Part shown: piece after piece, positions 1 to 64,000 of the stretch
How positions within the stretch are numbered: position 1 is the stretch's first letter
How the letters are laid out: every line of letters begins with the position of its first letter
NCBI RefSeq assembly: GCF_001956695.1
Contig: NZ_CP019070.1
Location: 2,294,001-2,358,000 of the forward strand
DNA length: 64,000 nucleotides
Direction: 5' to 3'
From: Poseidonibacter parvus
GTDB lineage: Bacteria > Campylobacterota > Campylobacteria > Campylobacterales > Arcobacteraceae
The notes under the pieces: generated by a model
What the model was told of the DNA's origin: nothing
Seen by the model: the letters and a program-made list of their open reading frames with translations, nothing else
The model's database searches: none
Translations under genes and position numbers: made by a program

Positions 1-146
1 GCTTTATAACCTTCTATTTGTTCATTATTCACTTCACCAATTGCATCATTTAGCATATTTTGAAATGACTTATTATCATTAATTTTTTGTTCACTGTTGT
101 TTAAAGTAAGTGGACTTATTGAATTACTTATAGAAGATATATTCAT
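1..146 (-). CDS. fliE: FliE, flagellar MS-ring/rod junction protein (3' end outside window)
   Basis: The reverse strand opens with ATG at 146 and stays open to the window edge, giving 48 codons of the N-terminus. The segment NDAIGEVNNEQIEGYKA matches the FliE pattern in which a conserved helix carries a xVNxxQ motif after a variable, Ser/Asn-rich start. FliE joins the MS ring (FliF) to the proximal rod (FlgB/FlgC) and is exported early through the flagellar type III system. It is the most downstream member seen here of the long flagellar block, 10 bases behind the small membrane protein at 157-498. The C-terminal half lies outside the window, so the call rests on this motif and on context. 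Confidence 0.72.
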   Translation of the reverse strand, partial: MNISSISNSISPLTLNNSEQKINDNKSFQNMLNDAIGEVNNEQIEGYK

Positions 147-156
147 ACTTTATTCC

Positions 157-498
157 TTAATTAGTGCTCTTAGTTTTTTTATTTGAAGCTAATACATCTT
201 GAATATTTAACTCACTGAGCATTGCATCAATTTTTTCTTCGTTATATTTAAAATTTAATTCATTTTTTTTATTATCTAAACTAAAAAATGAAATAATCAT
301 CGAAAGCATAATATTAGATATGCCCTTTAGTATAATTGTTACTCCAATTATACCAAAAATCATTTCAATAGGTGTAAAAAAGTCAGCATTAACAACAAAG
401 AATATTACTGTAGCAAAAAAACCAGAAGCAATAAATAAACGGAATATTCCACTATTTATTACATTTTGAGAAAAACGTTCAACAACCATGAATCTCAA
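157..498 (-). CDS. Small membrane protein in the flagellar cluster, function unknown
   Basis: This 113-residue protein is not recognised. It has two or three hydrophobic segments (about residues 16-36 and 41-72) followed by a charged, presumably cytoplasmic tail rich in Lys, Asn and Glu. It lies between flhG and fliE on the same strand, so it is probably co-transcribed with them. The position suggests a flagellar assembly or placement role, but no motif supports a specific one. The ATG at 498 gives a plausible start; a second Met at residue 4 would be an alternative. Confidence 0.7.
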   Translation of the reverse strand: MRFMVVERFSQNVINSGIFRLFIASGFFATVIFFVVNADFFTPIEMIFGIIGVTIILKGISNIMLSMIISFFSLDNKKNELNFKYNEEKIDAMLSELNIQDVLASNKKTKSTN

Positions 499-556
499 CT
501 TTTAATAACAGTAATAAAGCATTAGTTACATAAAATGCCTGCACTTTAGCCATACC

Positions 557-1378
557 TTAATAAATATTTTTTAGTAAATAATTTATTACGTCCTGCAATT
601 GTTTAGTTGAATCATCATCAAGAAACTCTTTAGTAAACAGCTTTCTTAACCTTCCGGTTGTAGAAATATTAGCAGACGTAGAAACGTTACCTATATATTC
701 TACCATAAAATCTTGGTTTAGCCTATTTTTTTTTGCTAAATTAACTAAAGAGTTAGCTATTGTTTCTCCAATTTTATAATTTTTCGTATGATTAAAGCAT
801 AACATTAATTTATCTTTATCTATAGAGAGCATTTTTATTAAGGAGTAAACATCAGTTAAAGCACTAGGATCTGTAGTTGTAAGAGCAATAATATTATCAG
901 AAATACTCAAAAATTCCTTTACAAAATCATTCAATCCAGCACCTGTATCAACTAATAAAATATCAAACTTATTCAAAGAAATAATATCTTCAACTACCCT
1001 TGTAAATACAAAAGAATTAGAGTGATTTGAATATTGATATCCACTTTTTCCAGCTAATAAAGAAATATTTTCATAAGAAGTTTGACTTATAACATCATTT
1101 ATAGATTTATTACCATCTATGTAATCGAAAAATGTATATTTAGGCTTAATATCAAATAGAACTTGCATATTTGCCAAGCCTATATCTGCATCTAGTACTG
1201 CTATTTTTAAACCTCTTTGTGCTAATAAAAATGCGATATTTGCAGTAAATGTTGATTTTCCAACACCACCTTTTCCAGAGGTAATTGTAATTAGTTTTGT
1301 TTTAGAATCAACATTTCTTTTTCTACGTGTTGTGAGATTAATTAGCTTACTTGCTTGCGATGAAATACTATTAAACAA
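557..1378 (-). CDS. flhG: FlhG (FleN), MinD/ParA-type ATPase controlling flagellar number
   Basis: The 273-residue protein is a MinD-family ATPase. The deviant Walker A motif SGKGGVGKST is at about residues 34-43, the DAD motif of switch I at 63-65, and a switch II DTGAG motif follows near the middle. FlhG works with the GTPase FlhF to set the number and placement of flagella, and in Campylobacter it also affects division-site choice. The gene follows flhF after only 3 bases, the usual flhF-flhG pair. The C-terminus is hydrophobic and basic (YLLKNIY), compatible with the membrane-targeting helix of the family. Confidence 0.93.
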   Translation of the reverse strand: MFNSISSQASKLINLTTRRKRNVDSKTKLITITSGKGGVGKSTFTANIAFLLAQRGLKIAVLDADIGLANMQVLFDIKPKYTFFDYIDGNKSINDVISQTSYENISLLAGKSGYQYSNHSNSFVFTRVVEDIISLNKFDILLVDTGAGLNDFVKEFLSISDNIIALTTTDPSALTDVYSLIKMLSIDKDKLMLCFNHTKNYKIGETIANSLVNLAKKNRLNQDFMVEYIGNVSTSANISTTGRLRKLFTKEFLDDDSTKQLQDVINYLLKNIY

Positions 1379-1381
1379 TAA

Positions 1382-2533
1382 TTATTTCCTAGTACATTTA
1401 TTATTCATAAAGCAATCAATTAAAAAAGAAGAATCAGAAACAATCAAATCATCAGGTACATTTTGACCAATAGAAAAATATGTTATTGATTTTTTTGTTT
1501 TATGAGAAAAAGATATTAAATTTCCGAAACTTTTTGTCTCATCTAATTTTGTAAAAGTCAAATAATCAATATTTAATCTAGAATAATTTGCATAAATATC
1601 AATTAGATCACTTTGTTTTACATTTGCAGGAAGTACTAATATCTTTTCAATTGGCAACTCTTCTACTTTTTTCTGATATTCATTAATTAGCTCAATTTTA
1701 TCAACATCGTATTGACTTGAACCTGCTGTATCTATAAATATATAATTACAATCTTTTAATCTAAAAAGAGCTTCAGCTAAATCTTCTGGTTTTTTCACTA
1801 TTTCAAGAGGTAGTCTCATAATATTAGTATATGCTTGTAATTGCTCTATGGCTCCAACTCTAAATGAATCTAAAGTAACTATACCAACTTTATAGTTTTG
1901 TCCTAATTTATATGCATATCTTGCTGCAAGTTTTGAAATAGTAGTTGTTTTTCCAACTCCGGTTGGTCCCACCATCATAATAATTTTTCTTTGATGTTTT
2001 CGCAATGGAACTTCAAATTTAATTGGAATAATTCTTCTTAGAACTAATTTAAAGAAATCATTAATTTTTTGAGGATTAGACTTTAAAGAAACAGGCAATT
2101 GTTTAATTGTCTTTTTCATAATTGTATATGTCATTTCTTGATCAAATTCATTTTTTTCAAATAATGTATACATATCAATAAACTCATGAGGAATAGTCAA
2201 ATCATATAATTGACTTTTAGGTTCCCAAATTGATTGCTTAACTTGCTCTAATGCTTTTTGCATTTTAAGAATTTCTTCTCTAAAATCATAAACATTAGCT
2301 TGTATTGGTTTGTTAGAAGTATTAGGTTTAGATATAGTTTGTTTTGTATGAGTAAGGCTATTTTTCTTTGTATCTTCTTCTATTGCTACAACAACTTCAT
2401 ACATATCTTGCCCACTATCATTTGCATTAGATATTTTTTTTGTTGAAATTACAATCGCTTCTTCACCACACTCTTCTTGAGCTAAACGTAAAGCAATTGT
2501 TGGCGTTTCTCCTAAAAAAGAGAGCATATTCAT
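1382..2533 (-). CDS. flhF: FlhF, SRP-type GTPase for polar flagellar placement
   Basis: This 383-residue protein has the three-part FlhF layout: an N-terminal B domain with low-complexity charged sequence (about 1-110), an N-type helical domain, and an SRP-family G domain. The P-loop GPTGVGKTTT lies at 189-198, followed by LDSFRVGA (G2), DTAGSS (G3) and TKLDE (G4), the same set seen in Ffh and FtsY. FlhF marks the pole for assembly of the first flagellar components. Its start overlaps the end of the upstream gene by 4 bases (ATGA), so translation is probably coupled, and flhG follows directly. Confidence 0.95.
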   Translation of the reverse strand: MNMLSFLGETPTIALRLAQEECGEEAIVISTKKISNANDSGQDMYEVVVAIEEDTKKNSLTHTKQTISKPNTSNKPIQANVYDFREEILKMQKALEQVKQSIWEPKSQLYDLTIPHEFIDMYTLFEKNEFDQEMTYTIMKKTIKQLPVSLKSNPQKINDFFKLVLRRIIPIKFEVPLRKHQRKIIMMVGPTGVGKTTTISKLAARYAYKLGQNYKVGIVTLDSFRVGAIEQLQAYTNIMRLPLEIVKKPEDLAEALFRLKDCNYIFIDTAGSSQYDVDKIELINEYQKKVEELPIEKILVLPANVKQSDLIDIYANYSRLNIDYLTFTKLDETKSFGNLISFSHKTKKSITYFSIGQNVPDDLIVSDSSFLIDCFMNNKCTRK

Positions 2534-2922
2534 TTTAAACGTCCATCTTTGTATATTTTTTCTATCGTTCCGTCTTCTTTTTTTATACGAATAAACTCAT
2601 CATTTTCAAAAACAATCTTTCCTTTTTTTTCAATCTCTAGTCCACCAAATTTAAAAACTACAGATTGTTTAGTATATGTTTTAACATCTTTTTGACAAAT
2701 TATTGAATTTTTATTTATATAATGAGTTGTGATATATTTATTATTTTGAACTTGCTTTAATGTCAATGGTATACATGCTTTTTTTAATTCTGGTACACTC
2801 ATTAATCTTAATTTTGAAGCTTTTAAAACTTGTTCAAAGCCAATTGATTGCTTTGAAACTAAAACACTTATTGAAAACGCATTAGTTGTAAGAAGAAAAA
2901 GAAATAAACTAAGCTTTAACAT
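2530..2922 (-). CDS. Small exported protein, possibly a short FlgA-like P-ring chaperone
   Basis: From the ATG at 2922 the product is 130 residues and begins with a clean signal peptide (MLKLSLFLFLLTTNAFS). I prefer this start to the upstream ATG at 2961, because GGAGG sits about 10 bases before it and the longer form would lie deeper in the preceding gene. The mature part includes ITTHYINKNSIICQKDV, resembling the SAF fold of FlgA and SAF-type proteins, and ends in a GKIVFENDEFIRIKK segment like the end of FlgA. FlgA assists P-ring assembly in the periplasm. The protein is shorter than typical FlgA, so the assignment is tentative. It overlaps flhF by 4 bases. Confidence 0.6.
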   Translation of the reverse strand: MLKLSLFLFLLTTNAFSISVLVSKQSIGFEQVLKASKLRLMSVPELKKACIPLTLKQVQNNKYITTHYINKNSIICQKDVKTYTKQSVVFKFGGLEIEKKGKIVFENDEFIRIKKEDGTIEKIYKDGRLK

Positions 2923-3286
2923 CAAAAATATTTCCTCCATTAGCTGCAGCAATATCATCAACTAATTCTTTATACATTTGCTGAACTGGTAATACAATTG
3001 ATGCAAGTTTTTTATTTAATTCATAGAGTTCTTTTAATTCTTCTTCTAAAGAATCAACCTTTTGTCTATACATATTAACATCAACACCTTCTTCTATTTT
3101 CAAAATAAGTTCTTGATTTAATTTTGTTTTTAATTGAGTAATTTCATTAATTATATTATGTTTTTCATCATTTCTATTTAAAAGTGATTCATGCTTTGCT
3201 TTTTTTATATCAATGATATCAAGTTCTATAGAGCTTTGTAAACTCTTAACAAGTTCAGACATTCTTTGAATTATTTCATCTACCAT
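2909..3286 (-). CDS. flgN: FlgN-like flagellar export chaperone
   Basis: The 125-residue protein is almost entirely helical, with long heptad stretches from about residue 8 to 110 and many Lys/Glu. Size, coiled-coil nature and position just behind flgJ fit FlgN, the cytoplasmic chaperone that carries the hook-filament junction proteins FlgK and FlgL to the export gate. FlgN sequences diverge strongly, so the call rests on architecture and context. It overlaps the start of the exported protein downstream by 14 bases and begins 10 bases after flgJ. Confidence 0.62.
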   Translation of the reverse strand: MVDEIIQRMSELVKSLQSSIELDIIDIKKAKHESLLNRNDEKHNIINEITQLKTKLNQELILKIEEGVDVNMYRQKVDSLEEELKELYELNKKLASIVLPVQQMYKELVDDIAAANGGNIFDVKA

Positions 3287-3296
3287 AAGATTCCTT

Positions 3297-3593
3297 TTAC
3301 TTATTATTTTTACTTAAAAACTCATACAACATATTACTAATACCAAAACTACCTGCTGAGTTATCAGCAATATTTTGTAAATACATACTTTTTATAATAT
3401 CAGAACCAGGACCTTCTCCAGCAATGTTATTTGACTTTAATGAAACATCCATTATTTGATTTAAGAAAAATGATTCAAAAGAGTTTGCAACTTCTCTAAG
3501 TTCTTTATTTTCTAAATTTTCAGTATTTAAATTCTTAAAATCTTTATTTTGTAAAGTAGAGATATCTACTAAATTGTTACTATTTATTTCCAT
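3297..3593 (-). CDS. flgJ: FlgJ rod-binding domain protein without muramidase
   Basis: The 98-residue protein has the rod-binding domain of FlgJ: a helix starting ELREVANSFESFFLNQIMD (about residues 32-50), a Gly-rich turn, and a second helix ending in NMLYEFLSK. Enteric FlgJ adds a C-terminal peptidoglycan hydrolase that is absent here, as in other Campylobacterota, so a separate muramidase must open the wall. The protein would act as the rod cap in the periplasm. It shares one base with the end of motB (TAATG-type junction), indicating translational coupling. Confidence 0.88.
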   Translation of the reverse strand: MEINSNNLVDISTLQNKDFKNLNTENLENKELREVANSFESFFLNQIMDVSLKSNNIAGEGPGSDIIKSMYLQNIADNSAGSFGISNMLYEFLSKNNK

Positions 3594-4366
3594 TATTCCA
3601 ACCTATCAAAAAAACTTTCTTCATCTAATATATCATCTTGATTATCCTGAGCAAAAAATCTCATTTCAACTCTTCTATTATCAGCAGAATTATCACTTTT
3701 AGGATGATATGAACCATACGCTGATACTTTTAATACTGCTGGGTCAATTTTATTTTTTATTAACTCTTTAACAACTGATATTGAACGTAAAGCAGATATA
3801 TCCCAAGCATCTCTAGGTATTGTAGTATTTTTAATTCTATTTGTGTCCGTATGTCCAATTATTTCTATATTAAAAGTTTGAGGCATTGTTCTAATTACTC
3901 TTGCTATTTTTGAAATAAACACTTTTGCAGCAGGATTACTTAGTTTATACTCTCCATCATCAAACATGATAGTTGAAGGTATATCAAGGGTAAATTCATT
4001 TTTACCTTTTTCAATACTAACTTCTTCGCTTTCATTTAAACTATTTGAGTTAACTTCTGCAATTAATTCTGATACTTCTTGAGCAGCTTCTTCAGCTGTA
4101 GTTTCAGCATCATCTTCGTCATCTGAATCTGAACTACTATCATCTGTTGAGTTTTTTTCTGTTTGTTCTTCTACTGAGGTATTTTTATCAAGAAAACCCA
4201 TTGCTTTTCGCATAACTTCGAAATACTCTTCAACTTTCTTTTTATCCATAACGGCCATTGATAATAAAAGAATAAAAAATGTTAGAAGTAATGACATTAA
4301 ATCACCAAATTGTACTAGCCAACCTGGTAAACATTTTTCACATTCTGGACACTTATCTTTTGCCAT
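3593..4366 (-). CDS. motB: MotB/PomB-type flagellar stator subunit
   Basis: The 257-residue protein has a short cytoplasmic start with a CPECEKC cluster, one membrane helix (about 20-42) carrying the ion-binding Asp22 in QFGDLMSLLLTFF, a very acidic linker (about 75-100, mostly Asp, Ser and Glu), and an OmpA-like peptidoglycan-binding domain with IIGHTDTNRI. The Cys-rich start and the GDLMSLL segment resemble Vibrio PomB more than proton-type MotB. Partnered with the MotA homologue 12 bases upstream it forms the torque-generating stator. Ion specificity (Na+ rather than H+) is inferred from resemblance only. Confidence 0.93.
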   Translation of the reverse strand: MAKDKCPECEKCLPGWLVQFGDLMSLLLTFFILLLSMAVMDKKKVEEYFEVMRKAMGFLDKNTSVEEQTEKNSTDDSSSDSDDEDDAETTAEEAAQEVSELIAEVNSNSLNESEEVSIEKGKNEFTLDIPSTIMFDDGEYKLSNPAAKVFISKIARVIRTMPQTFNIEIIGHTDTNRIKNTTIPRDAWDISALRSISVVKELIKNKIDPAVLKVSAYGSYHPKSDNSADNRRVEMRFFAQDNQDDILDEESFFDRLE

Positions 4367-4378
4367 AATTAAGTACTT

Positions 4379-5134
4379 CTATTCTTCAACATCAGTTAAA
4401 ATTGAATTTAACTGCATTTTAATATTACCTATAGATTCTTCTGCTGCAATCATAGATGCTCCTAAAATAATTACTTCACAAGCAACAATTTCTTTATCAT
4501 TTTTTTGTGCTAATTTACTTTCAACAATTCCAGCAAATAAAGTACCTACTAAAGCTCCATACATTGTAGTTAATAAAGCAACAGCCATTGCAGGACCAAC
4601 AGCAGCTGGATCAGAAAGGTTTGCAAGCATTGCAACAAGACCTACAAGAGTACCAATCATACCCATAGCTCCTGCTGTTCCACCAATATTTCCAAACATA
4701 GCAATCATTCTTCCATGTCTTTTACCCATATGTTCAAGTTTTGTTTCAAGTAAAGGAGTTAGTGTTTCTGCTTTTGTTCCATCAACTAAAAGTTGAAAAG
4801 CTTCTTTGAAGAAAGGATTAGTTTCAGCCATTACCTTTTGTTCAATTTGCATCACACCATGTTTTTTGATTTCAGTAGCATAAAAGGTAATCTTTTCGAC
4901 TAGTTCAGGTAAAGGTTCAACCTTTACCTCATTAAAGGCTACTTTTAATGCAGGAGTAAATCTTTTTAAATCAGAAGCTTCAAATTGTCCTGCTGTAACT
5001 GCTGTTGTACCACCAACAACAATAATAACAGAAGGAATATCAATATATGGTCCAAAACCAACACCACCTAAAATAATAGCTAGGGCAACTAGTCCCCAAC
5101 CTGCTCCCAATCCACCTGCTGTACTCTTATCCAT
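4379..5134 (-). CDS. motA: MotA/PomA-type flagellar stator subunit
   Basis: This 251-residue protein shows the four membrane helices of the MotA/PomA family: two near the N-terminus (about 12-32 and 35-52) and two after the cytoplasmic loop (about 150-172 and 180-205). The stretch MGMIGTLVGLVAMLANLSDP followed by AVGPAMAVALLTTMYGA closely follows the PomA pattern. The cytoplasmic loop would engage FliG. It lies directly upstream of motB and 3 bases behind fliY, so stator and switch genes are one unit here. Confidence 0.94.
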   Translation of the reverse strand: MDKSTAGGLGAGWGLVALAIILGGVGFGPYIDIPSVIIVVGGTTAVTAGQFEASDLKRFTPALKVAFNEVKVEPLPELVEKITFYATEIKKHGVMQIEQKVMAETNPFFKEAFQLLVDGTKAETLTPLLETKLEHMGKRHGRMIAMFGNIGGTAGAMGMIGTLVGLVAMLANLSDPAAVGPAMAVALLTTMYGALVGTLFAGIVESKLAQKNDKEIVACEVIILGASMIAAEESIGNIKMQLNSILTDVEE

Positions 5135-5137
5135 AAA

Positions 5138-6010
5138 TTATAATCCTACTTGGTTTAATTTAAATTTCTCATTACCGATACTTTTAATTTTAAGACCGAA
5201 CTTACCTTCAACAATAACAGCTTCGCCTTCACCTATTTTAATTCCATTTACTAAGATTTCTAAAGGTTCATTAACCATTTGTTCTAATTCAATTATTTCA
5301 CCAACATCCCATCTTAAAATATCTTTTAATAGAACTATTTTAGTTCCTAACCTAACACTAAGTTTTAATTTCACATTATATAAAAGTTCTAAGTTTTTTG
5401 GTGTTTGAACGCTTGCTGTATTATTTGAAATTGAAGAAGAAGGTTCAACATGTGCTGGTGTTAAAGAGTTGTTAGTATTTTGAACAACTTCTTTTCCTGT
5501 AATTGAAGAGATAAAAGGTAATATTATCTCATCAAAACATATAATAACAGGTAGTTTATCTTCATCTAATGAAACAGTAAATTCAAATAAATTACTTTTA
5601 GAAGATAATATTTCACCTTCTAAAATTGTAGAACTTTTAACTTCAGATTTAATTGATGAAACATCAGGAAAACCTTGTGCATTTACAGATGTACAAAAAC
5701 TACCACTAATATTAGAAACTATTTCATTAACCGCATCAGTAATTTCATCATCAATATGTTCTTTAAGATCACCCAAACCTCCAAGCATCAAATATTCAAA
5801 TTTTGTTGCACTAATAGTTGGAATATAAAAAATCCAAGTTGATGAAATATCTTTAAAGTCAAATGCTACAGTTGCTTCAATTACTTGTGAAGAAATATAG
5901 TTTTCGACATTAAGACTGTTTACTGTTTCAACCTGAGAGCTTTTTGATAATAGTTGCTCTAATGTATTAGATAACTCATCTTTAAAGATGTTAGATAAAT
6001 CTGATGCCAA
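5138..6010 (-). CDS. fliY: FliY-type switch protein (CheC-like domain plus FliN/SpoA domain)
   Basis: The 290-residue protein has an N-terminal CheC/FliM-middle-like domain (about 1-175), a Ser/Asn/Pro-rich linker, and a C-terminal SpoA domain (about 210-288) with the FliN pattern LSVRLGTKIVLLKDIL and LVNGIKIGEGEAVIV. This is the FliY arrangement: switch C-ring subunit plus a possible CheY-P phosphatase domain. The phosphatase-like segment reads D92-x3-E96-x3-N100, one residue longer than the usual ExxN signature, so activity is uncertain. The FliM-type CheY-binding peptide that starts many FliY proteins is not visible. A separate FliN is encoded at 13145-13432. Confidence 0.85.
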   Translation of the reverse strand: MASDLSNIFKDELSNTLEQLLSKSSQVETVNSLNVENYISSQVIEATVAFDFKDISSTWIFYIPTISATKFEYLMLGGLGDLKEHIDDEITDAVNEIVSNISGSFCTSVNAQGFPDVSSIKSEVKSSTILEGEILSSKSNLFEFTVSLDEDKLPVIICFDEIILPFISSITGKEVVQNTNNSLTPAHVEPSSSISNNTASVQTPKNLELLYNVKLKLSVRLGTKIVLLKDILRWDVGEIIELEQMVNEPLEILVNGIKIGEGEAVIVEGKFGLKIKSIGNEKFKLNQVGL

Positions 6011-6021
6011 TTACTTAAACC

Positions 6022-6330
6022 TTAATTTCTATTTTCTAATTCTTGTAAAATGAATGCTTTTACCTTCATCATATCCTCTGTTGGATATTTATATTCAGCT
6101 TCAGCTCTTGTAATTTTCACAAAAAAATCTTTTGAGTTTTTATTGTAACCAAAACGTACGTTATCCAAAATAACTTCATTTTTATCTACAATTTGCTCTT
6201 TTCCTAATGTTTTTTTATATTCATCATCAGCTACTATTTTGTTCTTATCATCAACATTGTTGATTTTTTGAACTTTCTCAATATTATTTGTTTGAGCATT
6301 ATCAATGTCTGCTACTCTACTTATTTCCAT
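6022..6330 (-). CDS. FlaG-like flagellar protein
   Basis: The ATG at 6330 is chosen because AAGGAGATATT lies immediately before it; an upstream GTG at 6354 would place this site inside the gene. The 102-residue product has a disordered, Asn/Lys/Asp-rich first half and a compact second half. Its VRFGYNKNSKDFFVKITRAE followed by YKYPTEDMMKVKAFI parallels the FlaG domain pattern (VRFxFN, a short beta hairpin, then IPxEExxK). FlaG proteins influence filament length in Campylobacter. The match is by eye only. Its neighbours are fliY (11 bases downstream) and the large TPR gene. Confidence 0.6.
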   Translation of the reverse strand: MEISRVADIDNAQTNNIEKVQKINNVDDKNKIVADDEYKKTLGKEQIVDKNEVILDNVRFGYNKNSKDFFVKITRAEAEYKYPTEDMMKVKAFILQELENRN

Positions 6331-6390
6331 AATATCTCCTTTTAGAAAAGTCACTATTTACATATATTATAGCACAAAATAAATAAATAT

Positions 6391-8394
6391 TTAAAGAGAT
6401 TCTAGATATTGGTCAAAACCTACAAGTTTAAAATCAATTAATGAATCTAAATAAGGTTCTTTAAGATATTGTTTTGCTGTTGATATTTTTAGTTCCTGAA
6501 TTAACTGAACAGCTGTTAAGAAATCAGCTCCATCATCATTTAAAATAGCTCTTATTAATGATATTTGAACAGAAGCATCATTGTATCGACCTGCTTCTAA
6601 TAAAGCTGCCACCATTAGATACATAGAGTACTTATCTTCTAAATTATATTCTAAACGAAGATAATCTAATATTTTAATTGTCTCATCCGAAGCATTAAAG
6701 TGTAAATCAGTTAAAGCTTTTGTTCTTAAATAAGAAGGTGAATGTTTAGTTGGCATTCTAAAATCTGCTTTTTTAAATAACCCTAAAGCTTTTAAAATAT
6801 CTACATAATATTTTGTTACTATTAAAGGACCTTCTAAAAAGTTATTATTTAAAGTTAAGGGAATATTATCTTGAAGACGAGAATAATACGAAAGATCATT
6901 TTCATTTTTATCTCTTTGAACTAATCGAATTAAATATATTAAAGGATCTTTTCCATACTCTTTTAATAAAGGCTCAGATGATATATCTTTACCATCATTT
7001 AATTTTTGTAAAAAACTTATGGCTTTAAAGAAAATAGTATTTGAGTAAGAAAGTAATTCGTACGATGTTTTATATTCTGGGTTTATAAATAGCTTATAAA
7101 TTTCTTTCCCAAAATAATTATATAAACCACCATCAGCTTTTATTATTTTTTCAACATATTCTTTATCTTTTATTTTAATTTTTAAAGTTTTTGCTGTAAT
7201 TAAACTCATACTAGCATACAATTTATTACCAGGATTTAGCTTGAACGCTTTTTCAAAGTATTTGTAAGCATTGTGAAAATCATTAATCTGAGCATATGAT
7301 AAACCTAAATTATAGTATACATAAGATTTAGTATCTTTATTTAAAAGTTTTTTTAATTTCACTACACGTAAAATTGGGTCTTCTTTTACTATATCCAAGA
7401 ACTTTGCATTATATTCTACCATTTTGCTCAAGGAGTTAATATTTTCATCTGAATTAAAAATAAACCCTTTAGTTGAATCATAAATAACTTCTTTTGTATC
7501 TGAAAAAATAAATGGTGCGAAGTAAAATACAAATTCTTCTTTTCGATCACTCTTAAAATTCACAACTGAACTTAAGTATTCAGCAGGAGTATATTTGTTT
7601 TGATTAAAATATATTTCTAATGGAAATTCTAAATTAGCCTTAAAATTATTTCTTTTTTCATTTATCAATTCAAGATCGTCTTTTAATTGTTCTAATTTAT
7701 TTGACTTTAAATTCGTAAAAACACTAAACCATAAAACTTTATTTAATCTATTAGGGTTTACAGTTAGATCTTTTGCTTTTGATAAAAGGATTGAAGCTTT
7801 ATTATAGTTTTTTAGTTTCAAATATAATAATGCTTTTTTTAAATCTAAGGCATAGTCCATAGATTCTAAAACTTTTAATGACTTTTCATACTCTTTTAAA
7901 ATTATATAAGTATCAGCTAGCATTCTTTTTGAATGCTCAGAAAGGTTCTTAAACTTTTTTGTTACTTTGATAATTATGTCTAAATATTTATTATCTTTTG
8001 ATATTTGATATAAATAATAACATGAAGAAATATAAGAAAAAGTATGATCATTTGCATTAATCTCATTTTCATATATTTTATTTAAATATACAATTGCATT
8101 ATCAATTGAATTTAATTTATAATAAGCAATTCCAATATTCAAAAAAGATGGAACTTCTAGTATTTTTGCAGTTTCTTTAAAAATTTCTATTGATTTTTCG
8201 TATTCATTTTTACTTAAAAGCAAAACTGCTTTATTAAAATCAACTTGTAATTTTAAGTTTTCTTGTGATTTTTTTAATTTATCAAATTGAAATATTATTT
8301 CAGGTTGAGATTCAATTAAATCTTTTTTAGCATATAAAGTACTATATAAAAAAACTAAAGCTAATATTATTTTATATACTAAACTACTTTTCAA
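6391..8394 (-). CDS. Large periplasmic TPR protein, candidate PflA (motor scaffold)
   Basis: This 667-residue protein starts with a signal peptide (MKSSLVYKIILALVFLYSTLYA) and consists mainly of tetratricopeptide-like helical pairs. Recognisable repeats include residues about 48-115 (FNKAVLLLSKNEYEKSIEIF, then FLNIGIAYYKLNSIDNAIVY), about 170-210, and a typical one near 358-395 (YYNLGLSYAQINDFHNAYKY). Campylobacter PflA is a periplasmic TPR protein of similar size, required for motility and part of the disk structure around the stators. Its place in the same block as motA/motB makes it a good PflA candidate. TPR proteins are common, so a different periplasmic role is possible. Confidence 0.72.
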   Translation of the reverse strand: MKSSLVYKIILALVFLYSTLYAKKDLIESQPEIIFQFDKLKKSQENLKLQVDFNKAVLLLSKNEYEKSIEIFKETAKILEVPSFLNIGIAYYKLNSIDNAIVYLNKIYENEINANDHTFSYISSCYYLYQISKDNKYLDIIIKVTKKFKNLSEHSKRMLADTYIILKEYEKSLKVLESMDYALDLKKALLYLKLKNYNKASILLSKAKDLTVNPNRLNKVLWFSVFTNLKSNKLEQLKDDLELINEKRNNFKANLEFPLEIYFNQNKYTPAEYLSSVVNFKSDRKEEFVFYFAPFIFSDTKEVIYDSTKGFIFNSDENINSLSKMVEYNAKFLDIVKEDPILRVVKLKKLLNKDTKSYVYYNLGLSYAQINDFHNAYKYFEKAFKLNPGNKLYASMSLITAKTLKIKIKDKEYVEKIIKADGGLYNYFGKEIYKLFINPEYKTSYELLSYSNTIFFKAISFLQKLNDGKDISSEPLLKEYGKDPLIYLIRLVQRDKNENDLSYYSRLQDNIPLTLNNNFLEGPLIVTKYYVDILKALGLFKKADFRMPTKHSPSYLRTKALTDLHFNASDETIKILDYLRLEYNLEDKYSMYLMVAALLEAGRYNDASVQISLIRAILNDDGADFLTAVQLIQELKISTAKQYLKEPYLDSLIDFKLVGFDQYLESL

Positions 8395-8404
8395 TTTAAT
8401 TTTC

Positions 8405-8734
8405 CTAAACCATTGTATTTACTTGAGCGTAAAGTTCTTCATTTCTTTTTTCTAATTCTTCAATTTGATGTTTTTGATTCATATTTTCAAGTCTTAACTC
8501 TTGTAAATCATCTCTTGCTACTTGTAGATTATCATGATTAGTTTTTAATGTACTAGCACCTGTTTTTACTTGTTTTTCATATTTAGAAATAATACTTTCT
8601 AATTTTGTTAATTCTAATTCTAGTAAGTTTTTTTCTTCATTTACTTTTTTGTAAAGAGACTTATAAACATTTGCACTTGAAAAGAAGTAAAGTAATAAAA
8701 CACCAATAATTATCAATAATAAAAAATTTTCCAA
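8405..8734 (-). CDS. Single-pass membrane protein with a coiled coil, function unknown
   Basis: The 109-residue protein has one N-terminal membrane helix (about residues 3-20) and then a continuous coiled coil to the end (heptads from about 30 to 105, many Leu, Glu and Lys). No family is recognised. It lies between the hook-protein gene flgE and the PflA-like gene, 10 bases from the latter, so it is probably co-expressed with motility genes. The topology (short N-terminus, anchor, long coiled coil) resembles small scaffold or division-type proteins. Confidence 0.7.
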   Translation of the reverse strand: MENFLLLIIIGVLLLYFFSSANVYKSLYKKVNEEKNLLELELTKLESIISKYEKQVKTGASTLKTNHDNLQVARDDLQELRLENMNQKHQIEELEKRNEELYAQVNTMV

Positions 8735-8754
8735 ATCTATCCTATTTTTATATT

Positions 8755-8784
8755 AAATAAAGTAAGATAATTCTTACTTTATTT
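8755..8784 (-). terminator. Hairpin after flgE, possible terminator
   Basis: A perfect 12-base inverted repeat (AAATAAAGTAAG and CTTACTTTATTT) with a 6-base loop lies 12 bases beyond the flgE stop codon. The stem is AT-rich and the following T content is modest, so termination is probably partial, lowering expression of the genes further downstream. Confidence 0.5.
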
Positions 8785-8795
8785 ATGTTTAATTT

Positions 8796-10901
8796 CTATC
8801 TTTTAAGACCAATTAGCGTTGTTAATATTTCATCAGCAGTTGTAATTGATTTTGCATTTGCTTCAAAAGCTCTTTGGAATACCATAAGATTTACTAAACT
8901 TTCACTTAAATCAGCAGTACTAAGCTCTAATGTTTGACCTTCAACAGTAGCTGCTTTGTCATTATTTAAGTTATAAATTGGATCACCTGAATCTGTAGTT
9001 TTTGCAAGTAAATTATCACCTCTTGCTTCTAATCCAATATTGTTATTAAATAATGCAATTGATGCTTGTCCAATTGCAAATTCTGCTCCATCTTGAGTCA
9101 TAGTAATTAGTCCTGAACTATCTACAGAAAACTCTCCAAAGGCTGAATCTGAAATACCTAAAGTATCAAGTCTTAATTGAAGTGAATCTTGAGATGAAGT
9201 TTGATTAACTGTATTAACCATTTCTATAAACTCAGCACCTGCTCCTGCTCTTCCACTTAAGTCATTATCTTTTTCAAGAGGATCTGTACCTATTTTTAAA
9301 CTTGTACTAAAATCTACTTCATAATTTGCATCTTTAGTTCTAATTACTAATGAATCATTTATATTAACTGCTTCTAAGTAATCAGTTAAAGGAGGAGTTA
9401 ATGGTGTACCAGTCGCAGTACCATCATCTGTACCGAAATTAAAACCTTCAATAAATTCGTCAATAGTACTTGCCACAATAGTGATAGGATCAGCTGTTTT
9501 AATTGCAGTCCCAGTATATGGAATTGGTATTGTATCTCCTATCTCTTTATCAAATATTGAAAAATCTAAAGTATAAGTTTTCGATGTCCCATCCATCTCT
9601 AAGTTAGTTTCTTTATAAACATCTTGTTGCTTACCAGTAATTAACTTAGCTAATGCATCTCTTGAAGACTCTAAAGCACCAGTTCCACTACCAGCACTTG
9701 CTGTTACACTAGTTCTTTTATCACCTTGAATAGTTGAATTTCCTGATATTTCACCAACTTCTGAAATCGTAAATTCTTCACCAGGTATTAAAGCTTTAAT
9801 TTGAATCATACCTTTATACATATCTTCAACTTCTGTAGATAAAGAATAACTATCTGTTTCTTCTAAAGAATCATTTGTTATTCCTCCTGATTCTTTTGCC
9901 ATATAAGCAACTAACCCAGGAATTTCAGATATTTTGTCTGCTAGAGCTTTATACGTAGCAATTTTACTTGCTTGTTTATCATATAATGCTGTTTGAGTTT
10001 CAGTTAGTGTTCCGGAAGAAGGGTCTCCATAAATAGCTTGATCAGCTGTACTTAATGCATTATCATATAAATCTTGTTGAAATGTTAAATCAGATGCTGT
10101 AGATATATAATTTTGAGATATTTTATTTCCATCTATATATACATAGATTTGATCACCTTCTTTGCTAATAATAGATTCAGCGTCAGATGTTTTAAAATTA
10201 ATTTCAGACATTTGAGTTACTGATGAAGCTGATGACCCATCGGGTGTTTCTTTTAACTTTTGTAACCAGTTTGAATAATCAGATATTGCAGCTTCTACAT
10301 CAGAAATTTTGGCAGATTTAGTCTTTAATCCTGCTCCTGAAAATACTGATTCAGAATCAGACATTGCAGATGCTGCATAATCTGTTGCTTTTGCTGTAAT
10401 TGTTTCTACATAAGTTGAATGCTCAACTATTTTTGAAGTTAAAAGTTTTGTATAATCATTTGTAAAAATACTTACATTTGGATTTGTTGAAGTTACATCA
10501 TTATCAGAATCAATTGCTGACATTGGCCAACCTTGAACTTCATTTCCTGCTGCATCTTGTAATGTTCCATTATCTCCCATCCTGAAGTTACCAGCCCGAG
10601 TATAATAGTTTTCAGATGTTCCACTAGCACTCTTATCAGCAACAGTAAAAAAACCATCACCACTAAGTGCCATATCATAATCTACACCTGTTAAATTTAA
10701 GTTACCTTGAGTATATAATTTTTCTGCATCTAATACAGTAGAACCTTTACCAATACTATCTTGGTACATTTGATCTGCGAATGAAATTCTAGATGCTTTA
10801 TAACCTACTGTATTTACGTTTGCAATATTATTTGACTCATTGTCTAAAGCTGTTTGTTGTGACGATAATCCTGAGATTCCTGTCCAAAGTGCTCCAATCA
10901 T
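8796..10901 (-). CDS. flgE: FlgE, flagellar hook protein (long form)
   Basis: The 701-residue protein has the flagellar axial N-terminus (SGLSSQQTALDNESNNIAN, then VNTVGYK) and the matching C-terminal helix (LMVFQRAFEANAKSITTADE), which pack together in D0. Between them, DMALSGDGFFTV and YYTRAGNF mark the FlgE core domain. The middle is a long, variable, Ser/Thr/Asp-rich region, as in other hook proteins of this phylum. It forms the universal joint between rod and filament. AAAGGATAAATC precedes the ATG. A second, shorter hook-type gene lies 81 bases upstream, separated by two hairpins. Confidence 0.95.
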   Translation of the reverse strand: MIGALWTGISGLSSQQTALDNESNNIANVNTVGYKASRISFADQMYQDSIGKGSTVLDAEKLYTQGNLNLTGVDYDMALSGDGFFTVADKSASGTSENYYTRAGNFRMGDNGTLQDAAGNEVQGWPMSAIDSDNDVTSTNPNVSIFTNDYTKLLTSKIVEHSTYVETITAKATDYAASAMSDSESVFSGAGLKTKSAKISDVEAAISDYSNWLQKLKETPDGSSASSVTQMSEINFKTSDAESIISKEGDQIYVYIDGNKISQNYISTASDLTFQQDLYDNALSTADQAIYGDPSSGTLTETQTALYDKQASKIATYKALADKISEIPGLVAYMAKESGGITNDSLEETDSYSLSTEVEDMYKGMIQIKALIPGEEFTISEVGEISGNSTIQGDKRTSVTASAGSGTGALESSRDALAKLITGKQQDVYKETNLEMDGTSKTYTLDFSIFDKEIGDTIPIPYTGTAIKTADPITIVASTIDEFIEGFNFGTDDGTATGTPLTPPLTDYLEAVNINDSLVIRTKDANYEVDFSTSLKIGTDPLEKDNDLSGRAGAGAEFIEMVNTVNQTSSQDSLQLRLDTLGISDSAFGEFSVDSSGLITMTQDGAEFAIGQASIALFNNNIGLEARGDNLLAKTTDSGDPIYNLNNDKAATVEGQTLELSTADLSESLVNLMVFQRAFEANAKSITTADEILTTLIGLKR

Positions 10902-10925
10902 GATTTATCCTTTTTGAATAAAATA

Positions 10926-10973
10926 GTGAACTTAATGTTCACATATTAATATTTGAATCCAAATACTAATATG
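10926..10973 (-). repeat. Two adjacent hairpins between the hook genes
   Basis: Two inverted repeats abut each other in the 81-base gap. The first has GTGAAC (10926-10931) and GTTCAC (10937-10942). The second has arms 10942-10954 and 10961-10973 (CATATTA/TAATATG plus TATTTG/CAAATA, one mismatch) around the loop AATC... They share base 10942. They may terminate some transcripts from the upstream hook gene or protect a processed flgE message. Confidence 0.55.
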
Positions 10974-10982
10974 TAAACACAG

Positions 10983-12443
10983 CTATTTAACTAAATCCAT
11001 AGCTGTACTTAACATTTCATCTGAAGTTGTAATTGATTTTGAATTAGCTTCATATGCTCTTTGATAGACCAATAAACTAGTAAGTGAAGTACTAACACTT
11101 GCATTACTTAATTCTAAAGAACTAGATACTAATTCATTCATGTTTCCAGCATAAATAGCATCTCCTGAATCTTCAGAAGATTTATATAAATTATCTCCTT
11201 GAGCGATTAAACCTTGTTCATTACTAAAAGCAGCTGTTTCAAGTTTTCCAACTAAAAAACTATTATTCCCATCTTTTAAATATATATTTCCATCTTCAAT
11301 AACAGTTGTACCAAAAGAGTTTTCAACTAAATTTAAGTTACCTAATTGCATTTGTATTTCATTAACATTTAATGCATTTTCATCAATTAAAGAAATAGTA
11401 CTAGTTATATCAATTAATTTTGCATCTGCTGCTTCAAGCGCAGCTTGTAAAGCAGTCCGTGAACTATCAACTAAGCCTTGACCAGAACCTGTACTTGCTA
11501 TTTGAGTATCAGTAATTGAAGTATAATTGTCATTTACAGAAGCATCTGCTAAGGAAATACTTTTCCCTGGTATTAAAGATGTAATCTCAAGAATACCACT
11601 TGTAGTATCAATAGTAGAAGTTAAGCCTTTAATATTTGATATTTGATCTGAAAAGTTATTTAATGTAGTCTCAATATTTGTATCAAACTGCTGTGATATT
11701 TTTGAATTATTAACAAAAATACTGATTGAATCGTTTTCATCTACTAAATTTGATGTTAAAGCAGAATAATCAACATTAGATATTTGTGAAGTAGAACTTA
11801 TAGACGTAGCATAAGGTGATAATGAATAAGTTGACAAACTTTCACTATAATTGCTTATTAATGCGTCAATATCAGAAACCTTTGCATCTGCACTTTTATA
11901 TCCACTTCCTGAAATACCACTAGATGTTGCGCTTTCTAAATAATTTGTAGCTTTTGCATTAATTGATTTAGTAAAAGCATCAGTACTTACTGATTGACTA
12001 GCAATAAAGTTATTGTAATCACTTGTAAAAACTTGTTCATTAATATCAGAGCTTATAACAGTATTTGTTTGAGGAGTTAATCCTAAAACTTTTTCTCCAT
12101 TTGCTGTTTGTAATAATCCATCAGAAGCCATTTGAAAATTACCAGCTCTTGTATATGATATATCACCATCAGTTCTATTGGCTACGATAAAGTAACCTTT
12201 ACCATCAATTCCAATATCATAATTATTTCCAGTTAAATTTAATGAACCTTGTGTAACATTCTTATCAACTGTTTGAACACTTGAACCTTTTCCATAACCT
12301 TGTTGATACATTAAATCTTCAAATTTTATATCATCAGATTTATAAGCAACTGTATTAACATTTGTAATATTATTAGATTCTACATTTAATGCTTTTTCAA
12401 AAGAGCTTAATCCTGATAATCCATTCCAAAGTCCACCAATCAT
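10983..12443 (-). CDS. flgE2: Second FlgE-type hook protein
   Basis: The 486-residue protein has the same ends as the neighbouring FlgE: SGLSSFEKALNVESNNITN followed by VNTVAYKS at the start, and LLVYQRAYEANSKSITTSDE at the end. It also has the core motifs YDIGIDGKGYFIVA and ISYTRAGNFQM. The central variable region is about 200 residues shorter than that of the 701-residue protein. It follows flgD after 8 bases, which is the usual position of the hook gene. The two could be co-assembled, sequential, or specialised; the sequence alone does not decide. Confidence 0.9.
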   Translation of the reverse strand: MIGGLWNGLSGLSSFEKALNVESNNITNVNTVAYKSDDIKFEDLMYQQGYGKGSSVQTVDKNVTQGSLNLTGNNYDIGIDGKGYFIVANRTDGDISYTRAGNFQMASDGLLQTANGEKVLGLTPQTNTVISSDINEQVFTSDYNNFIASQSVSTDAFTKSINAKATNYLESATSSGISGSGYKSADAKVSDIDALISNYSESLSTYSLSPYATSISSTSQISNVDYSALTSNLVDENDSISIFVNNSKISQQFDTNIETTLNNFSDQISNIKGLTSTIDTTSGILEITSLIPGKSISLADASVNDNYTSITDTQIASTGSGQGLVDSSRTALQAALEAADAKLIDITSTISLIDENALNVNEIQMQLGNLNLVENSFGTTVIEDGNIYLKDGNNSFLVGKLETAAFSNEQGLIAQGDNLYKSSEDSGDAIYAGNMNELVSSSLELSNASVSTSLTSLLVYQRAYEANSKSITTSDEMLSTAMDLVK

Positions 12444-12451
12444 TTTAAATC

Positions 12452-13135
12452 CTAAAAAATCTTAGTTATTTGAGAAAAAGGTATATCTGTAAATTCATCA
12501 GAATACACTGTAGAACTAAGTCCTGCTAATGCATAATTATGATCAGAAACTATCTCATTACTCGAATCTAAAATAACCAATGAATCATCTTGAACAATTG
12601 GATCACCAGGGCTATTTAAAGCAACTTTATAACCAGTTTTATCACCATTTGCATCAATGATTTCACCACTTGTATTGTAATCTAGTAAAATATCATTACT
12701 ACTATCATCTGGGTCAGTTAACTTAATTTTGCTTTCAAGATAAAGTATTTCTTGAGCTCTAACTTGAACAACTCCATCAACACTTTCAACTGATGTTACT
12801 GTATAAGCCTTATTAATACCAGTGTCACTAATATTACCATCTTCAATATTTTTACCAATTACATTAGATGCATTAGTAAGTGCAGTTTGAGAGAAAGATT
12901 GTTGTAATGATTGCATAGCTGTAACCATTTCTTGGTTAGTACTAATAGTTGACATTTGCATTTGTGTTTGAAGCATTTGTGCTGAATCAGTTGGAGATGT
13001 TGGATCTTGTAACTTTAATTCTGTAATCATTAATGTTAAAAAATCATCATTTGTTAATTCATCATTACTTACTGAAGTAGTATATGAATTACCATCTAAT
13101 CCTGTACTTGAACTTACTGCTATATCTGTAGCCAT
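12452..13135 (-). CDS. flgD: FlgD, hook cap / scaffolding protein
   Basis: The 227-residue protein carries the FlgD N-terminal signature LTNDDFLTLMITELKLQDPT followed by a Gln/Met-rich segment (SAQMLQTQMQMSTI). After a linker comes a beta-rich part (about 105-200) corresponding to the Tudor/FnIII region, reduced in size. FlgD caps the growing hook and is itself exported. It sits between fliN and the hook gene, the normal order flgD-flgE. Confidence 0.9.
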   Translation of the reverse strand: MATDIAVSSSTGLDGNSYTTSVSNDELTNDDFLTLMITELKLQDPTSPTDSAQMLQTQMQMSTISTNQEMVTAMQSLQQSFSQTALTNASNVIGKNIEDGNISDTGINKAYTVTSVESVDGVVQVRAQEILYLESKIKLTDPDDSSNDILLDYNTSGEIIDANGDKTGYKVALNSPGDPIVQDDSLVILDSSNEIVSDHNYALAGLSSTVYSDEFTDIPFSQITKIF

Positions 13136-13144
13136 TTTAAACTC

Positions 13145-13432
13145 CTATTTCATATTTTCTTCGAAGAAATATCTTACAACATTATCTGAATCCATTGCAT
13201 CTTGAACTCTTACTGCAAGTTTATCTTCAATTACAATTATGTCGCCAGTTCCTACAATTCGTGAGTTTACATATATATCTCCACCAGAACCAGCAGTTTT
13301 ACTCAAAGAAATTATATCACCAGTACTTAGTTTTAAAAACTCAGCTATACTGATATCTGAATTACCTAACATCACGTCAACAACAATTTCTGTGTCAACT
13401 AATATATCATAATCTCTTTCGCTAATTTCCAT
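13145..13432 (-). CDS. fliN: FliN, flagellar motor switch protein
   Basis: The 95-residue protein is a single SpoA domain, with VDVMLGNSDISIAEFLKLST, a central GGDIYVNSRIVGTGDIIVIE segment and AVRV near the end. This is the minimal FliN that forms the base of the C ring and binds FliH to bring the export ATPase to the motor. Together with the FliY-type protein at 5138-6010 it gives two SpoA-domain proteins in this cluster; FliM itself is not in the window. It lies 9 bases upstream of flgD. Confidence 0.9.
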   Translation of the reverse strand: MEISERDYDILVDTEIVVDVMLGNSDISIAEFLKLSTGDIISLSKTAGSGGDIYVNSRIVGTGDIIVIEDKLAVRVQDAMDSDNVVRYFFEENMK

Positions 13433-13510
13433 ACTTTACACTTTTAAATAAATTATTTTAATATAGTATATCATAATTGTGAAGGAATTGTATTTCTTTA
13501 TGTAAGATAA

Positions 13511-13535
13511 TATAGTTATTTTTTAAATAACTATA
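13511..13535 (-). terminator. AT-only hairpin at the end of fliH
   Basis: An 11-base perfect inverted repeat (TATAGTTATTT and AAATAACTATA) surrounds the fliH stop codon. It contains almost no GC, so its strength as a terminator is doubtful. It lies at the start of the 90-base gap that separates fliH from fliN. Confidence 0.35.
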
Positions 13536-14191
13536 TCAAGAGTTTCAAGCATCGAAGCAACTTTTGCTTCTATATTTCCATCAAAATTTCCTAAATCACT
13601 TGCAATTACAACTCCACCTGCAGAAACATTTGCATCTTGACGAAGTTCAATAAATTTCTCTAAATTTAGCTGATCTTTTAATATTTCATAATCTTTAGGA
13701 TTTAAATGAATTTGAACTTTTGATGCAGTTTTTATTTTTTCTAATAAATGTGTAATTGTTTGTTTTGCCATATTAGCAGAGTTTTCACCAACTTCAATAC
13801 TAATTATTTTTTGAGCAATTGAAATAGATGTTTTTAAAAGCTTAGCTTCCATTTGAAAAGTTGCTTGCTCAAAAAAAGCAGCATAATGTTTTAAATCTTT
13901 TATAGCTTGAACAACTTGAGCATCAATATCTTTTCCTGATATTCCATCATTTTCAATATTTGTAACTTTATTTGTAAGTACTGATAGTTGATTACTTAAA
14001 TTTCTTACTTCAGTAAGTAAAGGGTCTACTTTTCCATTTATTTCTCTATCATCTAAAACAGCATTTGAATTTGATAGTTGATTATTAGAAGTATTATTAT
14101 TTATAAATGTACCTAATTCATATTTTTCAACTTTATCATTAGTATTATTATTTACAACTTTTGCATTTGAATATACATTATTACTAGCCAT
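13523..14191 (-). CDS. fliH: FliH, regulator of the flagellar export ATPase
   Basis: The 222-residue protein begins with an Asn-rich flexible stretch and continues with a long helical region (about 58-150) and a C-terminal alpha/beta part. The segment SISIAQKIISIEV and the later VQIHLNPKDYEIL and ASDLGNFDGNIEAKV are typical of the FliH/SctL stator-like C-terminus. FliH links the ATPase FliI to FliN and the export gate. The start shares one base with the fliG stop codon, so the two are translationally coupled. FliI is not in the window. Confidence 0.9.
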   Translation of the reverse strand: MASNNVYSNAKVVNNNTNDKVEKYELGTFINNNTSNNQLSNSNAVLDDREINGKVDPLLTEVRNLSNQLSVLTNKVTNIENDGISGKDIDAQVVQAIKDLKHYAAFFEQATFQMEAKLLKTSISIAQKIISIEVGENSANMAKQTITHLLEKIKTASKVQIHLNPKDYEILKDQLNLEKFIELRQDANVSAGGVVIASDLGNFDGNIEAKVASMLETLDIVI

Positions 14192-15192
14192 TATTCATCC
14201 ATATCTCTATCAATTACACCGTCTTCAATCATTTTCTGTGCAACATCAAGCATTTTTCTTTGTGAGTTTTCTATATCTTTTATTTTAACTTTATTAAGCA
14301 TCTCAAATTCCTCTAAGAATCTATCTCTTGCTCTTTGAGACATTGCACCAGTAATTTTTTCTAAATCTTCTTCTGGTGCATTTTTCATTGCTATTGCAAC
14401 ATCACCAGTATCAACATTTTGTAAAATCTTCATTACATATTCAGCATCAAGATTTAATAAATCTTCAAATACGAACATATTTTCTTTTATCTTAGTTGCT
14501 AAAGTAGTATCAATACCATTAATGTTTTTTAGAATATCTTGAGATTTTGGTCCTAGTTTATTCAACATATCTGCAACAACTTTTACTCCACCTACATCAA
14601 CAATTGAAGAAAGAAGTGATTCAAGTTTCTTCTCTAAAACAACAGAAATAGTTCTTACAACATCTGGCGATACATCTTTTATTGTAGCCATTTGCATTGT
14701 AACTTTTACTCTTGTTTCTTCTTCTAATTGCATTAAAACATCAGCTGATTTAGAAGAATCCATATGAGATAAGATAACTGCAATCGTATGAGGAGATTCA
14801 TCTTTTATAAAATCTGATAATTGCTTAGGATTAATTGCATCTAAATAAGAAAAAGATTGTGAAGCTAATTTCATTCGAGAAAGTTTTGCTAGTACTTCAT
14901 CTGCCTCACCTTTACCTAAAGATTTATATAAAATATCTCTAGCAAAATCATAACCACCAGAACTAATAAAACTTTTTGATCTAGTATATAAATGGAATTC
15001 TTCTAAAATTGCTAAAGATATATCTTTATCAATTGATGAAATTTGAGTTATTGCTGTAGAAATTTCTTCTACCATTTCTTTTGGTAAATGTTGGAAAATT
15101 TTAACAGTTGATTCTTCACCAATTAAAACAAAAAATCTGGCTACTTTTCCCATCATTGACATACCTTTTAGTAAATCATTCTCTTCAGCCAT
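14191..15192 (-). CDS. fliG: FliG, flagellar motor switch protein
   Basis: The 333-residue protein has full FliG length: an N-terminal domain that binds FliF, a middle domain with the motif SPHTIAVILSHMDSSKSADV (counterpart of the EHPQ region), and a C-terminal domain with the charged torque helix (RARDRFLEEFEML). It interacts with MotA and with FliM/FliY to set rotation direction. It follows fliF after 3 bases, the conserved fliF-fliG-fliH order. Confidence 0.96.
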   Translation of the reverse strand: MAEENDLLKGMSMMGKVARFFVLIGEESTVKIFQHLPKEMVEEISTAITQISSIDKDISLAILEEFHLYTRSKSFISSGGYDFARDILYKSLGKGEADEVLAKLSRMKLASQSFSYLDAINPKQLSDFIKDESPHTIAVILSHMDSSKSADVLMQLEEETRVKVTMQMATIKDVSPDVVRTISVVLEKKLESLLSSIVDVGGVKVVADMLNKLGPKSQDILKNINGIDTTLATKIKENMFVFEDLLNLDAEYVMKILQNVDTGDVAIAMKNAPEEDLEKITGAMSQRARDRFLEEFEMLNKVKIKDIENSQRKMLDVAQKMIEDGVIDRDMDE

Positions 15193-15195
15193 TGT

Positions 15196-16914
15196 CTATT
15201 TTCCTTTCTTGAAATTCTGATCACCTTCAGAAAGAAGTAATTCAATCATTCTAGCAATTTCTTCAGGGTTGTTATTAATCTCTTTATCTAATTCTTCTAT
15301 AAACACCTCATATTTTGCGGCTAGTTCTTCATCCAAACCATCAATATTATTTATGATTTGACTTTTAACTTTTGACTTTAATCTACCTTGTGCAGAGTCT
15401 AAATCAAAGTTGTCATCATAATCATCAAGGCTATCACTTTTTTCATTACTTTTATCCGCTATATTTGAATCACCTAAAACTACAACTTCATGATTTACAA
15501 TAAATTTTTTATAAAATACAAATAATAAAATAGCTGCAATTAAATATTGTATATATTCGCTAAATTCTCTTAGCAGTGATTTAACCATTGCTATAGTATC
15601 AACTGGACTATTTGAATCTACACTAATTACGTTACCGTTTTCATCTAATTGTTGGGTAGTTTCATCTAAAGCTTTAACTCCAATAAATTTAAAGTCTTTT
15701 ACAGTAATTTTATCGCCTCTTTTTAATTCATAGCCAATTGTATCTTCAACTATTGATGTAATAGATGCTAGAAATTCTTCTTTGTTTTCCTCATCTTTTA
15801 AAACACTAGAATCAAAAGTAACAGCAGCACTGATTCTATTTATTTTTGAATAGTTATTATCTTTTTGTTTAATTATCTTTTTTGATATTTCATAATTTGT
15901 AACTGTGTTAGTACCTTCACTAGCAGAATTACTAGCTCCACCGCCACCAGCTCCACCTGGTTCTTGAATATTATTATCAACTCCAGCTGTTCCACCAGTA
16001 TTTCCAACTGTACCTTGAGAACTTGAAGTGTTTTCTATTACTTGCTGTGCTCTAATTGTTCCTTCTGGATCATATATTTCTTCTTCAATATTCTTTTTAA
16101 TAAAATCTAAATCAACATTAACTCTTGCAACTACTCTTCCAAGACCAACAAAAGGTTCTAGTAATGCCACAATCTTTTTTTCGTAATCTTTTTCAATTTT
16201 ATCTTTATATTTATTTTGATTTAATGATTTAATATTATCCATATCATCTGAGGATTTTTGTAATAAAGAACCATCTTGATCAATTAATTTTATATTTTCT
16301 TGTTTTAAGTTTGTAACAGCGGAAGCTATAAAATTTTTGATTCCATCAATCTGTTTTTGTGTTAAAAAAACTCCAGGTTTTAATGACAAAACAGCAGAAG
16401 CAGTTGTATCAGCTTTTCTTTCAGTAAATATCGTATCTTTTGGAATTGCAATTTTTACACTTGCACGCAAAACAGCTGATAAAGATTCTAAAGAACGAGA
16501 AAGTTCACCTTCTAAAGCTCTTAAATATTTAACTTTATTTTCAAAATTTGTAGTGCCTAAAGAAGATTTCTCAAATATTTCCCAACCAACGTGTTTTGAA
16601 GTTGAAGCTTCACTTGTTACAAGTTTTATTTTTGCAATATTTATAAACTCTTTTGACGTTTTTAAAGTAAGGTTATTTCCACTTCCAATTACTGAAAATT
16701 CAATTCCAGAAGCTTCAAGTTCATCACTTGCTAGCATAACTTGTGATTTTGTTAGGTTTGAAGCAATTGTATAATTTAATTTTTTATCTTCTGCTTTTAT
16801 GTTTGAATAAACTAATAATCCAATTAAAAGAACAAATAATAATGAAAATCCTCCAATTATTACAGCTCTTTGTGCAGCATTTAAATTATTTACAAATTTT
16901 AAGAGTTGATCCAT
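15196..16914 (-). CDS. fliF: FliF, MS-ring protein
   Basis: The 572-residue protein has two membrane helices, one at about 17-38 and one near 455-475, flanking a large periplasmic region with ring-building motifs. A glycine-rich loop (around 305-330, GGAGGGGAS) corresponds to the variable beta-collar insertion. The cytoplasmic tail ends in an acidic helix that binds FliG. The MS ring is the platform for the basal body and houses the export gate. It is preceded by flgB after 16 bases. Confidence 0.96.
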   Translation of the reverse strand: MDQLLKFVNNLNAAQRAVIIGGFSLLFVLLIGLLVYSNIKAEDKKLNYTIASNLTKSQVMLASDELEASGIEFSVIGSGNNLTLKTSKEFINIAKIKLVTSEASTSKHVGWEIFEKSSLGTTNFENKVKYLRALEGELSRSLESLSAVLRASVKIAIPKDTIFTERKADTTASAVLSLKPGVFLTQKQIDGIKNFIASAVTNLKQENIKLIDQDGSLLQKSSDDMDNIKSLNQNKYKDKIEKDYEKKIVALLEPFVGLGRVVARVNVDLDFIKKNIEEEIYDPEGTIRAQQVIENTSSSQGTVGNTGGTAGVDNNIQEPGGAGGGGASNSASEGTNTVTNYEISKKIIKQKDNNYSKINRISAAVTFDSSVLKDEENKEEFLASITSIVEDTIGYELKRGDKITVKDFKFIGVKALDETTQQLDENGNVISVDSNSPVDTIAMVKSLLREFSEYIQYLIAAILLFVFYKKFIVNHEVVVLGDSNIADKSNEKSDSLDDYDDNFDLDSAQGRLKSKVKSQIINNIDGLDEELAAKYEVFIEELDKEINNNPEEIARMIELLLSEGDQNFKKGK

Positions 16915-16930
16915 ATATTACTTATCCTAA

Positions 16931-17335
16931 TTAGTTTTTAGCAGATGATTCAATTACTGATCTAAATAATGAAGAATCTTTTTTAATTGCTGTTTGCACT
17001 GCATCAAACAGTACTTTATTTTTCGACATTTCGCTCATCTGAGCATCTAAATTTACATTATTACCGTCATTTTGTTCTTCTAAACCTTGAACTTCAATTA
17101 AAGAAGGTTTAGATACATTTAAATTAGAATTAATACTTGAAAGGTGGTTTCCATTAGTTTGAGCTAATTTTAAAATTGGTTGTTGAGCTTTTTTTAATTC
17201 ATTTTCAAATGTTACATCTTTTGTTTTATAATCTGGAGTATTAATATTTGCAATATTACTTGAAATTACATTTTGTCTTTGCGCTCTAAAATTTAGATTA
17301 TTAAAAAGTGTACTTGTAATATTACTAGCTTCCAT
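16931..17335 (-). CDS. flgB: FlgB, proximal rod protein
   Basis: The 134-residue protein has the rod signature RQNVISSNIANINTPDYKTK followed by DVTFENEL, and the C-terminal helix KVLFDAVQTAIKKDSSLFRS. These match FlgB, including the internal GNHLSSIN segment that follows the variable loop. It forms the cell-proximal part of the rod. It overlaps the upstream flgF by one base. The usual partner flgC is not visible in the window. Confidence 0.93.
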   Translation of the reverse strand: MEASNITSTLFNNLNFRAQRQNVISSNIANINTPDYKTKDVTFENELKKAQQPILKLAQTNGNHLSSINSNLNVSKPSLIEVQGLEEQNDGNNVNLDAQMSEMSKNKVLFDAVQTAIKKDSSLFRSVIESSAKN

Positions 17336-18054
17336 TATTTAGTATTACTCCCTATTTTTTCAATTACAGTTCCATTAATTTCATCAATTGTTTTAATTGC
17401 TTTTTGAGATTGATCAAACCTTCTATGTGCATCTATTAATTCAACCATAGCAGTTACTGAGTTTACATTTGATTTTTCAATTGCACCTTCAATTATTAAA
17501 CCGTCATTATTATCAAAAAGAGCAATTTCATTTTCATCTTTTAGCTTAAAACTGTTATTCCCAACTTTTTCCAAATTAGAAAAAGGAATTTGAGTTACCC
17601 CGATTTGAGCTCTTACATCGTCATCAATTTCAATAGGTGCATTGTCTGTATTAAGTATATTATTTCCATTAGAATCAACAAGAAAACCATCTGAATTTTT
17701 AAATGCTCCATCTCTTGTATAAACTATATCACCATTGCTATCTTGTAATTTAAAAAATGTATCAGCTTGTTCTAGAGCAAAATCTAGTTTATTTCCAGTA
17801 GTTGCAATTGGTCCAACTTCACCATCAATAAATTTTGCATCAATTTTTGGTATATTATTAGTAACTGTATTTATTTTACTTGGAGTAAAACCTTCATTTT
17901 GAGCTCTTTGTAAATAATGATTAAAGGTAGTCTCAGTTAATCCATCTTGTTTAAAACCATTTGTATTAACATTTGCTAAATTATTACTTATTTGATCCAA
18001 ACGATTAAATTGATTAATCATTGATGCAGCTAATGGATATGTACCTTGATTCAT
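17335..18054 (-). CDS. flgF: FlgF, flagellar rod protein
   Basis: The 239-residue protein has the axial N-terminus (DQISNNLANVNTNGFKQDG), the central LDFALEQADTFFKL and IVYTRDGAFKNSDGFLVD motifs, and the C-terminal AMVELIDAHRRFDQSQKAIK helix. This is the FlgF/FlgG family. It is shorter and more divergent than the FlgG encoded at 19642-20430, so FlgF is the better name. It lies between the CheZ-like gene and flgB. Confidence 0.88.
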   Translation of the reverse strand: MNQGTYPLAASMINQFNRLDQISNNLANVNTNGFKQDGLTETTFNHYLQRAQNEGFTPSKINTVTNNIPKIDAKFIDGEVGPIATTGNKLDFALEQADTFFKLQDSNGDIVYTRDGAFKNSDGFLVDSNGNNILNTDNAPIEIDDDVRAQIGVTQIPFSNLEKVGNNSFKLKDENEIALFDNNDGLIIEGAIEKSNVNSVTAMVELIDAHRRFDQSQKAIKTIDEINGTVIEKIGSNTK

Positions 18055-18064
18055 AACTTACCTT

Positions 18065-19090
18065 TTATTTTTTAAATTCATCTATTAATTTATCTAAATC
18101 ATCACCAATTAAATCATGATCTTTATCACCATGAATATGCTTTGCAACAGAAATTTCTTGTGAAGTACCATCATCTTCAAAAAGATTATTTAAGTATGAA
18201 GAGAGTTTTCTAATTACAGACATTACTCTTTCAATCTTTTGTCTATTTATATCATTAAACTGCATTAATTCCATAGCTTCAAAGATTTTCATATCTTCAG
18301 AGTTAACAATATTTGATATTTCACTGATATCTTTTTTCATTAAATTAGATAACTCTTTTTGCGTGTTAAATATTTCAATATTCGGAAATTTTGCACTTAA
18401 TGAATTTAGCAATTCTAATTCAGAATTAATATATTTATCAAAACCTTCAATCTTATTTCTAATTTCAGTATTATTATCTAAAGTTAAACTTAAAACATCA
18501 AATATTTGAGATACTTTTTCTTCAGAATCATTTGCAACTTGAGTTAATTGATTAACTACTTTTGTATTACTATCAGCAGGTAAAGGGAAGACACCTTCAT
18601 TAATTTTAGAATCAGCCCAGTCTTTACCGATTTCATCTTTATTATCATTTTCTTGAATTTTGTCATCACTTATTTTACTTGTAGATTCAACTATTCCTTC
18701 TTCATCAGCAGAAATATCATCAAAACTATCAGTTGTAATATCATTGTTAACAATTGGGTCTAAATCCATATCATCTAAAGGATCAATTTTACTCTCAACT
18801 TCATCAGTATCTTCTTTTTCAAGTTCAAGATCTTTTATTAAAGTATCAACATCATCACTACTTACAACTTCATTGGATGAAGGCTCTTCAATTTCTTCAA
18901 TAACTTCTTTATCATTTTCATCAGCTGCACTAACTTCATCATTTTGTGAAATTAATTCTTCGATTTCATCAGTATTAACACTTACATTTTCCTCTTTAGA
19001 AGGAACATCATCTTTAGCACTTGAAGCATCATCATCAACTATATCTAGACCGTTCATTAAAGCTTCAATTTCTTCTTGACTCATACTCAT
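18065..19090 (-). CDS. cheZ: CheZ-like CheY-P phosphatase with repeated FliM-type CheY-binding motifs
   Basis: The 341-residue protein begins MSMSQEEIEALMNGL, close to the CheY-P-binding peptide at the start of FliM (SQxEIDALLNG). Similar acidic motifs recur at about 38-50 (NTDEIEELISQN) and 76-88 (SSDDVDTLIKDL), in a long acidic, disordered region reaching about residue 165. The helical C-terminal half carries MQFNDINRQKIERVM, in which D280 and Q284 match the catalytic D-x3-Q of CheZ. The last residues, DDLDKLIDEFKK, resemble the CheY-binding tail of enteric CheZ. cheY is 14 bases upstream. The phosphatase role is a strong inference; the motif array is discussed in the findings. Confidence 0.82.
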   Translation of the reverse strand: MSMSQEEIEALMNGLDIVDDDASSAKDDVPSKEENVSVNTDEIEELISQNDEVSAADENDKEVIEEIEEPSSNEVVSSDDVDTLIKDLELEKEDTDEVESKIDPLDDMDLDPIVNNDITTDSFDDISADEEGIVESTSKISDDKIQENDNKDEIGKDWADSKINEGVFPLPADSNTKVVNQLTQVANDSEEKVSQIFDVLSLTLDNNTEIRNKIEGFDKYINSELELLNSLSAKFPNIEIFNTQKELSNLMKKDISEISNIVNSEDMKIFEAMELMQFNDINRQKIERVMSVIRKLSSYLNNLFEDDGTSQEISVAKHIHGDKDHDLIGDDLDKLIDEFKK

Positions 19091-19104
19091 AATAAAACCT
19101 TATG

Positions 19105-19476
19105 TTATTTTTTTAATACTCCATCAAGCTTTTCTTTTAAAATTTCTGCATTAAAAGGCTTAACTATATAGTTATTAACACCTGCTTTAAGCGCTGTTAT
19201 AACTTCCCCTTTACCACCTTCAGTAGTAATCATAATAATTGGTGTTTTCATATGAGCACCACCAGCTCTTGTTTTTTGAACAAGTTCTAAACCATTCATA
19301 TTTGGCATATTCCAATCTGTCAAAATTACATCATATTGAGATTCTTCAAGAAGTTTCCAAGCTTTTACACCATCTTCTGCTTCATCAAATTCTTCTTTTT
19401 TAAAACCTAATTGCATGACTACATTTCCGATTATTCTTCTCATTGTAGAACTGTCATCAACTATAAGAATTTTCAT
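19105..19476 (-). CDS. cheY: CheY, chemotaxis response regulator
   Basis: This 123-residue single receiver domain has acidic residues D7 and D8, phosphoacceptor D54 in VILTDWNMPN, T84/T85 in ITTEG and K106 in VKPF, all the conserved CheY sites. The short length and lack of an output domain fit a motor-binding CheY. It is the first gene of the long minus-strand flagellar block and is followed by the CheZ-like gene. A TATAAT element lies about 44 bases upstream of its start, and AAGGGTTAAGAA precedes the ATG. Confidence 0.95.
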   Translation of the reverse strand: MKILIVDDSSTMRRIIGNVVMQLGFKKEEFDEAEDGVKAWKLLEESQYDVILTDWNMPNMNGLELVQKTRAGGAHMKTPIIMITTEGGKGEVITALKAGVNNYIVKPFNAEILKEKLDGVLKK

Positions 19477-19519
19477 TTCTTAACCCTTTATTATTTAATA
19501 TAATTTTAAAATATCATCT

Positions 19520-19525
19520 ATTATA
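19520..19525 (-). promoter_or_regulatory. -10 element upstream of cheY
   Basis: The reverse strand reads TATAAT within an AT-rich stretch, about 44 bases before the cheY ATG. No clear -35 box is visible, as is usual for the vegetative sigma factor of Campylobacterota. No sigma-54 (TGGCAC-N5-TTGC) or sigma-28-like site was seen in this gap, so the flagellar block may start from a housekeeping-type promoter. Confidence 0.5.
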
Positions 19526-19603
19526 TATGATTTGTTTTAAATTTTCACTTAATAAGATGAAAAATAACTTTTCTAATTTATCTAATTTTAATTGTTGTTA
19601 AAA

Positions 19604-19617
19604 TATAATAATATAAT
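19604..19617 (+). promoter_or_regulatory. -10 region upstream of flgG
   Basis: Two TATAAT hexamers occur at 19604-19609 and 19612-19617, 24-38 bases before the flgG ATG at 19642, with AAGGA at 19631-19635 as the ribosome binding site. The first spacing is more plausible. The gap is divergent with cheY. Confidence 0.45.
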
Positions 19618-19641
19618 ATATAATACTCTTAAGGAAAAACT

Positions 19642-20430
19642 ATGATTAGAGGACTTTACACAGCAGCAACTGGTATGAATTCTATGCAACACCAAATTGA
19701 TGTAACATCAAATAATATTGCGAATGTAAACACTACAGGTTTTAAACAAGATAGAGCAGAATTCCAAGACTTAATGTATGAGACACTAAACTACACAGCA
19801 GGTCAAACTTCACTTACAACAAGAAACCCTACAGGTATTGATACTGGTTTAGGAGTAAGAATTTCGGGAATTCAGAAAAACTTTACAGAAGGAGATTTGA
19901 AACTTACTTCAAATACTCTTGATTTAGCAATTGAAGGAAATGGATTCTTTCAAATAACACTTCCAAGTGGGGAAACAGGTTATACAAGAAATGGTGCATT
20001 TAAATTAAATTCAGAAGGAACAATTGTTAATGGTAATGGATACGAATTATCTCCACAAATAGTTGTCCCTGAAACAGTAACAGATGTAACAATTGGAACA
20101 GATGGAATTGTTTCAGCTACAAATTCAACAACTGGTTTATCTGAAGAATTAGGTCAAATTGAAATTGCTGACTTTATTAATCCATCGGGCCTATCTCCAC
20201 AAGGCGAATCAATATATATGGAGACAGATGCTTCAGGTGCAGTACAAACTGGAAACCCAACAACAGATCAACTTGGTAGTTTAAGACAAGGAATGATTGA
20301 GTTATCGAATGTTGCATTAGTAAACGAAATGGTAGATTTAATTACAGCACAAAGAGCTTACGAAGCTAATTCAAAAGCAATAACTACTACAGATAGTATG
20401 TTGGATACTGTAAATAGATTAAAAAGTTAG
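19642..20430 (+). CDS. flgG: FlgG, distal rod protein
   Basis: The 262-residue protein is a full-length FlgG. It has MIRGLYTAATGMNSMQHQID and SNNIANVNTTGFKQDRAEF at the start, LDLAIEGNGFFQITLPSGE and YTRNGAF in the core, and EMVDLITAQRAYEANSKAIT at the end. FlgG builds the rigid distal rod that passes the peptidoglycan and outer membrane. It is divergent from the main flagellar block and heads a three-gene plus-strand unit. Confidence 0.96.
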   Translation: MIRGLYTAATGMNSMQHQIDVTSNNIANVNTTGFKQDRAEFQDLMYETLNYTAGQTSLTTRNPTGIDTGLGVRISGIQKNFTEGDLKLTSNTLDLAIEGNGFFQITLPSGETGYTRNGAFKLNSEGTIVNGNGYELSPQIVVPETVTDVTIGTDGIVSATNSTTGLSEELGQIEIADFINPSGLSPQGESIYMETDASGAVQTGNPTTDQLGSLRQGMIELSNVALVNEMVDLITAQRAYEANSKAITTTDSMLDTVNRLKS

Positions 20431-20446
20431 GTAAATAACTAGTTAA

Positions 20447-20851
20447 ATGGATTTAGAAGAATTAAAAAAAATTCGAGCAAAAAATTTTATAGCACATAAA
20501 AAAAAGAAAAAAGAATATTATTTAAAAAATAAAGTTGCGAAGAAAGCTCCAAGAAAAGAAATTAATTATGAAGAAGAGCTAAATAATAAAAACTTTTCAA
20601 GTAAAATAAAAGAAATTGCAAAAGCTCAAAAAGCTCACATAGATGATAGAAAAGAATTAATTGTAAAGAAAATTAATGAATATAAAAAAAAGAAAAAAGA
20701 ATATTATTCTGAAAATAAGAAACAACGATTAGAATATGATAAAGAGTATAGAGAAAAGAAAAAAGAAGAACTTAAACAATATAGAAGAGACTATTACAAA
20801 AAAAATAAAGAAAAAATATTAGCAAAACAAAAAGAAAAAAGAAAATCCTAA
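20447..20851 (+). CDS. Extremely lysine-rich protein of unknown function
   Basis: This 134-residue protein is not recognised. More than a third of its residues are Lys or Arg, with many Glu and Tyr, and it should be a long, highly basic helix. The octamer KKKKKEYY occurs at 18-25 and again at 80-87. Further YKKxxKE-type repeats follow in the second half (EYREKKKEELKQYRRDYYKK). Start choice is supported by the 16-base distance from flgG; the ribosome binding site is weak. It is followed after 14 bases by the SPOR-like gene. RNA, DNA or envelope-polymer binding is conceivable from the charge, but nothing identifies a function. Low-complexity coding is a caution, though the frame is open and context is operonic. 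Confidence 0.65.
   Translation: MDLEELKKIRAKNFIAHKKKKKEYYLKNKVAKKAPRKEINYEEELNNKNFSSKIKEIAKAQKAHIDDRKELIVKKINEYKKKKKEYYSENKKQRLEYDKEYREKKKEELKQYRRDYYKKNKEKILAKQKEKRKS
20496..20708 (+). repeat. 27-base direct repeat inside the lysine-rich gene
   Basis: An identical 27-base A-rich unit occurs at 20496-20522 and at 20682-20708, 186 bases apart and in the same reading frame. It encodes KKKKKEYY with flanking residues. The identity at nucleotide level, including synonymous positions, suggests internal duplication, although composition bias makes chance identity easier than usual. Confidence 0.8.
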
Positions 20852-20865
20852 AAAAAGAGTAAATC

Positions 20866-21816
20866 ATGGCAGAAGAACAAAATAAAGAAGAACTTGAAAA
20901 AGAGACATCAAACAATCAAGATGTAGAAAATGATTCTCCTGATGAAACAGAAACTCAAGAAGTTCAAAATGATGATAACTCGAAAAAAGAATCTACAAAA
21001 CAAAAACAAGTACCTATTCTAAATAAAATTCTATTTTCAGTAGTTGGATTTTTAGTTTTAATATTACTTGCAGGAGTAGTGCTATATTTTATTGGCTTTT
21101 TTGATCCAGAAGAAGAAATGAAAGAAAAGAAAGATGAAGTAGTTAAAGAAAAAATAATTGAAGAAAAGAATACCTTTAATATAAAAGATATAAACTCAAA
21201 AAAACTAAATAGACAACTCCTTCAATTGACTAATAAGAATTTAGTTGAAGAGGAAGAGAATAATAGAAGAGAGAAAGAACTAGAAGAAAAAAAGATTAAA
21301 GAAGCAGAAGAAAAGAAAAAACAAGAAGCTTTACTTCTTGAAGAAGAAAATCTTTCAAAAGAAAAAGAATTATTAGAGAATAAAAAACTTGAATTAGAGA
21401 AACAAAAAGCCGAGCTTGAATTATTAAAAAATGAAGCTATTGCCTTACGAAAAGAGATGATAGAAAACAAAGAAACTATGGAGAGAGAAAAAGAATTAAT
21501 TGTTCAAGAAGAAGCTATTAAAGATGAAGAGATAATTCAAAAACCTATAATAGAAGAAATCAAATTTGTTTCACTAATTAATGTTGCAAAAATAAAAGGT
21601 GAGTTATTAAAATCATATTTAGATAAAGTTACATCAATTTACAGTGATATAAAGCTTTGTAGAGATGATTTAAATAGAATTGAGATTTACTATGGTCCTT
21701 TTACAGATAGTAATTATAGAAATGAAATTTATAAAAGATTACAAGAAAATGGAATAGTTAATTCTTATGAGGTAGAATTAACAAAAGAAGAGTTTGATAA
21801 AAGATGTAATTATTAG
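20866..21816 (+). CDS. Membrane-anchored coiled-coil protein with SPOR-like C-terminus
   Basis: The 316-residue protein has an acidic cytoplasmic N-terminus (1-48), one membrane helix (about 53-78), a long charged coiled coil (about 120-225, Glu/Lys/Leu-rich) and a compact C-terminal part (about 235-316). The latter includes IEIYYGPFTDSNYRNEIYKR and LQENGIVNSYEVE, reminiscent of SPOR domains, which bind denuded peptidoglycan at septa or poles. The orientation (single anchor, large periplasmic part) agrees with this. It is the third gene behind flgG. A role in envelope work near the flagellum or septum is inference. Confidence 0.68.
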   Translation: MAEEQNKEELEKETSNNQDVENDSPDETETQEVQNDDNSKKESTKQKQVPILNKILFSVVGFLVLILLAGVVLYFIGFFDPEEEMKEKKDEVVKEKIIEEKNTFNIKDINSKKLNRQLLQLTNKNLVEEEENNRREKELEEKKIKEAEEKKKQEALLLEEENLSKEKELLENKKLELEKQKAELELLKNEAIALRKEMIENKETMEREKELIVQEEAIKDEEIIQKPIIEEIKFVSLINVAKIKGELLKSYLDKVTSIYSDIKLCRDDLNRIEIYYGPFTDSNYRNEIYKRLQENGIVNSYEVELTKEEFDKRCNY

Positions 21817-21835
21817 GAAAACTCTATGAGTTTTC
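21817..21835. terminator. Hairpin between convergent genes
   Basis: A perfect 8-base stem (GAAAACTC / GAGTTTTC) with a TAT loop lies at the junction of the plus-strand SPOR-like gene and the minus-strand rimM, overlapping the rimM stop codon. It could stop both transcripts. There is no strong T-run on either side. Confidence 0.5.
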
Positions 21836-22354
21836 TAAAATTGCATAAGCGTCTTTAACTTTAATTTCTTTTTTATCAATATCAACACTTAAAATATATT
21901 GTTCAAATAAATGTGGTAATAAGAAAGTTTTAGGCAATTCTTTTTCAATTAACAAAGAAGATGTAGTTATTTCAAGATAATCGCTAATAGGATATCTATG
22001 AATATCTTTTACTTGCCCTAGTAGTAAATCATTTTCATAAACTTTACAATCAATTAAATCAAACCAAAAGAATTCATTCTTATTTAAATCACAATTTTCT
22101 CTAGTTTGTTGTGTTGATGCAAAAAGTTCTTGGTTTATAAGTTTTTTAGCTAAATCTATATCTTCATAGTTTTCAAATAAAACAGTTTCTCTATTAGAGT
22201 TGTATTCTACAACTTTTAATTGTATTTTTCTATTTGTTATAAAGATTGCATTTTTTTTAAATTGTTCAGGAAAATCTGAGTCTATATGAAGCTTTAAATG
22301 CCCCTTTAGTCCTACAGTTTTCCCTAGTTTTGCTACGTATACATCATTATTCAT
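21824..22354 (-). CDS. rimM: RimM, 16S rRNA processing protein
   Basis: The 176-residue protein has the RimM N-terminal domain (VYVAKLGKTVGLKGHLKL at the start, the typical GKxxGxxGxxK motif) and a C-terminal PRC-barrel (from about residue 95, FFWFDLIDCKVYENDLLLG). RimM helps mature the 30S head and binds S19. It is downstream of khpA and rpsP, the conserved rpsP-KH-rimM order. The usual next gene, trmD, is not present behind it; the flagellar unit ends there instead. Confidence 0.93.
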   Translation of the reverse strand: MNNDVYVAKLGKTVGLKGHLKLHIDSDFPEQFKKNAIFITNRKIQLKVVEYNSNRETVLFENYEDIDLAKKLINQELFASTQQTRENCDLNKNEFFWFDLIDCKVYENDLLLGQVKDIHRYPISDYLEITTSSLLIEKELPKTFLLPHLFEQYILSVDIDKKEIKVKDAYAILENS

Positions 22355-22358
22355 TTAT

Positions 22359-22598
22359 TTACTTTGCAACCACTTGAATCTTATAAGATACACCATCTTT
22401 TGCTTTACAACCATTTGCCATAGTTTTTAAAGCATTAATCATGTTACCATTTTTACCAATAAGCTTACCAATATCAGAGCTATTTGCTTCAACTGTAATT
22501 TCAGCAAAAGTATCATCAATCGACTCAATAGTAACATTTACATCTTCAGGTACACTTACAATTAGTTTTGCATAGTTTTCAATAAATTCTGTAATCAT
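22359..22598 (-). CDS. khpA: KhpA, KH-domain RNA-binding protein
   Basis: The 79-residue protein is a single KH domain with the GxxG loop in DIGKLIGKNGNMINALKT. Proteins of this size between rpsP and rimM are KhpA, which binds RNA alone or with KhpB. The gene is 17 bases behind rpsP and 4 bases before rimM. Confidence 0.92.
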   Translation of the reverse strand: MITEFIENYAKLIVSVPEDVNVTIESIDDTFAEITVEANSSDIGKLIGKNGNMINALKTMANGCKAKDGVSYKIQVVAK

Positions 22599-22615
22599 AG
22601 CAGTTAATCAACTAA

Positions 22616-22843
22616 TTATTTTGCAGCTAATTTAGCTACTTTTTCAGAAGGTTTAGCACCAACGCTTAACCAGTAATCATATCTTTCTTGGTCAATTTTT
22701 AATACTTTTGGTTCTGCTACTGGGTTAAAGTAACCAATTGATTCAATCCAACCTGAATCTCTTCTTTTTCTTGAGTCTGTTACAACGATTCTATAAAATG
22801 GTTTCTTGTTTCTTCCCATTCTTGTTAATCTAATTACTGTCAT
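22616..22843 (-). CDS. rpsP: Ribosomal protein S16
   Basis: The 75-residue protein matches bS16 over its length, starting [20 protein letters not shown] and containing the [19 protein letters not shown] segment. It is an early-binding 30S protein. It heads the rpsP-khpA-rimM group and lies 93 bases behind ffh. Confidence 0.97.
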
Positions 22844-22936
22844 GTTTTTTTCCTTTTGTTTTATACTTTTTTTATAGTATTGAGATCTAAACTCTTATAA
22901 AAATAAAGTTCACAGCTCAACACTATTTGTTTTTAT

Positions 22937-24289
22937 CTATCTTGGTAAGTTAGGCATTCCACCAGGTCCCATTTGAGACATCATGTTTTGTAGGCCTTTC
23001 ATACCACCTTTAGATGATAATTTCTTTGCCATTTTTGAAGCATTTTTAAATTGCTTTAAAATTTTATTAATTTGAACTTCAGATAATCCAGAACCTTTTG
23101 CAATTCTTTTCTTTCTACTTGGATTTATTAAAGATGGTTGAAGTCTTTCTTTTTCTGTCATAGAACCAATTAAAGCTTTTATTCTTTTAATCTCATCAGA
23201 GTTTTCAAAATCCATATCTTTTAAAGGTCCAGCCATTTGTGAAAGACCAGGAATCATTCCAATAATTGATTTCATTGAACCTAATTTACTCATCATTGCT
23301 AATTGATCTAAGAAATCATTAAAGTTGAATTCACCTTTTTTAATCTTCTTAGCAACAGCTTTTGCTTTTTTTTCATCAATTACAGCAGATGTTTTTTCAG
23401 CAAGTCCTTCAATATCACCAAGACCTAATAATCTAGAAACAATTCTATCAGGAATAAATACTTCAAGGTCTGGCATTTTCTCACCAATACCAATAAATCT
23501 TAAAGGAACACCAACTTGAGAAGCAATAGATAAAGCAACTCCACCTTTAGTATCTCCATCGTATTTTGAAAGAATAACACCATCAATACCAATTTGTTCT
23601 TTAAACGAACTTGCTGTTTTAGTAGCATCGTGACCTGTTAATGAATCTGCAACATAGAAAATCTCATCTACTTTAATTGCGTCCCTAACATTTTTTAATT
23701 GAGTCATTAATTCTTCATCAATTGCTAAACGACCAGCAGTATCAACTAATAAAACATCATAGTGTTCTTTTATAGCTTTTTCTTGAGCTGCTTTTGCAAT
23801 TGCTATTGGATCTGTTTGATTGTCATCAAAATAAATATCAACTTCAACTTGAGCTGCAATTTGTTTTAATTGCTCAACGGCTGCAAGTCTTTGTAAATCG
23901 CCAGCTGCAACTAATACTTTTTTATTTCTTTGTTTTAAATAGTTAGCTAATTTACCAGTAGTTGTAGTTTTACCAGAACCTTGTAGTCCTGTCATTAAAA
24001 TCGTTGTAGGAGGTGTATTTGAATAAACAAAACCTTGATTACCTTCAGTAGTTAATACTTTAGTTAATTCAAGTTTTAATGCATTGATAAATGAATCTTG
24101 TCCAATACCAACTCTTTTTGTTTCAAGTTCAATTGCAGTTATTAATTCTTTTGTAGTTTTATGATGAACATCTGCTTTTAATAAAGATTTTTTTAATTCA
24201 ACAATTGCTTTTTTTAATGAAGCAACATCATCTTTATGTCTTATTTTATTAACAGCATTTTTTATCGAACCGGTTATTGAATCAAACAA
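22937..24289 (-). CDS. ffh: Ffh, signal recognition particle GTPase (TTG start)
   Basis: The 450-residue protein has the NG domain with GLQGSGKTTTTGKLA (P-loop), DTAGRLAID and SKYDGDTKGG. The Met-rich M domain follows from about residue 300 and ends in MMSQMGPGGMPNLPR. It binds 4.5S RNA and signal sequences for co-translational targeting. The start is TTG at 24289, supported by AGGAG eight bases upstream and by alignment of the first residues (MFDSITGSI) with the family. ffh followed by rpsP is a common order. Confidence 0.97.
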   Translation of the reverse strand: MFDSITGSIKNAVNKIRHKDDVASLKKAIVELKKSLLKADVHHKTTKELITAIELETKRVGIGQDSFINALKLELTKVLTTEGNQGFVYSNTPPTTILMTGLQGSGKTTTTGKLANYLKQRNKKVLVAAGDLQRLAAVEQLKQIAAQVEVDIYFDDNQTDPIAIAKAAQEKAIKEHYDVLLVDTAGRLAIDEELMTQLKNVRDAIKVDEIFYVADSLTGHDATKTASSFKEQIGIDGVILSKYDGDTKGGVALSIASQVGVPLRFIGIGEKMPDLEVFIPDRIVSRLLGLGDIEGLAEKTSAVIDEKKAKAVAKKIKKGEFNFNDFLDQLAMMSKLGSMKSIIGMIPGLSQMAGPLKDMDFENSDEIKRIKALIGSMTEKERLQPSLINPSRKKRIAKGSGLSEVQINKILKQFKNASKMAKKLSSKGGMKGLQNMMSQMGPGGMPNLPR

Positions 24290-24323
24290 AGCAAAAACTC
24301 CTAGATTTTTTTAAATTTTGAGG

Positions 24324-24329
24324 ATTATA
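24324..24329 (-). promoter_or_regulatory. -10 element upstream of ffh
   Basis: The reverse strand reads TATAAT 35 bases before the ffh start, preceded by a long A/T tract. No -35 box is clear. Confidence 0.45.
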
Positions 24330-24402
24330 CTTTTTTTATACTTCAGAAGAGTTTAAATATGTAATATTTAAGATTTATTTTAGTTTATAATGTTTTTTAG
24401 TT

Positions 24403-24436
24403 TTTCAAGAAGCCCTAATTATAGGAATTCTTGAAA
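24403..24436 (-). terminator. Hairpin behind the pseudouridine synthase gene
   Basis: The arms TTTCAAGAA and TTCTTGAAA enclose a second pair CCTA/TAGG around an ATTA loop, with a 2x2 internal mismatch. It lies 28 bases beyond the stop of the minus-strand gene and upstream of the ffh promoter region. No long T-run follows, so it may be a weak terminator or a boundary structure. Confidence 0.5.
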
Positions 24437-24463
24437 TTAAACAATTAGTTTTTAGCTTAAATT

Positions 24464-25216
24464 TTAATTAAACTCATATACTTTGAATTCTCTTGGTTCT
24501 TTTGCTTCAAATTCATAATCGAATATTCTTGTAATTTTTGAATGTAATAAAACTCTAGTAACATTTGAAGCAGTTCTTCCATAAATTCCATCACCAATAA
24601 TTGGTAATCCAACAGAATTTAAATGTACTCTAATTTGATGTGTTCGCCCAGATTCAATAACAATCTTAATTTTAGATTTGTTACCTTCTACTAGCATTGG
24701 GTAAACAGTTGATTTAGCTGGTTTACCTTTTTTAGCATCAATTTTAGATTTAGCACTTCCTCTATCTTTTGTTGTAAGAATTGGTTTATCAATTTCAATT
24801 TCATCAATTACTTTACCTTCAACAATTGCAACATATTCTTTGTAAACTTTATTTTGTTTAAACTCTTTAATTGCTTTTTTCTGGAAGTCTTCATTTTTTG
24901 CAAACATCATAACACCACTTGTTTCTTTATCAAGTCTGTTAAGTAATATTGCATCTGGATATTTTTTTGCAACTTCATCTGCTGTTAAAAATGCAGGTTT
25001 ATCAACAACTAAAATATCATTGTCTTGGAAAATTACTTTTATTGGAGCAATATCTTTTACTACAAAATTAGTATCTGCACTAATTTCTCCACGTGCAATC
25101 ATTACTTTTTTTCCACCAACTCTTACAAGTCCTTTATCTATTAACTCTTTTGCTTTAGAATTAGAAATTCCTTCTTGCATTGCTAATAGTTTATACGCTT
25201 TATCTCGTGCTGCCAT
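24464..25216 (-). CDS. RluA-family 23S rRNA pseudouridine synthase with S4 domain
   Basis: The 250-residue protein has an N-terminal S4 RNA-binding domain (about 8-55) and a RluA-type catalytic domain. The motif LLNRLDKETSGVMMFAKN holds the catalytic Asp96, and GRTHQIRVHLNSVGLPIIGD is the second family signature. It modifies uridines in rRNA; the exact site cannot be read from sequence. It overlaps the end of waaA by 17 bases. Confidence 0.9.
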   Translation of the reverse strand: MAARDKAYKLLAMQEGISNSKAKELIDKGLVRVGGKKVMIARGEISADTNFVVKDIAPIKVIFQDNDILVVDKPAFLTADEVAKKYPDAILLNRLDKETSGVMMFAKNEDFQKKAIKEFKQNKVYKEYVAIVEGKVIDEIEIDKPILTTKDRGSAKSKIDAKKGKPAKSTVYPMLVEGNKSKIKIVIESGRTHQIRVHLNSVGLPIIGDGIYGRTASNVTRVLLHSKITRIFDYEFEAKEPREFKVYEFN

Positions 25217-26351
25217 TTATTTCCTTTATTATGGGATCAATTGAACCAACTTTTTTTAAAATTGGTTTTTTCAAATTATCTATATTATTTAAATAATCAC
25301 CTAATTGTTCATTTTCTATTAAGTAGTAATTTTCTATACATTCAAAAAGTGGCTTTTGATTAAATATATTTTTACCACTAATTATTTTACAATTAAAAAA
25401 AGCAGGTTCAATTGGATTATGTCCCCCTATTTTTTCAAATGCTCCACCTAAAATCACAAGATCTGAAATTGCAAATATATTATTTAGTATACCCATTTTA
25501 TCTACTAGAATTATATCAGAATCAAAGTTGTCTTGTTGTGAATACTTATGATATGTTAAAGCATTATTTTTCACATACTCTTTTATTAATAAATCAACTT
25601 CTAAAAATCTTTCAGGATGTCTTGGAACTATTACTAATTTTCCGTAACTTCTTTTATATGAATTTAAAATTAATTCTTCTTCATTTTTATGTGTACTTGC
25701 TGCTGTTATTAAAACATCATCAGTTTTTTCTAAAACTTTTGTAACTTTTGGAGTTTGCGCTAGTTTTATATTTCCAACTACTTGTACATTTCTTGCACCA
25801 AGTTCTTCTAATCTTTTTTTATCTAAATTACTTTGTGCAAATACTTTATCAATATTTTTAAATATTCTTTTGTAAAGAAAAGAAAATCTTTTATATGAAT
25901 TATATGATTTATCAGAAATTCTTGCATTTATTAAAAAAGTCTTTGCACCTTTTTTCTTAGCTATTAAAAAAAGCATAAACCATAATTCAGCTTCCATTAC
26001 AACTAAAACTTTTTGCTTGTTAATCCAAAATGGTAAAAAAATCTCAAAAGGCAAATACCTAACATTTGATGAACTTTTTAAAGCTTCTTCATATCCTGTA
26101 TTTGTAATAACAGATACATTTGCCTCATCCTTATAATAATCTATTAAAGGTTTTATAGCTTTTGTTTCACCCATAGAACACGAATGGAACCAAATACCAT
26201 TTTCTTTAAATGAAGGATTATTTTTTAGAAAAAACTTTGAGGGAATTGCATTTTTGTATTTTGGATTTCTAGATTTAAAAATTAAATAAGGTATTGCTAG
26301 TATATATACAAAACTTAAAAGTAAGTAATAAAATATACTAAAAAGGCTCAA
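25200..26351 (-). CDS. waaA: WaaA (KdtA), Kdo transferase of lipopolysaccharide synthesis
   Basis: The 383-residue protein has an N-terminal membrane anchor (about 3-23) and a GT-B glycosyltransferase fold. The segment IWFHSCSMGETKAIKPLID corresponds to the WaaA motif with the catalytic Glu. Later, VIVPRHPERF and LVILGGAFEKIGGHNPIEPA are typical nucleotide-sugar-binding regions. It attaches Kdo to lipid A precursor at the inner membrane. It follows the zinc-ribbon gene after 2 bases. Confidence 0.94.
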   Translation of the reverse strand: MSLFSIFYYLLLSFVYILAIPYLIFKSRNPKYKNAIPSKFFLKNNPSFKENGIWFHSCSMGETKAIKPLIDYYKDEANVSVITNTGYEEALKSSSNVRYLPFEIFLPFWINKQKVLVVMEAELWFMLFLIAKKKGAKTFLINARISDKSYNSYKRFSFLYKRIFKNIDKVFAQSNLDKKRLEELGARNVQVVGNIKLAQTPKVTKVLEKTDDVLITAASTHKNEEELILNSYKRSYGKLVIVPRHPERFLEVDLLIKEYVKNNALTYHKYSQQDNFDSDIILVDKMGILNNIFAISDLVILGGAFEKIGGHNPIEPAFFNCKIISGKNIFNQKPLFECIENYYLIENEQLGDYLNNIDNLKKPILKKVGSIDPIIKEINGSTR

Positions 26352-26353
26352 AA

Positions 26354-27073
26354 TTAAGCCTCTTCAGTTTCATCTTCTTTATAAAGGATTCTTCCACAAT
26401 GTGGACAGTTTATAATCTCTTCTGATTTAATAACTTCAGCATAAGTTTTGTCATTAATTTTCATATAACAACCATAACAAGCTTGTTTTTTTACAGGAAC
26501 AACAGCAGAATCTTTTGCCCATCTTTTAATTTTTTCATAGAAAGTTAAAATTTTATTATCAAATTTTTCTAATAATTCACTTCTATCTTGATATACAACA
26601 TTTCTTTCTTTGTTAATTTCTTCAATAGTATTATCAACTGCAACTTGAATTTCTTTAATAGATTCTTCTTCTTCAGTTAATTTATCTTGTAACTCTTTTA
26701 ATGATTCTTCTTTAGTTTCAGCTAAAGTATCTAATCTATTGATCTCTTCATTTGCAAATGCAATTTGTTCTTTAGCAATTTCTTCTTCTAATTGTAAAGC
26801 TTTTAATTCTTTTTCTGTTTGAACACTATCATTTTTCTTAGATATATCTTCTAACTTCGATTTTAATTCACTTAAGTGAATATTGTTTTTAGTTCTTTTT
26901 GATTTAATATCATCAATTTCTAAATATAAAGCATTAATTGATGCTTTAATCTCTTCTGCTGTTTCAACAAATGTTGCTAATTTTGCCTTCTCATTTTCGA
27001 TTTTTGGTTCGAACATGCTAATTGCTGTATCAAATTTTGACAATTTGATTAAATCCTGTAAATACTTATTCAA
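26354..27073 (-). CDS. FlgZ-like coiled-coil zinc-ribbon protein (DUF164 / HP0958 family)
   Basis: The 239-residue protein is a long coiled-coil hairpin (about 20-170) followed by a C4 zinc ribbon with C199, C202, C223 and C226 (CYGC and CPHC). This is the architecture of H. pylori HP0958/FlgZ, reported to be needed for flagella through RpoN stability and flaA mRNA. The neighbourhood waaA, this gene, NIF3, glyQ also matches H. pylori as I recall it. Whether this organism has RpoN cannot be seen. Overlap with NIF3 is 8 bases. Confidence 0.88.
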   Translation of the reverse strand: MNKYLQDLIKLSKFDTAISMFEPKIENEKAKLATFVETAEEIKASINALYLEIDDIKSKRTKNNIHLSELKSKLEDISKKNDSVQTEKELKALQLEEEIAKEQIAFANEEINRLDTLAETKEESLKELQDKLTEEEESIKEIQVAVDNTIEEINKERNVVYQDRSELLEKFDNKILTFYEKIKRWAKDSAVVPVKKQACYGCYMKINDKTYAEVIKSEEIINCPHCGRILYKEDETEEA

Positions 27074-27821
27074 TCGTTTCTCCTTCTATAAAAAACTCAA
27101 ATGGATTTTTTGAAGCTGTTATTATAGCTTTTAATTCATTTTTTTTCAAATATTCTGAAAGAAGTCCCTCTAGCAAGTTGCTGAAGAATCTTTCACTCTC
27201 ATAATGTCTTATATCAATTAATGAAATACCTCTAGCTTTTGCTTCCATTGCATCATGATATTTTATATCACCTGTTAGGAAACAATCAGCTTGTACTTCT
27301 GTAATTAAAGACATTCCTGAACCTGTAACAATTGCTACTTTTTTAATAAACTCATTACACTTTACTGCTTTTGTAGTTTTTAAATCTAACTTTTTAGATA
27401 CATATTTTACTAAATCATTAAAACTCATATTTACATTTGCATAAGATATAAACTCATCTGTGTTTTCTATTTTAAAACCAAGGATGTTTTCAACTACATA
27501 TTTATTTAGATGAGTTTTATCTATATTTGTATGCATTGAAATTAAACATATATCTTTTTTGATTAATTTTTGTAATAACTTTGTACTATAAGAGTCATAA
27601 TTAACTCTTTTTAATCCTGAAAAAATTAAAGGATGATGGGTAATAATTAAAGAGTTTTCTTCAATTTCATCAATTAATTCTTCATCTAAATCAATGCTAA
27701 TATATATTTTTTTTATTTCATCATCAAAAGATCCTACAAGTAAACCTGCATTATCCCATTTTTCTTGAAGAGAAAAAGGTGATAAATCATCTAAAAAATC
27801 ATATATATTTTGTACTAACAT
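27066..27821 (-). CDS. NIF3/DUF34 family dinuclear metal protein
   Basis: The 251-residue protein matches the NIF3-like family: SLQEKWDNAGLLVG near the start, ITHHPLIFSGLKRV with metal-ligand histidines, SMHTNIDKTHLNKYV, and a late GDIKYHDAMEAKARG followed by DIRHYESE. The fold binds two metals and has been labelled GTP cyclohydrolase type 2, but the physiological role is not settled. It lies 6 bases behind glyQ. Confidence 0.92.
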   Translation of the reverse strand: MLVQNIYDFLDDLSPFSLQEKWDNAGLLVGSFDDEIKKIYISIDLDEELIDEIEENSLIITHHPLIFSGLKRVNYDSYSTKLLQKLIKKDICLISMHTNIDKTHLNKYVVENILGFKIENTDEFISYANVNMSFNDLVKYVSKKLDLKTTKAVKCNEFIKKVAIVTGSGMSLITEVQADCFLTGDIKYHDAMEAKARGISLIDIRHYESERFFSNLLEGLLSEYLKKNELKAIITASKNPFEFFIEGETIE

Positions 27822-27827
27822 TTTGTT

Positions 27828-28709
27828 TTATCTACCTATTCTTTTTAATCGTTCAGGTTCTTGTTCTTTGTATAAAACAGCACAACCTTGAGATAATTCT
27901 CGCACCTTCAAGATGTAGTTTTGTCGCTCTGTTACTGAAATTGCTTTTCTTGCATCTAAAGTATTAAAAGCATGAGAAGCTATCATACATTGATCATAAG
28001 CAGGTAAAGGAAGACCATTTTCTAAACATACTTTACACTCGTTAAAAGCATCATCAAAATGTCTAAATAACATTTCTGTGTTTGCTACTTCAAAGTTGTA
28101 TTTAGAAAATTCATATTCACTTTCTTTATGAACATCTGCATAAGTTGTAATACCATGTTTGTTTTCATTCCACACAATATCAAATACAGAATCAACACCT
28201 TGTAAATACATAGCAAGTCTTTCTGTTCCATAAGTAATTTCAACAGCAACAGGATCACAAGGAAGTCCTCCAACTTGTTGAAAGTAAGTAAACTGAGTTA
28301 CTTCCATACCATCAAGCCAAACTTCCCATCCAAGTCCCCATGCACCTAGTGTTGGAGACTCCCAATTATCCTCTACAAATCTAATATCATGTTTAGATAA
28401 ATCTAAACCTAGATATTCTAAAGATTGAAGATATAAGTCTTGAATATTATCAGGACTTGGTTTGATTAGTGTTTGAAACTGATAATAAGCTCCTAATCTA
28501 TTTGGATTCTCTCCATATCTTCCATCAGTTGGTCTTCTACTTGGCGCAACATAAGCAGTTGACCAAGGAGTTGAATCTAAACTTCTTAAAAGAGTTGCTG
28601 GATGAAAAGTTCCAGCACCTGCAGGAATATCGTAAGGTTGTACGATATTACATCCTTCATTAGCCCAAAACTCTTGTAATTTTAATAGAATTTGTGAAAA
28701 AGTAAGCAT
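27828..28709 (-). CDS. glyQ: GlyQ, glycyl-tRNA synthetase alpha subunit
   Basis: The 293-residue protein is typical GlyQ, with [36 protein letters not shown] and [20 protein letters not shown]. It forms the tetrameric synthetase with GlyS, whose gene is not in this window. It heads the run glyQ, NIF3, FlgZ-like, waaA. Confidence 0.97.
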
Positions 28710-28747
28710 CTATTTAATTCCTATTTTTGATTTGTTTTTATCAAAAT

Positions 28748-28788
28748 AAATTCAAGTATTTTCTATAAAATAGAAAAAACTTGAATTT
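28748..28788 (-). repeat. Long hairpin in the glyQ leader
   Basis: Arms of 19 bases (AAATTCAAGT plus TTTTCTAT and their complements, one A/A mismatch) surround an AAA loop. The element lies about 39 bases before the glyQ ATG and beyond the purE terminator. It may be a second terminator or a leader structure of glyQ. Confidence 0.6.
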
Positions 28789-28838
28789 ATACTGAAATAA
28801 TATATTTTAAAGTATCTGATTTTTTAATAAAAAAGTAG

Positions 28839-28864
28839 AAGCAGTACTATAAATAGTACTGCTT
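28839..28864 (-). terminator. Rho-independent terminator of purE
   Basis: A perfect 11-base stem (AAGCAGTACTA / TAGTACTGCTT) with a 4-base loop starts 5 bases beyond the purE stop. On the minus strand it is followed by CTACTTTTTTATT. This is a typical intrinsic terminator. Confidence 0.8.
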
Positions 28865-28868
28865 AATA

Positions 28869-29363
28869 TTATAAAATTACTTCTATTTCTTTTGAATCAG
28901 TTTCAACTTTTTTAGCTTGAACGATTCTGTCTTCTTTTAATTTAACAGCTAATTCACTGTCTGAAATCGCAAGGATTTGCATTGCAAGGTAGGCTGCATT
29001 AATTGCACCTGATCTTCCAAGTGCTACAGTTCCAACAGGCATTCCTGCAGGCATTTGTACAGTTGAAAGCATTGCATCCATACCATCCATTGCTCCACCT
29101 TTCATTGGTACTCCAAGAACTGGTTTAGTTGTAGTTGCTGCTAATGCACCTGCTAAATGTGCTGCCATTCCAGCAGCTGCTATGAATACTTTAGCACCTT
29201 TTTCTTCAGCTTCTTTGATATAATTTTTAGTTCTAACTGGAGACCTATGAGCTGAAGAGATTATAATCTCGTAATTTACATTAAACTTTTCGAAAGTATC
29301 TGCACAATGCTTCATAATTTCATAGTCAGATTTACTACCCATAATAATTGATACAAAATTCAT
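28869..29363 (-). CDS. purE: PurE, N5-carboxyaminoimidazole ribonucleotide mutase
   Basis: The 164-residue protein has the class I PurE motifs: [14 protein letters not shown] at the start, [13 protein letters not shown], and [20 protein letters not shown] followed by [20 protein letters not shown]. It catalyses the carboxyl shift N5-CAIR to CAIR in purine synthesis. PurK is not adjacent. It is followed by its own terminator. Confidence 0.96.
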
Positions 29364-29400
29364 TTTAATTCCTTTAATTTTTTATAAAAGCACGATTATA

Positions 29401-30705
29401 TCAAAAAGATTCTAATAGTTTTATAATCTTAGAAATTTTAACTTTTTCCCATGCTTTATTTTTATATAAAGTCAAAGAATCATTATCGTAAATAAATTTT
29501 GATAAGGACTTAGATTTGTCTTTAATTTTGATTACTTTTGTATTATTATAATATTTTATTTTTCTATCTATATTTTCATCTGTTGACAATACAACTGTAG
29601 GAATCATAAAAGCATCACTTATATGAAAGGTAGATGTATCTGTTGTTATAACCTTATCCATATTAGAAATAATATAGATAAAATCATTTATAGTTTTAGA
29701 TTCTCTAGCAAGATTAACAAATCTATCATCCGAAAATTTTGAGTCAATATTTAATGTTGAAACAATTGTACAATCATCCATTTGAGATACCATATTTTTT
29801 AATATTGATGATGCAATATTTTGAGGAATAGTTTTTTTAATATTTGCAGAAAAAGGATGAAATAAAACAACTTTTCCTTTTGTCTTTAATGTTGCAATTT
29901 TTTCTTTCAATTTATCAGAAACTACAATTTTTTTAATATCTATTTCATTATGCTTACTAAAGTCAGAAACTTTTTCATAATCAATTCCAAATTTATATAA
30001 CCATGCATCAACAATATTTAAAGCTTCAAAATTTACAGATTTTTCAAGTATAGAGCTATTATCAATAAAATAATCATAAGTACAAAGTTTTTTGCTAGTA
30101 ACACTTAAAGGTAAAACATTATTTATAAATTCTTGTTTTAAATATATTTGCTTATCTCTTGAATAAAAACTATTATTTGAAGCATCAATACATAAATCTA
30201 TTTTAACACTTTTGTATACTTGACTTAATTTTTCATGTAATATTCTCAAAGCAGTTGAAGAACTTATCATTTGTCCAATACTTTTTCCAAGACCACCTAT
30301 AATTATAATTGTTACTTCATCTTTTTTATTTGCTTTTAACTGTTTAAAAATATCAACTTTTGATGATTGCTCAAACATATTTAATATCTTTGGTGAAATT
30401 GTCTGAGAATTTTTTGTAGTATTTTCAAGCTCAAGAGATTTCAAGTATTCATTTTTATTACTGATACCTAATTCAATTGGAAAGTTTTCTAAAGCTCTAA
30501 CTTTATCCTCTTTTAAAAGTCTTGTTTTATATTTATCTTTATCAACATTTTCAAAAACTTTTTTTAAATCATCAAAATCTTTTTCCGTAGTAATATAGAC
30601 TGTGTCGTTTTCTAAATTTGATGGCATTTTAAATTTATTATATAAAATTAAAGTACCATCTGTAGTCTTAATGTTGATATTCTGTGTAACCCTAAAAAAA
30701 ATCAT
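29401..30705 (-). CDS. GT9-like glycosyltransferase (heptosyltransferase family)
   Basis: The 434-residue protein looks like a GT-B enzyme of family 9. A C-terminal half has VVLFHPFSANIKKTIP and KVITTDTSTFHISDAFMIPT, the latter corresponding to the DTGxxHxAxA motif of ADP-heptose transferases. IIIIGGLGKSIGQMISSS marks the N-terminal Rossmann-type half. The first 100 residues look like an extra domain. It probably acts in LPS core or glycan assembly; substrate unknown. The start has a weak ribosome binding site, 14 bases behind the U32 gene. Confidence 0.72.
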   Translation of the reverse strand: MIFFRVTQNINIKTTDGTLILYNKFKMPSNLENDTVYITTEKDFDDLKKVFENVDKDKYKTRLLKEDKVRALENFPIELGISNKNEYLKSLELENTTKNSQTISPKILNMFEQSSKVDIFKQLKANKKDEVTIIIIGGLGKSIGQMISSSTALRILHEKLSQVYKSVKIDLCIDASNNSFYSRDKQIYLKQEFINNVLPLSVTSKKLCTYDYFIDNSSILEKSVNFEALNIVDAWLYKFGIDYEKVSDFSKHNEIDIKKIVVSDKLKEKIATLKTKGKVVLFHPFSANIKKTIPQNIASSILKNMVSQMDDCTIVSTLNIDSKFSDDRFVNLARESKTINDFIYIISNMDKVITTDTSTFHISDAFMIPTVVLSTDENIDRKIKYYNNTKVIKIKDKSKSLSKFIYDNDSLTLYKNKAWEKVKISKIIKLLESF

Positions 30706-30719
30706 TTGTTACCAAACAA

Positions 30720-32000
30720 TTATATTTCAGTGTTTTCAGTTCTTAACATTGTTAAGTAAGGTAATGTTCCTGGTAATTGGATTTTATTTGTATTTCCACT
30801 ATGAACTGATTCCATTTCCTTATTTGTTTCTGTTAAGATTTTTTTGAAATTAATATAATAAACACCATCTTCATTCTTGAAAATTTTACCTATTTCATTA
30901 TCACATTCAACAATATTGCTATTTCTTGGAGGGAAGATTTCAATATCTTGATTTGGGTAAACTTTGTACTTACACATAAAATGCTTTTCATCTTCAGTTA
31001 TAAGCCCTGTTACTTCATAAGAGCCTTTTGAAATTGCATATTCATGATTTTGTGAATCAGTTTTTTCAAATGGTCTATGCACTAAATAAGCATCAGTAAA
31101 ACCTCTATTTTTTGTTGTATGAAGTTCTCTTTGATATTTATCAGCATCAAATGTATCTGCATAATAATCATCAATAGCTTCTCTATATGCATTTGCAGTT
31201 ACAGCAGCGTAATATGGAGATTTTGTTCTTCCTTCAATTTTTAATGAATCAACTGCACCAGAATCCATAATTTCTTTAATATGTGAAGCTAAATTCATAT
31301 CTTTTGAATTAAAAATATAAGTTCCGACACCTGGATCTTCTTCAAGTCTAAATAGTGTATTTTGATTTTCACTTTCAGCATAAAGTGTATAATCAAATCT
31401 ACAATCATTTGCACATGAACCTCTATTTGGAACACGCCCACTTTGTACTGCTGAAATCAAACATCTTCCAGAATATGCAAAACACATAGAACCATGTACA
31501 AAAATTTCAATTTCCATATCAGGTAAATGCTTTTTAATTTGCTGTACATCTTTTAATGAAATTTCACGTGCAACAACAATTCTTTTTACACCTAAATCCC
31601 AAAATACTTGTGCATCTAAATAGTTAAGTACATTTGCTTGTGTTGATAAATGTACATCAATATCAGGTGCGATTTCTCTACATAATTTAACAACACCAGG
31701 GGCTGCTACAATAAAGCCATCAGGTTTTACCTCAGCCATTTTTTCAATGTGTTTTTTTAGTAAATCAATCTGTGAGTTAAAAGGAAAACCATTAATTGTT
31801 GCATATACTTTTTTACCACGTGCATGTGCGTAATCAATTCCTTCTTTAAAAGTCTCAAAAGTAAATTCTTTTCCTGCTCTAATTCTTAAAGAGAAGTGGC
31901 TAACTCCTGCATAAACTGCGTCTGCACCATAGTTTATAGCGATTTTTAGCTTCTCTAAGTTTCCTGCTGGTGATAATAATTCTACTTTGTTATTATTCAT
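30720..32000 (-). CDS. U32 peptidase-family protein, TrhP-like tRNA hydroxylation
   Basis: The 426-residue protein has the U32 signature IFVHGSMCFAYSGRCLIS, preceded by LLSPAGNLEKLKIAINYGAD at the start, and later RGSCANDCRFDY with further cysteines and SLKIEGRTKSPYYAAV. The four-Cys pattern and length fit the TrhP (YegQ) branch, which hydroxylates wobble uridine 34 of tRNAs using prephenate. Family members are also annotated as collagenase-like proteases. Subfamily assignment is inference. Confidence 0.88.
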   Translation of the reverse strand: MNNNKVELLSPAGNLEKLKIAINYGADAVYAGVSHFSLRIRAGKEFTFETFKEGIDYAHARGKKVYATINGFPFNSQIDLLKKHIEKMAEVKPDGFIVAAPGVVKLCREIAPDIDVHLSTQANVLNYLDAQVFWDLGVKRIVVAREISLKDVQQIKKHLPDMEIEIFVHGSMCFAYSGRCLISAVQSGRVPNRGSCANDCRFDYTLYAESENQNTLFRLEEDPGVGTYIFNSKDMNLASHIKEIMDSGAVDSLKIEGRTKSPYYAAVTANAYREAIDDYYADTFDADKYQRELHTTKNRGFTDAYLVHRPFEKTDSQNHEYAISKGSYEVTGLITEDEKHFMCKYKVYPNQDIEIFPPRNSNIVECDNEIGKIFKNEDGVYYINFKKILTETNKEMESVHSGNTNKIQLPGTLPYLTMLRTENTEI

Positions 32001-32138
32001 AATTTGTCCTTGGTAAATAAGTTATAATCTGTTAGTATTTTTAAAAACGCAATTATACCCAAATTTTATATAAATTTAATATAGACTATTTTAGTCATAT
32101 TTAAAATAAAATATATATAATTATTATAAAGGATTAAA

Positions 32139-32813
32139 ATGAAAAAGATTATATTATCAAGCATACTAACAAGCGCACTATTATGTGCTACTGATTTACA
32201 GTCAATTGGTGTTGATGTATCTTATACAGATTCAAATGATGAAGATAAAAACATTACAATAATCAGAAAAACTCCAGATAATTGTAAAACTGTAAAGTTT
32301 GACCCAAAAACTATTTTAGGTGGTAATTTAGTTGATGCTTCAGTTCCTGCTGAATGTAAGAAAACATTTATTACATATTTAGGAAAAGTATCTCCAATAA
32401 AATACTCAGATAAAGTAGAAACATATGGGGAAGTTGAAGTTCTAGAATTTATTGACAAAGCAAAAGATGATGAGAATATGCTTTTAGTTGATTCAAGAAC
32501 TACTGATTGGTATTTAAACCAAACAATTCCATCAGCTATAAATGTTCCTTTTATTTATTTAAATAAAGGTCAATACCCTGATGATTTTTTAGATGCAATT
32601 GATACTTTAGGTGTGGAAGTTACAAAAGATGGATATGATTTTACAAATGCTAAAGAATTACTGTTATTTTGTAATGGAGTTTGGTGTGGTCAATCACCTC
32701 TATCTATGAAAAACTTAATCTCAATTGGTTACCCAGAAGAAAAACTAAAATGGTATAGAGGTGGTATTCAATCGTGGTTAAGTTTAGGATTTCCTACAAT
32801 CAAACCAAATTAA
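32139..32813 (+). CDS. Exported rhodanese-domain protein with CNGxWCGQ active-site loop
   Basis: The 224-residue protein has a signal peptide (MKKIILSSILTSALLCA) and one rhodanese domain (about 95-222), with LLVDSRTTDWYLNQTIPSAI and the active-site loop FCNGVWCGQSP holding C178 and C183. Two further cysteines (C49, C73) lie in the N-terminal extension. It is a paralogue of the rhodanese inside the sox cluster (42839-43492), sharing the same loop and the YRGGxQxW ending. A periplasmic sulfur-transfer role is likely. AAAGGA precedes the ATG. Confidence 0.88.
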   Translation: MKKIILSSILTSALLCATDLQSIGVDVSYTDSNDEDKNITIIRKTPDNCKTVKFDPKTILGGNLVDASVPAECKKTFITYLGKVSPIKYSDKVETYGEVEVLEFIDKAKDDENMLLVDSRTTDWYLNQTIPSAINVPFIYLNKGQYPDDFLDAIDTLGVEVTKDGYDFTNAKELLLFCNGVWCGQSPLSMKNLISIGYPEEKLKWYRGGIQSWLSLGFPTIKPN

Positions 32814-32815
32814 AA

Positions 32816-32839
32816 GAAAGCTTCTTTTTAGAAGCTTTC
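32816..32839. terminator. Bidirectional terminator between rhodanese and chemoreceptor
   Basis: A perfect 10-base stem (GAAAGCTTCT / AGAAGCTTTC) with a TTTT loop lies between two convergent genes and covers the last codons of the chemoreceptor gene. Confidence 0.75.
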
Positions 32840-35719
32840 CCATTCATCATCATCTTTAGATGGTTTTGATTCAATTACTTTATTTTTAACTTCTTGTGTT
32901 CTCTTAACTGAAGAAGAAGTAGAAGATGACGCTTTAGGTAAAGTTACAGTTTTTGGCTCTGTAATCATTTTATTTTCTACATTTACATTAATAACATTAT
33001 CTCTTTTTATTTGATCAAGAGAAGCAAAAACTTTTTGTGTAGCTTTATCTAAATCACTTGAAAAGCTATTTAATTTTTCACTACTTGAATCACTCTTACA
33101 ATTTTCATCAATATAATCTTGAACATTAGAATGAACTAATTCATGACTTTCTTTTAAATTTTTCCAGTTTGTAGTTTGTGTAAACTCTTTAGAGTTTTGT
33201 TCTTGCTCAATAATCCATTTTCCTAAATCACACTCTGTTGGTTTAGTAACAGACCAAGCGTTTGTCGTTGTTCCTATTTTTTCGAAATTAATATTTTTAA
33301 ATTTAATATGGTCATTTTTTAATTTAGAAATTTTAAATACTAAATCAATATCTGAAATTTCATTTACACTTGACTCATTAAATTTTGCCCTATCTGCAAT
33401 TTTTAATAAATTCTCAGATAAACCAGAAACTTCATTTGCTAAAGAACTAATAGTTGTAGCAGAACTTGCATTTACTTGTGTTGCTTGGTCAAGTGCATTT
33501 ATTGCATCATTTATTTGAACAATACCACTTTCTTCTTCAACACTTGCAGTTGAAACATCTTCTATTAATTCAATTGTTTGATTTATTTTTTCATTAAGAC
33601 TTGTATATCCACCAATCATATCATTGGCAATTACTTTTCCTTCATTTGCTTTTGAAGTTGCAGCTTCAACAATTCCTTTAATCTCTTTTGCAGCTTCTGC
33701 TGATCTATTTGCAAGATTTCTCACTTCTTGTGCAACAACAGCAAAACCTTTTCCAGCTTCACCTGCAGTTGCTGCTTCAACAGCTGCATTTAAAGATAAA
33801 ATATTTGTTTGGAATGCAATTTGATCAATTACTGTAATTGCATCATTAATTGAATTAACTTGTGTATCAATATCTTCCATAGCCTGTGTAGTTTTAGATG
33901 CTAAACTTTGACCTTCAGAAGAAGAACTTTGTAAGTCATTTGCTAAAGAAGACATTTGTTGAACTTTTTGAACATTTGATTTAACGATTGATGTTACTTC
34001 TTCTAGTGCAGCTGCTGTTTCTTCTAAGGAAGCAGCTTGTTCATTTGCAGAACTAGATAATTTTTCAGCAGATGTTGATAAAACATTTGTATCATCATTT
34101 AGTTTTTTACCACTTGATACAATCATAGATAAGAATTCAGAAACAGCAATTCCAATTAATTTTGTACTTGAGTTAATAGAAGAAACAATTCCACTAACTT
34201 CATTTGCATTCGTAGTGTTGTCAACTGTAAAATCAGAACTACCATATCTTAAAAGTGTATTATTTAGTACCGTTAAACTTTCATTTGTTTTATCAATCAT
34301 TGTATTAATTGATTCTTTCAATTCTTGTATTTGCGGGTTATTTGAATTTTTTTCTACTTTATAAACATAGAATCCATTATTAACTTTTGAAATTACTTCA
34401 TCTACTTCATCAATTACAATAGCATCAGCAGCAACACCATCTTTTAGTTTTCGAACATAGCCATTAAAACTATCAACTAGTTTTCCTACCTCATCATTAG
34501 ATTTTTTCTCTATTTCATCAGTATTTGAATCTGGATTGCTCATTTCTTTTATAGCCATATTTAAATTAAGCAATGGTTTTATTATTGATTTATTAATAAA
34601 GAATGAATATATGATATAAACTAGTAATATTGCAATTAAAGAGAAAATAATAATACTCATAATAATTGCATTTATTTCATCATTAGTATTTTTTTTCATT
34701 AATGAAATATCAGCTTCAATATCATCTACATAAACTCCTGTACCAATTATCCAATCCCAAGCAGCGAATCTTTGTACATAAGAAAATTTCTTAACAGGAT
34801 TTTCAAACCCTGGTTTTGGCCACATATAAGTAACTAAACCACCTTTTGGTTCTTTATTTGTAACAACAGAAAATTCTTTAAATAGATATTTTCCGGCTTT
34901 GTCTTGTATATTTGACAAGTCTTTTCCATCTAAACTAGGTTTAATTGCATGCATAATCATTTTAGGATGAGAATCATTAATCCAGAAATATCCATCTTTA
35001 CCATATCTCATTTTACTAATAGTAAGTAAGGCTTCTTTTTTAATTTTTGCTGATACATCAGATACGTATTCACCTGTTCCAATTACCCAATTATAAGGCT
35101 TAAATAATTTTACAAATGAAACTTTTGCTTGTGGCTTTTCAAAATTTGGTTTAGGCCATACATAATCAACAAAACCCTCACCTTTTGATTTTGCTACATT
35201 TGCAAACTCATTAAATATTTTTTTTCCACCTTTATCTTTATAATCAATAAGATCTTTGCCATTTAATTGAGGCTTAATAGGATGCATTACAATTACTGCA
35301 TTTGTATCATTTATCCAAAAATATCCAGTATTACCATATCTACTCTCTTCAACTAAGGTTTTTAATCTAAACTTTAGAGCATCTTCGGATAATACATCTT
35401 TTAACTTTTCATATTCGGCTTCTAAAATCGAAAATAAAAAATTTGTTTGAGTTCTTAAATCATCTTGAACTTCAATTTTTATTTTTTCTATTTCTGTTCT
35501 TTTGTGATAAGCATCAACTGTCTTCATAGCTAAAGAGATATAGTTTTGTAACTCTTTTTCTTTTTTGGTGTAGGATTCTTCTTTATATCTTTCAATATTT
35601 TCATTTGAAAATTTATTAATTGAATATATTGAAGCAATTGCAATAGACAAAGATACAAAAACTATTGTAATAAGTGCTAAAACTAAAAGTTTTACTTTGA
35701 TAGAGATATTTGAAAACAT
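32828..35719 (-). CDS. Methyl-accepting chemotaxis protein: two Cache domains, HAMP, MCP, CZB, WESF tail
   Basis: The 963-residue receptor has a membrane helix (about 8-30), two tandem Cache_2-type sensor domains (about 85-210 and 215-335; each with a GYFWINDxxxxxxMHxIKP core and a W(V/I)IGTGxYV ending), a second membrane helix (about 350-375), a HAMP region, and the MCP signalling hairpin (QIAFQTNILSLNAAVEAATA). A C-terminal CZB zinc-binding domain (about 800-880) has a His, then ECDLGKW, then SHELVH. The final DDEWESF resembles the NWETF tether for CheR/CheB. Ligand unknown; Cache_2 domains often bind small carboxylates. Confidence 0.94.
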   Translation of the reverse strand: MFSNISIKVKLLVLALITIVFVSLSIAIASIYSINKFSNENIERYKEESYTKKEKELQNYISLAMKTVDAYHKRTEIEKIKIEVQDDLRTQTNFLFSILEAEYEKLKDVLSEDALKFRLKTLVEESRYGNTGYFWINDTNAVIVMHPIKPQLNGKDLIDYKDKGGKKIFNEFANVAKSKGEGFVDYVWPKPNFEKPQAKVSFVKLFKPYNWVIGTGEYVSDVSAKIKKEALLTISKMRYGKDGYFWINDSHPKMIMHAIKPSLDGKDLSNIQDKAGKYLFKEFSVVTNKEPKGGLVTYMWPKPGFENPVKKFSYVQRFAAWDWIIGTGVYVDDIEADISLMKKNTNDEINAIIMSIIIFSLIAILLVYIIYSFFINKSIIKPLLNLNMAIKEMSNPDSNTDEIEKKSNDEVGKLVDSFNGYVRKLKDGVAADAIVIDEVDEVISKVNNGFYVYKVEKNSNNPQIQELKESINTMIDKTNESLTVLNNTLLRYGSSDFTVDNTTNANEVSGIVSSINSSTKLIGIAVSEFLSMIVSSGKKLNDDTNVLSTSAEKLSSSANEQAASLEETAAALEEVTSIVKSNVQKVQQMSSLANDLQSSSSEGQSLASKTTQAMEDIDTQVNSINDAITVIDQIAFQTNILSLNAAVEAATAGEAGKGFAVVAQEVRNLANRSAEAAKEIKGIVEAATSKANEGKVIANDMIGGYTSLNEKINQTIELIEDVSTASVEEESGIVQINDAINALDQATQVNASSATTISSLANEVSGLSENLLKIADRAKFNESSVNEISDIDLVFKISKLKNDHIKFKNINFEKIGTTTNAWSVTKPTECDLGKWIIEQEQNSKEFTQTTNWKNLKESHELVHSNVQDYIDENCKSDSSSEKLNSFSSDLDKATQKVFASLDQIKRDNVINVNVENKMITEPKTVTLPKASSSTSSSVKRTQEVKNKVIESKPSKDDDEWESF

Positions 35720-35856
35720 GACACTCTCCGTTTTTTATTATTAAATTATCTATATGATAACTATTTTATCTTTAATTTAGCAAGCTGTTTTAATTATTAA
35801 TTTATTTTTAAAATTTTCTTTTAATAGTTTTCATTATGCATAAAGTATATCAAGGA

Positions 35857-37020
35857 CTATATATTCAAGAATATCTTATCAATATCCTCAATTATAGAAA
35901 TATCTAGTTTTTTATTATTTGCTTCATCTTTTAATATTAAGATAGCTTCATTATGAGTATGAATACTTCTATAATTTTTATTACTACATAAAGATGAATA
36001 TTTATTTAAAGTTGACAATAGTCTATCTTTAAAACTTAAATCTTTAGCTCCAAGTTTAAATGGATAACCACTACTATCTAAGCATTCTTGGACCTTACTT
36101 GAACATAATGCCATATCGTTAAACCCCATTATATTTGTTAATATTTTTTTATTAAAATATGGATAAGATTTGATTTCTTCATATTCATATATACTTAAAT
36201 TCTCATCTTTTTCTAAAATACTTGTAGGTATTAAAAGTTTTCCAATGTTACATAATGAAGCAGTAATCATAAAAATATATTTATCTTTATGGTCAAATTC
36301 ATAAAAATCGCACATTTTTTCACTGTTTTTAACTATTTTAGACTTATTGTCTACAATATTACAAAAGCTTTGTGTTATATTTAGAACTTCTTCAAAGTCT
36401 AATGCAGTAGTGAAATCATGTAAATTATTAAAAATAAAATATACAATATCATTTTCATTTTGGATATCAATCCAAAAATCAATACTTGAACTTATCTCAA
36501 TGAATAAATTTACTATTTTTTCATCAAATAAGATGTTAGAATTGTTCTTTACAAAAGTAATAATTTCATTTCTATTTTCAATACTTTTATTTGAAAAATC
36601 ATATTTTTCATCTATAAATTGAGTGAAGAAAAGTATTTGTGAAAAAAGTGGGATAGCATTTTCTTTTAATTCATAAATTCCTGAACCATCAAACTTCTCT
36701 CCTTGATATTTTAAAATATTAGATTTCTTTGATAAAAAAGGAAAATCTTTAATCTTTTCTTCACTTAATTCATAATAATCTTTATTTTTAATTTTTTGTT
36801 CATTTAAAGCAATATCATGACATAAAGAATAAGCACATAAATCAAACATTTCTTCTGGGTTAAATCCTAATCTTTGTCCCATTTTTAAAGATAAAAAAGC
36901 AACTCTTTTTGAATGATTTTGAGAAGTGTTATTGTGTTGTAATTCAATATTATCTAATAAGTGAGATGTTGATAATAAAAAGTTGTTTAAATTAAAAGCT
37001 AATTGTTTTTTCTTGTCCAT
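35857..37020 (-). CDS. Tandem degenerate HD-GYP protein
   Basis: The 387-residue protein seems to hold two HD-GYP-like halves. The first has H36 in NHSKRVAFLSLKMG, H68-D69 in LCHDIA, and DGSG at 111-114 where the GYP motif is expected (reads GSGIY). The second has CNIGKLLIP at 257-264, in which the HD pair is replaced by Cys-Asn, but keeps SSGYP at 317-320. HD-GYP domains hydrolyse cyclic di-GMP; neither half has a complete motif set, so a binding or scaffolding role is plausible. It lies between the chemoreceptor and an alpha/beta hydrolase, with no overlap to either. Confidence 0.75.
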   Translation of the reverse strand: MDKKKQLAFNLNNFLLSTSHLLDNIELQHNNTSQNHSKRVAFLSLKMGQRLGFNPEEMFDLCAYSLCHDIALNEQKIKNKDYYELSEEKIKDFPFLSKKSNILKYQGEKFDGSGIYELKENAIPLFSQILFFTQFIDEKYDFSNKSIENRNEIITFVKNNSNILFDEKIVNLFIEISSSIDFWIDIQNENDIVYFIFNNLHDFTTALDFEEVLNITQSFCNIVDNKSKIVKNSEKMCDFYEFDHKDKYIFMITASLCNIGKLLIPTSILEKDENLSIYEYEEIKSYPYFNKKILTNIMGFNDMALCSSKVQECLDSSGYPFKLGAKDLSFKDRLLSTLNKYSSLCSNKNYRSIHTHNEAILILKDEANNKKLDISIIEDIDKIFLNI

Positions 37021-37062
37021 TGATATTCCTATTTTTTTACTAAAATTTTATTTGAAGAGTTT

Positions 37063-37842
37063 TTACTCTTCAAATAATGATGAAATTGCTTCTATACTTT
37101 TATCAGTCATATCTAAATCAATATGTCCTGCATCTTTAACTTCAACTAGCTGTACATCAAGTCCTTGTGCTTTCATTTTTTTATAAAAATCTTTTGTAAC
37201 ACTTGGTTTTGATATCTCATCTTTTGTTCCATAAATCATAATAAATTTTGATTCTTTATTCATTTTAGTTAAGACGTCATTTGCAAGAAGATGTTTTTCA
37301 TTTGCATAATCAGGTCTTTCATATCTACCTGCTACTAATACAACATTTTTTAAAAGTTCAGGATTTAAACCAGCTAAAGATCCACTCATCATAGCTCCAG
37401 CTGAATGACCAACAATAGTGATTTCTTTACTTTCATATTTATCTTTTAAAGCAATTACTAATTTTTCTAAGAATTGAACATACTCTTTTGTAGCTGCTTG
37501 ATGATTATACTCTTTACTTCCAATTGATTTTAATTTATTTAAAGAAGAATCTGAATAACCTGGAAGTGCTACAGCAATTGTACTAATATCACTTGACATA
37601 TTTAAATTCTCAGCAAAAGGTGCATATCTACCTAATACATTACTTCCTTCATCCCATGTTCCATGAACAATTACGATTAACTTATCATTATCATCACCTT
37701 CAAACATTGCATAATTTATACATTCATTTCCAGCATAAATAAAACCTTCACCTTTTTGCTCACAATCTTGTTTACTTACATTTTTTGCAAATGAAAAAGA
37801 AGCTGTAACAACTAACAATAAAAATAAAACTTTTTTAAACAT
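37063..37842 (-). CDS. Exported alpha/beta hydrolase
   Basis: The 259-residue protein has a signal peptide (MFKKVLFLLLVVTASFSFA) and an alpha/beta hydrolase fold. IVIVHGTWDEGSNV forms the oxyanion-hole region, VGHSAGAM holds nucleophile S147, and the likely acid and base are D208 (YGTKDEIS) and H240 (DAGHIDLD). Two N-terminal cysteines (C27, C41) could form a disulfide in the periplasm. Substrate is unknown. It is divergent from the rhodanese/MBL gene. Confidence 0.88.
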   Translation of the reverse strand: MFKKVLFLLLVVTASFSFAKNVSKQDCEQKGEGFIYAGNECINYAMFEGDDNDKLIVIVHGTWDEGSNVLGRYAPFAENLNMSSDISTIAVALPGYSDSSLNKLKSIGSKEYNHQAATKEYVQFLEKLVIALKDKYESKEITIVGHSAGAMMSGSLAGLNPELLKNVVLVAGRYERPDYANEKHLLANDVLTKMNKESKFIMIYGTKDEISKPSVTKDFYKKMKAQGLDVQLVEVKDAGHIDLDMTDKSIEAISSLFEE

Positions 37843-37878
37843 TTTGATTCCTTTAATATGTATTTTAAATAATTCCTT

Positions 37879-37884
37879 TATAAT
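37879..37884 (+). promoter_or_regulatory. -10 element upstream of the rhodanese/MBL gene
   Basis: TATAAT lies 27 bases before a TTG start that is preceded by AGGAGAGG at 37901-37908. A divergent hydrolase gene starts at 37842. Confidence 0.5.
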
Positions 37885-37910
37885 AAAATATTATAACTTA
37901 AGGAGAGGTT

Positions 37911-39224
37911 TTGATAAAAAATAAATATGTAAAAACAATTGTACTTGGACTATTTGTTCTATTAAGTAATCTTAACGCATTAGATATTGCAAAAATGCAA
38001 GAAGAAGCAATAAAAGAAGTAAAAGTAATTTCAACACAGGATTTAGTTAAACTTTTAGAAAAAAAACCAAATACTAAAATAATCGACGTTAGATCTAGAG
38101 CTGAAATCAATAATCAAGGTGGTTATATTAAAGCTAATAAAGTAAGTAATATACAAAGAGGAGATTTAGAGTTTTTAATTTCTCAAGAAGTGAAAATTGA
38201 TGATACATTTGTTGTTCATTGTTTTAATGGAAACAAATCACTTTTTGCAGCTAAAAGATTAAAAGATTTAGGATATAAAAATGTTCTGTATTACAAAGAT
38301 AGTTTTAAAGTTTGGAAAGAAAAGAAACTTCCAATTTCATCTTTAGATAAATACCCACAATCACTTTTATATAATAAAATACAAGAAGTAGCAAAAGATG
38401 TTTATACTTCAATTGGAATTACAGCACCCTATGAGTACGAATCAACTGCACATAATAATAACTTAGGTTTTATTGTAGGAGAAGATTCTGTATTAGTATG
38501 GAATGCAAGTTCTTCTTATCTTTTAGCACAATCATTTCATAAAGAAATCAAAAAAATTACAAATAAGCCAGTTAAATATGTTGTCTTAGAAAACTCTCAA
38601 GGACATGCAATTTTAGGTTCAAATTATTGGAAAGAACAAGGTGCAAAAATTATTGCTCATGAAATTGTTGAAGATGAAATTGCAATAAAAGGGCAAAGAA
38701 TTTTTTCACGAATGCAAAGAGTTTTAAAAGATAAATTTGAAGGAACAAAAGTTGTAGAACCTGACGAATATTTTAAAGATAGTATGACTTTTGATTTAGG
38801 AAATAAAATTGTAGAAGCTAAATATCTAGGATATGCACATGAACACAGTGATATAATACTATGGCTTCCAAAAGAAAAAATTACATTCGCAGGTGATATT
38901 GCATTTAATAATAGATTATTACCAATATTTGAAATTACAGAAACTAAAAAATGGCTAGAAGCATGGGATAAATTTACAGCATTAAATGCTAAAATAGTTG
39001 TACCAGGTCATGGTGAAGTTACAAATATGCAAACAGTAACAAAATATACAAAAGATTACCTAGTTTATTTAAGAGAAAAAGTTGAAGAAATTTTAGATGA
39101 TGATGGTGGATTAAATGATGCCTATAATATTGATATGTCTGCATTTGAGCATTTAGACACATATAAAGAACTTGGCAAACAAAACATTGCTAGAGTTTTT
39201 AAACAAATGGAATTTGAAGAGTAA
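37911..39224 (+). CDS. Exported rhodanese fused to a degenerate metallo-beta-lactamase domain (SoxH-like)
   Basis: The 437-residue protein starts at TTG with a strong AGGAGAGG site. A signal peptide (about 1-23) is followed by a rhodanese domain (about 40-140, C104 in HCFNGNKS) and an MBL-fold domain (about 165-437). Of the MBL metal sites, AHEHSD (310-314), AGD (D329) and VPGHGE (H367) are present, but HxHxDH is replaced by SQGHAILG at 229-236. The MBL part resembles SoxH and quinohemoprotein-associated hydrolases. It lies next to the sox-associated genes, convergent with the DsrE-like gene, so a role in periplasmic sulfur metabolism is likely. Confidence 0.85.
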   Translation: MIKNKYVKTIVLGLFVLLSNLNALDIAKMQEEAIKEVKVISTQDLVKLLEKKPNTKIIDVRSRAEINNQGGYIKANKVSNIQRGDLEFLISQEVKIDDTFVVHCFNGNKSLFAAKRLKDLGYKNVLYYKDSFKVWKEKKLPISSLDKYPQSLLYNKIQEVAKDVYTSIGITAPYEYESTAHNNNLGFIVGEDSVLVWNASSSYLLAQSFHKEIKKITNKPVKYVVLENSQGHAILGSNYWKEQGAKIIAHEIVEDEIAIKGQRIFSRMQRVLKDKFEGTKVVEPDEYFKDSMTFDLGNKIVEAKYLGYAHEHSDIILWLPKEKITFAGDIAFNNRLLPIFEITETKKWLEAWDKFTALNAKIVVPGHGEVTNMQTVTKYTKDYLVYLREKVEEILDDDGGLNDAYNIDMSAFEHLDTYKELGKQNIARVFKQMEFEE

Positions 39225-39238
39225 AACCTCTTCAAATT
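39211..39238. terminator. Bidirectional terminator with stop codon in loop
   Basis: A perfect 11-base stem (AATTTGAAGAG / CTCTTCAAATT) encloses the loop TAAAAC, which contains the stop codon of the plus-strand gene. The following TTTT and the convergent gene layout support a shared terminator. Confidence 0.8.
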
Positions 39239-39676
39239 TTAATAAGCATTAACTCCAATATATCCATCAATTTGTTTTTCTACAAACTCAACAATTCCTG
39301 CTTGAACATATTCTAAATCATCAATAAAATCATCTTCTGTCCATTTCATACTTTCCATAGTATTTTTACAAGCAAAAAACTCTACATCATATTCCATAAG
39401 CGAACTTATTCTCGCTAATGTTGCTTTATCAAAATCTTTTTTTAAAGCTCTCATTCCATTTCCATAAGCTACAACAGCAACTTTTAGAGATTCTTCAGGA
39501 TACTCTTTTAAAATATTATAGATTGTTCCTAAATTATGATTTACTTTATCAAGTTCAGAATCATATATTTGGAAAACAACTTTTCTTGGCTCATCAAAAG
39601 AAGGCTGAGGGTTAGAAAAAGTTGATTCTCCATAAACAAAAACTGTAAAAAATAAAACTATTAATAAATTTTTCAT
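39239..39676 (-). CDS. Exported DsrE-family protein
   Basis: The 145-residue protein has a signal peptide (about 1-16) and a DsrE/DsrF-like fold: KVVFQIYDSELDKVNHNLGT, VAVVAYGNGMRALKK and a conserved Cys103 in FFACKNTM. DsrE-type proteins carry or reduce sulfur on such cysteines, although many exported members have no assigned function. It is the last gene of the minus-strand run behind soxB, 2 bases from the MOSC gene. Confidence 0.85.
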   Translation of the reverse strand: MKNLLIVLFFTVFVYGESTFSNPQPSFDEPRKVVFQIYDSELDKVNHNLGTIYNILKEYPEESLKVAVVAYGNGMRALKKDFDKATLARISSLMEYDVEFFACKNTMESMKWTEDDFIDDLEYVQAGIVEFVEKQIDGYIGVNAY

Positions 39677-39678
39677 TC

Positions 39679-40125
39679 TTATTCCTTTATATAAACTTCA
39701 TTTTCTTTTTTTATTATACCACTGCTAAGTATTTTACAATATAAACCTCTATGATCTTTTACTAAACTTGGTAATTCTTTTCCAAAAACGCTCAAGTGGT
39801 TACAAATAGTACAATTTTGAGTAATTTCTAATTTAACACTTCCTATTACAAAAACTGTACCAATTTTATATTCATGAGGATTAAAATCGAATAATATATT
39901 TTCTCCTAAACTTCCTAATTGTAAATCAATCTTATTTTCTTCTGCAATATTATATGCAACTGAACCTACAACCATCACAGACTTATCTTCATCTTTTCCT
40001 GCAAATTTGTCATCTTTAATTCCAAAACCATTAATAATGTCAAGCTCATTTACTTTAGGTCTAGGTAGTCCTGATGAGTCTTTTTTTGCACTAAATATTT
40101 CAATTACTTTCCCAATTTTTTTCAT
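39679..40125 (-). CDS. MOSC domain protein
   Basis: The 148-residue protein is a small stand-alone MOSC domain. It has FGIKDDKFAGKDEDKSVMVV, the typical LGSLGENILF, KIGTVFVIGSVKLEITQNCT with Cys residues at TICNHL, and DHRGLYCKILSSG. MOSC domains occur in molybdenum-cofactor sulfurases and as sulfur carriers with a conserved Cys. A link to the Mo-dependent SoxC is possible but not shown. It touches the cytochrome/thioredoxin gene directly. Confidence 0.85.
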   Translation of the reverse strand: MKKIGKVIEIFSAKKDSSGLPRPKVNELDIINGFGIKDDKFAGKDEDKSVMVVGSVAYNIAEENKIDLQLGSLGENILFDFNPHEYKIGTVFVIGSVKLEITQNCTICNHLSVFGKELPSLVKDHRGLYCKILSSGIIKKENEVYIKE

Positions 40126-40932
40126 TTATTTATTGTTTTCCTTTAATATTAATAAAAAATCTTTTTTATTCCATGAACCGGGATATTTGTTTTTTAATTT
40201 ACCATTATTTTCTAAAGCAAAAAAAGTGGGTGTCATACCTCTATATCCTTTTGCAAGGTTAAAAGGCAATTTAACATCTTCAATATCAATTTTTAAAAAG
40301 AGATAATCTTCATCTATTTTATTTTTTACTTCATTTAAAGACAAAACTTCTTTGTCCATCTTTTTACAAAAATGGCAAGTTTTAGATGTAGCATAAACTA
40401 GTATTTTTTTATTTTCTTTTTTTGCATCATTTAATAATTCAGCTTCATTATAATTTTTAGATAACACTCTAATCTCTTTTTTTGTATTCTTTAATCTTTC
40501 TTTTTTATAATTCATAAAATATATAGCTAAAGATGATAAATCTTCATCATTTAAATTATAATTATTTGAAAGTTTTTTATCATAATACTTTATAATTGAA
40601 GGTTCACAAATACTATTATTTAAATCAGGATTTGTAAGATAACTCTTTAAATATTCTTCTATCTCAATTTGTTGCATTTCTAAATCATTATTATCACCTA
40701 TATGCTTTGGACTATCAATTATTGCATAAGCAAGCATATTCTCAGTTGGATATTTTAGATTTAAAAGTTTATTTTCTTTTTCAAAAAAGTTTGTTTTTAA
40801 TGTTTTCATATCAATAAATTTTCCATGACATGAAGAGCATTTTTGTAAAAATATTTTTTCACCATCTTTAAAGTTTGCGTTTAAAGATGAAATAAATGTT
40901 ATAAAAATTAGTAGTAAAGCTTTTTTAAGCAA
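40126..40932 (-). CDS. Periplasmic cytochrome c - thioredoxin fusion (SoxW-like)
   Basis: The 268-residue protein starts at TTG (AAGGAA six bases before it) with a signal peptide of about 19 residues. A class I cytochrome c domain follows with CSSCH at 32-36. After a helical linker, a thioredoxin-like domain has CHFC at 186-189 and the cis-proline motif GMTPTFF. Thioredoxin-like SoxW proteins support Sox reactions by keeping SoxY reduced; a covalent heme domain would add an electron outlet. The fusion is read within one continuous frame. It lies behind soxB, separated by two large hairpins. Confidence 0.85.
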   Translation of the reverse strand: MLKKALLLIFITFISSLNANFKDGEKIFLQKCSSCHGKFIDMKTLKTNFFEKENKLLNLKYPTENMLAYAIIDSPKHIGDNNDLEMQQIEIEEYLKSYLTNPDLNNSICEPSIIKYYDKKLSNNYNLNDEDLSSLAIYFMNYKKERLKNTKKEIRVLSKNYNEAELLNDAKKENKKILVYATSKTCHFCKKMDKEVLSLNEVKNKIDEDYLFLKIDIEDVKLPFNLAKGYRGMTPTFFALENNGKLKNKYPGSWNKKDFLLILKENNK

Positions 40933-40945
40933 TTAGTATTCCTTT

Positions 40946-40990
40946 TTTCAATTTAATAAATGGTTTTTATAACCACTTATTAAATTGAAA
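40946..40990 (-). repeat. 20-base hairpin before the cytochrome-thioredoxin gene
   Basis: Arms TTTCAATTTAATAA and TTATTAAATTGAAA (14 bases) continue after one mismatch with TGGTT/AACCA around a 5-base loop. The element lies between the soxB terminator-like hairpin and the ribosome binding site of the next gene. Confidence 0.7.
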
Positions 40991-40991
40991 G

Positions 40992-41018
40992 AAGTATAAA
41001 GATTTAATCTTTATACTT
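40992..41018 (-). terminator. Hairpin behind soxB
   Basis: A 13-base palindrome (AAGTATAAAGATT / AATCTTTATACTT) lies 15 bases beyond the soxB stop codon and abuts the 20-base hairpin at 40946-40990. The T-run on the minus strand is short, so it may attenuate rather than stop. Confidence 0.6.
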
Positions 41019-41032
41019 TTTCATTTTGAATA

Positions 41033-42811
41033 CTATATAACAATTCCTGGGTTATTTTTAACACCAATGATATCTGGAGTATCAACTCTTAAGTTTGCAA
41101 TATGTTTTACATTTCCTAAGTAAGTTTCAACTGTTTCCCAAACTGGTTCACCTGGTGATTTAGCACCAACAGTTGACCAACCTGCTACTTTATAAGATTT
41201 ACTAGCTTCAAGTTTTTTACCATTTTTAGTAAGTTGGATATCAGAAATTCTTTCACCCATCTTAGCTTTTGGATCAATTTTATAAGATATTCCACCAGTT
41301 CTTACCATATCACCACCTTGTTGGTAGAATGGATCTGCATTAAATAAGTTATCAGCAACATCTTCAAGAATATCTTTAATTCCTTGCCCTGTTATATCTC
41401 TTGCATAAGTTTCAGGATAAGTCATAGCTGTCTGTGTCATTAAATCATCAAATGTGATATCTTGACCTGGCATAACTGTTGTTCCCCATCTAAATCCTGG
41501 AGAAAGAGAAATATCTGCACCTTTTACATCAATTAATGCATCACAAATAATTTGATCCCATGAACCATTAAAGTTACCACGTCTAAATAATGTTTCTTCA
41601 GTTGTAGCAACAGTTCTATTTAAATCTTTAATATATGGTAATCGCACTTTTTCAATATAAGCTTTCATTTCTTTATCTTCAGGAACTAAATCAGAGAAGA
41701 TTGGAAGAAGTGTAAATTTAAAGTCTTTGATTTTTCCATTTTGAATATCTAAATCAAGAACATTTAAGAACTTACCATTAGAACCAGCATTACAAACATA
41801 TGTAGTACCATTTTCATTCTTAACAGGAACAGCTTCTGGAACACCATCATGAGTATGTCCACCCATAATAAAGTCAATACCAGTACATACTTCTGCCATT
41901 TTTTGATCAACATCAAAACCATTATGAGATAAAACAATAACAGCGTCAGGTTTTTCTTCTTCTCTTACTTGATCAACCAACTCTTGCATTCCATCATCAT
42001 TAATACCAAATGTCCAATCTGGAATAAATCTTTGAGGATTTGCAATAGTAGTATAAGGGAAAGCTTGACCAATAATTGCAACTCTTGCATTACCCATTTT
42101 TTTAATTGTGTACGGTTTAAACGCGTGACCTGTATCTTCGTCATAAGCTTGCATCGCAACTTCAGTTTCTTCCATTAAGGCGTCTTCTTTTACCATAACA
42201 TTTTGAGCTAAGAATTCAGCATCAAGTAATTTAACATTTTCTAAAACTTCTTCAGCTTTATATGTAAATTCCCAATGCCCAACAGCAACATCAACGCCAA
42301 GTAAGTTCATAGCACCAACCATATCTTTACCACGAGTGTAAAGAGCTGTTGCACTACCTTGCCAAGTGTCACCACCATCCATCATAAGAGTTTTTTCAGC
42401 TCCAAAATTATTTGTTAAATGATCAATTACTGTTTTAAGTTGAGCAAATCCACCTACTCTACCCATAACTTTTGCATGCTTTTCAAAGTTTACACAAGAA
42501 TATGCATATTCTAATCTCTTATTACCTTTTATACCATAGTAATCTAATAGTTTATCACCAACAATATGAGGTGGTTTTCCATAATTACCATGGAAACCTA
42601 AGTTGACACTTGGTTCTCTAAAGTATACTGGTAATAATTGAGCATGAGAATCTGTCATGTGAAGAAGTCTTACATTACCAAAATTCTGTAGCTTATAGTA
42701 ATCTTCTAATTTATTTGTCTCAACTGATCTAGTATGAGAGTTTGCAAACACTGGTGCAGCACCAAGTACTGACATCATATATACAAATTCTCTTCTACTT
42801 AATTTACTCAT
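41033..42811 (-). CDS. soxB: SoxB, sulfate thiol esterase of the Sox complex
   Basis: The 592-residue protein has a Tat-like start (RR at 6-7 in LSRREFVYMM) and the SoxB metallophosphoesterase-type domain: HMTDSHAQLLP (D54, H56), DGGDTWQGSATALYTRG, the SoxB-typical VAVGHWEFTY and GGHTHDGVPEAV. The C-terminal 5'-nucleotidase-like domain follows (about 380-592). SoxB hydrolyses sulfonate from SoxY-bound cysteine in the periplasm using two Mn ions. It is at the 3' end of the sox run, 27 bases behind the rhodanese gene. Confidence 0.97.
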   Translation of the reverse strand: MSKLSRREFVYMMSVLGAAPVFANSHTRSVETNKLEDYYKLQNFGNVRLLHMTDSHAQLLPVYFREPSVNLGFHGNYGKPPHIVGDKLLDYYGIKGNKRLEYAYSCVNFEKHAKVMGRVGGFAQLKTVIDHLTNNFGAEKTLMMDGGDTWQGSATALYTRGKDMVGAMNLLGVDVAVGHWEFTYKAEEVLENVKLLDAEFLAQNVMVKEDALMEETEVAMQAYDEDTGHAFKPYTIKKMGNARVAIIGQAFPYTTIANPQRFIPDWTFGINDDGMQELVDQVREEEKPDAVIVLSHNGFDVDQKMAEVCTGIDFIMGGHTHDGVPEAVPVKNENGTTYVCNAGSNGKFLNVLDLDIQNGKIKDFKFTLLPIFSDLVPEDKEMKAYIEKVRLPYIKDLNRTVATTEETLFRRGNFNGSWDQIICDALIDVKGADISLSPGFRWGTTVMPGQDITFDDLMTQTAMTYPETYARDITGQGIKDILEDVADNLFNADPFYQQGGDMVRTGGISYKIDPKAKMGERISDIQLTKNGKKLEASKSYKVAGWSTVGAKSPGEPVWETVETYLGNVKHIANLRVDTPDIIGVKNNPGIVI

Positions 42812-42838
42812 ATTTTTTTCCTATTCTTTAATATAATA

Positions 42839-43492
42839 TTATTCCCCAGATCCTACAACAGTAAAACCTAATGAAGTCCAAGCTTGCATACCACCTCTGT
42901 AGTATTTAATCTTTTCAACTGGATACCCCATTTTTAATAATGCAAATTCAGCGTTTTTAACCATACCTGGAGTTTGTCCACACCAGTAACCATTACAATA
43001 TAATGCTAAAGTTTTTGCTTTTGAAAAATCTAAAGTACCATCGTCATTTTGAACAACACCCATTTCATCTTCCATCATTTCAATAGCAGTATCTTTTTCA
43101 TCAAAATTTGTAAAAGGAACATTAACTGCTCCTGGAATTCTTAACTTTGCAAACCAACCTGGCTTTCTTGAATCAATAATTGCAATATTTTCATCAGTTT
43201 GAGCTTTTTTCATATACTCAATAAACTCTAATTCACCTAATGTTTCTAAACCATCAGCTAAAGAAATTGGTTGAGGAGCACCTCTAAAAGTTGTTTCATA
43301 TAATGGAGAAATTTTATTAGTTTTTGATTGATTTCTCATAATTGTAAATTTTTCATCATTTAATTCCATATCAATAGATTTAACACCTTTTGAAATTGGA
43401 ACATAATTATATGTAGCTTCTGCACTAAAAGCTGAACTTACTAGTAATCCAGAAAATGCAGATGCAATAAGTAATTTATTTAAAAGTTTCAT
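42839..43492 (-). CDS. Exported rhodanese in the sox cluster
   Basis: The ATG at 43492 follows AAGGAA and starts a clear signal peptide (MKLLNKLLIASAFSGLLVSS); an upstream ATG at 43525 would add 11 unlikely residues and sit in the terminator region. The 217-residue product has a single rhodanese domain with the loop LYCNGYWCGQTP (C166, C171). It closely resembles the protein at 32139-32813. It would move sulfane sulfur in the periplasm, perhaps between thiosulfate and SoxYZ. Confidence 0.88.
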   Translation of the reverse strand: MKLLNKLLIASAFSGLLVSSAFSAEATYNYVPISKGVKSIDMELNDEKFTIMRNQSKTNKISPLYETTFRGAPQPISLADGLETLGELEFIEYMKKAQTDENIAIIDSRKPGWFAKLRIPGAVNVPFTNFDEKDTAIEMMEDEMGVVQNDDGTLDFSKAKTLALYCNGYWCGQTPGMVKNAEFALLKMGYPVEKIKYYRGGMQAWTSLGFTVVGSGE

Positions 43493-43514
43493 TTTATTCC
43501 TTTTATTTAGTAAA

Positions 43515-43546
43515 AAAAAAGCCAAGAAAAAACTCTTGACTTTTTT
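43515..43546 (-). terminator. Intrinsic terminator within the sox cluster
   Basis: On the minus strand a 13-base stem (AAAAAAG, one G-U wobble, CAAGA, 6-base loop) is followed directly by nine T residues. It lies between the unknown periplasmic gene and the rhodanese/soxB pair, so it should lower or separate expression of the two parts. Confidence 0.75.
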
Positions 43547-43572
43547 ATGTTTTTATTTAATAAATACTAAAA

Positions 43573-44016
43573 CTAGTATTTATATCCATCTCCAGGTATT
43601 GCTAATCTCCAAGTAGATTTTGCTTCTTCAGCTTGTTGTAATGCTCTAATCGCAAATTTACAAGATCTGTGAGCTGCAAAATTAGTTTCTAATTTAGTTT
43701 TTGAAGCTTTACCTTTAAAAGTTTTTGGATTAACCATTTTAGCTTTAGTTTTAATTGCTTCTTCAACAGATGCAATTAAACCAGAGTTATTAACAGTTAA
43801 TCTTCTAAATTCTAAACCTTTTTTAATAGCAATGTCATTGTATTGTTTTGCAGTTGCAATAACTTTTTCAATTCCATTAGTTTTAACGTTACAAACTTTT
43901 TCTACATCAATTTTTGAATACTTATCTTTTTCTCCATGATGATCTGCATTAGCATTAACAAATCCAAAAGATAAAAGTGCAACTGATGTAATAACTTTTA
44001 ATGTAATTTTTTTCAT
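43573..44016 (-). CDS. Unrecognised periplasmic protein between soxA and the rhodanese
   Basis: The start is placed at the ATG at 44016, with AAAGGGTG just before it; a GTG at 44025 would overlap that site. The 147-residue product has a signal peptide (MKKITLKVITSVALLSFGFV), a His-containing start of the mature chain (DHHGEKDKYS) and two cysteines (C42, C119) that could pair. The rest is mostly helical with many Lys and Ala, ending in TWRLAIPGDGYKY. Position and size recall SoxK-type SoxAX-binding proteins, but I see no matching motif and leave the function open. Confidence 0.75.
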   Translation of the reverse strand: MKKITLKVITSVALLSFGFVNANADHHGEKDKYSKIDVEKVCNVKTNGIEKVIATAKQYNDIAIKKGLEFRRLTVNNSGLIASVEEAIKTKAKMVNPKTFKGKASKTKLETNFAAHRSCKFAIRALQQAEEAKSTWRLAIPGDGYKY

Positions 44017-44028
44017 AATTTTCACCCT

Positions 44029-44964
44029 TTACTTTCTGATATCTGGACCATCAACTGGTAAACCATTTGATAAGTATGACATGAAATATAATAATTCTTT
44101 CATAGTTTCTGAAGTATTTTTAGGAGGAACTTGTCCTTGATCTTTAATACATCCAGACATTCTTCTCTCTAAAGTACCTAAACCATCATTAGCTGCATTT
44201 CCAGCTGCCCATTTTAATCTATAAACTGGGAAATGCGTAGTTTGACCTAAACCTTGTGATAAAGATTCATTTCTAACTCTTTGACCTGCACCTTGAATAT
44301 GACAAGTAGCACAAGAAAGGTTTAAATATCCTCTTTGAGTAAAGTAATATTCTTTTCCTCTTTCATAGGCTTCAGCAGCTTCTTTACTTTCAATTTTAAT
44401 ATCAACTCTTTTTTCTGCGTCTGCAGTTTCTTGAGCTAAAAATGCTTGTAAGTGAGCCATTTTACCTTTTTTCTCATTCCATTTCTTTTCACTATTAGAT
44501 ACTAAACACTCATTAACAGCTTGAGTTAAAGAAACAAGTTTTTTTGATTCTTGATCAAAGAATGGGTACGAACCTGCGATTGTAGTATCTGGAAAACAGT
44601 TTTTAAATGATTTTCCATTTGCAAAAGGTTCATTAAAAAGTTCTTCACCTTTTTCTACAAATTCTTCAGTTGGCGGAAATTCTTTAATTTCATCATAAGA
44701 TAATCTACCATTTTTAGAAAATGCGTAACCACCTTTTGAGAATTCATCACCTTTAATTCCTTTAATAAAATTATTCTTTAACTCTTCAGTTGTAGAATAT
44801 GGGAAAAAAGTACTTCTATTTTTTTCTGGATCAGAAAATTTAGCTTCAAAATATTTAGTAATATTTTCTTTATCAATTTCTGCTTGAGCATTGAAGTCTG
44901 CAGCAATAGCTGCAGTAGTAAATAAAGCAGCTAAAGTTGTAGCTTTTACAATTTTAAATAACAT
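44029..44964 (-). CDS. soxA: SoxA, c-type cytochrome of the SoxAX complex (single heme)
   Basis: The 311-residue protein has a signal peptide (about 1-21) and one heme site, SCATCHIQGAG with C218, C221 and H222. C272 in RRMSGCIKD is the expected cysteine ligand that becomes a persulfide. The first domain has lost its heme motif and keeps NCFPD and NECLV cysteines, as in monoheme SoxA. SoxAX links thiosulfate oxidatively to SoxY. AAGGAGAGATT precedes the ATG. It follows soxZ after 35 bases. Confidence 0.96.
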   Translation of the reverse strand: MLFKIVKATTLAALFTTAAIAADFNAQAEIDKENITKYFEAKFSDPEKNRSTFFPYSTTEELKNNFIKGIKGDEFSKGGYAFSKNGRLSYDEIKEFPPTEEFVEKGEELFNEPFANGKSFKNCFPDTTIAGSYPFFDQESKKLVSLTQAVNECLVSNSEKKWNEKKGKMAHLQAFLAQETADAEKRVDIKIESKEAAEAYERGKEYYFTQRGYLNLSCATCHIQGAGQRVRNESLSQGLGQTTHFPVYRLKWAAGNAANDGLGTLERRMSGCIKDQGQVPPKNTSETMKELLYFMSYLSNGLPVDGPDIRK

Positions 44965-44999
44965 AATCTCTCCTTAGTTTTTCAATTACAATTTTGTAA

Positions 45000-45305
45000 T
45001 TATTTGATTTTTGCAGAACTTACTTGAGTTTCGCCTTTTAAATCAGTCCATGTAATTACAACTTTGTCACCTTTTTCAGCGCCCTTAAATTGAAATTTTA
45101 AGTATGGATTCTTTGATAAGAATTGACTTGTTGATACTTCAAAAACAATTTTATCATTAACTGTTGCAGTTAAATATGTAATAAAGTTTACTTCTTTTTT
45201 TGCTCTTTCAGCTTCTTGATAACTTAACATTGCATGTGAAGCTAATGCTTTAACAGTTACAATACCTTTTTTTAATTTTGCTTTAATTCTAGTTTTTTTT
45301 GCCAT
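45000..45305 (-). CDS. soxZ: SoxZ, sulfur-carrier partner subunit
   Basis: The 101-residue protein matches SoxZ: MAKKTRIKAKLKKGIVTVKA, FITYLTATVNDKIVFEVSTS and a C-terminal GDKVVITWTDLKGE. It is a small beta-sandwich that pairs with SoxY in the periplasm and lacks its own signal, travelling with SoxY by Tat. Order X-Y-Z-A is conserved here. Confidence 0.95.
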   Translation of the reverse strand: MAKKTRIKAKLKKGIVTVKALASHAMLSYQEAERAKKEVNFITYLTATVNDKIVFEVSTSQFLSKNPYLKFQFKGAEKGDKVVITWTDLKGETQVSSAKIK

Positions 45306-45367
45306 AATATTTTTCCTTTTATTTTCTATTCATATTTTATTTATATTTTATAAGTGATTGAATTAAA

Positions 45368-45817
45368 TCAACCTCCACATCCACCAATAGTAACTTTTAC
45401 AAGTTTAGATGTAGAAACTAATTTTCCATCAACATCAGCAACAACTGTAACAGTACCTGTTTTAGCCATTTTAATTCTTACTGAATAGTCAATAATTCCA
45501 TTTTCAGGAACTGTAAATACTGCAACTGCAGTTTCAGGATTAGCATCTTGGAAAATTGCTACTGTTTTTGCATTTAATTTTGTAGAAACAGTAACAGGAA
45601 TAACAGCACCATTTTCTGCAATATCTGGAGCTTTTAATTTGATTTTACCTTCAGTAACTGTTGAAGTACCAAAAACTTCTTTTATAGCTTCATCTACTTT
45701 TGTTGCAGTCCATGCTTTTGGTTTTGTTTCTCTAAAGTTAATAGCACTTAAAGTTGATGGTGCCATTGAAACTGCTAATGCACCTAATCCTAAGCTTAAA
45801 AAATTTCTTCTGTTCAT
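45368..45817 (-). CDS. soxY: SoxY, sulfur-carrier subunit with C-terminal GGCGG
   Basis: The 149-residue protein begins with a Tat-type signal (MNRRNFLSLGLGALAVSMAP) and ends VTIGGCGG, the flexible arm whose cysteine binds the sulfur substrate. The middle is a beta-sandwich (about 50-140) typical of SoxY. It lies 17 bases behind soxX and 62 before soxZ. Confidence 0.97.
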   Translation of the reverse strand: MNRRNFLSLGLGALAVSMAPSTLSAINFRETKPKAWTATKVDEAIKEVFGTSTVTEGKIKLKAPDIAENGAVIPVTVSTKLNAKTVAIFQDANPETAVAVFTVPENGIIDYSVRIKMAKTGTVTVVADVDGKLVSTSKLVKVTIGGCGG

Positions 45818-45834
45818 TTTATTTCCTTTTTATA

Positions 45835-46185
45835 TTATTTAATTGTTTTTAAATAAGCAACTACTGCTTTAATTTGTGAATCACTTAACCAACCATTTTT
45901 ACCAAAGGCAGGCATTGCTGAAATTGGATTAGTTGTATATGGGTCATATATTTTTTGATATAATAAATCATCTGGCCAATATTGTAAAGCTTGTAAAGCT
46001 GGTCCCATACTTCCTGGTCCATCTACATTTTTACCATTTGCTGAATGACAAGCTAAACAGTTACCAAGATTCTTACTCATAAAAATCTTTTCACCTTGTT
46101 TAACTAAATCTCCATTTGCAAAACTACTTGTTGCGATTAAACCACTAATAGCTGATGCTATTAGTAAACTTTTTGCTAATTTCAT
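45835..46185 (-). CDS. soxX: SoxX, monoheme cytochrome c of SoxAX
   Basis: The 116-residue protein has a signal peptide (about 1-23) and one heme motif NCLACH (C43, C46, H47), followed by GPGSMGPALQ. M91 in SAMPAFG is the probable second ligand, and IKAVVAYLKTIK is the final helix. SoxX receives electrons from the SoxA site. It lies 13 bases behind soxD. Confidence 0.94.
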   Translation of the reverse strand: MKLAKSLLIASAISGLIATSSFANGDLVKQGEKIFMSKNLGNCLACHSANGKNVDGPGSMGPALQALQYWPDDLLYQKIYDPYTTNPISAMPAFGKNGWLSDSQIKAVVAYLKTIK

Positions 46186-46198
46186 TAGTTCTCCTATT

Positions 46199-47272
46199 TT
46201 ATTTACTTGAGTTAATCATGTAATCAACTACTTCTTTTAACTCTTGCTCTGTAATATCAGCTCCACCTTTAGGAGGCATCGCATTTATTCCATTTAATGC
46301 ATTTGCATAAACAGTATCAATTCCTTTTGAAACAACTTCAGCCCAAGCTTCTTTGTCTCCAAGAACTGGTGCTCCAATTGCAGCATTTGCATGACAAGCA
46401 CTACAACTAGCTTCATAAATTTTTGCACTCTTTGATACTTTAGCAGTTTCTTTAACTTTTGGCAAATCTTTTACTGTACTAATTACAGGATCAAAACCTA
46501 CATCGATTTCAGCAGCAATACTTACAGGTTTTGGTTGCTTACAATCTTTCATACATCTAACACCTTGAGCTAAAGGACCTCTTTGTTCCTTAAGATCATT
46601 TCTGTCTGGATGAACTGGATAAAAACCATCTGGGTTATTCATTTTAACTGTATTGAAATTTTCTTTACTTAAAACGAACTCATCATCAATTAGTTCCCCA
46701 CCAGCTTTGATATTATTTACAGATAATAAATAAGCAGTTAATGCATAAACTTCATTATCAGTTAAAGATTTAGGATGCGGGAATGGCATAGCAGTTTTTA
46801 TGTACCAAAAAAGTGTACTTGCATAAGGCCAATAAGAACCAATAGTTTTTCTAGGACCTTCTGTTCCTTCTAAACCTAATTGATTTTTTAAACTTCCTTG
46901 ACCACCTGCAAGTGTAGGATAACCACCTACTCCACCTGCACCAAAGTCACCATGACACATTGCACATTGTGATTCGTATAATTCATCACCATCTTCAACA
47001 GAACCTTCACCAACAGGTAAACCATGGCCATCTGGCATTACATCTGTATCCCAAGCTTTAATTTCATTAGCAGTTGGTGTTCTACCGTATGAACTAAAAC
47101 CTTTTTTATTTTGTTCGCTTACAGCATAATCTGTATACATTCCATCTTTAACAGGATATATAACAGCACCATCGATATTCATTTTTTTATCTGCAGCAGT
47201 TGCGTTTGTTACTAAAAGTGCAGATACTACACCAATGGCTAATAATGATTTTTTAAGATCTAACATGAACAT
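46199..47272 (-). CDS. soxD: SoxD, diheme cytochrome c of sulfur dehydrogenase SoxCD
   Basis: The 357-residue protein has a signal peptide (about 6-27) and two c-type heme sites, CAMCH at 103-107 and CSACH at 290-294, with probable Met ligands in TAMPFPHP and NAMPPKGG. This is the SoxD layout. It takes the six electrons released when SoxC oxidises the sulfane sulfur on SoxY. The start at 47272 has GGAG about 9 bases upstream and lies inside the end of soxC (20-base overlap). Confidence 0.95.
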   Translation of the reverse strand: MFMLDLKKSLLAIGVVSALLVTNATAADKKMNIDGAVIYPVKDGMYTDYAVSEQNKKGFSSYGRTPTANEIKAWDTDVMPDGHGLPVGEGSVEDGDELYESQCAMCHGDFGAGGVGGYPTLAGGQGSLKNQLGLEGTEGPRKTIGSYWPYASTLFWYIKTAMPFPHPKSLTDNEVYALTAYLLSVNNIKAGGELIDDEFVLSKENFNTVKMNNPDGFYPVHPDRNDLKEQRGPLAQGVRCMKDCKQPKPVSIAAEIDVGFDPVISTVKDLPKVKETAKVSKSAKIYEASCSACHANAAIGAPVLGDKEAWAEVVSKGIDTVYANALNGINAMPPKGGADITEQELKEVVDYMINSSK

Positions 47273-48578
47273 TATTTACAACTCCTTTTGATGTTACTTC
47301 CCAACCTACGATTGGATTTCTATGATAAATACCTTCTACTCCAACATTTTCAATTAATTTATCAATTGAAGGTTGAATGTGTCCTGTATCATCAATTGCT
47401 CTTGATAAAAGAACTTTTTTCTTTCCATCCCATTTAATAATATATGAGAATCTTGTCCAAGATTTTGGTAATACTAGACCTTTTAATTCGGCTTCTACCC
47501 AATTTTTACCACCATCTAAAGAGATATCAACTGTTTTAATTGTTCCTCTTCCTGACCATGCAATTCCAGATATTTCTACCATATCACCTTTTTTAAGATC
47601 AGTCCATGGAACTTCAGGACATGGTGAAGTAATAATTGAGTTTACTTCCATTGGCCAGAAGAAATTAATCGCCTTACCACTTGGTTGTAACATTGTATAT
47701 TTTGAAGTTTCTTCTTTTGCATGCCATGGTTTATCAGAAAACTCTATTCTTTTAACCCATTTAACATTTAAGTTACCTTCCCAACCTGGAACTAATAATC
47801 TTACAGGATAACCTTGTTCTGGTCTTAATGGTTCACCATTTTGTCCCCAAACAAGCATTGCATCATCTAAGATTTTTTCAATTGGAAGAGTTCTACCCAT
47901 TTCTGAGTTATCACTACCTTCAACTAAAGCCCATTGTGCTTCAGGTTTAAGGCCTAAGTCTTCTAAAAGAACAGAAAGTTTAACACCAGTCCATTCAGCA
48001 GAACTCATCATTCCTTTTACAAATTGTAAGTTATTAAATTGTGGTCCTCTCCATCCAGTAGATCCATTTGCAGGACACTCAATAAAGTGAATTCTAGACT
48101 CAGATGGATATCTTTTTAATTGCTCTAATGTTAAAACAATTGGTTTTTTTACTAAACCGTGAATCATAAGTCTAAATTTATTAGGATCAATTTGAGCTGT
48201 ACCACCATGATTTCTTGTAAAGAATAAACCATTAGGTGTAATAATTCCCTCTTGCTGATGCAATGGAGACATTGATACAGTTGCATATCTATCACCTGAA
48301 GATAATAAATCATGAACTCTTCTTACATTATTATGTTCATAAGCAGAAGGCACACCATATGGGTACTTATCAACTTTATCACCTAACTTTGTTCCCCAAT
48401 CAACATGATTAACAATATTTTCATCATCAGCTTTTAATTTTATAGGTGCTAAAACTGTAGCGGCAGTTAAAGCACTAGCTGAATAAATAGCTGTTTTTTT
48501 AAAAAAGTCTCTTCTACTAGATTTTTCTACAGAATCTACTTTTAAACTCTTTTTAGAATTTTTACTAATTTTCGTCAT
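47253..48578 (-). CDS. soxC: SoxC, molybdoprotein subunit of sulfane dehydrogenase SoxCD
   Basis: The 441-residue protein has a Tat signal (SSRRDFFKKTAIY, RR at 22-23) and a sulfite-oxidase-type molybdopterin domain with ECPANGSTGWRGPQ (the Mo-ligand Cys), then a dimerisation domain with GIAWSGRGTIKTVDISLDGG. SoxCD lets the Sox cycle convert thiosulfate fully to sulfate. It is the first gene of the sox run, with a GAGGAGGGG site and a TATAAT element upstream. Confidence 0.96.
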   Translation of the reverse strand: MTKISKNSKKSLKVDSVEKSSRRDFFKKTAIYSASALTAATVLAPIKLKADDENIVNHVDWGTKLGDKVDKYPYGVPSAYEHNNVRRVHDLLSSGDRYATVSMSPLHQQEGIITPNGLFFTRNHGGTAQIDPNKFRLMIHGLVKKPIVLTLEQLKRYPSESRIHFIECPANGSTGWRGPQFNNLQFVKGMMSSAEWTGVKLSVLLEDLGLKPEAQWALVEGSDNSEMGRTLPIEKILDDAMLVWGQNGEPLRPEQGYPVRLLVPGWEGNLNVKWVKRIEFSDKPWHAKEETSKYTMLQPSGKAINFFWPMEVNSIITSPCPEVPWTDLKKGDMVEISGIAWSGRGTIKTVDISLDGGKNWVEAELKGLVLPKSWTRFSYIIKWDGKKKVLLSRAIDDTGHIQPSIDKLIENVGVEGIYHRNPIVGWEVTSKGVVNNVHVRS

Positions 48579-48597
48579 TTCCCCTCCTCATTTAATC

Positions 48598-48616
48598 TGG
48601 TATATTTAAAATACCA
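48598..48616 (-). promoter_or_regulatory. Inverted repeat in the soxC leader, candidate operator
   Basis: TGGTAT and ATACCA surround a 7-base AT spacer, between the -10 element and the ribosome binding site of soxC. It may be an operator for a repressor or a small leader hairpin. Its short arms make chance occurrence possible. Confidence 0.35.
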
Positions 48617-48629
48617 ACTAAAACATACA

Positions 48630-48635
48630 ATTATA
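48630..48635 (-). promoter_or_regulatory. -10 element upstream of soxC
   Basis: The reverse strand reads TATAAT 52 bases before the soxC ATG. A start point near 48623 would place the inverted repeat at 48598-48616 at the very beginning of the transcript. Confidence 0.5.
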
Positions 48636-48838
48636 GTTTTAATATCTTAATAATAAATAAATTTCTAGTATTAAAAAAACTTATTTCTAATTTATTTTTG
48701 ATTTAATTTTTTATAATTAAAACTAATATTAGCTATTCTTATTTTAAAGTTATGATTATCTTATGCAAGAAATAGATATCTTATTAAATATACGATTTTA
48801 AGGGATTATTTAAATAAAATAATTTTATGTATTGATAA

Positions 48839-48876
48839 AAATTAATTTGGTAAAATATTCTTTACCAAATTAATTT
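48839..48876. terminator. Terminator behind recN
   Basis: A 16-base perfect stem (core TTAATTTGGTAAA / TTTACCAAATTAA) with a 6-base loop reaches into the recN stop codon. On the minus strand it is followed by TAATTTTTATC, and on the plus strand by a T-rich tract, so it may work in both directions. Confidence 0.82.
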
Positions 48877-50410
48877 ATTTTTTTATTAAAAGGTTTTTTG
48901 CAAATTTTATTGCATCTGTAGTAATTTTTTCGCCGCTAATCATTCTAGCTATTTCATTGATTCTTTCTTCTTTTTTTAGAAGTTTTATTGTAGATATTCC
49001 ATCATTTTTATCAACTAAAAAATGTTGAGAAGATACTGATGTTAATTGTGGTTGATGGGATATTGCAAAAATTTGATAAGATTTAGATAGTGTAGATAAA
49101 ACATTAGCAATGGCATCACTTTCTTTTCCACTTAAATTAGCATCAATTTCATCTAAAAATAAAACACCATTATCAATAATGTCAAATTCACTCATTGATG
49201 TTAGAAGTGCCAATCTTAATCTATTATATTCCCCTGAACTAATAGTATTTAAACTAACTCCATTTAACTCAAAACTTACTTCATCAATACCATGTGAATC
49301 TAATTTTTTATTCTTAAGATTAATTTTTGCATTTGATAAGTATAAAAACTTTAGATACTTATTTATTTTTTCTTCAAGTACTACTAAACTCTTCTTTCTA
49401 TAAGTAGATATTTCTTCTGCTAAATCATTTATTTCTAAAGTAATAATAGAAATTTTCTTTTCTAATATAGATTTTTCAAATGTTATATTCTCATAAGAAT
49501 CTAATTCTTTTTTCTTTTCTTCTTTATATTCTAAAGCTTCAGCTATTGAACCAAATCTTTTTTGTAAAGAAGAAAGTTTTTCAATTCTTGTAAGAACAGT
49601 TTCTATATCGATATCTTCTAATTCATATAATGAATCATTAAATTTTTCAAATATATTATTAAGTTCATTCATTGTTTCATCAAAAAAACTAGAATCTTCT
49701 TCCAAAAGCTCTAAACTATTAGAAACACTTTGCCTAAAATTTAAGATTTCTGATGCACTTTTGATTGCATCTTCAATTTTTTCTTTTTTTGATAGTTTTC
49801 TTTTTAATAAATTTAATTCTTCATACTCATCAATACTAGGGTTTATTGCTTCAATTTTTTCAATTTCAAACTTGCTAAACTCTTTTAAATCTTCAATTTT
49901 TAATTCATCTTCAATAATTTTATTTAAATCTTTTTGAAGCTTACTAGCTTCTTTGAATAATAAATCAAATTTTTCTTTTTTCGAAGAAAAATCTTTATAA
50001 TCTTTGTAACACACTTTATCAAGGAAGTTTAATAGTTTTACACTTTCAAAATCAGAAGTATCTCTTAAATTTAAATGCTTAATTAATTTAGAAGAGAAAG
50101 TATTTAGGTTTTTTTTAGAAATAGTTTGATTATTGATAAAAAATCTTACTTTTTCTTTTTTTATAGTTTTAATTACAATATCATCATTACTTTGTAAATC
50201 ATATAATTCATCGCTAATTTTTGAATCACTGATTAAAACTTCACCTAAACTGGCTTTCACATCACTAAGAGCAAATAAAGATAAAATTGCCTGCATTAAT
50301 ATAGATTTACCTGCACCACTTGGACCGGTAAATACATTTAAACCTGTATTAAATTCTAAATCTATTTCTTTAAAAGACAAACAATCTTTTATATAAATTC
50401 TATTAATCAT
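48875..50410 (-). CDS. recN: RecN, SMC-like DNA repair protein
   Basis: The 511-residue protein has an ABC-type ATPase split by a long coiled coil: Walker A GPSGAGKSILMQAILSL at about 29-45, helical arms about 150-340, and the C-terminal half with SGEYNRLRLALL (signature), VLFLDEIDANLSG (Walker B) and FAISHQPQLTS. This is RecN of the compact type found in Campylobacterota. It acts in double-strand break repair. It follows nadK after 4 bases, a common pairing. Confidence 0.93.
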   Translation of the reverse strand: MINRIYIKDCLSFKEIDLEFNTGLNVFTGPSGAGKSILMQAILSLFALSDVKASLGEVLISDSKISDELYDLQSNDDIVIKTIKKEKVRFFINNQTISKKNLNTFSSKLIKHLNLRDTSDFESVKLLNFLDKVCYKDYKDFSSKKEKFDLLFKEASKLQKDLNKIIEDELKIEDLKEFSKFEIEKIEAINPSIDEYEELNLLKRKLSKKEKIEDAIKSASEILNFRQSVSNSLELLEEDSSFFDETMNELNNIFEKFNDSLYELEDIDIETVLTRIEKLSSLQKRFGSIAEALEYKEEKKKELDSYENITFEKSILEKKISIITLEINDLAEEISTYRKKSLVVLEEKINKYLKFLYLSNAKINLKNKKLDSHGIDEVSFELNGVSLNTISSGEYNRLRLALLTSMSEFDIIDNGVLFLDEIDANLSGKESDAIANVLSTLSKSYQIFAISHQPQLTSVSSQHFLVDKNDGISTIKLLKKEERINEIARMISGEKITTDAIKFAKNLLIKK

Positions 50411-50414
50411 AAAA

Positions 50415-51281
50415 TTAATTTCCCCATCTTAATTTTTCACTTAATACATCAAAATAGTTTCTTTCACATCTGTGAATCATTTTTGCATTTTGTTTTGCTA
50501 TTTTAATTTTTATTGAATCGTTTTCCTCTAATTCATATATATCTTGACCATCTGCAATTACTACAGCACCTTGAGAATCTGTAATTGTAAACTCTATCTC
50601 AAAATCTGCAGGCATTACTAATGGTCTTTGTGTTAGAGAATGAGGGGCAACAGGAGTTACCAGAAAAGCCTCTGTTAAAGGATATAAGATAGGACCTCCA
50701 ACTGATAAATTATACGCAGTAGAACCTGTAGGCGTAGATATAATTATCCCATCACCATAATATGAGTTAAAATGTTTATCATCGATTTTTGCATCAATTT
50801 TTATCATAGAAGAAATAGATTTTCTTGTAATTACAATATCATTAAATGCAACAAAACTATTTAAATTTAATGTACCTTCTATTAACATTCGACTATCTAT
50901 TCTATAATTTTTATTAGTAAAATTTTTTAAAAAGTTTTCAATTTCATTCATAGAAATATCTGTTAAAAAACCTAATGTACCTAGATTTATACCTAATACA
51001 GGTTTTTTATAATTATAAGATTTTCGTACCACTGATAATAAAGTACCATCTCCACCCACAGAAACTAAAAAATCAATTTTTTCGCATAATTCATCTAATT
51101 GAAGACCTTTTTTATTAATCATTTTTGCAGAATTATTTTCTAAAAAAACTTCTATATTATATTTTTCAAATATTGATTTTATATTCTCATATATTGGTTT
51201 TAATTCTGGACTTGAAGGTCTTAGTATTATTCCTGCTTTTGAAAAAGAAGTGAGTAGTTCATTGCTTTTATTTAATCTCAA
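50415..51281 (-). CDS. nadK: NAD kinase (probable TTG start)
   Basis: The product is a typical NadK, with SVGGDGTLLSVVR (the GGDG motif), LGINLGTLGFLTDIS and GDGIIISTPTGSTAYNLSVG. It phosphorylates NAD to NADP. I place the start at TTG 51281, because AGAGG lies 5 bases upstream; the first ATG in frame, at 51311, has no ribosome binding site and would add ten residues (MYKYIYIEVN). The resulting 288 residues match family length. Confidence 0.88.
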   Translation of the reverse strand: MRLNKSNELLTSFSKAGIILRPSSPELKPIYENIKSIFEKYNIEVFLENNSAKMINKKGLQLDELCEKIDFLVSVGGDGTLLSVVRKSYNYKKPVLGINLGTLGFLTDISMNEIENFLKNFTNKNYRIDSRMLIEGTLNLNSFVAFNDIVITRKSISSMIKIDAKIDDKHFNSYYGDGIIISTPTGSTAYNLSVGGPILYPLTEAFLVTPVAPHSLTQRPLVMPADFEIEFTITDSQGAVVIADGQDIYELEENDSIKIKIAKQNAKMIHRCERNYFDVLSEKLRWGN

Positions 51282-51386
51282 GTTTACCTCTATATATATG
51301 TATTTATACAATAGTATATAATAAGTTCTTTTAAGATTAATGTATATATTACAATTTGTTATATTTTAATTAAAAATTGAACAAAA

Positions 51387-51416
51387 AAAAAGCTTTGCCA
51401 AAAGGCAAAGCTTTTT
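51387..51416 (-). terminator. Strong terminator of the str operon
   Basis: A perfect 13-base stem (AAAAAGCTTTGCC / GGCAAAGCTTTTT) with a 4-base loop is followed on the minus strand by a run of nine T residues in total. It lies about 100 bases behind fusA. Confidence 0.95.
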
Positions 51417-51450
51417 AGAGATTTGAATATTACAGTTGTTTTATTCAGAC

Positions 51451-51499
51451 CTTTGTCGTTCAATTACGAAATCAAAGATTTCTATTGAACAAGACAAAG
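51451..51499 (-). ncRNA. Long stem-loop in the 3' region of fusA
   Basis: Three stacked helices form one hairpin: CTTTGTC with GACAAAG, GTTCAAT with ATTGAAC (a 2-base bulge between), and GAAATC with GATTTC around an AAA loop, about 20 pairs in all. It lies 19 bases beyond the fusA stop and before the strong terminator. It may stabilise the message or be the source of a small RNA; it has no T-run of its own. Confidence 0.55.
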
Positions 51500-51517
51500 C
51501 TCGTTTATTTAACGCTA

Positions 51518-53626
51518 TTAACCATTTCTCTTTTTAATAATTTCATCAGAAACATTTTTAGGAACGTCCATGTAGTTATCAAAAATCATTGAGTAAGTTG
51601 CTCTACCTTGAGACATAGATCTTAAGTCTGTAGAGTAACCGAACATTTCAGCTAATGGAATCATTGCTACAACTAGTTTAACACCAGCTCTGTCATCCAT
51701 AGATTGAACTTGTCCTCTTCTTTTGTTAACGTCACCAATAACGTCACCCATATAATCTTCAGGAGTTTCAATCTCAACTTTCATAATTGGTTCAAGAATT
51801 ACAGGTTGTGCAGCAGCACTTCTACATCCTTGTTTGAATCCCATTGAAGCAGCTAATTTAAACGCCATTTCAGATGAATCAACATCATGGTAAGAACCAT
51901 CATATAAATCAACTGAAATATTAACTAATGGATAACCAGCTAAGATACCACCAGCCATAGCTTCTTGACAACCTTTATCAACAGCAGGAACGTATTCTTT
52001 TGGAACAGATCCACCTTTGATAGATGATGTAAAGATATAGTTCTCTTCAGAGTCAGCAGGCATTGGAGTAATTGTTAAGTATACGTGACCGTATTGACCT
52101 TTACCACCAGATTGTTTAGCGTATTTGTACTCTTGTTTAACTGCATTTTTAATAGTTTCTCTATATGCAACTTGAGGAGCACCAACTTCAGCTTCAACTG
52201 CGAATTCTCTTTTCATTCTATCAACAAGAATTTCAAGGTGTAATTCACCCATTCCTGAAATAATAGTTTGTCCAGATTCTTCATCAGTAGCAACTCTGAA
52301 TGATGGATCTTCTTGAGCTAATTTTCCTAATGCAATACCCATTTTTTCTTGGTCAGCTTTAGTTTTTGGCTCAACTGCAACAGAAATAACTGGTTCTGGG
52401 AAATCCATTCTTTCTAAGATAACTGGATCTACATCAGAAGCTAATGTATCACCTGTAATTGTCGATTTTAAACCAACAACTGCACCGATTTCACCAGCAT
52501 ATAATTCAGTAACTTCTTCTCTTTTGATAGCATGCATTTTTAAAAGTCTACCAATTCTTTCTTTTTTCATCTTAGTTGAGTTCATTACATAAGTACCAGA
52601 CTTAAGAACACCTCTATAGATTCTTGTGAAAGTTAATTGTCCAACAAATGGATCTGTCATAATTTTAAATGCAAGTCCTGCAACTTCACCGTTATCAGTA
52701 GAAGGTACAATTACAGCTTCACCATCTTGAGTTTCACCTTTAATGTCTTCAACTTCTAATGGAGATGGTAAATACATAGCAACTGCGTCAAGTAAAGTTT
52801 GAACACCTTTGTTTTTAAATGCAGTACCACAAGTCATTGGAGTAACTGTCATATTAAGACAACCTTTTTTAAGACCTCCAACAATTTCATCTTCAGTTAA
52901 TTCTTCACCCTCAAGATATTTTTCCATTAATGCATCGTCAGCTTCAGCAGCTGCTTCAACCATTTTTTCTCTATATTCTTCAGCTTTTTCTTGTAATTCA
53001 GCAGGAATATCTTCAACGTGGTAATTAGAACCCATTGCAGCATCTTGATCCCAAACAATAGCTTTCATTTGTACTAAATCAACAACACCTTGGAAGTTTT
53101 CTTCAGCACCAATAGGAATTTGAATTGGAATAGCATTAGATTTTAATCTTTCATTAACTTGAGATTCAACGTTAAAGAAATCTGCACCAGTTCTATCCAT
53201 TTTGTTAACAAAAATCATTCTTGGAACTCTATATTTGTTTGCTTGTCTCCAAACAGTTTCAGATTGTGGTTGAACCCCACCAACTGAACAGAATACAGCA
53301 ACAGCACCATCAAGTACTCTCATAGATCTTTCAACTTCAATAGTAAAGTCAACGTGACCTGGAGTATCAATAATGTTAATCATTAATTCTTCGTTAGTCT
53401 TTGGGTGAGTCCAGTTACAAGTAGTAGCAGCAGAAGTAATTGTAATACCTCTTTCTTGCTCTTGCTCCATCCAGTCCATAGTTGCAGCTCCATCATGAAC
53501 CTCACCAATTTTGTGCTCAACACCTGTATAAAATAAAATTCTTTCAGTTGTTGTAGTTTTACCTGCATCAATGTGTGCAGCAATACCGATGTTTCTAAGT
53601 CTGTTAAGTGGTGTTTTTCTTGCCAT
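51518..53626 (-). CDS. fusA: Elongation factor G
   Basis: The 702-residue protein is a complete [22 protein letters not shown] (P-loop), [11 protein letters not shown] (switch I), [17 protein letters not shown] (G3), [12 protein letters not shown] (G4), then domains II to V ending at KKRNG. It drives translocation on the ribosome. It follows rpsG after 9 bases as the last gene of this str operon; tuf is not next to it. Confidence 0.98.
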
Positions 53627-53635
53627 TTTAATTCC

Positions 53636-54115
<480 letters not shown>

Positions 54116-54119
54116 CTAC

Positions 54120-54494
54120 TTATTTCTTTGGTTTCTTAGTACCATACTTAGATCTTGCAACAGTTCTGTTTGCAACACCAGCTGTATCTAAGGCACCTCT
54201 AACAACGTGATACTTAACACCAGGTAAATCTTTAACTCTACCCCCTCTTACTAACACAATCGAGTGTTCTTGAAGGTTGTGACCCTCTCCACCGATGTAT
54301 GAAATAACTTCAAAACCAGTAGTTAATCTAACTTTTGCAACTTTTCTTAAAGCCGAGTTTGGTTTCTTTGGTGTAGTAGTATATACTCTTGTACATACTC
54401 CTCTTCTTTGTGGACATTTGTCAAGTGCAGGTGATTTTGATTTCTTAATCACTCTTTTTCGCTCTTTTCTAACAAGTTGATTGATAGTTGGCAT
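54120..54494 (-). CDS. rpsL: Ribosomal protein S12
   Basis: The 124-residue protein matches uS12: [20 protein letters not shown], the [20 protein letters not shown] loop with the lysine linked to streptomycin resistance when changed (wild-type K here) and the [16 protein letters not shown] region. It heads rpsL-rpsG-fusA and is preceded by a leader of about 165 bases. Confidence 0.98.
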
Positions 54495-54672
54495 TCTTTC
54501 CCTTTGTATGTTGTAGAGTAATCTATAATATAATTTATGTAAGACTCTCTATTAAATTTGGTTAGAGCAATTAAAGCAATGCTCATGCTTCTCGTTTGAC
54601 TTCAACATGCAGTTGAAACGATACTTCCATTCTAGAGAAACAATTAGGTTTTCTAAAAAGTTACGGATTATA
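54495..54672 (-). promoter_or_regulatory. Promoter and long leader of the str operon
   Basis: The minus strand has TATAAT at 54667-54672; transcription from about 54660 would give a leader of about 165 bases. The leader has several short inverted repeats, such as TTCAAC/GTTGAA (with AAACG/CGTTT nearby) and GAGCA/TGCTC, and GGGAAAG just before the rpsL ATG. Autoregulation by S7 or S12 is possible but no specific site is recognised. Confidence 0.5.
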
Positions 54673-54708
54673 CTGAAGTAATTCTTAATATTTGGTTAGA
54701 AGAGATAT

Positions 54709-54900
54709 TTACAATATCTCTTGAACACGTCCAACATCACCAGTAGTTGTTCTTACTTTTATTCCATGAGGGTGAGTTGGAGAATTAGTTAAAATATTTT
54801 TTACAATACCTTCTGTTAATTTTCCAGATCTTTGGTCTTGTTTTAAAACTATTTTAACTTTAAGACCTTGTTTAACGTTTATTCTTTTTTTTCCATCCAT
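54709..54900 (-). CDS. YwbE-family small protein
   Basis: The 63-residue protein matches the YwbE family: INVKQGLKVKIVLKQDQRSG, LTEGIVKNILTNSPTHPHGI and KVRTTTGDVGRVQEI. The fold is a small beta-rich domain; its function is unknown. It is 9 bases behind the 162-residue gene and ahead of the str promoter. Confidence 0.88.
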   Translation of the reverse strand: MDGKKRINVKQGLKVKIVLKQDQRSGKLTEGIVKNILTNSPTHPHGIKVRTTTGDVGRVQEIL

Positions 54901-54909
54901 CTTGTATTC

Positions 54910-55398
54910 CTAAGCTTTGTAAGTTAATGCTTCTTTTGCAAACTCAATATTATAAAAATAAACTATTTTAAACATTAAATCAATTTTTGTATTTTTAGCT
55001 TCACTTGAATCAAGAATATTAAAATTAAACCCATGTCCATCTTTTTCATCATTTGAAGAAATTGAAATAGTAACTGGTTTTAAAGCTCTCATCATATTCA
55101 TAGTTGCCTTATAATCTTTTGGGTTTAAACCATTAATAATATCACCATCTTTTTCTTCTTTTCTCATTGCAGAGAATAAAGTTGTTAATGTATCTTTAAA
55201 AATTGATTTACCCCAAGTAATCTTTCCTTTTTTATAATGGAAAGCTGCACTTTTATTTAATAATGAACTTGGTTTTTCAGCTCTAATATCTTCAATCATT
55301 TGAAGAAAAAAGTTCATTCCTCCAATACTATTTGCTTTATTAGTTAATTCATCATGTAATGATTTTTTTGTTTCTAAATCTAATTCACTAAATCTCAT
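54910..55398 (-). CDS. Hypothetical protein, 162 residues
   Basis: No family is recognised. The protein has no signal peptide or membrane segment, is mostly helical with a charged surface, and includes MNFFLQMIEDIRAEKPSSLL, FHYKKGKITWGKSIFKDTL and a C-terminal LMFKIVYFYNIEFAKEALT. It is 9 bases before ywbE and probably cytoplasmic. The ordinary codon use and clear spacing support a real gene. Confidence 0.7.
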   Translation of the reverse strand: MRFSELDLETKKSLHDELTNKANSIGGMNFFLQMIEDIRAEKPSSLLNKSAAFHYKKGKITWGKSIFKDTLTTLFSAMRKEEKDGDIINGLNPKDYKATMNMMRALKPVTISISSNDEKDGHGFNFNILDSSEAKNTKIDLMFKIVYFYNIEFAKEALTYKA

Positions 55399-55451
55399 AT
55401 TACTCCAATTGTTTTTATATGTGGAAGTATATCTAATAAATACTATTTTAA

Positions 55452-56267
55452 CTATCGGTAAGAAGACTTTGAGTTTTTTATATCAACATTATAAAAACCA
55501 TTTTGAGATAAAAATATTTTTACTTCTTCATCAATAAATTTATTTTTAGGTCCTTTTATTATTTCAACAATTGAATTCATATTTTTTGTATTTTCATTTA
55601 TATCTAATTCAAAATATGGAATTAGATTCCCACAAACTGAGCGAAACTTCATATCTGAGATATTATCTTTAAATATATATTTCTCATTTTCTTTATCATC
55701 AATTATAATTGGATTGTGAATTAACCTTACTTCTTGTTCTTCTTTAAAAAGTTCATTTTTTGATCTTGCTGATAAGTTGTTGATTTCTATAATTATATTT
55801 GAGCATGTCTCTTTGAAATGTTGTGAGTTAATATCTACTTTAGCATCTAAATCATCTAAGGGTTGTAAAATTAAATCAATTGTTTTTTCTTGTTCTATTT
55901 CATCATATAAAACTTCTGAAGGATGAATCAATTTATTATTTTTAAAATAATCTTCATTAAAGCCAATTGCAACTCCAAAACCATCATTTGCATATGCTCT
56001 CCATTGACTTAATAAATCAGAACCTTTGGAAAAAGAACCTATGTAAACATTTGGTAGTTGCTTAAAGTATAACTCTTCAAAAGCTTTGTAGATTGAAAAA
56101 TTGTTTTTAGTGATTGAATTTTGAAGTTTTTTTGCTAATTTATCTTTAATCCAATGTATTTCTTTATAGTCATTTAAATTATAAACAGAACTTAACCATA
56201 GAATTTTATCTTCAATAATTGCTTTAAACGACTCAACATTACAATAATGATAGATGATATTTCCCAA
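55452..56267 (-). CDS. DUF2971 family protein
   Basis: The 271-residue protein shows the DUF2971 pattern: IYHYCNVESFKAIIEDKILW, SSVYNLNDYKEIHW at the start, and YIGSFSKGSDLLSQWRAYAN followed by DGFGVAIGF in the middle. These short conserved blocks suggest a compact enzyme-like fold, but the function of the family is not known to me. Such genes are patchily distributed, in keeping with the accessory nature of this stretch between rpsL and rpoC. Confidence 0.8.
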   Translation of the reverse strand: MGNIIYHYCNVESFKAIIEDKILWLSSVYNLNDYKEIHWIKDKLAKKLQNSITKNNFSIYKAFEELYFKQLPNVYIGSFSKGSDLLSQWRAYANDGFGVAIGFNEDYFKNNKLIHPSEVLYDEIEQEKTIDLILQPLDDLDAKVDINSQHFKETCSNIIIEINNLSARSKNELFKEEQEVRLIHNPIIIDDKENEKYIFKDNISDMKFRSVCGNLIPYFELDINENTKNMNSIVEIIKGPKNKFIDEEVKIFLSQNGFYNVDIKNSKSSYR

Positions 56268-56276
56268 ATTAAACTC

Positions 56277-58541
56277 CTATATATCTTTAGATAAATTTGC
56301 TAACTTTATAGTAAATTCAGCGCCTGTATATTCAATTCCTTCATATTCAAAAGTTTCATTTTTTACTTCAATTGATCCATTTAAATGTGCTCTTACAATC
56401 TCTTCACTCATATATAAACCAATACCTGTACCTTTTGATTTATGTTTTGTTGTAAAGTATGGTTCAAATACCCTATCAATTATGTCTAAAGGAATACCTT
56501 TTGCATTATCTTTTATTTTAATTACTACATTGTTTTCATCTGTAGATACATTTATAAATACATATCTTTTTTGTTCACTAGTATTTAATAATGCATCTCT
56601 TGAGTTATTAAATATATTAATTAGGACTTGAATTAATTCATTTTCAATTGATATAGTTTCAATATCTTCAATATCTTTAATAACCATAATTTCATTTGCT
56701 TTAAATTGAGCAGTAAGTAAGGTAAGTGTTTTATCTATTGTATTTAAAATTTTAAATTCTGCAATTTTATTATTAGTAGGATTAAAGAAACTTCTGAAGT
56801 CTTCAATAGTATGAGACAAGTATTGCGCTGAAGAGTTAATAGTATCTAAAGAAGAGTACAATTGTTCATCACTTAAAGAATCCAATTCTTTTTGCAATTT
56901 ACTTCCTGTTGCACACGTAGTTATTGTTGATAAAGGTTGTCTCCATTGATGCGCAATATTTCCAAGCATTTCACCCATTGCAGCCATTTTACTTTGATTA
57001 TAAATAATCTTTTCTTGCTCTTGAATTGATAATAATGTTTCTTTTCTAATTGTAATATCTTGAACCGTTCCAAGTGTTCCAATATGTATGTTATTATGAT
57101 CATAAGAGTGTTCTGCTCTTTCTATTACATATTTAATTCGTCCATCATTAAAAAGTAGCCTATGCTCAAAATAGTACTCTTCTTTATTTTGAACACTATT
57201 TTGAAATTTAGATTGTAATTCTTCTCTATCATCTGGATGAACGATGCTAAGAAAATCATCAAATGATAAATCATGATCCAAACTAACTTCAAAGATATGA
57301 TAAACTTCATTTGACCAAACTAAACTATCATTGTTATTGCTTTGTTCCCAACTTCCAATTTTTGCTTGTGCTTGTGCTTTATTTAGAATCTTATTTTGTC
57401 TACTTAATGTTTCTTTATAATTATTAAATAAACCTTCAAAATATCTTGAAATAAAATGTGAAATAATAAGTAGTAAAATTGTAATAATCAGAGAACTAAT
57501 AAATATTGTTTTGAGATTTTCGGCAAATTTATTTTCTAAATTTTGAATTCTTTTATCAATAGATACTTTTGCACTTTCTAAATCAAAAGACAATCCTATA
57601 AGAAAATTTAGAGTATCAACCTTTTTTAAATAAGTGTATTCTATATTTCCATCTTTTTGTTTTTTATTTATAAAATTATCATCTTTATTTGATGTTATAA
57701 ATTCATTTAAATCATCTATTTTCTTTGATTTATATTCTTTAGATTTACTATATTTAGTATTATAGCTTACTAGTACATTTTCATCATAATCTATAACAAA
57801 AGCTGCAGAATCATTATGATAATTTAAAATACTAATATGTGTTAATATTTTATCTTTTGTTATACTAATAAAATCTTCTACATACTCACCAGTTCCAACA
57901 AACCAATCATATGGCTCAAACTTTTTTATAAAACCAATTTTTTCATATTCTTTAATATCATTTTTTACTTTATTAAAATACCAATTTTGAAAACCTTCTT
58001 TATTTTGACTTTTTGCAATATCAATAGATTCTTGTACTATATATGTGCCATTTATATCTTGTGCATTAAAGAAATTTTTTCCTTCTCTTTGTGATTGTAT
58101 TGGATGAAAAATATTAGTTCCATCTAATTCATATATAAAGAAATATCCCCTATTTTGATTAAAACGTATGTCTTTTAAAGCACTTTTAATTAAATCTTTT
58201 ATTTCATTTTTTGTTTTTGTATTTTTATATGTTTTATAAATAGAACTCATAATATCATGAGCATTGTATACTTGAGTTTGAATAGTTTTTTTTAATTCAT
58301 TTTTCGATAATGAAAGTTCTTTTTTAATATATTCATTTATAGAATTAATATTTGATTCAACAATTATTCTATTTTCTTCAATATATTTTTCTTGTATAGA
58401 TTTTCTATCATCTTGTAGGTTGTCATAATGATTTATTGACATAAAATATGTTAGCAGTATTGACAATATTATAATTAATGTTAAAGGTAAAAACCTAATT
58501 AAGAATAATATTAATCGTTCTCTTTGAAGTTCCAAAAACAC
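56277..58541 (-). CDS. Sensor histidine kinase: Cache domains, PAS, HisKA-type, HATPase
   Basis: The 754-residue protein has a membrane helix (about 12-32), a periplasmic Cache_2-type sensor (about 95-225; RGYFFIYELDGTNIFHPIQS and YDWFVGTGEYVEDF), a further Cache-like part to about 330, a second helix (about 345-368), a PAS domain (about 400-500, with IVHPDDREELQ), and the kinase core: phosphoacceptor His in GNIAHQWRQPLSTI, NIFNNSRDAL (N box) and a later GTGIGLYMSEEIV (G box). The HWRQPL H box is common in this phylum. A cognate response regulator is not next to it. Confidence 0.92.
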   Translation of the reverse strand: MFLELQRERLILFLIRFLPLTLIIILSILLTYFMSINHYDNLQDDRKSIQEKYIEENRIIVESNINSINEYIKKELSLSKNELKKTIQTQVYNAHDIMSSIYKTYKNTKTKNEIKDLIKSALKDIRFNQNRGYFFIYELDGTNIFHPIQSQREGKNFFNAQDINGTYIVQESIDIAKSQNKEGFQNWYFNKVKNDIKEYEKIGFIKKFEPYDWFVGTGEYVEDFISITKDKILTHISILNYHNDSAAFVIDYDENVLVSYNTKYSKSKEYKSKKIDDLNEFITSNKDDNFINKKQKDGNIEYTYLKKVDTLNFLIGLSFDLESAKVSIDKRIQNLENKFAENLKTIFISSLIITILLLIISHFISRYFEGLFNNYKETLSRQNKILNKAQAQAKIGSWEQSNNNDSLVWSNEVYHIFEVSLDHDLSFDDFLSIVHPDDREELQSKFQNSVQNKEEYYFEHRLLFNDGRIKYVIERAEHSYDHNNIHIGTLGTVQDITIRKETLLSIQEQEKIIYNQSKMAAMGEMLGNIAHQWRQPLSTITTCATGSKLQKELDSLSDEQLYSSLDTINSSAQYLSHTIEDFRSFFNPTNNKIAEFKILNTIDKTLTLLTAQFKANEIMVIKDIEDIETISIENELIQVLINIFNNSRDALLNTSEQKRYVFINVSTDENNVVIKIKDNAKGIPLDIIDRVFEPYFTTKHKSKGTGIGLYMSEEIVRAHLNGSIEVKNETFEYEGIEYTGAEFTIKLANLSKDI

Positions 58542-58618
58542 TCCTTTATATCTTATGTATTAATATACTAGCATAAAACAAATAAAGATTAAATAAGAGT
58601 GTTCTTTTAATTTTACTA

Positions 58619-58906
58619 TTAAGCCTTTGGCATTATTTTAATTGGTACTATTTGAATCTCTTCCATATTCCAAACACCACCTTTTACATATGGCTCATTT
58701 TCTAACCACTCATTTAATTCATCTTCATTTTCAAAATTAGTAAGCACTGTAGATCCAACCATTGCATCTTCTTCAATCATTGCACAAGCACTTTCAATCT
58801 TTCCTTCACTCATTAACTTTTGAGTAGCTTCAACATGTGCAGGTCTTGCTTCCATTCTTTTTTCTAATACTCCATCATAATCATATGCTATTACTAAATA
58901 TTGCAT
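58619..58906 (-). CDS. YciI-like protein
   Basis: The 95-residue protein matches the YCII fold: MQYLVIAYDYDGVLEKRMEA, a conserved His in RPAHVEATQKLMSEGKIESA, and a C-terminal NEWLENEPYVKGGVWNMEEI. These ferredoxin-like dimeric proteins have been proposed to be enzymes acting on small molecules; the substrate is unknown. Confidence 0.88.
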   Translation of the reverse strand: MQYLVIAYDYDGVLEKRMEARPAHVEATQKLMSEGKIESACAMIEEDAMVGSTVLTNFENEDELNEWLENEPYVKGGVWNMEEIQIVPIKIMPKA

Positions 58907-58983
58907 TTTTGTCCTTTAATATCATTTTGAGTATTAAGCCTGATTTTTTCTAAGAGATAATTTAAATGAAGAGTATAAGTTTA

Positions 58984-59370
58984 TTAAATTAAACCAACTG
59001 CAAAAATAAATGATACTGGATAAATAAGAACATTCATATATCTAAATAATGGTGTCATATTAACATTAAAAGTAATAATTTCAGAAATATCTAATCCAGA
59101 AGATAGTTTTTTCATCAAGTTTAATTTAAATGAGATATCTAAAAACTTTATGATTAGTATTGAACTCATCCATAAACCAAAGTTGTTTAAATATAAAGAT
59201 ACAAATATTGTAAAAATAAATGTAGGATGCAGTATGAAATAAAGGAATATATTTTTCTTATAAATATGAAAATTATTAAGAACTAATCCATGTAATGTAG
59301 GTGATTTTTGCCATGTAGATTCAAACAGCTCTAAAACTATAAATATAAAAAGAAGTGTTATGAAATCCAT
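58984..59370 (-). CDS. Small membrane protein, unknown
   Basis: The 128-residue protein has about four hydrophobic segments (about 3-14, 42-62, 66-80 and 108-127) and is not recognised. It lies directly behind rpoC and its terminator. The start has no clear ribosome binding site, so it may begin further in. Confidence 0.65.
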   Translation of the reverse strand: MDFITLLFIFIVLELFESTWQKSPTLHGLVLNNFHIYKKNIFLYFILHPTFIFTIFVSLYLNNFGLWMSSILIIKFLDISFKLNLMKKLSSGLDISEIITFNVNMTPLFRYMNVLIYPVSFIFAVGLI

Positions 59371-59381
59371 TTTGAGAGTAT

Positions 59382-59411
59382 AAATAATAAGAGGGTTACC
59401 TCTTATTATTT
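59382..59411. terminator. Terminator behind rpoC
   Basis: A 13-base stem (core AATAATAAGAGG / CCTCTTATTATT) with a GTTA loop lies 8 bases beyond the rpoC stop and just before the small membrane gene. The flanks are T-rich on the plus strand and moderately so on the minus strand. Confidence 0.75.
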
Positions 59412-59418
59412 TAGTGTT

Positions 59419-64000
<4,582 letters not shown>

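Follow-up and report, generated by a model that had tools for sequence, protein, structure and literature searches.

The cheZ locus of Poseidonibacter parvus

The window considered here, a stretch of 64,000 nucleotides from the genome of P. parvus, contains a flagellar gene block encoding FliH, FliG, FliF, a rod protein, an FlgE/F/G-type protein, CheZ, and CheY. The gene for CheY (CheYz) lies 14 bases upstream of cheZ (Table 1), and its product displays 49% identity to CheY of E. coli and possesses the equivalents of W58, Y106, K109, and K119. In Arcobacter, cheYZ have been described as remnants of an ancestral F3 chemosensory class that receive their input at present from an acquired F7 class, and CheYz has been reported to retain FliM-binding residues (PMC9321776).

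The genome of P. parvus encodes one full copy of CheZ, which starts with MSMSQEEIEALMNGL. NCBIfam model NF041271 (Phos_CheZ) matches residues 130-339 (E=8.4e-29) with 100.8 bits versus a curated cut-off of 350, PF04344 is not among the Pfam matches of the protein and reaches E=5e-4 with one relative of another family, and such shortfalls with respect to the library cut-offs of both models are a measure of divergence and not of function. An assignment as FliY was rejected, as the protein shows no CheC or FliN Pfam match and FliY and FliN are encoded elsewhere in the genome. Judged by its sequence, the window protein is a Campylobacterota “remote” CheZ for which dephosphorylation of CheY-P is predicted, an activity reported as demonstrated for CheZ of H. 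pylori (Lertsethtakarn 2010, as cited in PMC11237671). CheZ is encoded in 326 of 397 genomes of Campylobacterota and in 95 of 104 genomes of Arcobacteraceae; seven of the nine Arcobacteraceae genomes without CheZ are also devoid of FliM.

Table 1. Features of the cheZ-cheY region of P. parvus (positions within the window).
Feature	Position	Strand	Description	Basis
cheZ	18065..19090	-	341 aa, Campylobacterota F3-type “remote” CheZ phosphatase	ORF and NCBIfam NF041271 match
cheY (CheYz)	19105..19476	-	123 aa, presumed substrate and ligand of CheZ	Pfam Response_reg, E=5e-28
Docking peptide 1 (putative, FliM-type)	19046..19081	-	Residues 4-15, SQEEIEALMNGL	SQEEIEALM (4-12), score 32; predicted helix 5-12
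Acidic low-confidence linker carrying peptides 2 and 3	18593..19042	-	Residues 17-166	pLDDT <50 at 17-38, 54-76, and 90-151
Docking peptide 2 (putative, FliM-type)	18941..18976	-	Residues 39-50, NTDEIEELISQN	NTDEIEELI (39-47), score 22; predicted helix 40-58
Docking peptide 3 (putative, FliM-type)	18827..18862	-	Residues 77-88, SSDDVDTLIKDL	SSDDVDTLI (77-85), score 27; predicted helix 78-89
Catalytic helical hairpin	18176..18577	-	Residues 172-305	Helices 172-234 and 239-305, pLDDT about 82-96
Catalytic D280	18251..18253	-	Aligns with D143 of E. coli CheZ	Invariant in relatives
Catalytic Q284	18239..18241	-	Aligns with Q147 of E. coli CheZ	Invariant in relatives
Docking peptide 4 (putative, CheZ-type)	18074..18109	-	Residues 328-339, IGDDLDKLIDEF	IGDDLDKLI (328-336), score 17; predicted helix 330-340

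Catalytic domain and predicted structure

An Asp and a Gln residue situated four residues apart on a long helix are a hallmark of CheZ and are found as D280 and Q284, which an earlier note on this DNA had described as intact, as the alignments bear out (Table 1). Other CheZ hallmarks appear in an AlphaFold2 model (20-sequence alignment, mean pLDDT 65), i.e., the long antiparallel helical hairpin that forms half of the four-helix bundle of the dimer, and a C-terminal amphipathic helix (330-340) behind a flexible tether, predicted to be disordered at residues 308-327. Within the low-confidence remainder of the model, helices are predicted at 5-12, 40-58, 78-89, 153-164, and 330-340; four of these five are the motifs described below, and helix 153-164 adjoins the catalytic domain. 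In the model, these helices form islands in disorder, as is typically seen for binding peptides of disordered proteins.

Structural searches with this model by Foldseek and VIA-align returned generic helical hairpins, with CheZ not being listed, and were uninformative, given that long helices resemble a multitude of folds. Searching PDB sequences with the family profile gave a single match, an unrelated chain, and hhalign of CheZ against E. coli CheZ gave a low probability, with the active site being aligned correctly.

Four putative docking peptides and an acidic linker

Candidate peptides were scored with BLOSUM62 against SQDEIDALL, the core of the N-terminus of P. parvus FliM (MAEFLSQDEIDALLDIAE). 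Judged by their scores, peptides 1-3 are of the FliM type with the pattern SQ[DE]EI[DE]xL[LM], and they are predicted to be helical. On the same scale, E. coli FliM scores 34 and the C-terminus of E. coli CheZ (SQDQVDDLL), which is known to form a CheY-binding helix, reaches 32, like the N-terminal peptide of P. parvus CheZ. In peptide 4, residues D331, L335, and I336 are invariant in relatives.

The earlier note had recognized a FliM match at residues 1-15, which holds as a match with its extent narrowed to residues 4-15. Its two further motifs, at about 38-50 and 76-88, are placed here at 39-50 and 77-88, and the fourth one, at the C-terminus as in enteric CheZ, is found at 328-339. The acidic disordered region, which it had called a tail, is indeed acidic and contains stretches of pLDDT <50, and it is an N-terminal linker.

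Residues 120-135 of CheZ (about 18686-18733) are a degenerate relative of an FDDILxGIDG element that is repeated in many Arcobacteraceae members (e.g., L114, L121, and L123). This element resembles a weaker docking motif and may constitute a second motif class.

Inner peptides are under purifying selection

As the linker is strongly acidic, one might suppose that low-complexity acidic sequence holds D/E-I-D/E-x-L strings by accident, and shuffled linkers do often contain a single match if the threshold is low (0.54 per linker at score 16). However, in the window CheZ alone, two inner copies at a score of at least 22 are found (p=0.002 versus composition shuffles), and a strict motif regex matches three times in the 85 ORFs (23,187 aa) of the window, each time in CheZ and in none of the other ORFs. 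Among 88 distinct Arcobacteraceae linkers, 62 contain at least one match at score ≥22, and the mean is 1.12 per linker versus 0.039 (SD 0.022) in shuffled and 0.27 in reversed linkers, i.e., an about 29-fold excess over the shuffled ones. In nine close relatives, motif 2 is the most conserved 9-mer of the linker and motif 3 forms a second conserved island.

Selection was studied in 24 non-overlapping species pairs, with the motif codons being defined by a match of the motif regex in one of the two species. The N-terminal peptide shows a dN/dS of 0.00 (0 nonsynonymous differences in 797 sites), the C-terminal peptide 0.04, the catalytic domain 0.072, and the inner motifs 0.097, compared with 0.307 for the remaining linker. 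Synonymous rates do not differ between inner motifs and linker (0.385 and 0.362; p=0.53), and the constraint therefore acts on the protein sequence and not on the DNA. The motifs display a higher identity than the linker in 21 of the 24 independent pairs (Wilcoxon p=5e-5). This difference is also seen separately for hydrophobic (0.957 versus 0.781), acidic (0.918 versus 0.805), and other residues (0.867 versus 0.693), and 42 of 45 inner motifs are retained at the corresponding alignment position of the second species. The inner copies are under purifying selection, which is confined to the motifs, and on the grounds of shuffled and reversed linkers, the background within the window, selection, and conservation, we reject a chance origin, which is extremely improbable.

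Distribution of the peptides in Campylobacterota

Our survey covered CheZs of Campylobacterota and, in addition, CheZ of E. coli. From 134 Arcobacteraceae loci, 131 were extracted and provided 90 distinct CheZ sequences; one of the three loci left out is cut by a contig end. The N-terminal peptide occurs in 90 of the 90 because its presence was required for extraction. With a looser regex, at least one inner copy is present in 86 of them (range 1-5), with one copy in 24 proteins, two in 37, three in 24, and five in one, and none in the remaining four. Both the number of inner copies and their location vary within the family. The strongest multiplication of the motif is encountered in L072/L127, L125, L126, and L053, where the arm carries three to five inner copies such as STEDIDELL, SNTDIDELL, SDTDIDELL, SSDEIDSII, and DTSEIDDMI.

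In CheZs from other families of the Campylobacterota, the N- and C-terminal peptides are both present in 33 of 33 proteins, for 20 of which the first ATG had been taken regardless of the motif, and inner copies were found in none of these 33. In a tree of the catalytic domain, Arcobacteraceae CheZs form one clade (support 100), on which the presence of inner copies requires five changes, as could result from a single gain and four losses. From this distribution it follows that, for the Campylobacterota CheZs examined, the pair of end peptides is ancestral and that the inner copies are an addition of the Arcobacteraceae. The earlier note had made its proposal depend on conservation of the repeated motifs in close relatives, and they are conserved. 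Its observation of repeated FliM-type peptides on a CheZ is well supported, with the qualification that only the inner copies are special to Arcobacteraceae and the end pair occurs throughout the phylum.

The origin of the inner copies within the Arcobacteraceae speaks for the possibility that the arm peptides dock other receivers, i.e., F7-CheY, CheYm, CheYw, CheYc, or receiver domains of CheV or CheA, so that one phosphatase would serve several regulators. Arcobacter genomes encode five CheYs, and their chemosensory class has been replaced by F7 (PMC9321776); in addition, NTDEIEELI, SSDDVDTLI, and IGDDLDKLI differ from each other, as different partners would predict. However, among Arcobacter CheYs the key FliM-binding residues are reported for CheYz only (PMC9321776), and the N-terminal peptide is conserved throughout the phylum, even in species with one CheY. 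We regard such a division of labor as unlikely.

Short CheZ paralogs

A further CheZ-like protein of 118 amino acids is encoded between truD-like and chemoreceptor genes of P. parvus (L232:1501-1854; positions 919157-919510 of the contig). An active-site helix with D-x-x-x-Q is present, the C-terminus carries the peptide DELEALIKQM, and a Pfam search gave no match. Matches to this short CheZ exist in 92 of 104 Arcobacteraceae genomes, in a few cases via the main CheZ alone. Short forms of 117-121 amino acids, present in Poseidonibacter and several other genera, keep the C-terminal peptide and do not possess the N-terminal one. Longer forms of 152-163 amino acids (L179:1520-1984, L180:1518-2003, L182, and L183) keep both end peptides, the N-terminal one being MTQEELDALMAG. 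As the longer form of L179 occupies the same truD/chemoreceptor site, the N-terminal peptide seems to have been lost from the short form.

A proposed phosphatase with several CheY-docking tethers

Motif presence, conservation, and selection, together with predicted helicity, active-site residues, and lineage distribution, are direct observations, and they lead us to consider it somewhat probable that CheZ is a phosphatase for CheY-P equipped with several tethers that dock CheY, where docking, simultaneous occupancy, and an effect on the response are suggested by the sequence. The hairpin with D280 and Q284 would dephosphorylate CheY-P, and docking would mainly be accomplished by the helix of the C-terminal peptide, in line with E. 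coli, where CheZ owes its main affinity for CheYp to the C-terminal peptide and flexible tether (PMC1447658). The N-terminal FliM mimic might add a weak CheY-P docking site for the α4-β5-α5 face that is used by FliM, and the one to five additional copies on the flexible acidic arm of Arcobacteraceae CheZs might act as extra weak docking sites, in which case a dimer of P. parvus CheZ would expose eight docking peptides per two active sites. Such tethers would raise the local concentration of CheY-P at the enzyme, recapture released CheY-P, and compete with the FliM ring for CheY-P, leading to a stronger or steeper termination of the signal. The earlier note had proposed the capture of several CheY molecules and a steep or buffered termination, which might likewise follow from such tethers.

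Deletion of the N-terminal region of H. pylori CheZ leaves phosphatase function and the role in biofilm formation intact, and deletion of the C-terminus does not (PMC11237671). The N-terminal deletion suggests that the arm peptides are accessory, and CheZs of 117-121 amino acids that keep only the C-terminal peptide support this view. In our analysis, the arm peptides probably provide additional docking for tuning of the response and take no part in catalysis.

The same dispensability of the N-terminal region for phosphatase function would also suit arm peptides that are localization signals for a non-receiver partner, such as ChePep, CheO, or the C ring, and that place CheZ at the pole or the motor without capturing CheY. 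CheZ of H. pylori is localized via ChePep (PMC7750401, PMC11237671), and CheO of C. jejuni binds CheZ, FliM, and FliY (PMC9665402). However, each copy keeps the hydrophobic and acidic pattern of the CheY-binding sequence of FliM. Furthermore, the localization signal of H. pylori CheZ was reportedly mapped by Lertsethtakarn in 2015 to the central domain and not to the N-terminus. We therefore judge a purely localizing role to be rather improbable.

If the tethers indeed dock CheY-P, they might do so between dimers, and in E. coli, CheYp has been suggested to link CheZ dimers into active oligomers (PMC1447658). The inner peptides might then make CheZ a multivalent scaffold, with CheY-P bridging several dimers into a dense network or droplet only above a threshold of CheY-P and providing switch-like termination. 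Such a scaffold would have arisen in Arcobacteraceae at the time when the ancient CheY/CheZ pair came under the control of the F7 kinase; this extension as a whole is quite doubtful.

For the N-terminal region of Campylobacterota CheZ, the function has been stated to be unknown (PMC11237671). Its description as a nearly invariant FliM mimic throughout the phylum now provides a direct and testable hypothesis for this function. In addition, Arcobacteraceae offer a natural dosage series, from zero to five inner copies, for studying how short motifs in multivalent arrangement modulate an enzyme, in this case CheZ, whose ligand is also that of a molecular motor.

Comparison with known systems

The window protein resembles CheZHP of H. 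pylori, CheZ of C. jejuni, and the F3-class CheZ (PMC9321776), with which it shares family and active site. As in 33 of 33 “remote” CheZs from outside the Arcobacteraceae, an N-terminal [ST]QEE[LI]xxLM and a C-terminal DD[IL]xxLI are present, whereas a longer acidic arm and two extra FliM-type peptides distinguish the window protein from them. With E. coli CheZ (PF04344) it has in common the Asp/Gln pair in a helical hairpin and a flexible linker leading to a C-terminal helix, the CheY-binding helix of the E. coli protein being SQDQVDDLLDSLGF; however, sequence similarity is weak and E. coli CheZ possesses neither an N-terminal FliM-type peptide nor inner copies. A full-text literature search for a FliM-like CheZ retrieved nothing, and an earlier mention in the primary papers on H. 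pylori CheZ is possible.

In FliY of the B. subtilis and T. maritima type, an N-terminal EIDALL-type peptide is coupled to a CheY-P phosphatase. Such FliYs consist of a CheC-type phosphatase fused to FliN, reside in the C ring, and carry one peptide, features in which CheZ of the window differs. In the FliY-like protein of P. parvus (FliMN_C match; about 4.9-5.7 kb, minus strand, L185), which starts with ASDLSNIFKDEL, no EIDALL-type peptide was found, and FliM and CheZ may thus be the only full carriers of this peptide in P. parvus. EIDALL is the CheY-P binding motif of FliM and FliY (PMC9126983), and P. parvus FliM (MAEFLSQDEIDALL) and CheZ share the same type of short, N-terminal, and helical motif. 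Unlike in FliM, the peptide in CheZ is situated on a phosphatase instead of the switch, and it is repeated.

Follow-up and report, generated by a model that had tools for sequence, protein, structure and literature searches.

An exported-looking protein encoded beside the sox genes of Poseidonibacter parvus joins a rhodanese to an MBL domain whose HxHxDH metal motif has been replaced by a different, conserved motif. Our best reading of this fusion is an exported, SoxH-like accessory of the Sox system whose metal site is either remodelled or vestigial and to which a sulfurtransferase is joined. As judged from sequence comparison, it is a real, conserved variant of the SoxH-like MBL proteins and not a decayed one, and it belongs to a SoxH-like MBL clade that is without a curated name among the models used. 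The open reading frame lies at 37911–39224 on the plus strand of the window (the whole 64,000-nucleotide stretch of DNA that was analysed), where the initial annotation had placed it. The gene and its parts are as follows.

37900–37908, plus strand: ribosome-binding-site-like AAGGAGAGG, immediately 5′ of the TTG start (read from the sequence)
37911–39224, plus strand: rhodanese–MBL fusion gene, 437 aa, TTG start (open reading frame, translation, Pfam, orthologues)
37911–37985, plus strand: putative Sec signal peptide, about residues 1–25 (by eye; AlphaFold2 helix 5–36)
38034–38324, plus strand: rhodanese domain, residues 42–138 (Pfam)
38220–38222, plus strand: rhodanese Cys104 (active-site Cys column)
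38451–38462, plus strand: HNNN, residues 181–184, conserved family signature (N182–N184 in 72/72 and H181 in 71/72 core rows)
38460–39011, plus strand: MBL domain, residues 184–367 (Pfam; the fold match is wider, ~145–437)
38592–38609, plus strand: NSQGHA, residues 228–233, HxHxDH column (alignment with HxHDDH relatives)
38838–38840, plus strand: H310 (= B1/B2 lactamase H196), kept (72/72 core rows; alignment with B2 enzymes)
38895–38897, plus strand: D329 (column of B1/B2 Cys221; bridging Asp in glyoxalase II-type enzymes), kept (72/72 core rows; alignment)
39009–39011, plus strand: H367 (= H263), kept (70/71 core rows with a letter there)

By Pfam score, residues 42–138 belong to the rhodanese family (PF00581, 43.8 bits, cut-off 22.2) and residues 184–367 to the MBL superfamily (Lactamase_B, PF00753, 34.2 bits, cut-off 22.7). 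The rhodanese retains its active-site residue, Cys104, as had been annotated. The putative signal peptide, recognized by eye, is a hydrophobic N-terminus ending in NLNA-LD.

To locate the motif column, we aligned the protein with relatives from the same bacterial family that have HxHDDH. In the place of the HxHxDH of the MBL superfamily, the fusion reads N228-S-Q230-G-H232-A233, while AHEHSD (H310), AGD (D329) and PGHGE (H367) remain, in agreement with the initial annotation. Its statement that all four ligands of the first motif are missing needs qualification: all four ligand letters are changed and the two His-ligand columns are gone, but the column of the Asp ligand holds an invariant His, which leaves one possible ligand. 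The alignment supports its further claim that the normal dinuclear site would be lost.

The replacement motif was followed through a core group of 72 rows. N228 and H232 were found in 72/72 core rows covering the motif, Q230 in 71/72 (the exception, L132, has Asp) and A233 in 70/72 (one Gly, one Ser); H310 and D329 are likewise invariant (72/72). The core group was chosen by a motif expression, which makes these counts circular for N228 and H232; in the score-ordered list that served as a check, no motif-covering row above 176 bits was without NxQxH. The motif counts leave out L020, which ends before the motif, the two open reading frame pieces of L075 (split frame), the truncated L063, the interrupted copy L134 (G247) and the second partial open reading frame of L013, and three deep rows with NxQGHA (L098, L103 and L109) were counted apart from the core. 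R335, which is among the invariant or near-invariant residues of the 72 rows, N182–N184 and several Gly are conserved as strictly as the candidate ligands, so that conservation by itself is no proof of a metal site.

At the level of sequence, the replacement motif is far beyond chance and strictly conserved across two phyla, and its near-strict conservation in the core rows argues against decay; rather than being a broken copy, the fusion probably still functions, with its chemistry altered. The initial picture of one odd protein that lost its motif holds with respect to the replacement, but the protein is one member of an entire clade, the invariant motif of which is partly common to a sister clade. 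A group of MBL proteins with N.HDDR (L002 of the same genome, L021–L023 and L135–L137) has Glu or Asn for H310 and Asn for D329. Since that group has lost both residues and the NxQxHA clade retains them, the change in the NxQxHA clade is of a different type from erosion. The P. parvus genome encodes a second non-canonical MBL protein (L153:4911–5825; G000:C1 ~2638410–2639324) with NFHDDR and with Asn for both H310 and D329. By eye, its gene lies between ArsC-like phosphatase and ArsB-like transporter genes and a permease-like gene, which suggests an arsenic-type operon.

Of 104 genomes from the same bacterial family, 19 have an orthologue of the fusion (56–100% identity, one of them a fragment), including 6 of the 10 same-genus genomes. 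Across the phylum, 18 of 298 Campylobacterota gave a match at E 1e-30. By score (≥ 555 bits), just three of these qualify as orthologues, and all three belong to the window's own family; the remaining 15 are 28–33% identical, and the eleven that were read have HxHDDH (eight) or N.HDDR (three). A scan of genome contigs yielded 45 loci, including Thioglobus/SUP05, a Bathymodiolus symbiont, Thiobacillus, Thiohalocapsa, Leucothrix, Marinobacterium, Neptunomonas and two alphaproteobacterial bins, and the relatives are Campylobacterota together with alpha-, beta- and gammaproteobacterial sulfur oxidisers. Within the terms searched, no description of the NxQxHA clade was found in what the open-licence literature offered in full or in part.

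In an MBL-domain tree of 117 rows, drawn with a midpoint root, the NxQxH and GxQDHR rows all fell on one side of a branch with support 100/96 (90 rows, L132 included), and support for the core NxQxH group was 98/85 (71 rows, L132 included). The sister clade consists of GxQDHR rows (L097, L099–L102, L104–L108, L110–L113, L115 and L116; one reads GSEDHR) with an invariant Arg in place of the last His of the HxHxDH column; both clades have Q at the position of the second His and His at that of the Asp. All 18 Campylobacterota rows fall into a single group (100/100) that is nested in proteobacterial diversity and joins 13 SUP05-type rows (100/96). On the simplest reading of this nesting, the Arcobacteraceae gene was probably acquired by transfer from a SUP05-like donor. 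Two SUP05-type contigs carry tandem double copies of the rhodanese–NxQxHA gene (L055:7977–10768 and L047:3386–5950), the second copies of which make up a branch of their own.

The best NCBIfam matches over the whole MBL domain were the SoxH-related metallohydrolases TIGR04559 (158.5 bits, cut-off 280) and TIGR04558 (124, cut-off 300), whose sox context the fusion shares. It differs from them in scoring far under both cut-offs, in its replaced HxHxDH and in having the rhodanese fused rather than separate. What stands of the annotated ‘SoxH-like’ character is therefore nearest kinship and sox-cluster context; formal membership fails. The HxHDDH MBL protein of one Arcobacteraceae sox cluster (G084) is also under the TIGR04558/TIGR04559 cut-offs (157.4 and 149.9). 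SoxH itself was proposed to be a thiol hydrolase that releases sulfate from SoxY (PMC10045233, in excerpt) and was called a protein of unknown function in the accessible part of PMC11237559, which cites work linking it to SoxB-independent sulfate release in Sulfurimonas.

The fusion gene is 1.8 kb from soxB, and the sulfur genes that it had been said to adjoin proved to be real. The surrounding features are as follows.

37063–37842, minus strand: exported-looking alpha/beta hydrolase, divergent neighbour (Pfam; conserved neighbour)
39211–39238, no strand assigned: terminator-like hairpin between the converging fusion and DsrE-like genes (three sites found against a shuffle mean of 0.8)
39239–39676, minus strand: DsrE-like protein (PF02635; conserved neighbour)
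39679–40125, minus strand: MOSC-domain protein (PF03473; conserved neighbour)
40126–40932, minus strand: SoxW-like protein, haem motif plus thioredoxin-like (PF13098; CxxCH read directly; conserved neighbour)
41033–42811, minus strand: soxB (TIGR04486, 836 bits, cut-off 550)

Two further exported-looking rhodanese-like proteins are encoded nearby (32139–32813 and 42839–43525 of the window), one adjoining soxB and the other beside a chemoreceptor gene. Related arrangements are on record: according to extracts of PMC10045233, soxH1, dsrE and soxW of Sulfurovum indicum together lie upstream of soxABXYZ, and soxH1 is upregulated on thiosulfate; in quinoprotein modules, a SoxH-like protein is described as paired with a SoxYZ-like and a rhodanese-domain protein (PMC12997753, partial text).

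We read 20 sox regions, chosen for an MBL match near soxB or as same-genus comparisons. In 15 of them a canonical HxHDDH MBL gene lies on the strand opposite to soxB and on the far side of the alpha/beta hydrolase gene, in some regions with one or two intervening genes, and in G102 it follows soxB directly on the same strand. The region of G094 has the rhodanese–NxQxHA gene only, between the DsrE and hydrolase genes, that of G084 has both versions, each in its own slot, and those of G091 and G099, from the same genus, have neither. These slots indicate that both MBL versions belong to the same cluster. The canonical SoxH-like MBL of the Arcobacteraceae thus shares with the fusion the sox cluster and the orientation relative to soxB, but it occupies a slot beyond the hydrolase, is without a rhodanese, keeps all ligands and is ~25–30% identical.

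The association with soxB extends beyond the window. In the class sample (274 genomes), all 18 with an orthologue (≥ 260 bits) also had a soxB match (E 1e-50 or better), as compared with 116 of 274 overall (Fisher p 8e-8, with related species in the sample and kinship ignored). Of 35 carrier genomes outside Campylobacterota, 33 had soxB over the cut-off, one gave a partial match and in one no soxB was seen. Within the own family, the difference (18/19 carriers versus 83/104 genomes) was not significant (p 0.11), because soxB is common there. In Proteobacteria the gene mostly does not lie near sox genes: of the sox genes of the window, only the thioredoxin-like gene recurred in the 6 kb examined around the proteobacterial loci. 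At five SUP05-type loci a thioredoxin-like gene directly follows the fusion gene (one of the five confirmed with Pfam), and in the SUP05-type loci tested for it (3/3) a DUF302 protein is encoded on the other side of the fusion gene. These DUF302 genes are divergent from the fusion gene (L041:7105–7908, L040:420–1058 and L071:7346–7864), and at least one of the proteins has an Asn/Phe-rich low-complexity N-terminal part.

A fused rhodanese was found in 49 of the 72 core rows; 45 of the 49 retain the active-site Cys (counting L040, which is gapped in one alignment and has Cys in another), and it is replaced by Asp in L059–L061 and by Ser in L071. The 23 rows without a rhodanese include Marinobacterium, Neptunomonas, several N-termini that look lipoprotein-like by eye and three long N-terminal extensions. 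With the rhodanese present in some rows only, the MBL domain is the constant part of the family, and the absence of the rhodanese from 23/72 rows and the Cys replacements in 4/49 indicate that sulfur transfer by a fused rhodanese is not essential to the clade. The long extensions occur at L076:6674–8542, L146:1308–3140 and L147:344–2146; that of the gammaproteobacterial L076 is dienelactone-hydrolase-like by Pfam, and L146 and L147 read as similar long open reading frames. We considered whether this domain and the alpha/beta hydrolase of the window might be a shared partner and rejected it, as the two have no detectable homology (phmmer E 0.021, score 0.3).

AlphaFold2, run with 46 aligned sequences, gave a model with pLDDT 90.0 and pTM 0.74. 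The best PDB fold match listed was 8d2z (Z 31.9, 2.8 Å over 274 residues), followed by the chlorothalonil dehalogenase 6uxu (Z 31.5, 2.4 Å over 278 residues) and then by the B2 enzymes Sfh-I and CphA (Z ~26.7), with many B1/B2 enzymes at Z ~25–27. In the Sfh-I alignment, the B2 motif NYHTDR falls on NSQGHA and the B2 GNC on AGD, and a YWK segment is common to both. We take N228 to be equivalent to N116, Q230 to H118, H232 to D120, A233 to R121 and D329 to C221. The subclass B2 lactamases (CphA, Sfh-I) thus share with the fusion the Asn in the first-His column, the YWK segment and a near-top fold match, but they keep H118, D120 and C221, for which the fusion has Q230, H232 and D329. Its score with the B2 model NF033087 is 73.1 bits against a cut-off of 240, and the column of the Cys221 ligand holds D329. 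B2 lactamases carry a single metal, at the Zn2 position, and the entries 1x8g and 3sd9 are mono-zinc by title. The catalytic Zn of 6uxu, an enzyme of like fold, is also mononuclear, with Asp116, His117, Asn216 and His257 as ligands (PMC12784990, available portion); the columns of Asp116/His117 read His/Ala in the fusion, an equivalence by motif position only.

Since the B2 enzymes and 6uxu hold one metal at the Zn2 position, H232, D329 and H367 could by analogy form a single His–Asp–His site there. Such a site is a third option beside the ‘new chemistry or a binding module’ of the initial annotation, which did not name it. We therefore propose, tentatively and with the case for and against it nearly balanced, that the protein is an exported Sox accessory made up of a rhodanese and a SoxH-like MBL domain that has lost its dinuclear site, holds a single metal at the former Zn2 position and acts on Sox-carried sulfur. 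The normal dinuclear site would be gone; one metal would be held by H232, D329 and H367, with H310 nearby and with N228 and Q230 lining the pocket, much as in the single-metal sites of the B2 lactamases and the chlorothalonil dehalogenase but with His for Asp. A point against H232 as a ligand is the greater length of His as compared with the original Asp. In the periplasm, thiosulfate, polysulfide or SoxY would supply sulfane sulfur or an adduct of sulfur to Cys104 of the rhodanese, and sulfur species on SoxYZ or on the protein's own rhodanese would be hydrolysed or rearranged by the MBL domain. The neighbouring thioredoxin- and DsrE-like proteins may serve as reductant and sulfur relay.

The main rival is a pseudo-hydrolase that binds no metal: its MBL fold would serve as a module for binding or scaffolding SoxYZ or polysulfide, and the chemistry would fall to the rhodanese in those proteins that have one. 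We regard this as rather unlikely, although two first-motif columns are amides (N and Q) and one is Ala, the rhodanese is fused in most core rows and the relative 8d2z is also off-motif (HYHAVR). A scaffold would not need an invariant H310 and D329 or a nearly invariant H367, and the rows without a rhodanese indicate that serving as a scaffold for a fused one is not a general role.

Improbable, in our view, is an iron-dependent activity like that of a sulfur dioxygenase, in which H232, D329 and H367 would bind Fe(II) as a 2-His-1-carboxylate triad and persulfide would be oxidized in functional analogy to persulfide dioxygenase (PDO). The three residues are indeed a 2-His-1-Asp set. The glutathione-dependent PDO reaction is cytoplasmic, however, whereas the present protein looks exported, and none of the 51 PDB sequences matched at E 1e-3 bears the name of a persulfide or sulfur dioxygenase. 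Rhodanese–PDO fusions exist in cable bacteria and resemble the present protein in the order of domains, with the rhodanese before the MBL domain, and in a shortened motif (PMC13047784, as far as its accessible sections go). In the same sections, the metal ligand of PDO is the first His of HxHxDH, and the shortened HXQADY of the cable bacteria still has it; the NxQxHA protein does not. Membership in the PDO family was rejected on this ground, as the first-His Fe ligand is Asn in 72/72 core rows.

An ordinary decaying soxH copy has next to nothing in its favour beyond the complete absence of the gene from some same-genus members and is refuted by conservation: the open reading frames are intact and the replacement motif is invariant in two phyla, and decay would not end in identical N, Q, H and A residues throughout. 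Still less credible is a normal dinuclear MBL with HxHxDH elsewhere in the domain, a misalignment for which we found no supporting point and which the alignment refutes, as the flanks of the motif are gap-free against the HxHDDH relatives and against the B2 enzymes, including YWK, and a reading of the domain and of the whole rhodanese–MBL protein revealed no second HxHxDH-like motif, the one finding that the initial annotation had said would overturn its claim.

In its boldest form, the single-metal reading of this exported Sox accessory would place the NxQxHA and GxQDHR proteins in a novel MBL-fold enzyme lineage that uses one metal, bound by His–Asp–His at Zn2, and that evolved among Sox sulfur oxidisers and performs a step on SoxYZ-bound sulfane or persulfide sulfur that no known Sox component performs; this is speculative and, on balance, we think it unlikely. 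The clade bears on what SoxH-type MBL proteins do in a pathway of major importance for bacterial sulfur oxidation. At the same sox cluster, bacteria carry the standard-motif gene, the rewritten gene, both (at least one genome) or neither (at least two), which amounts to a natural experiment, and N228, Q230, H232, D329 and H367 provide a defined set of residues with which to address role and metal binding. For MBL proteins at large, a ‘lost’ motif need not mean a dead protein.
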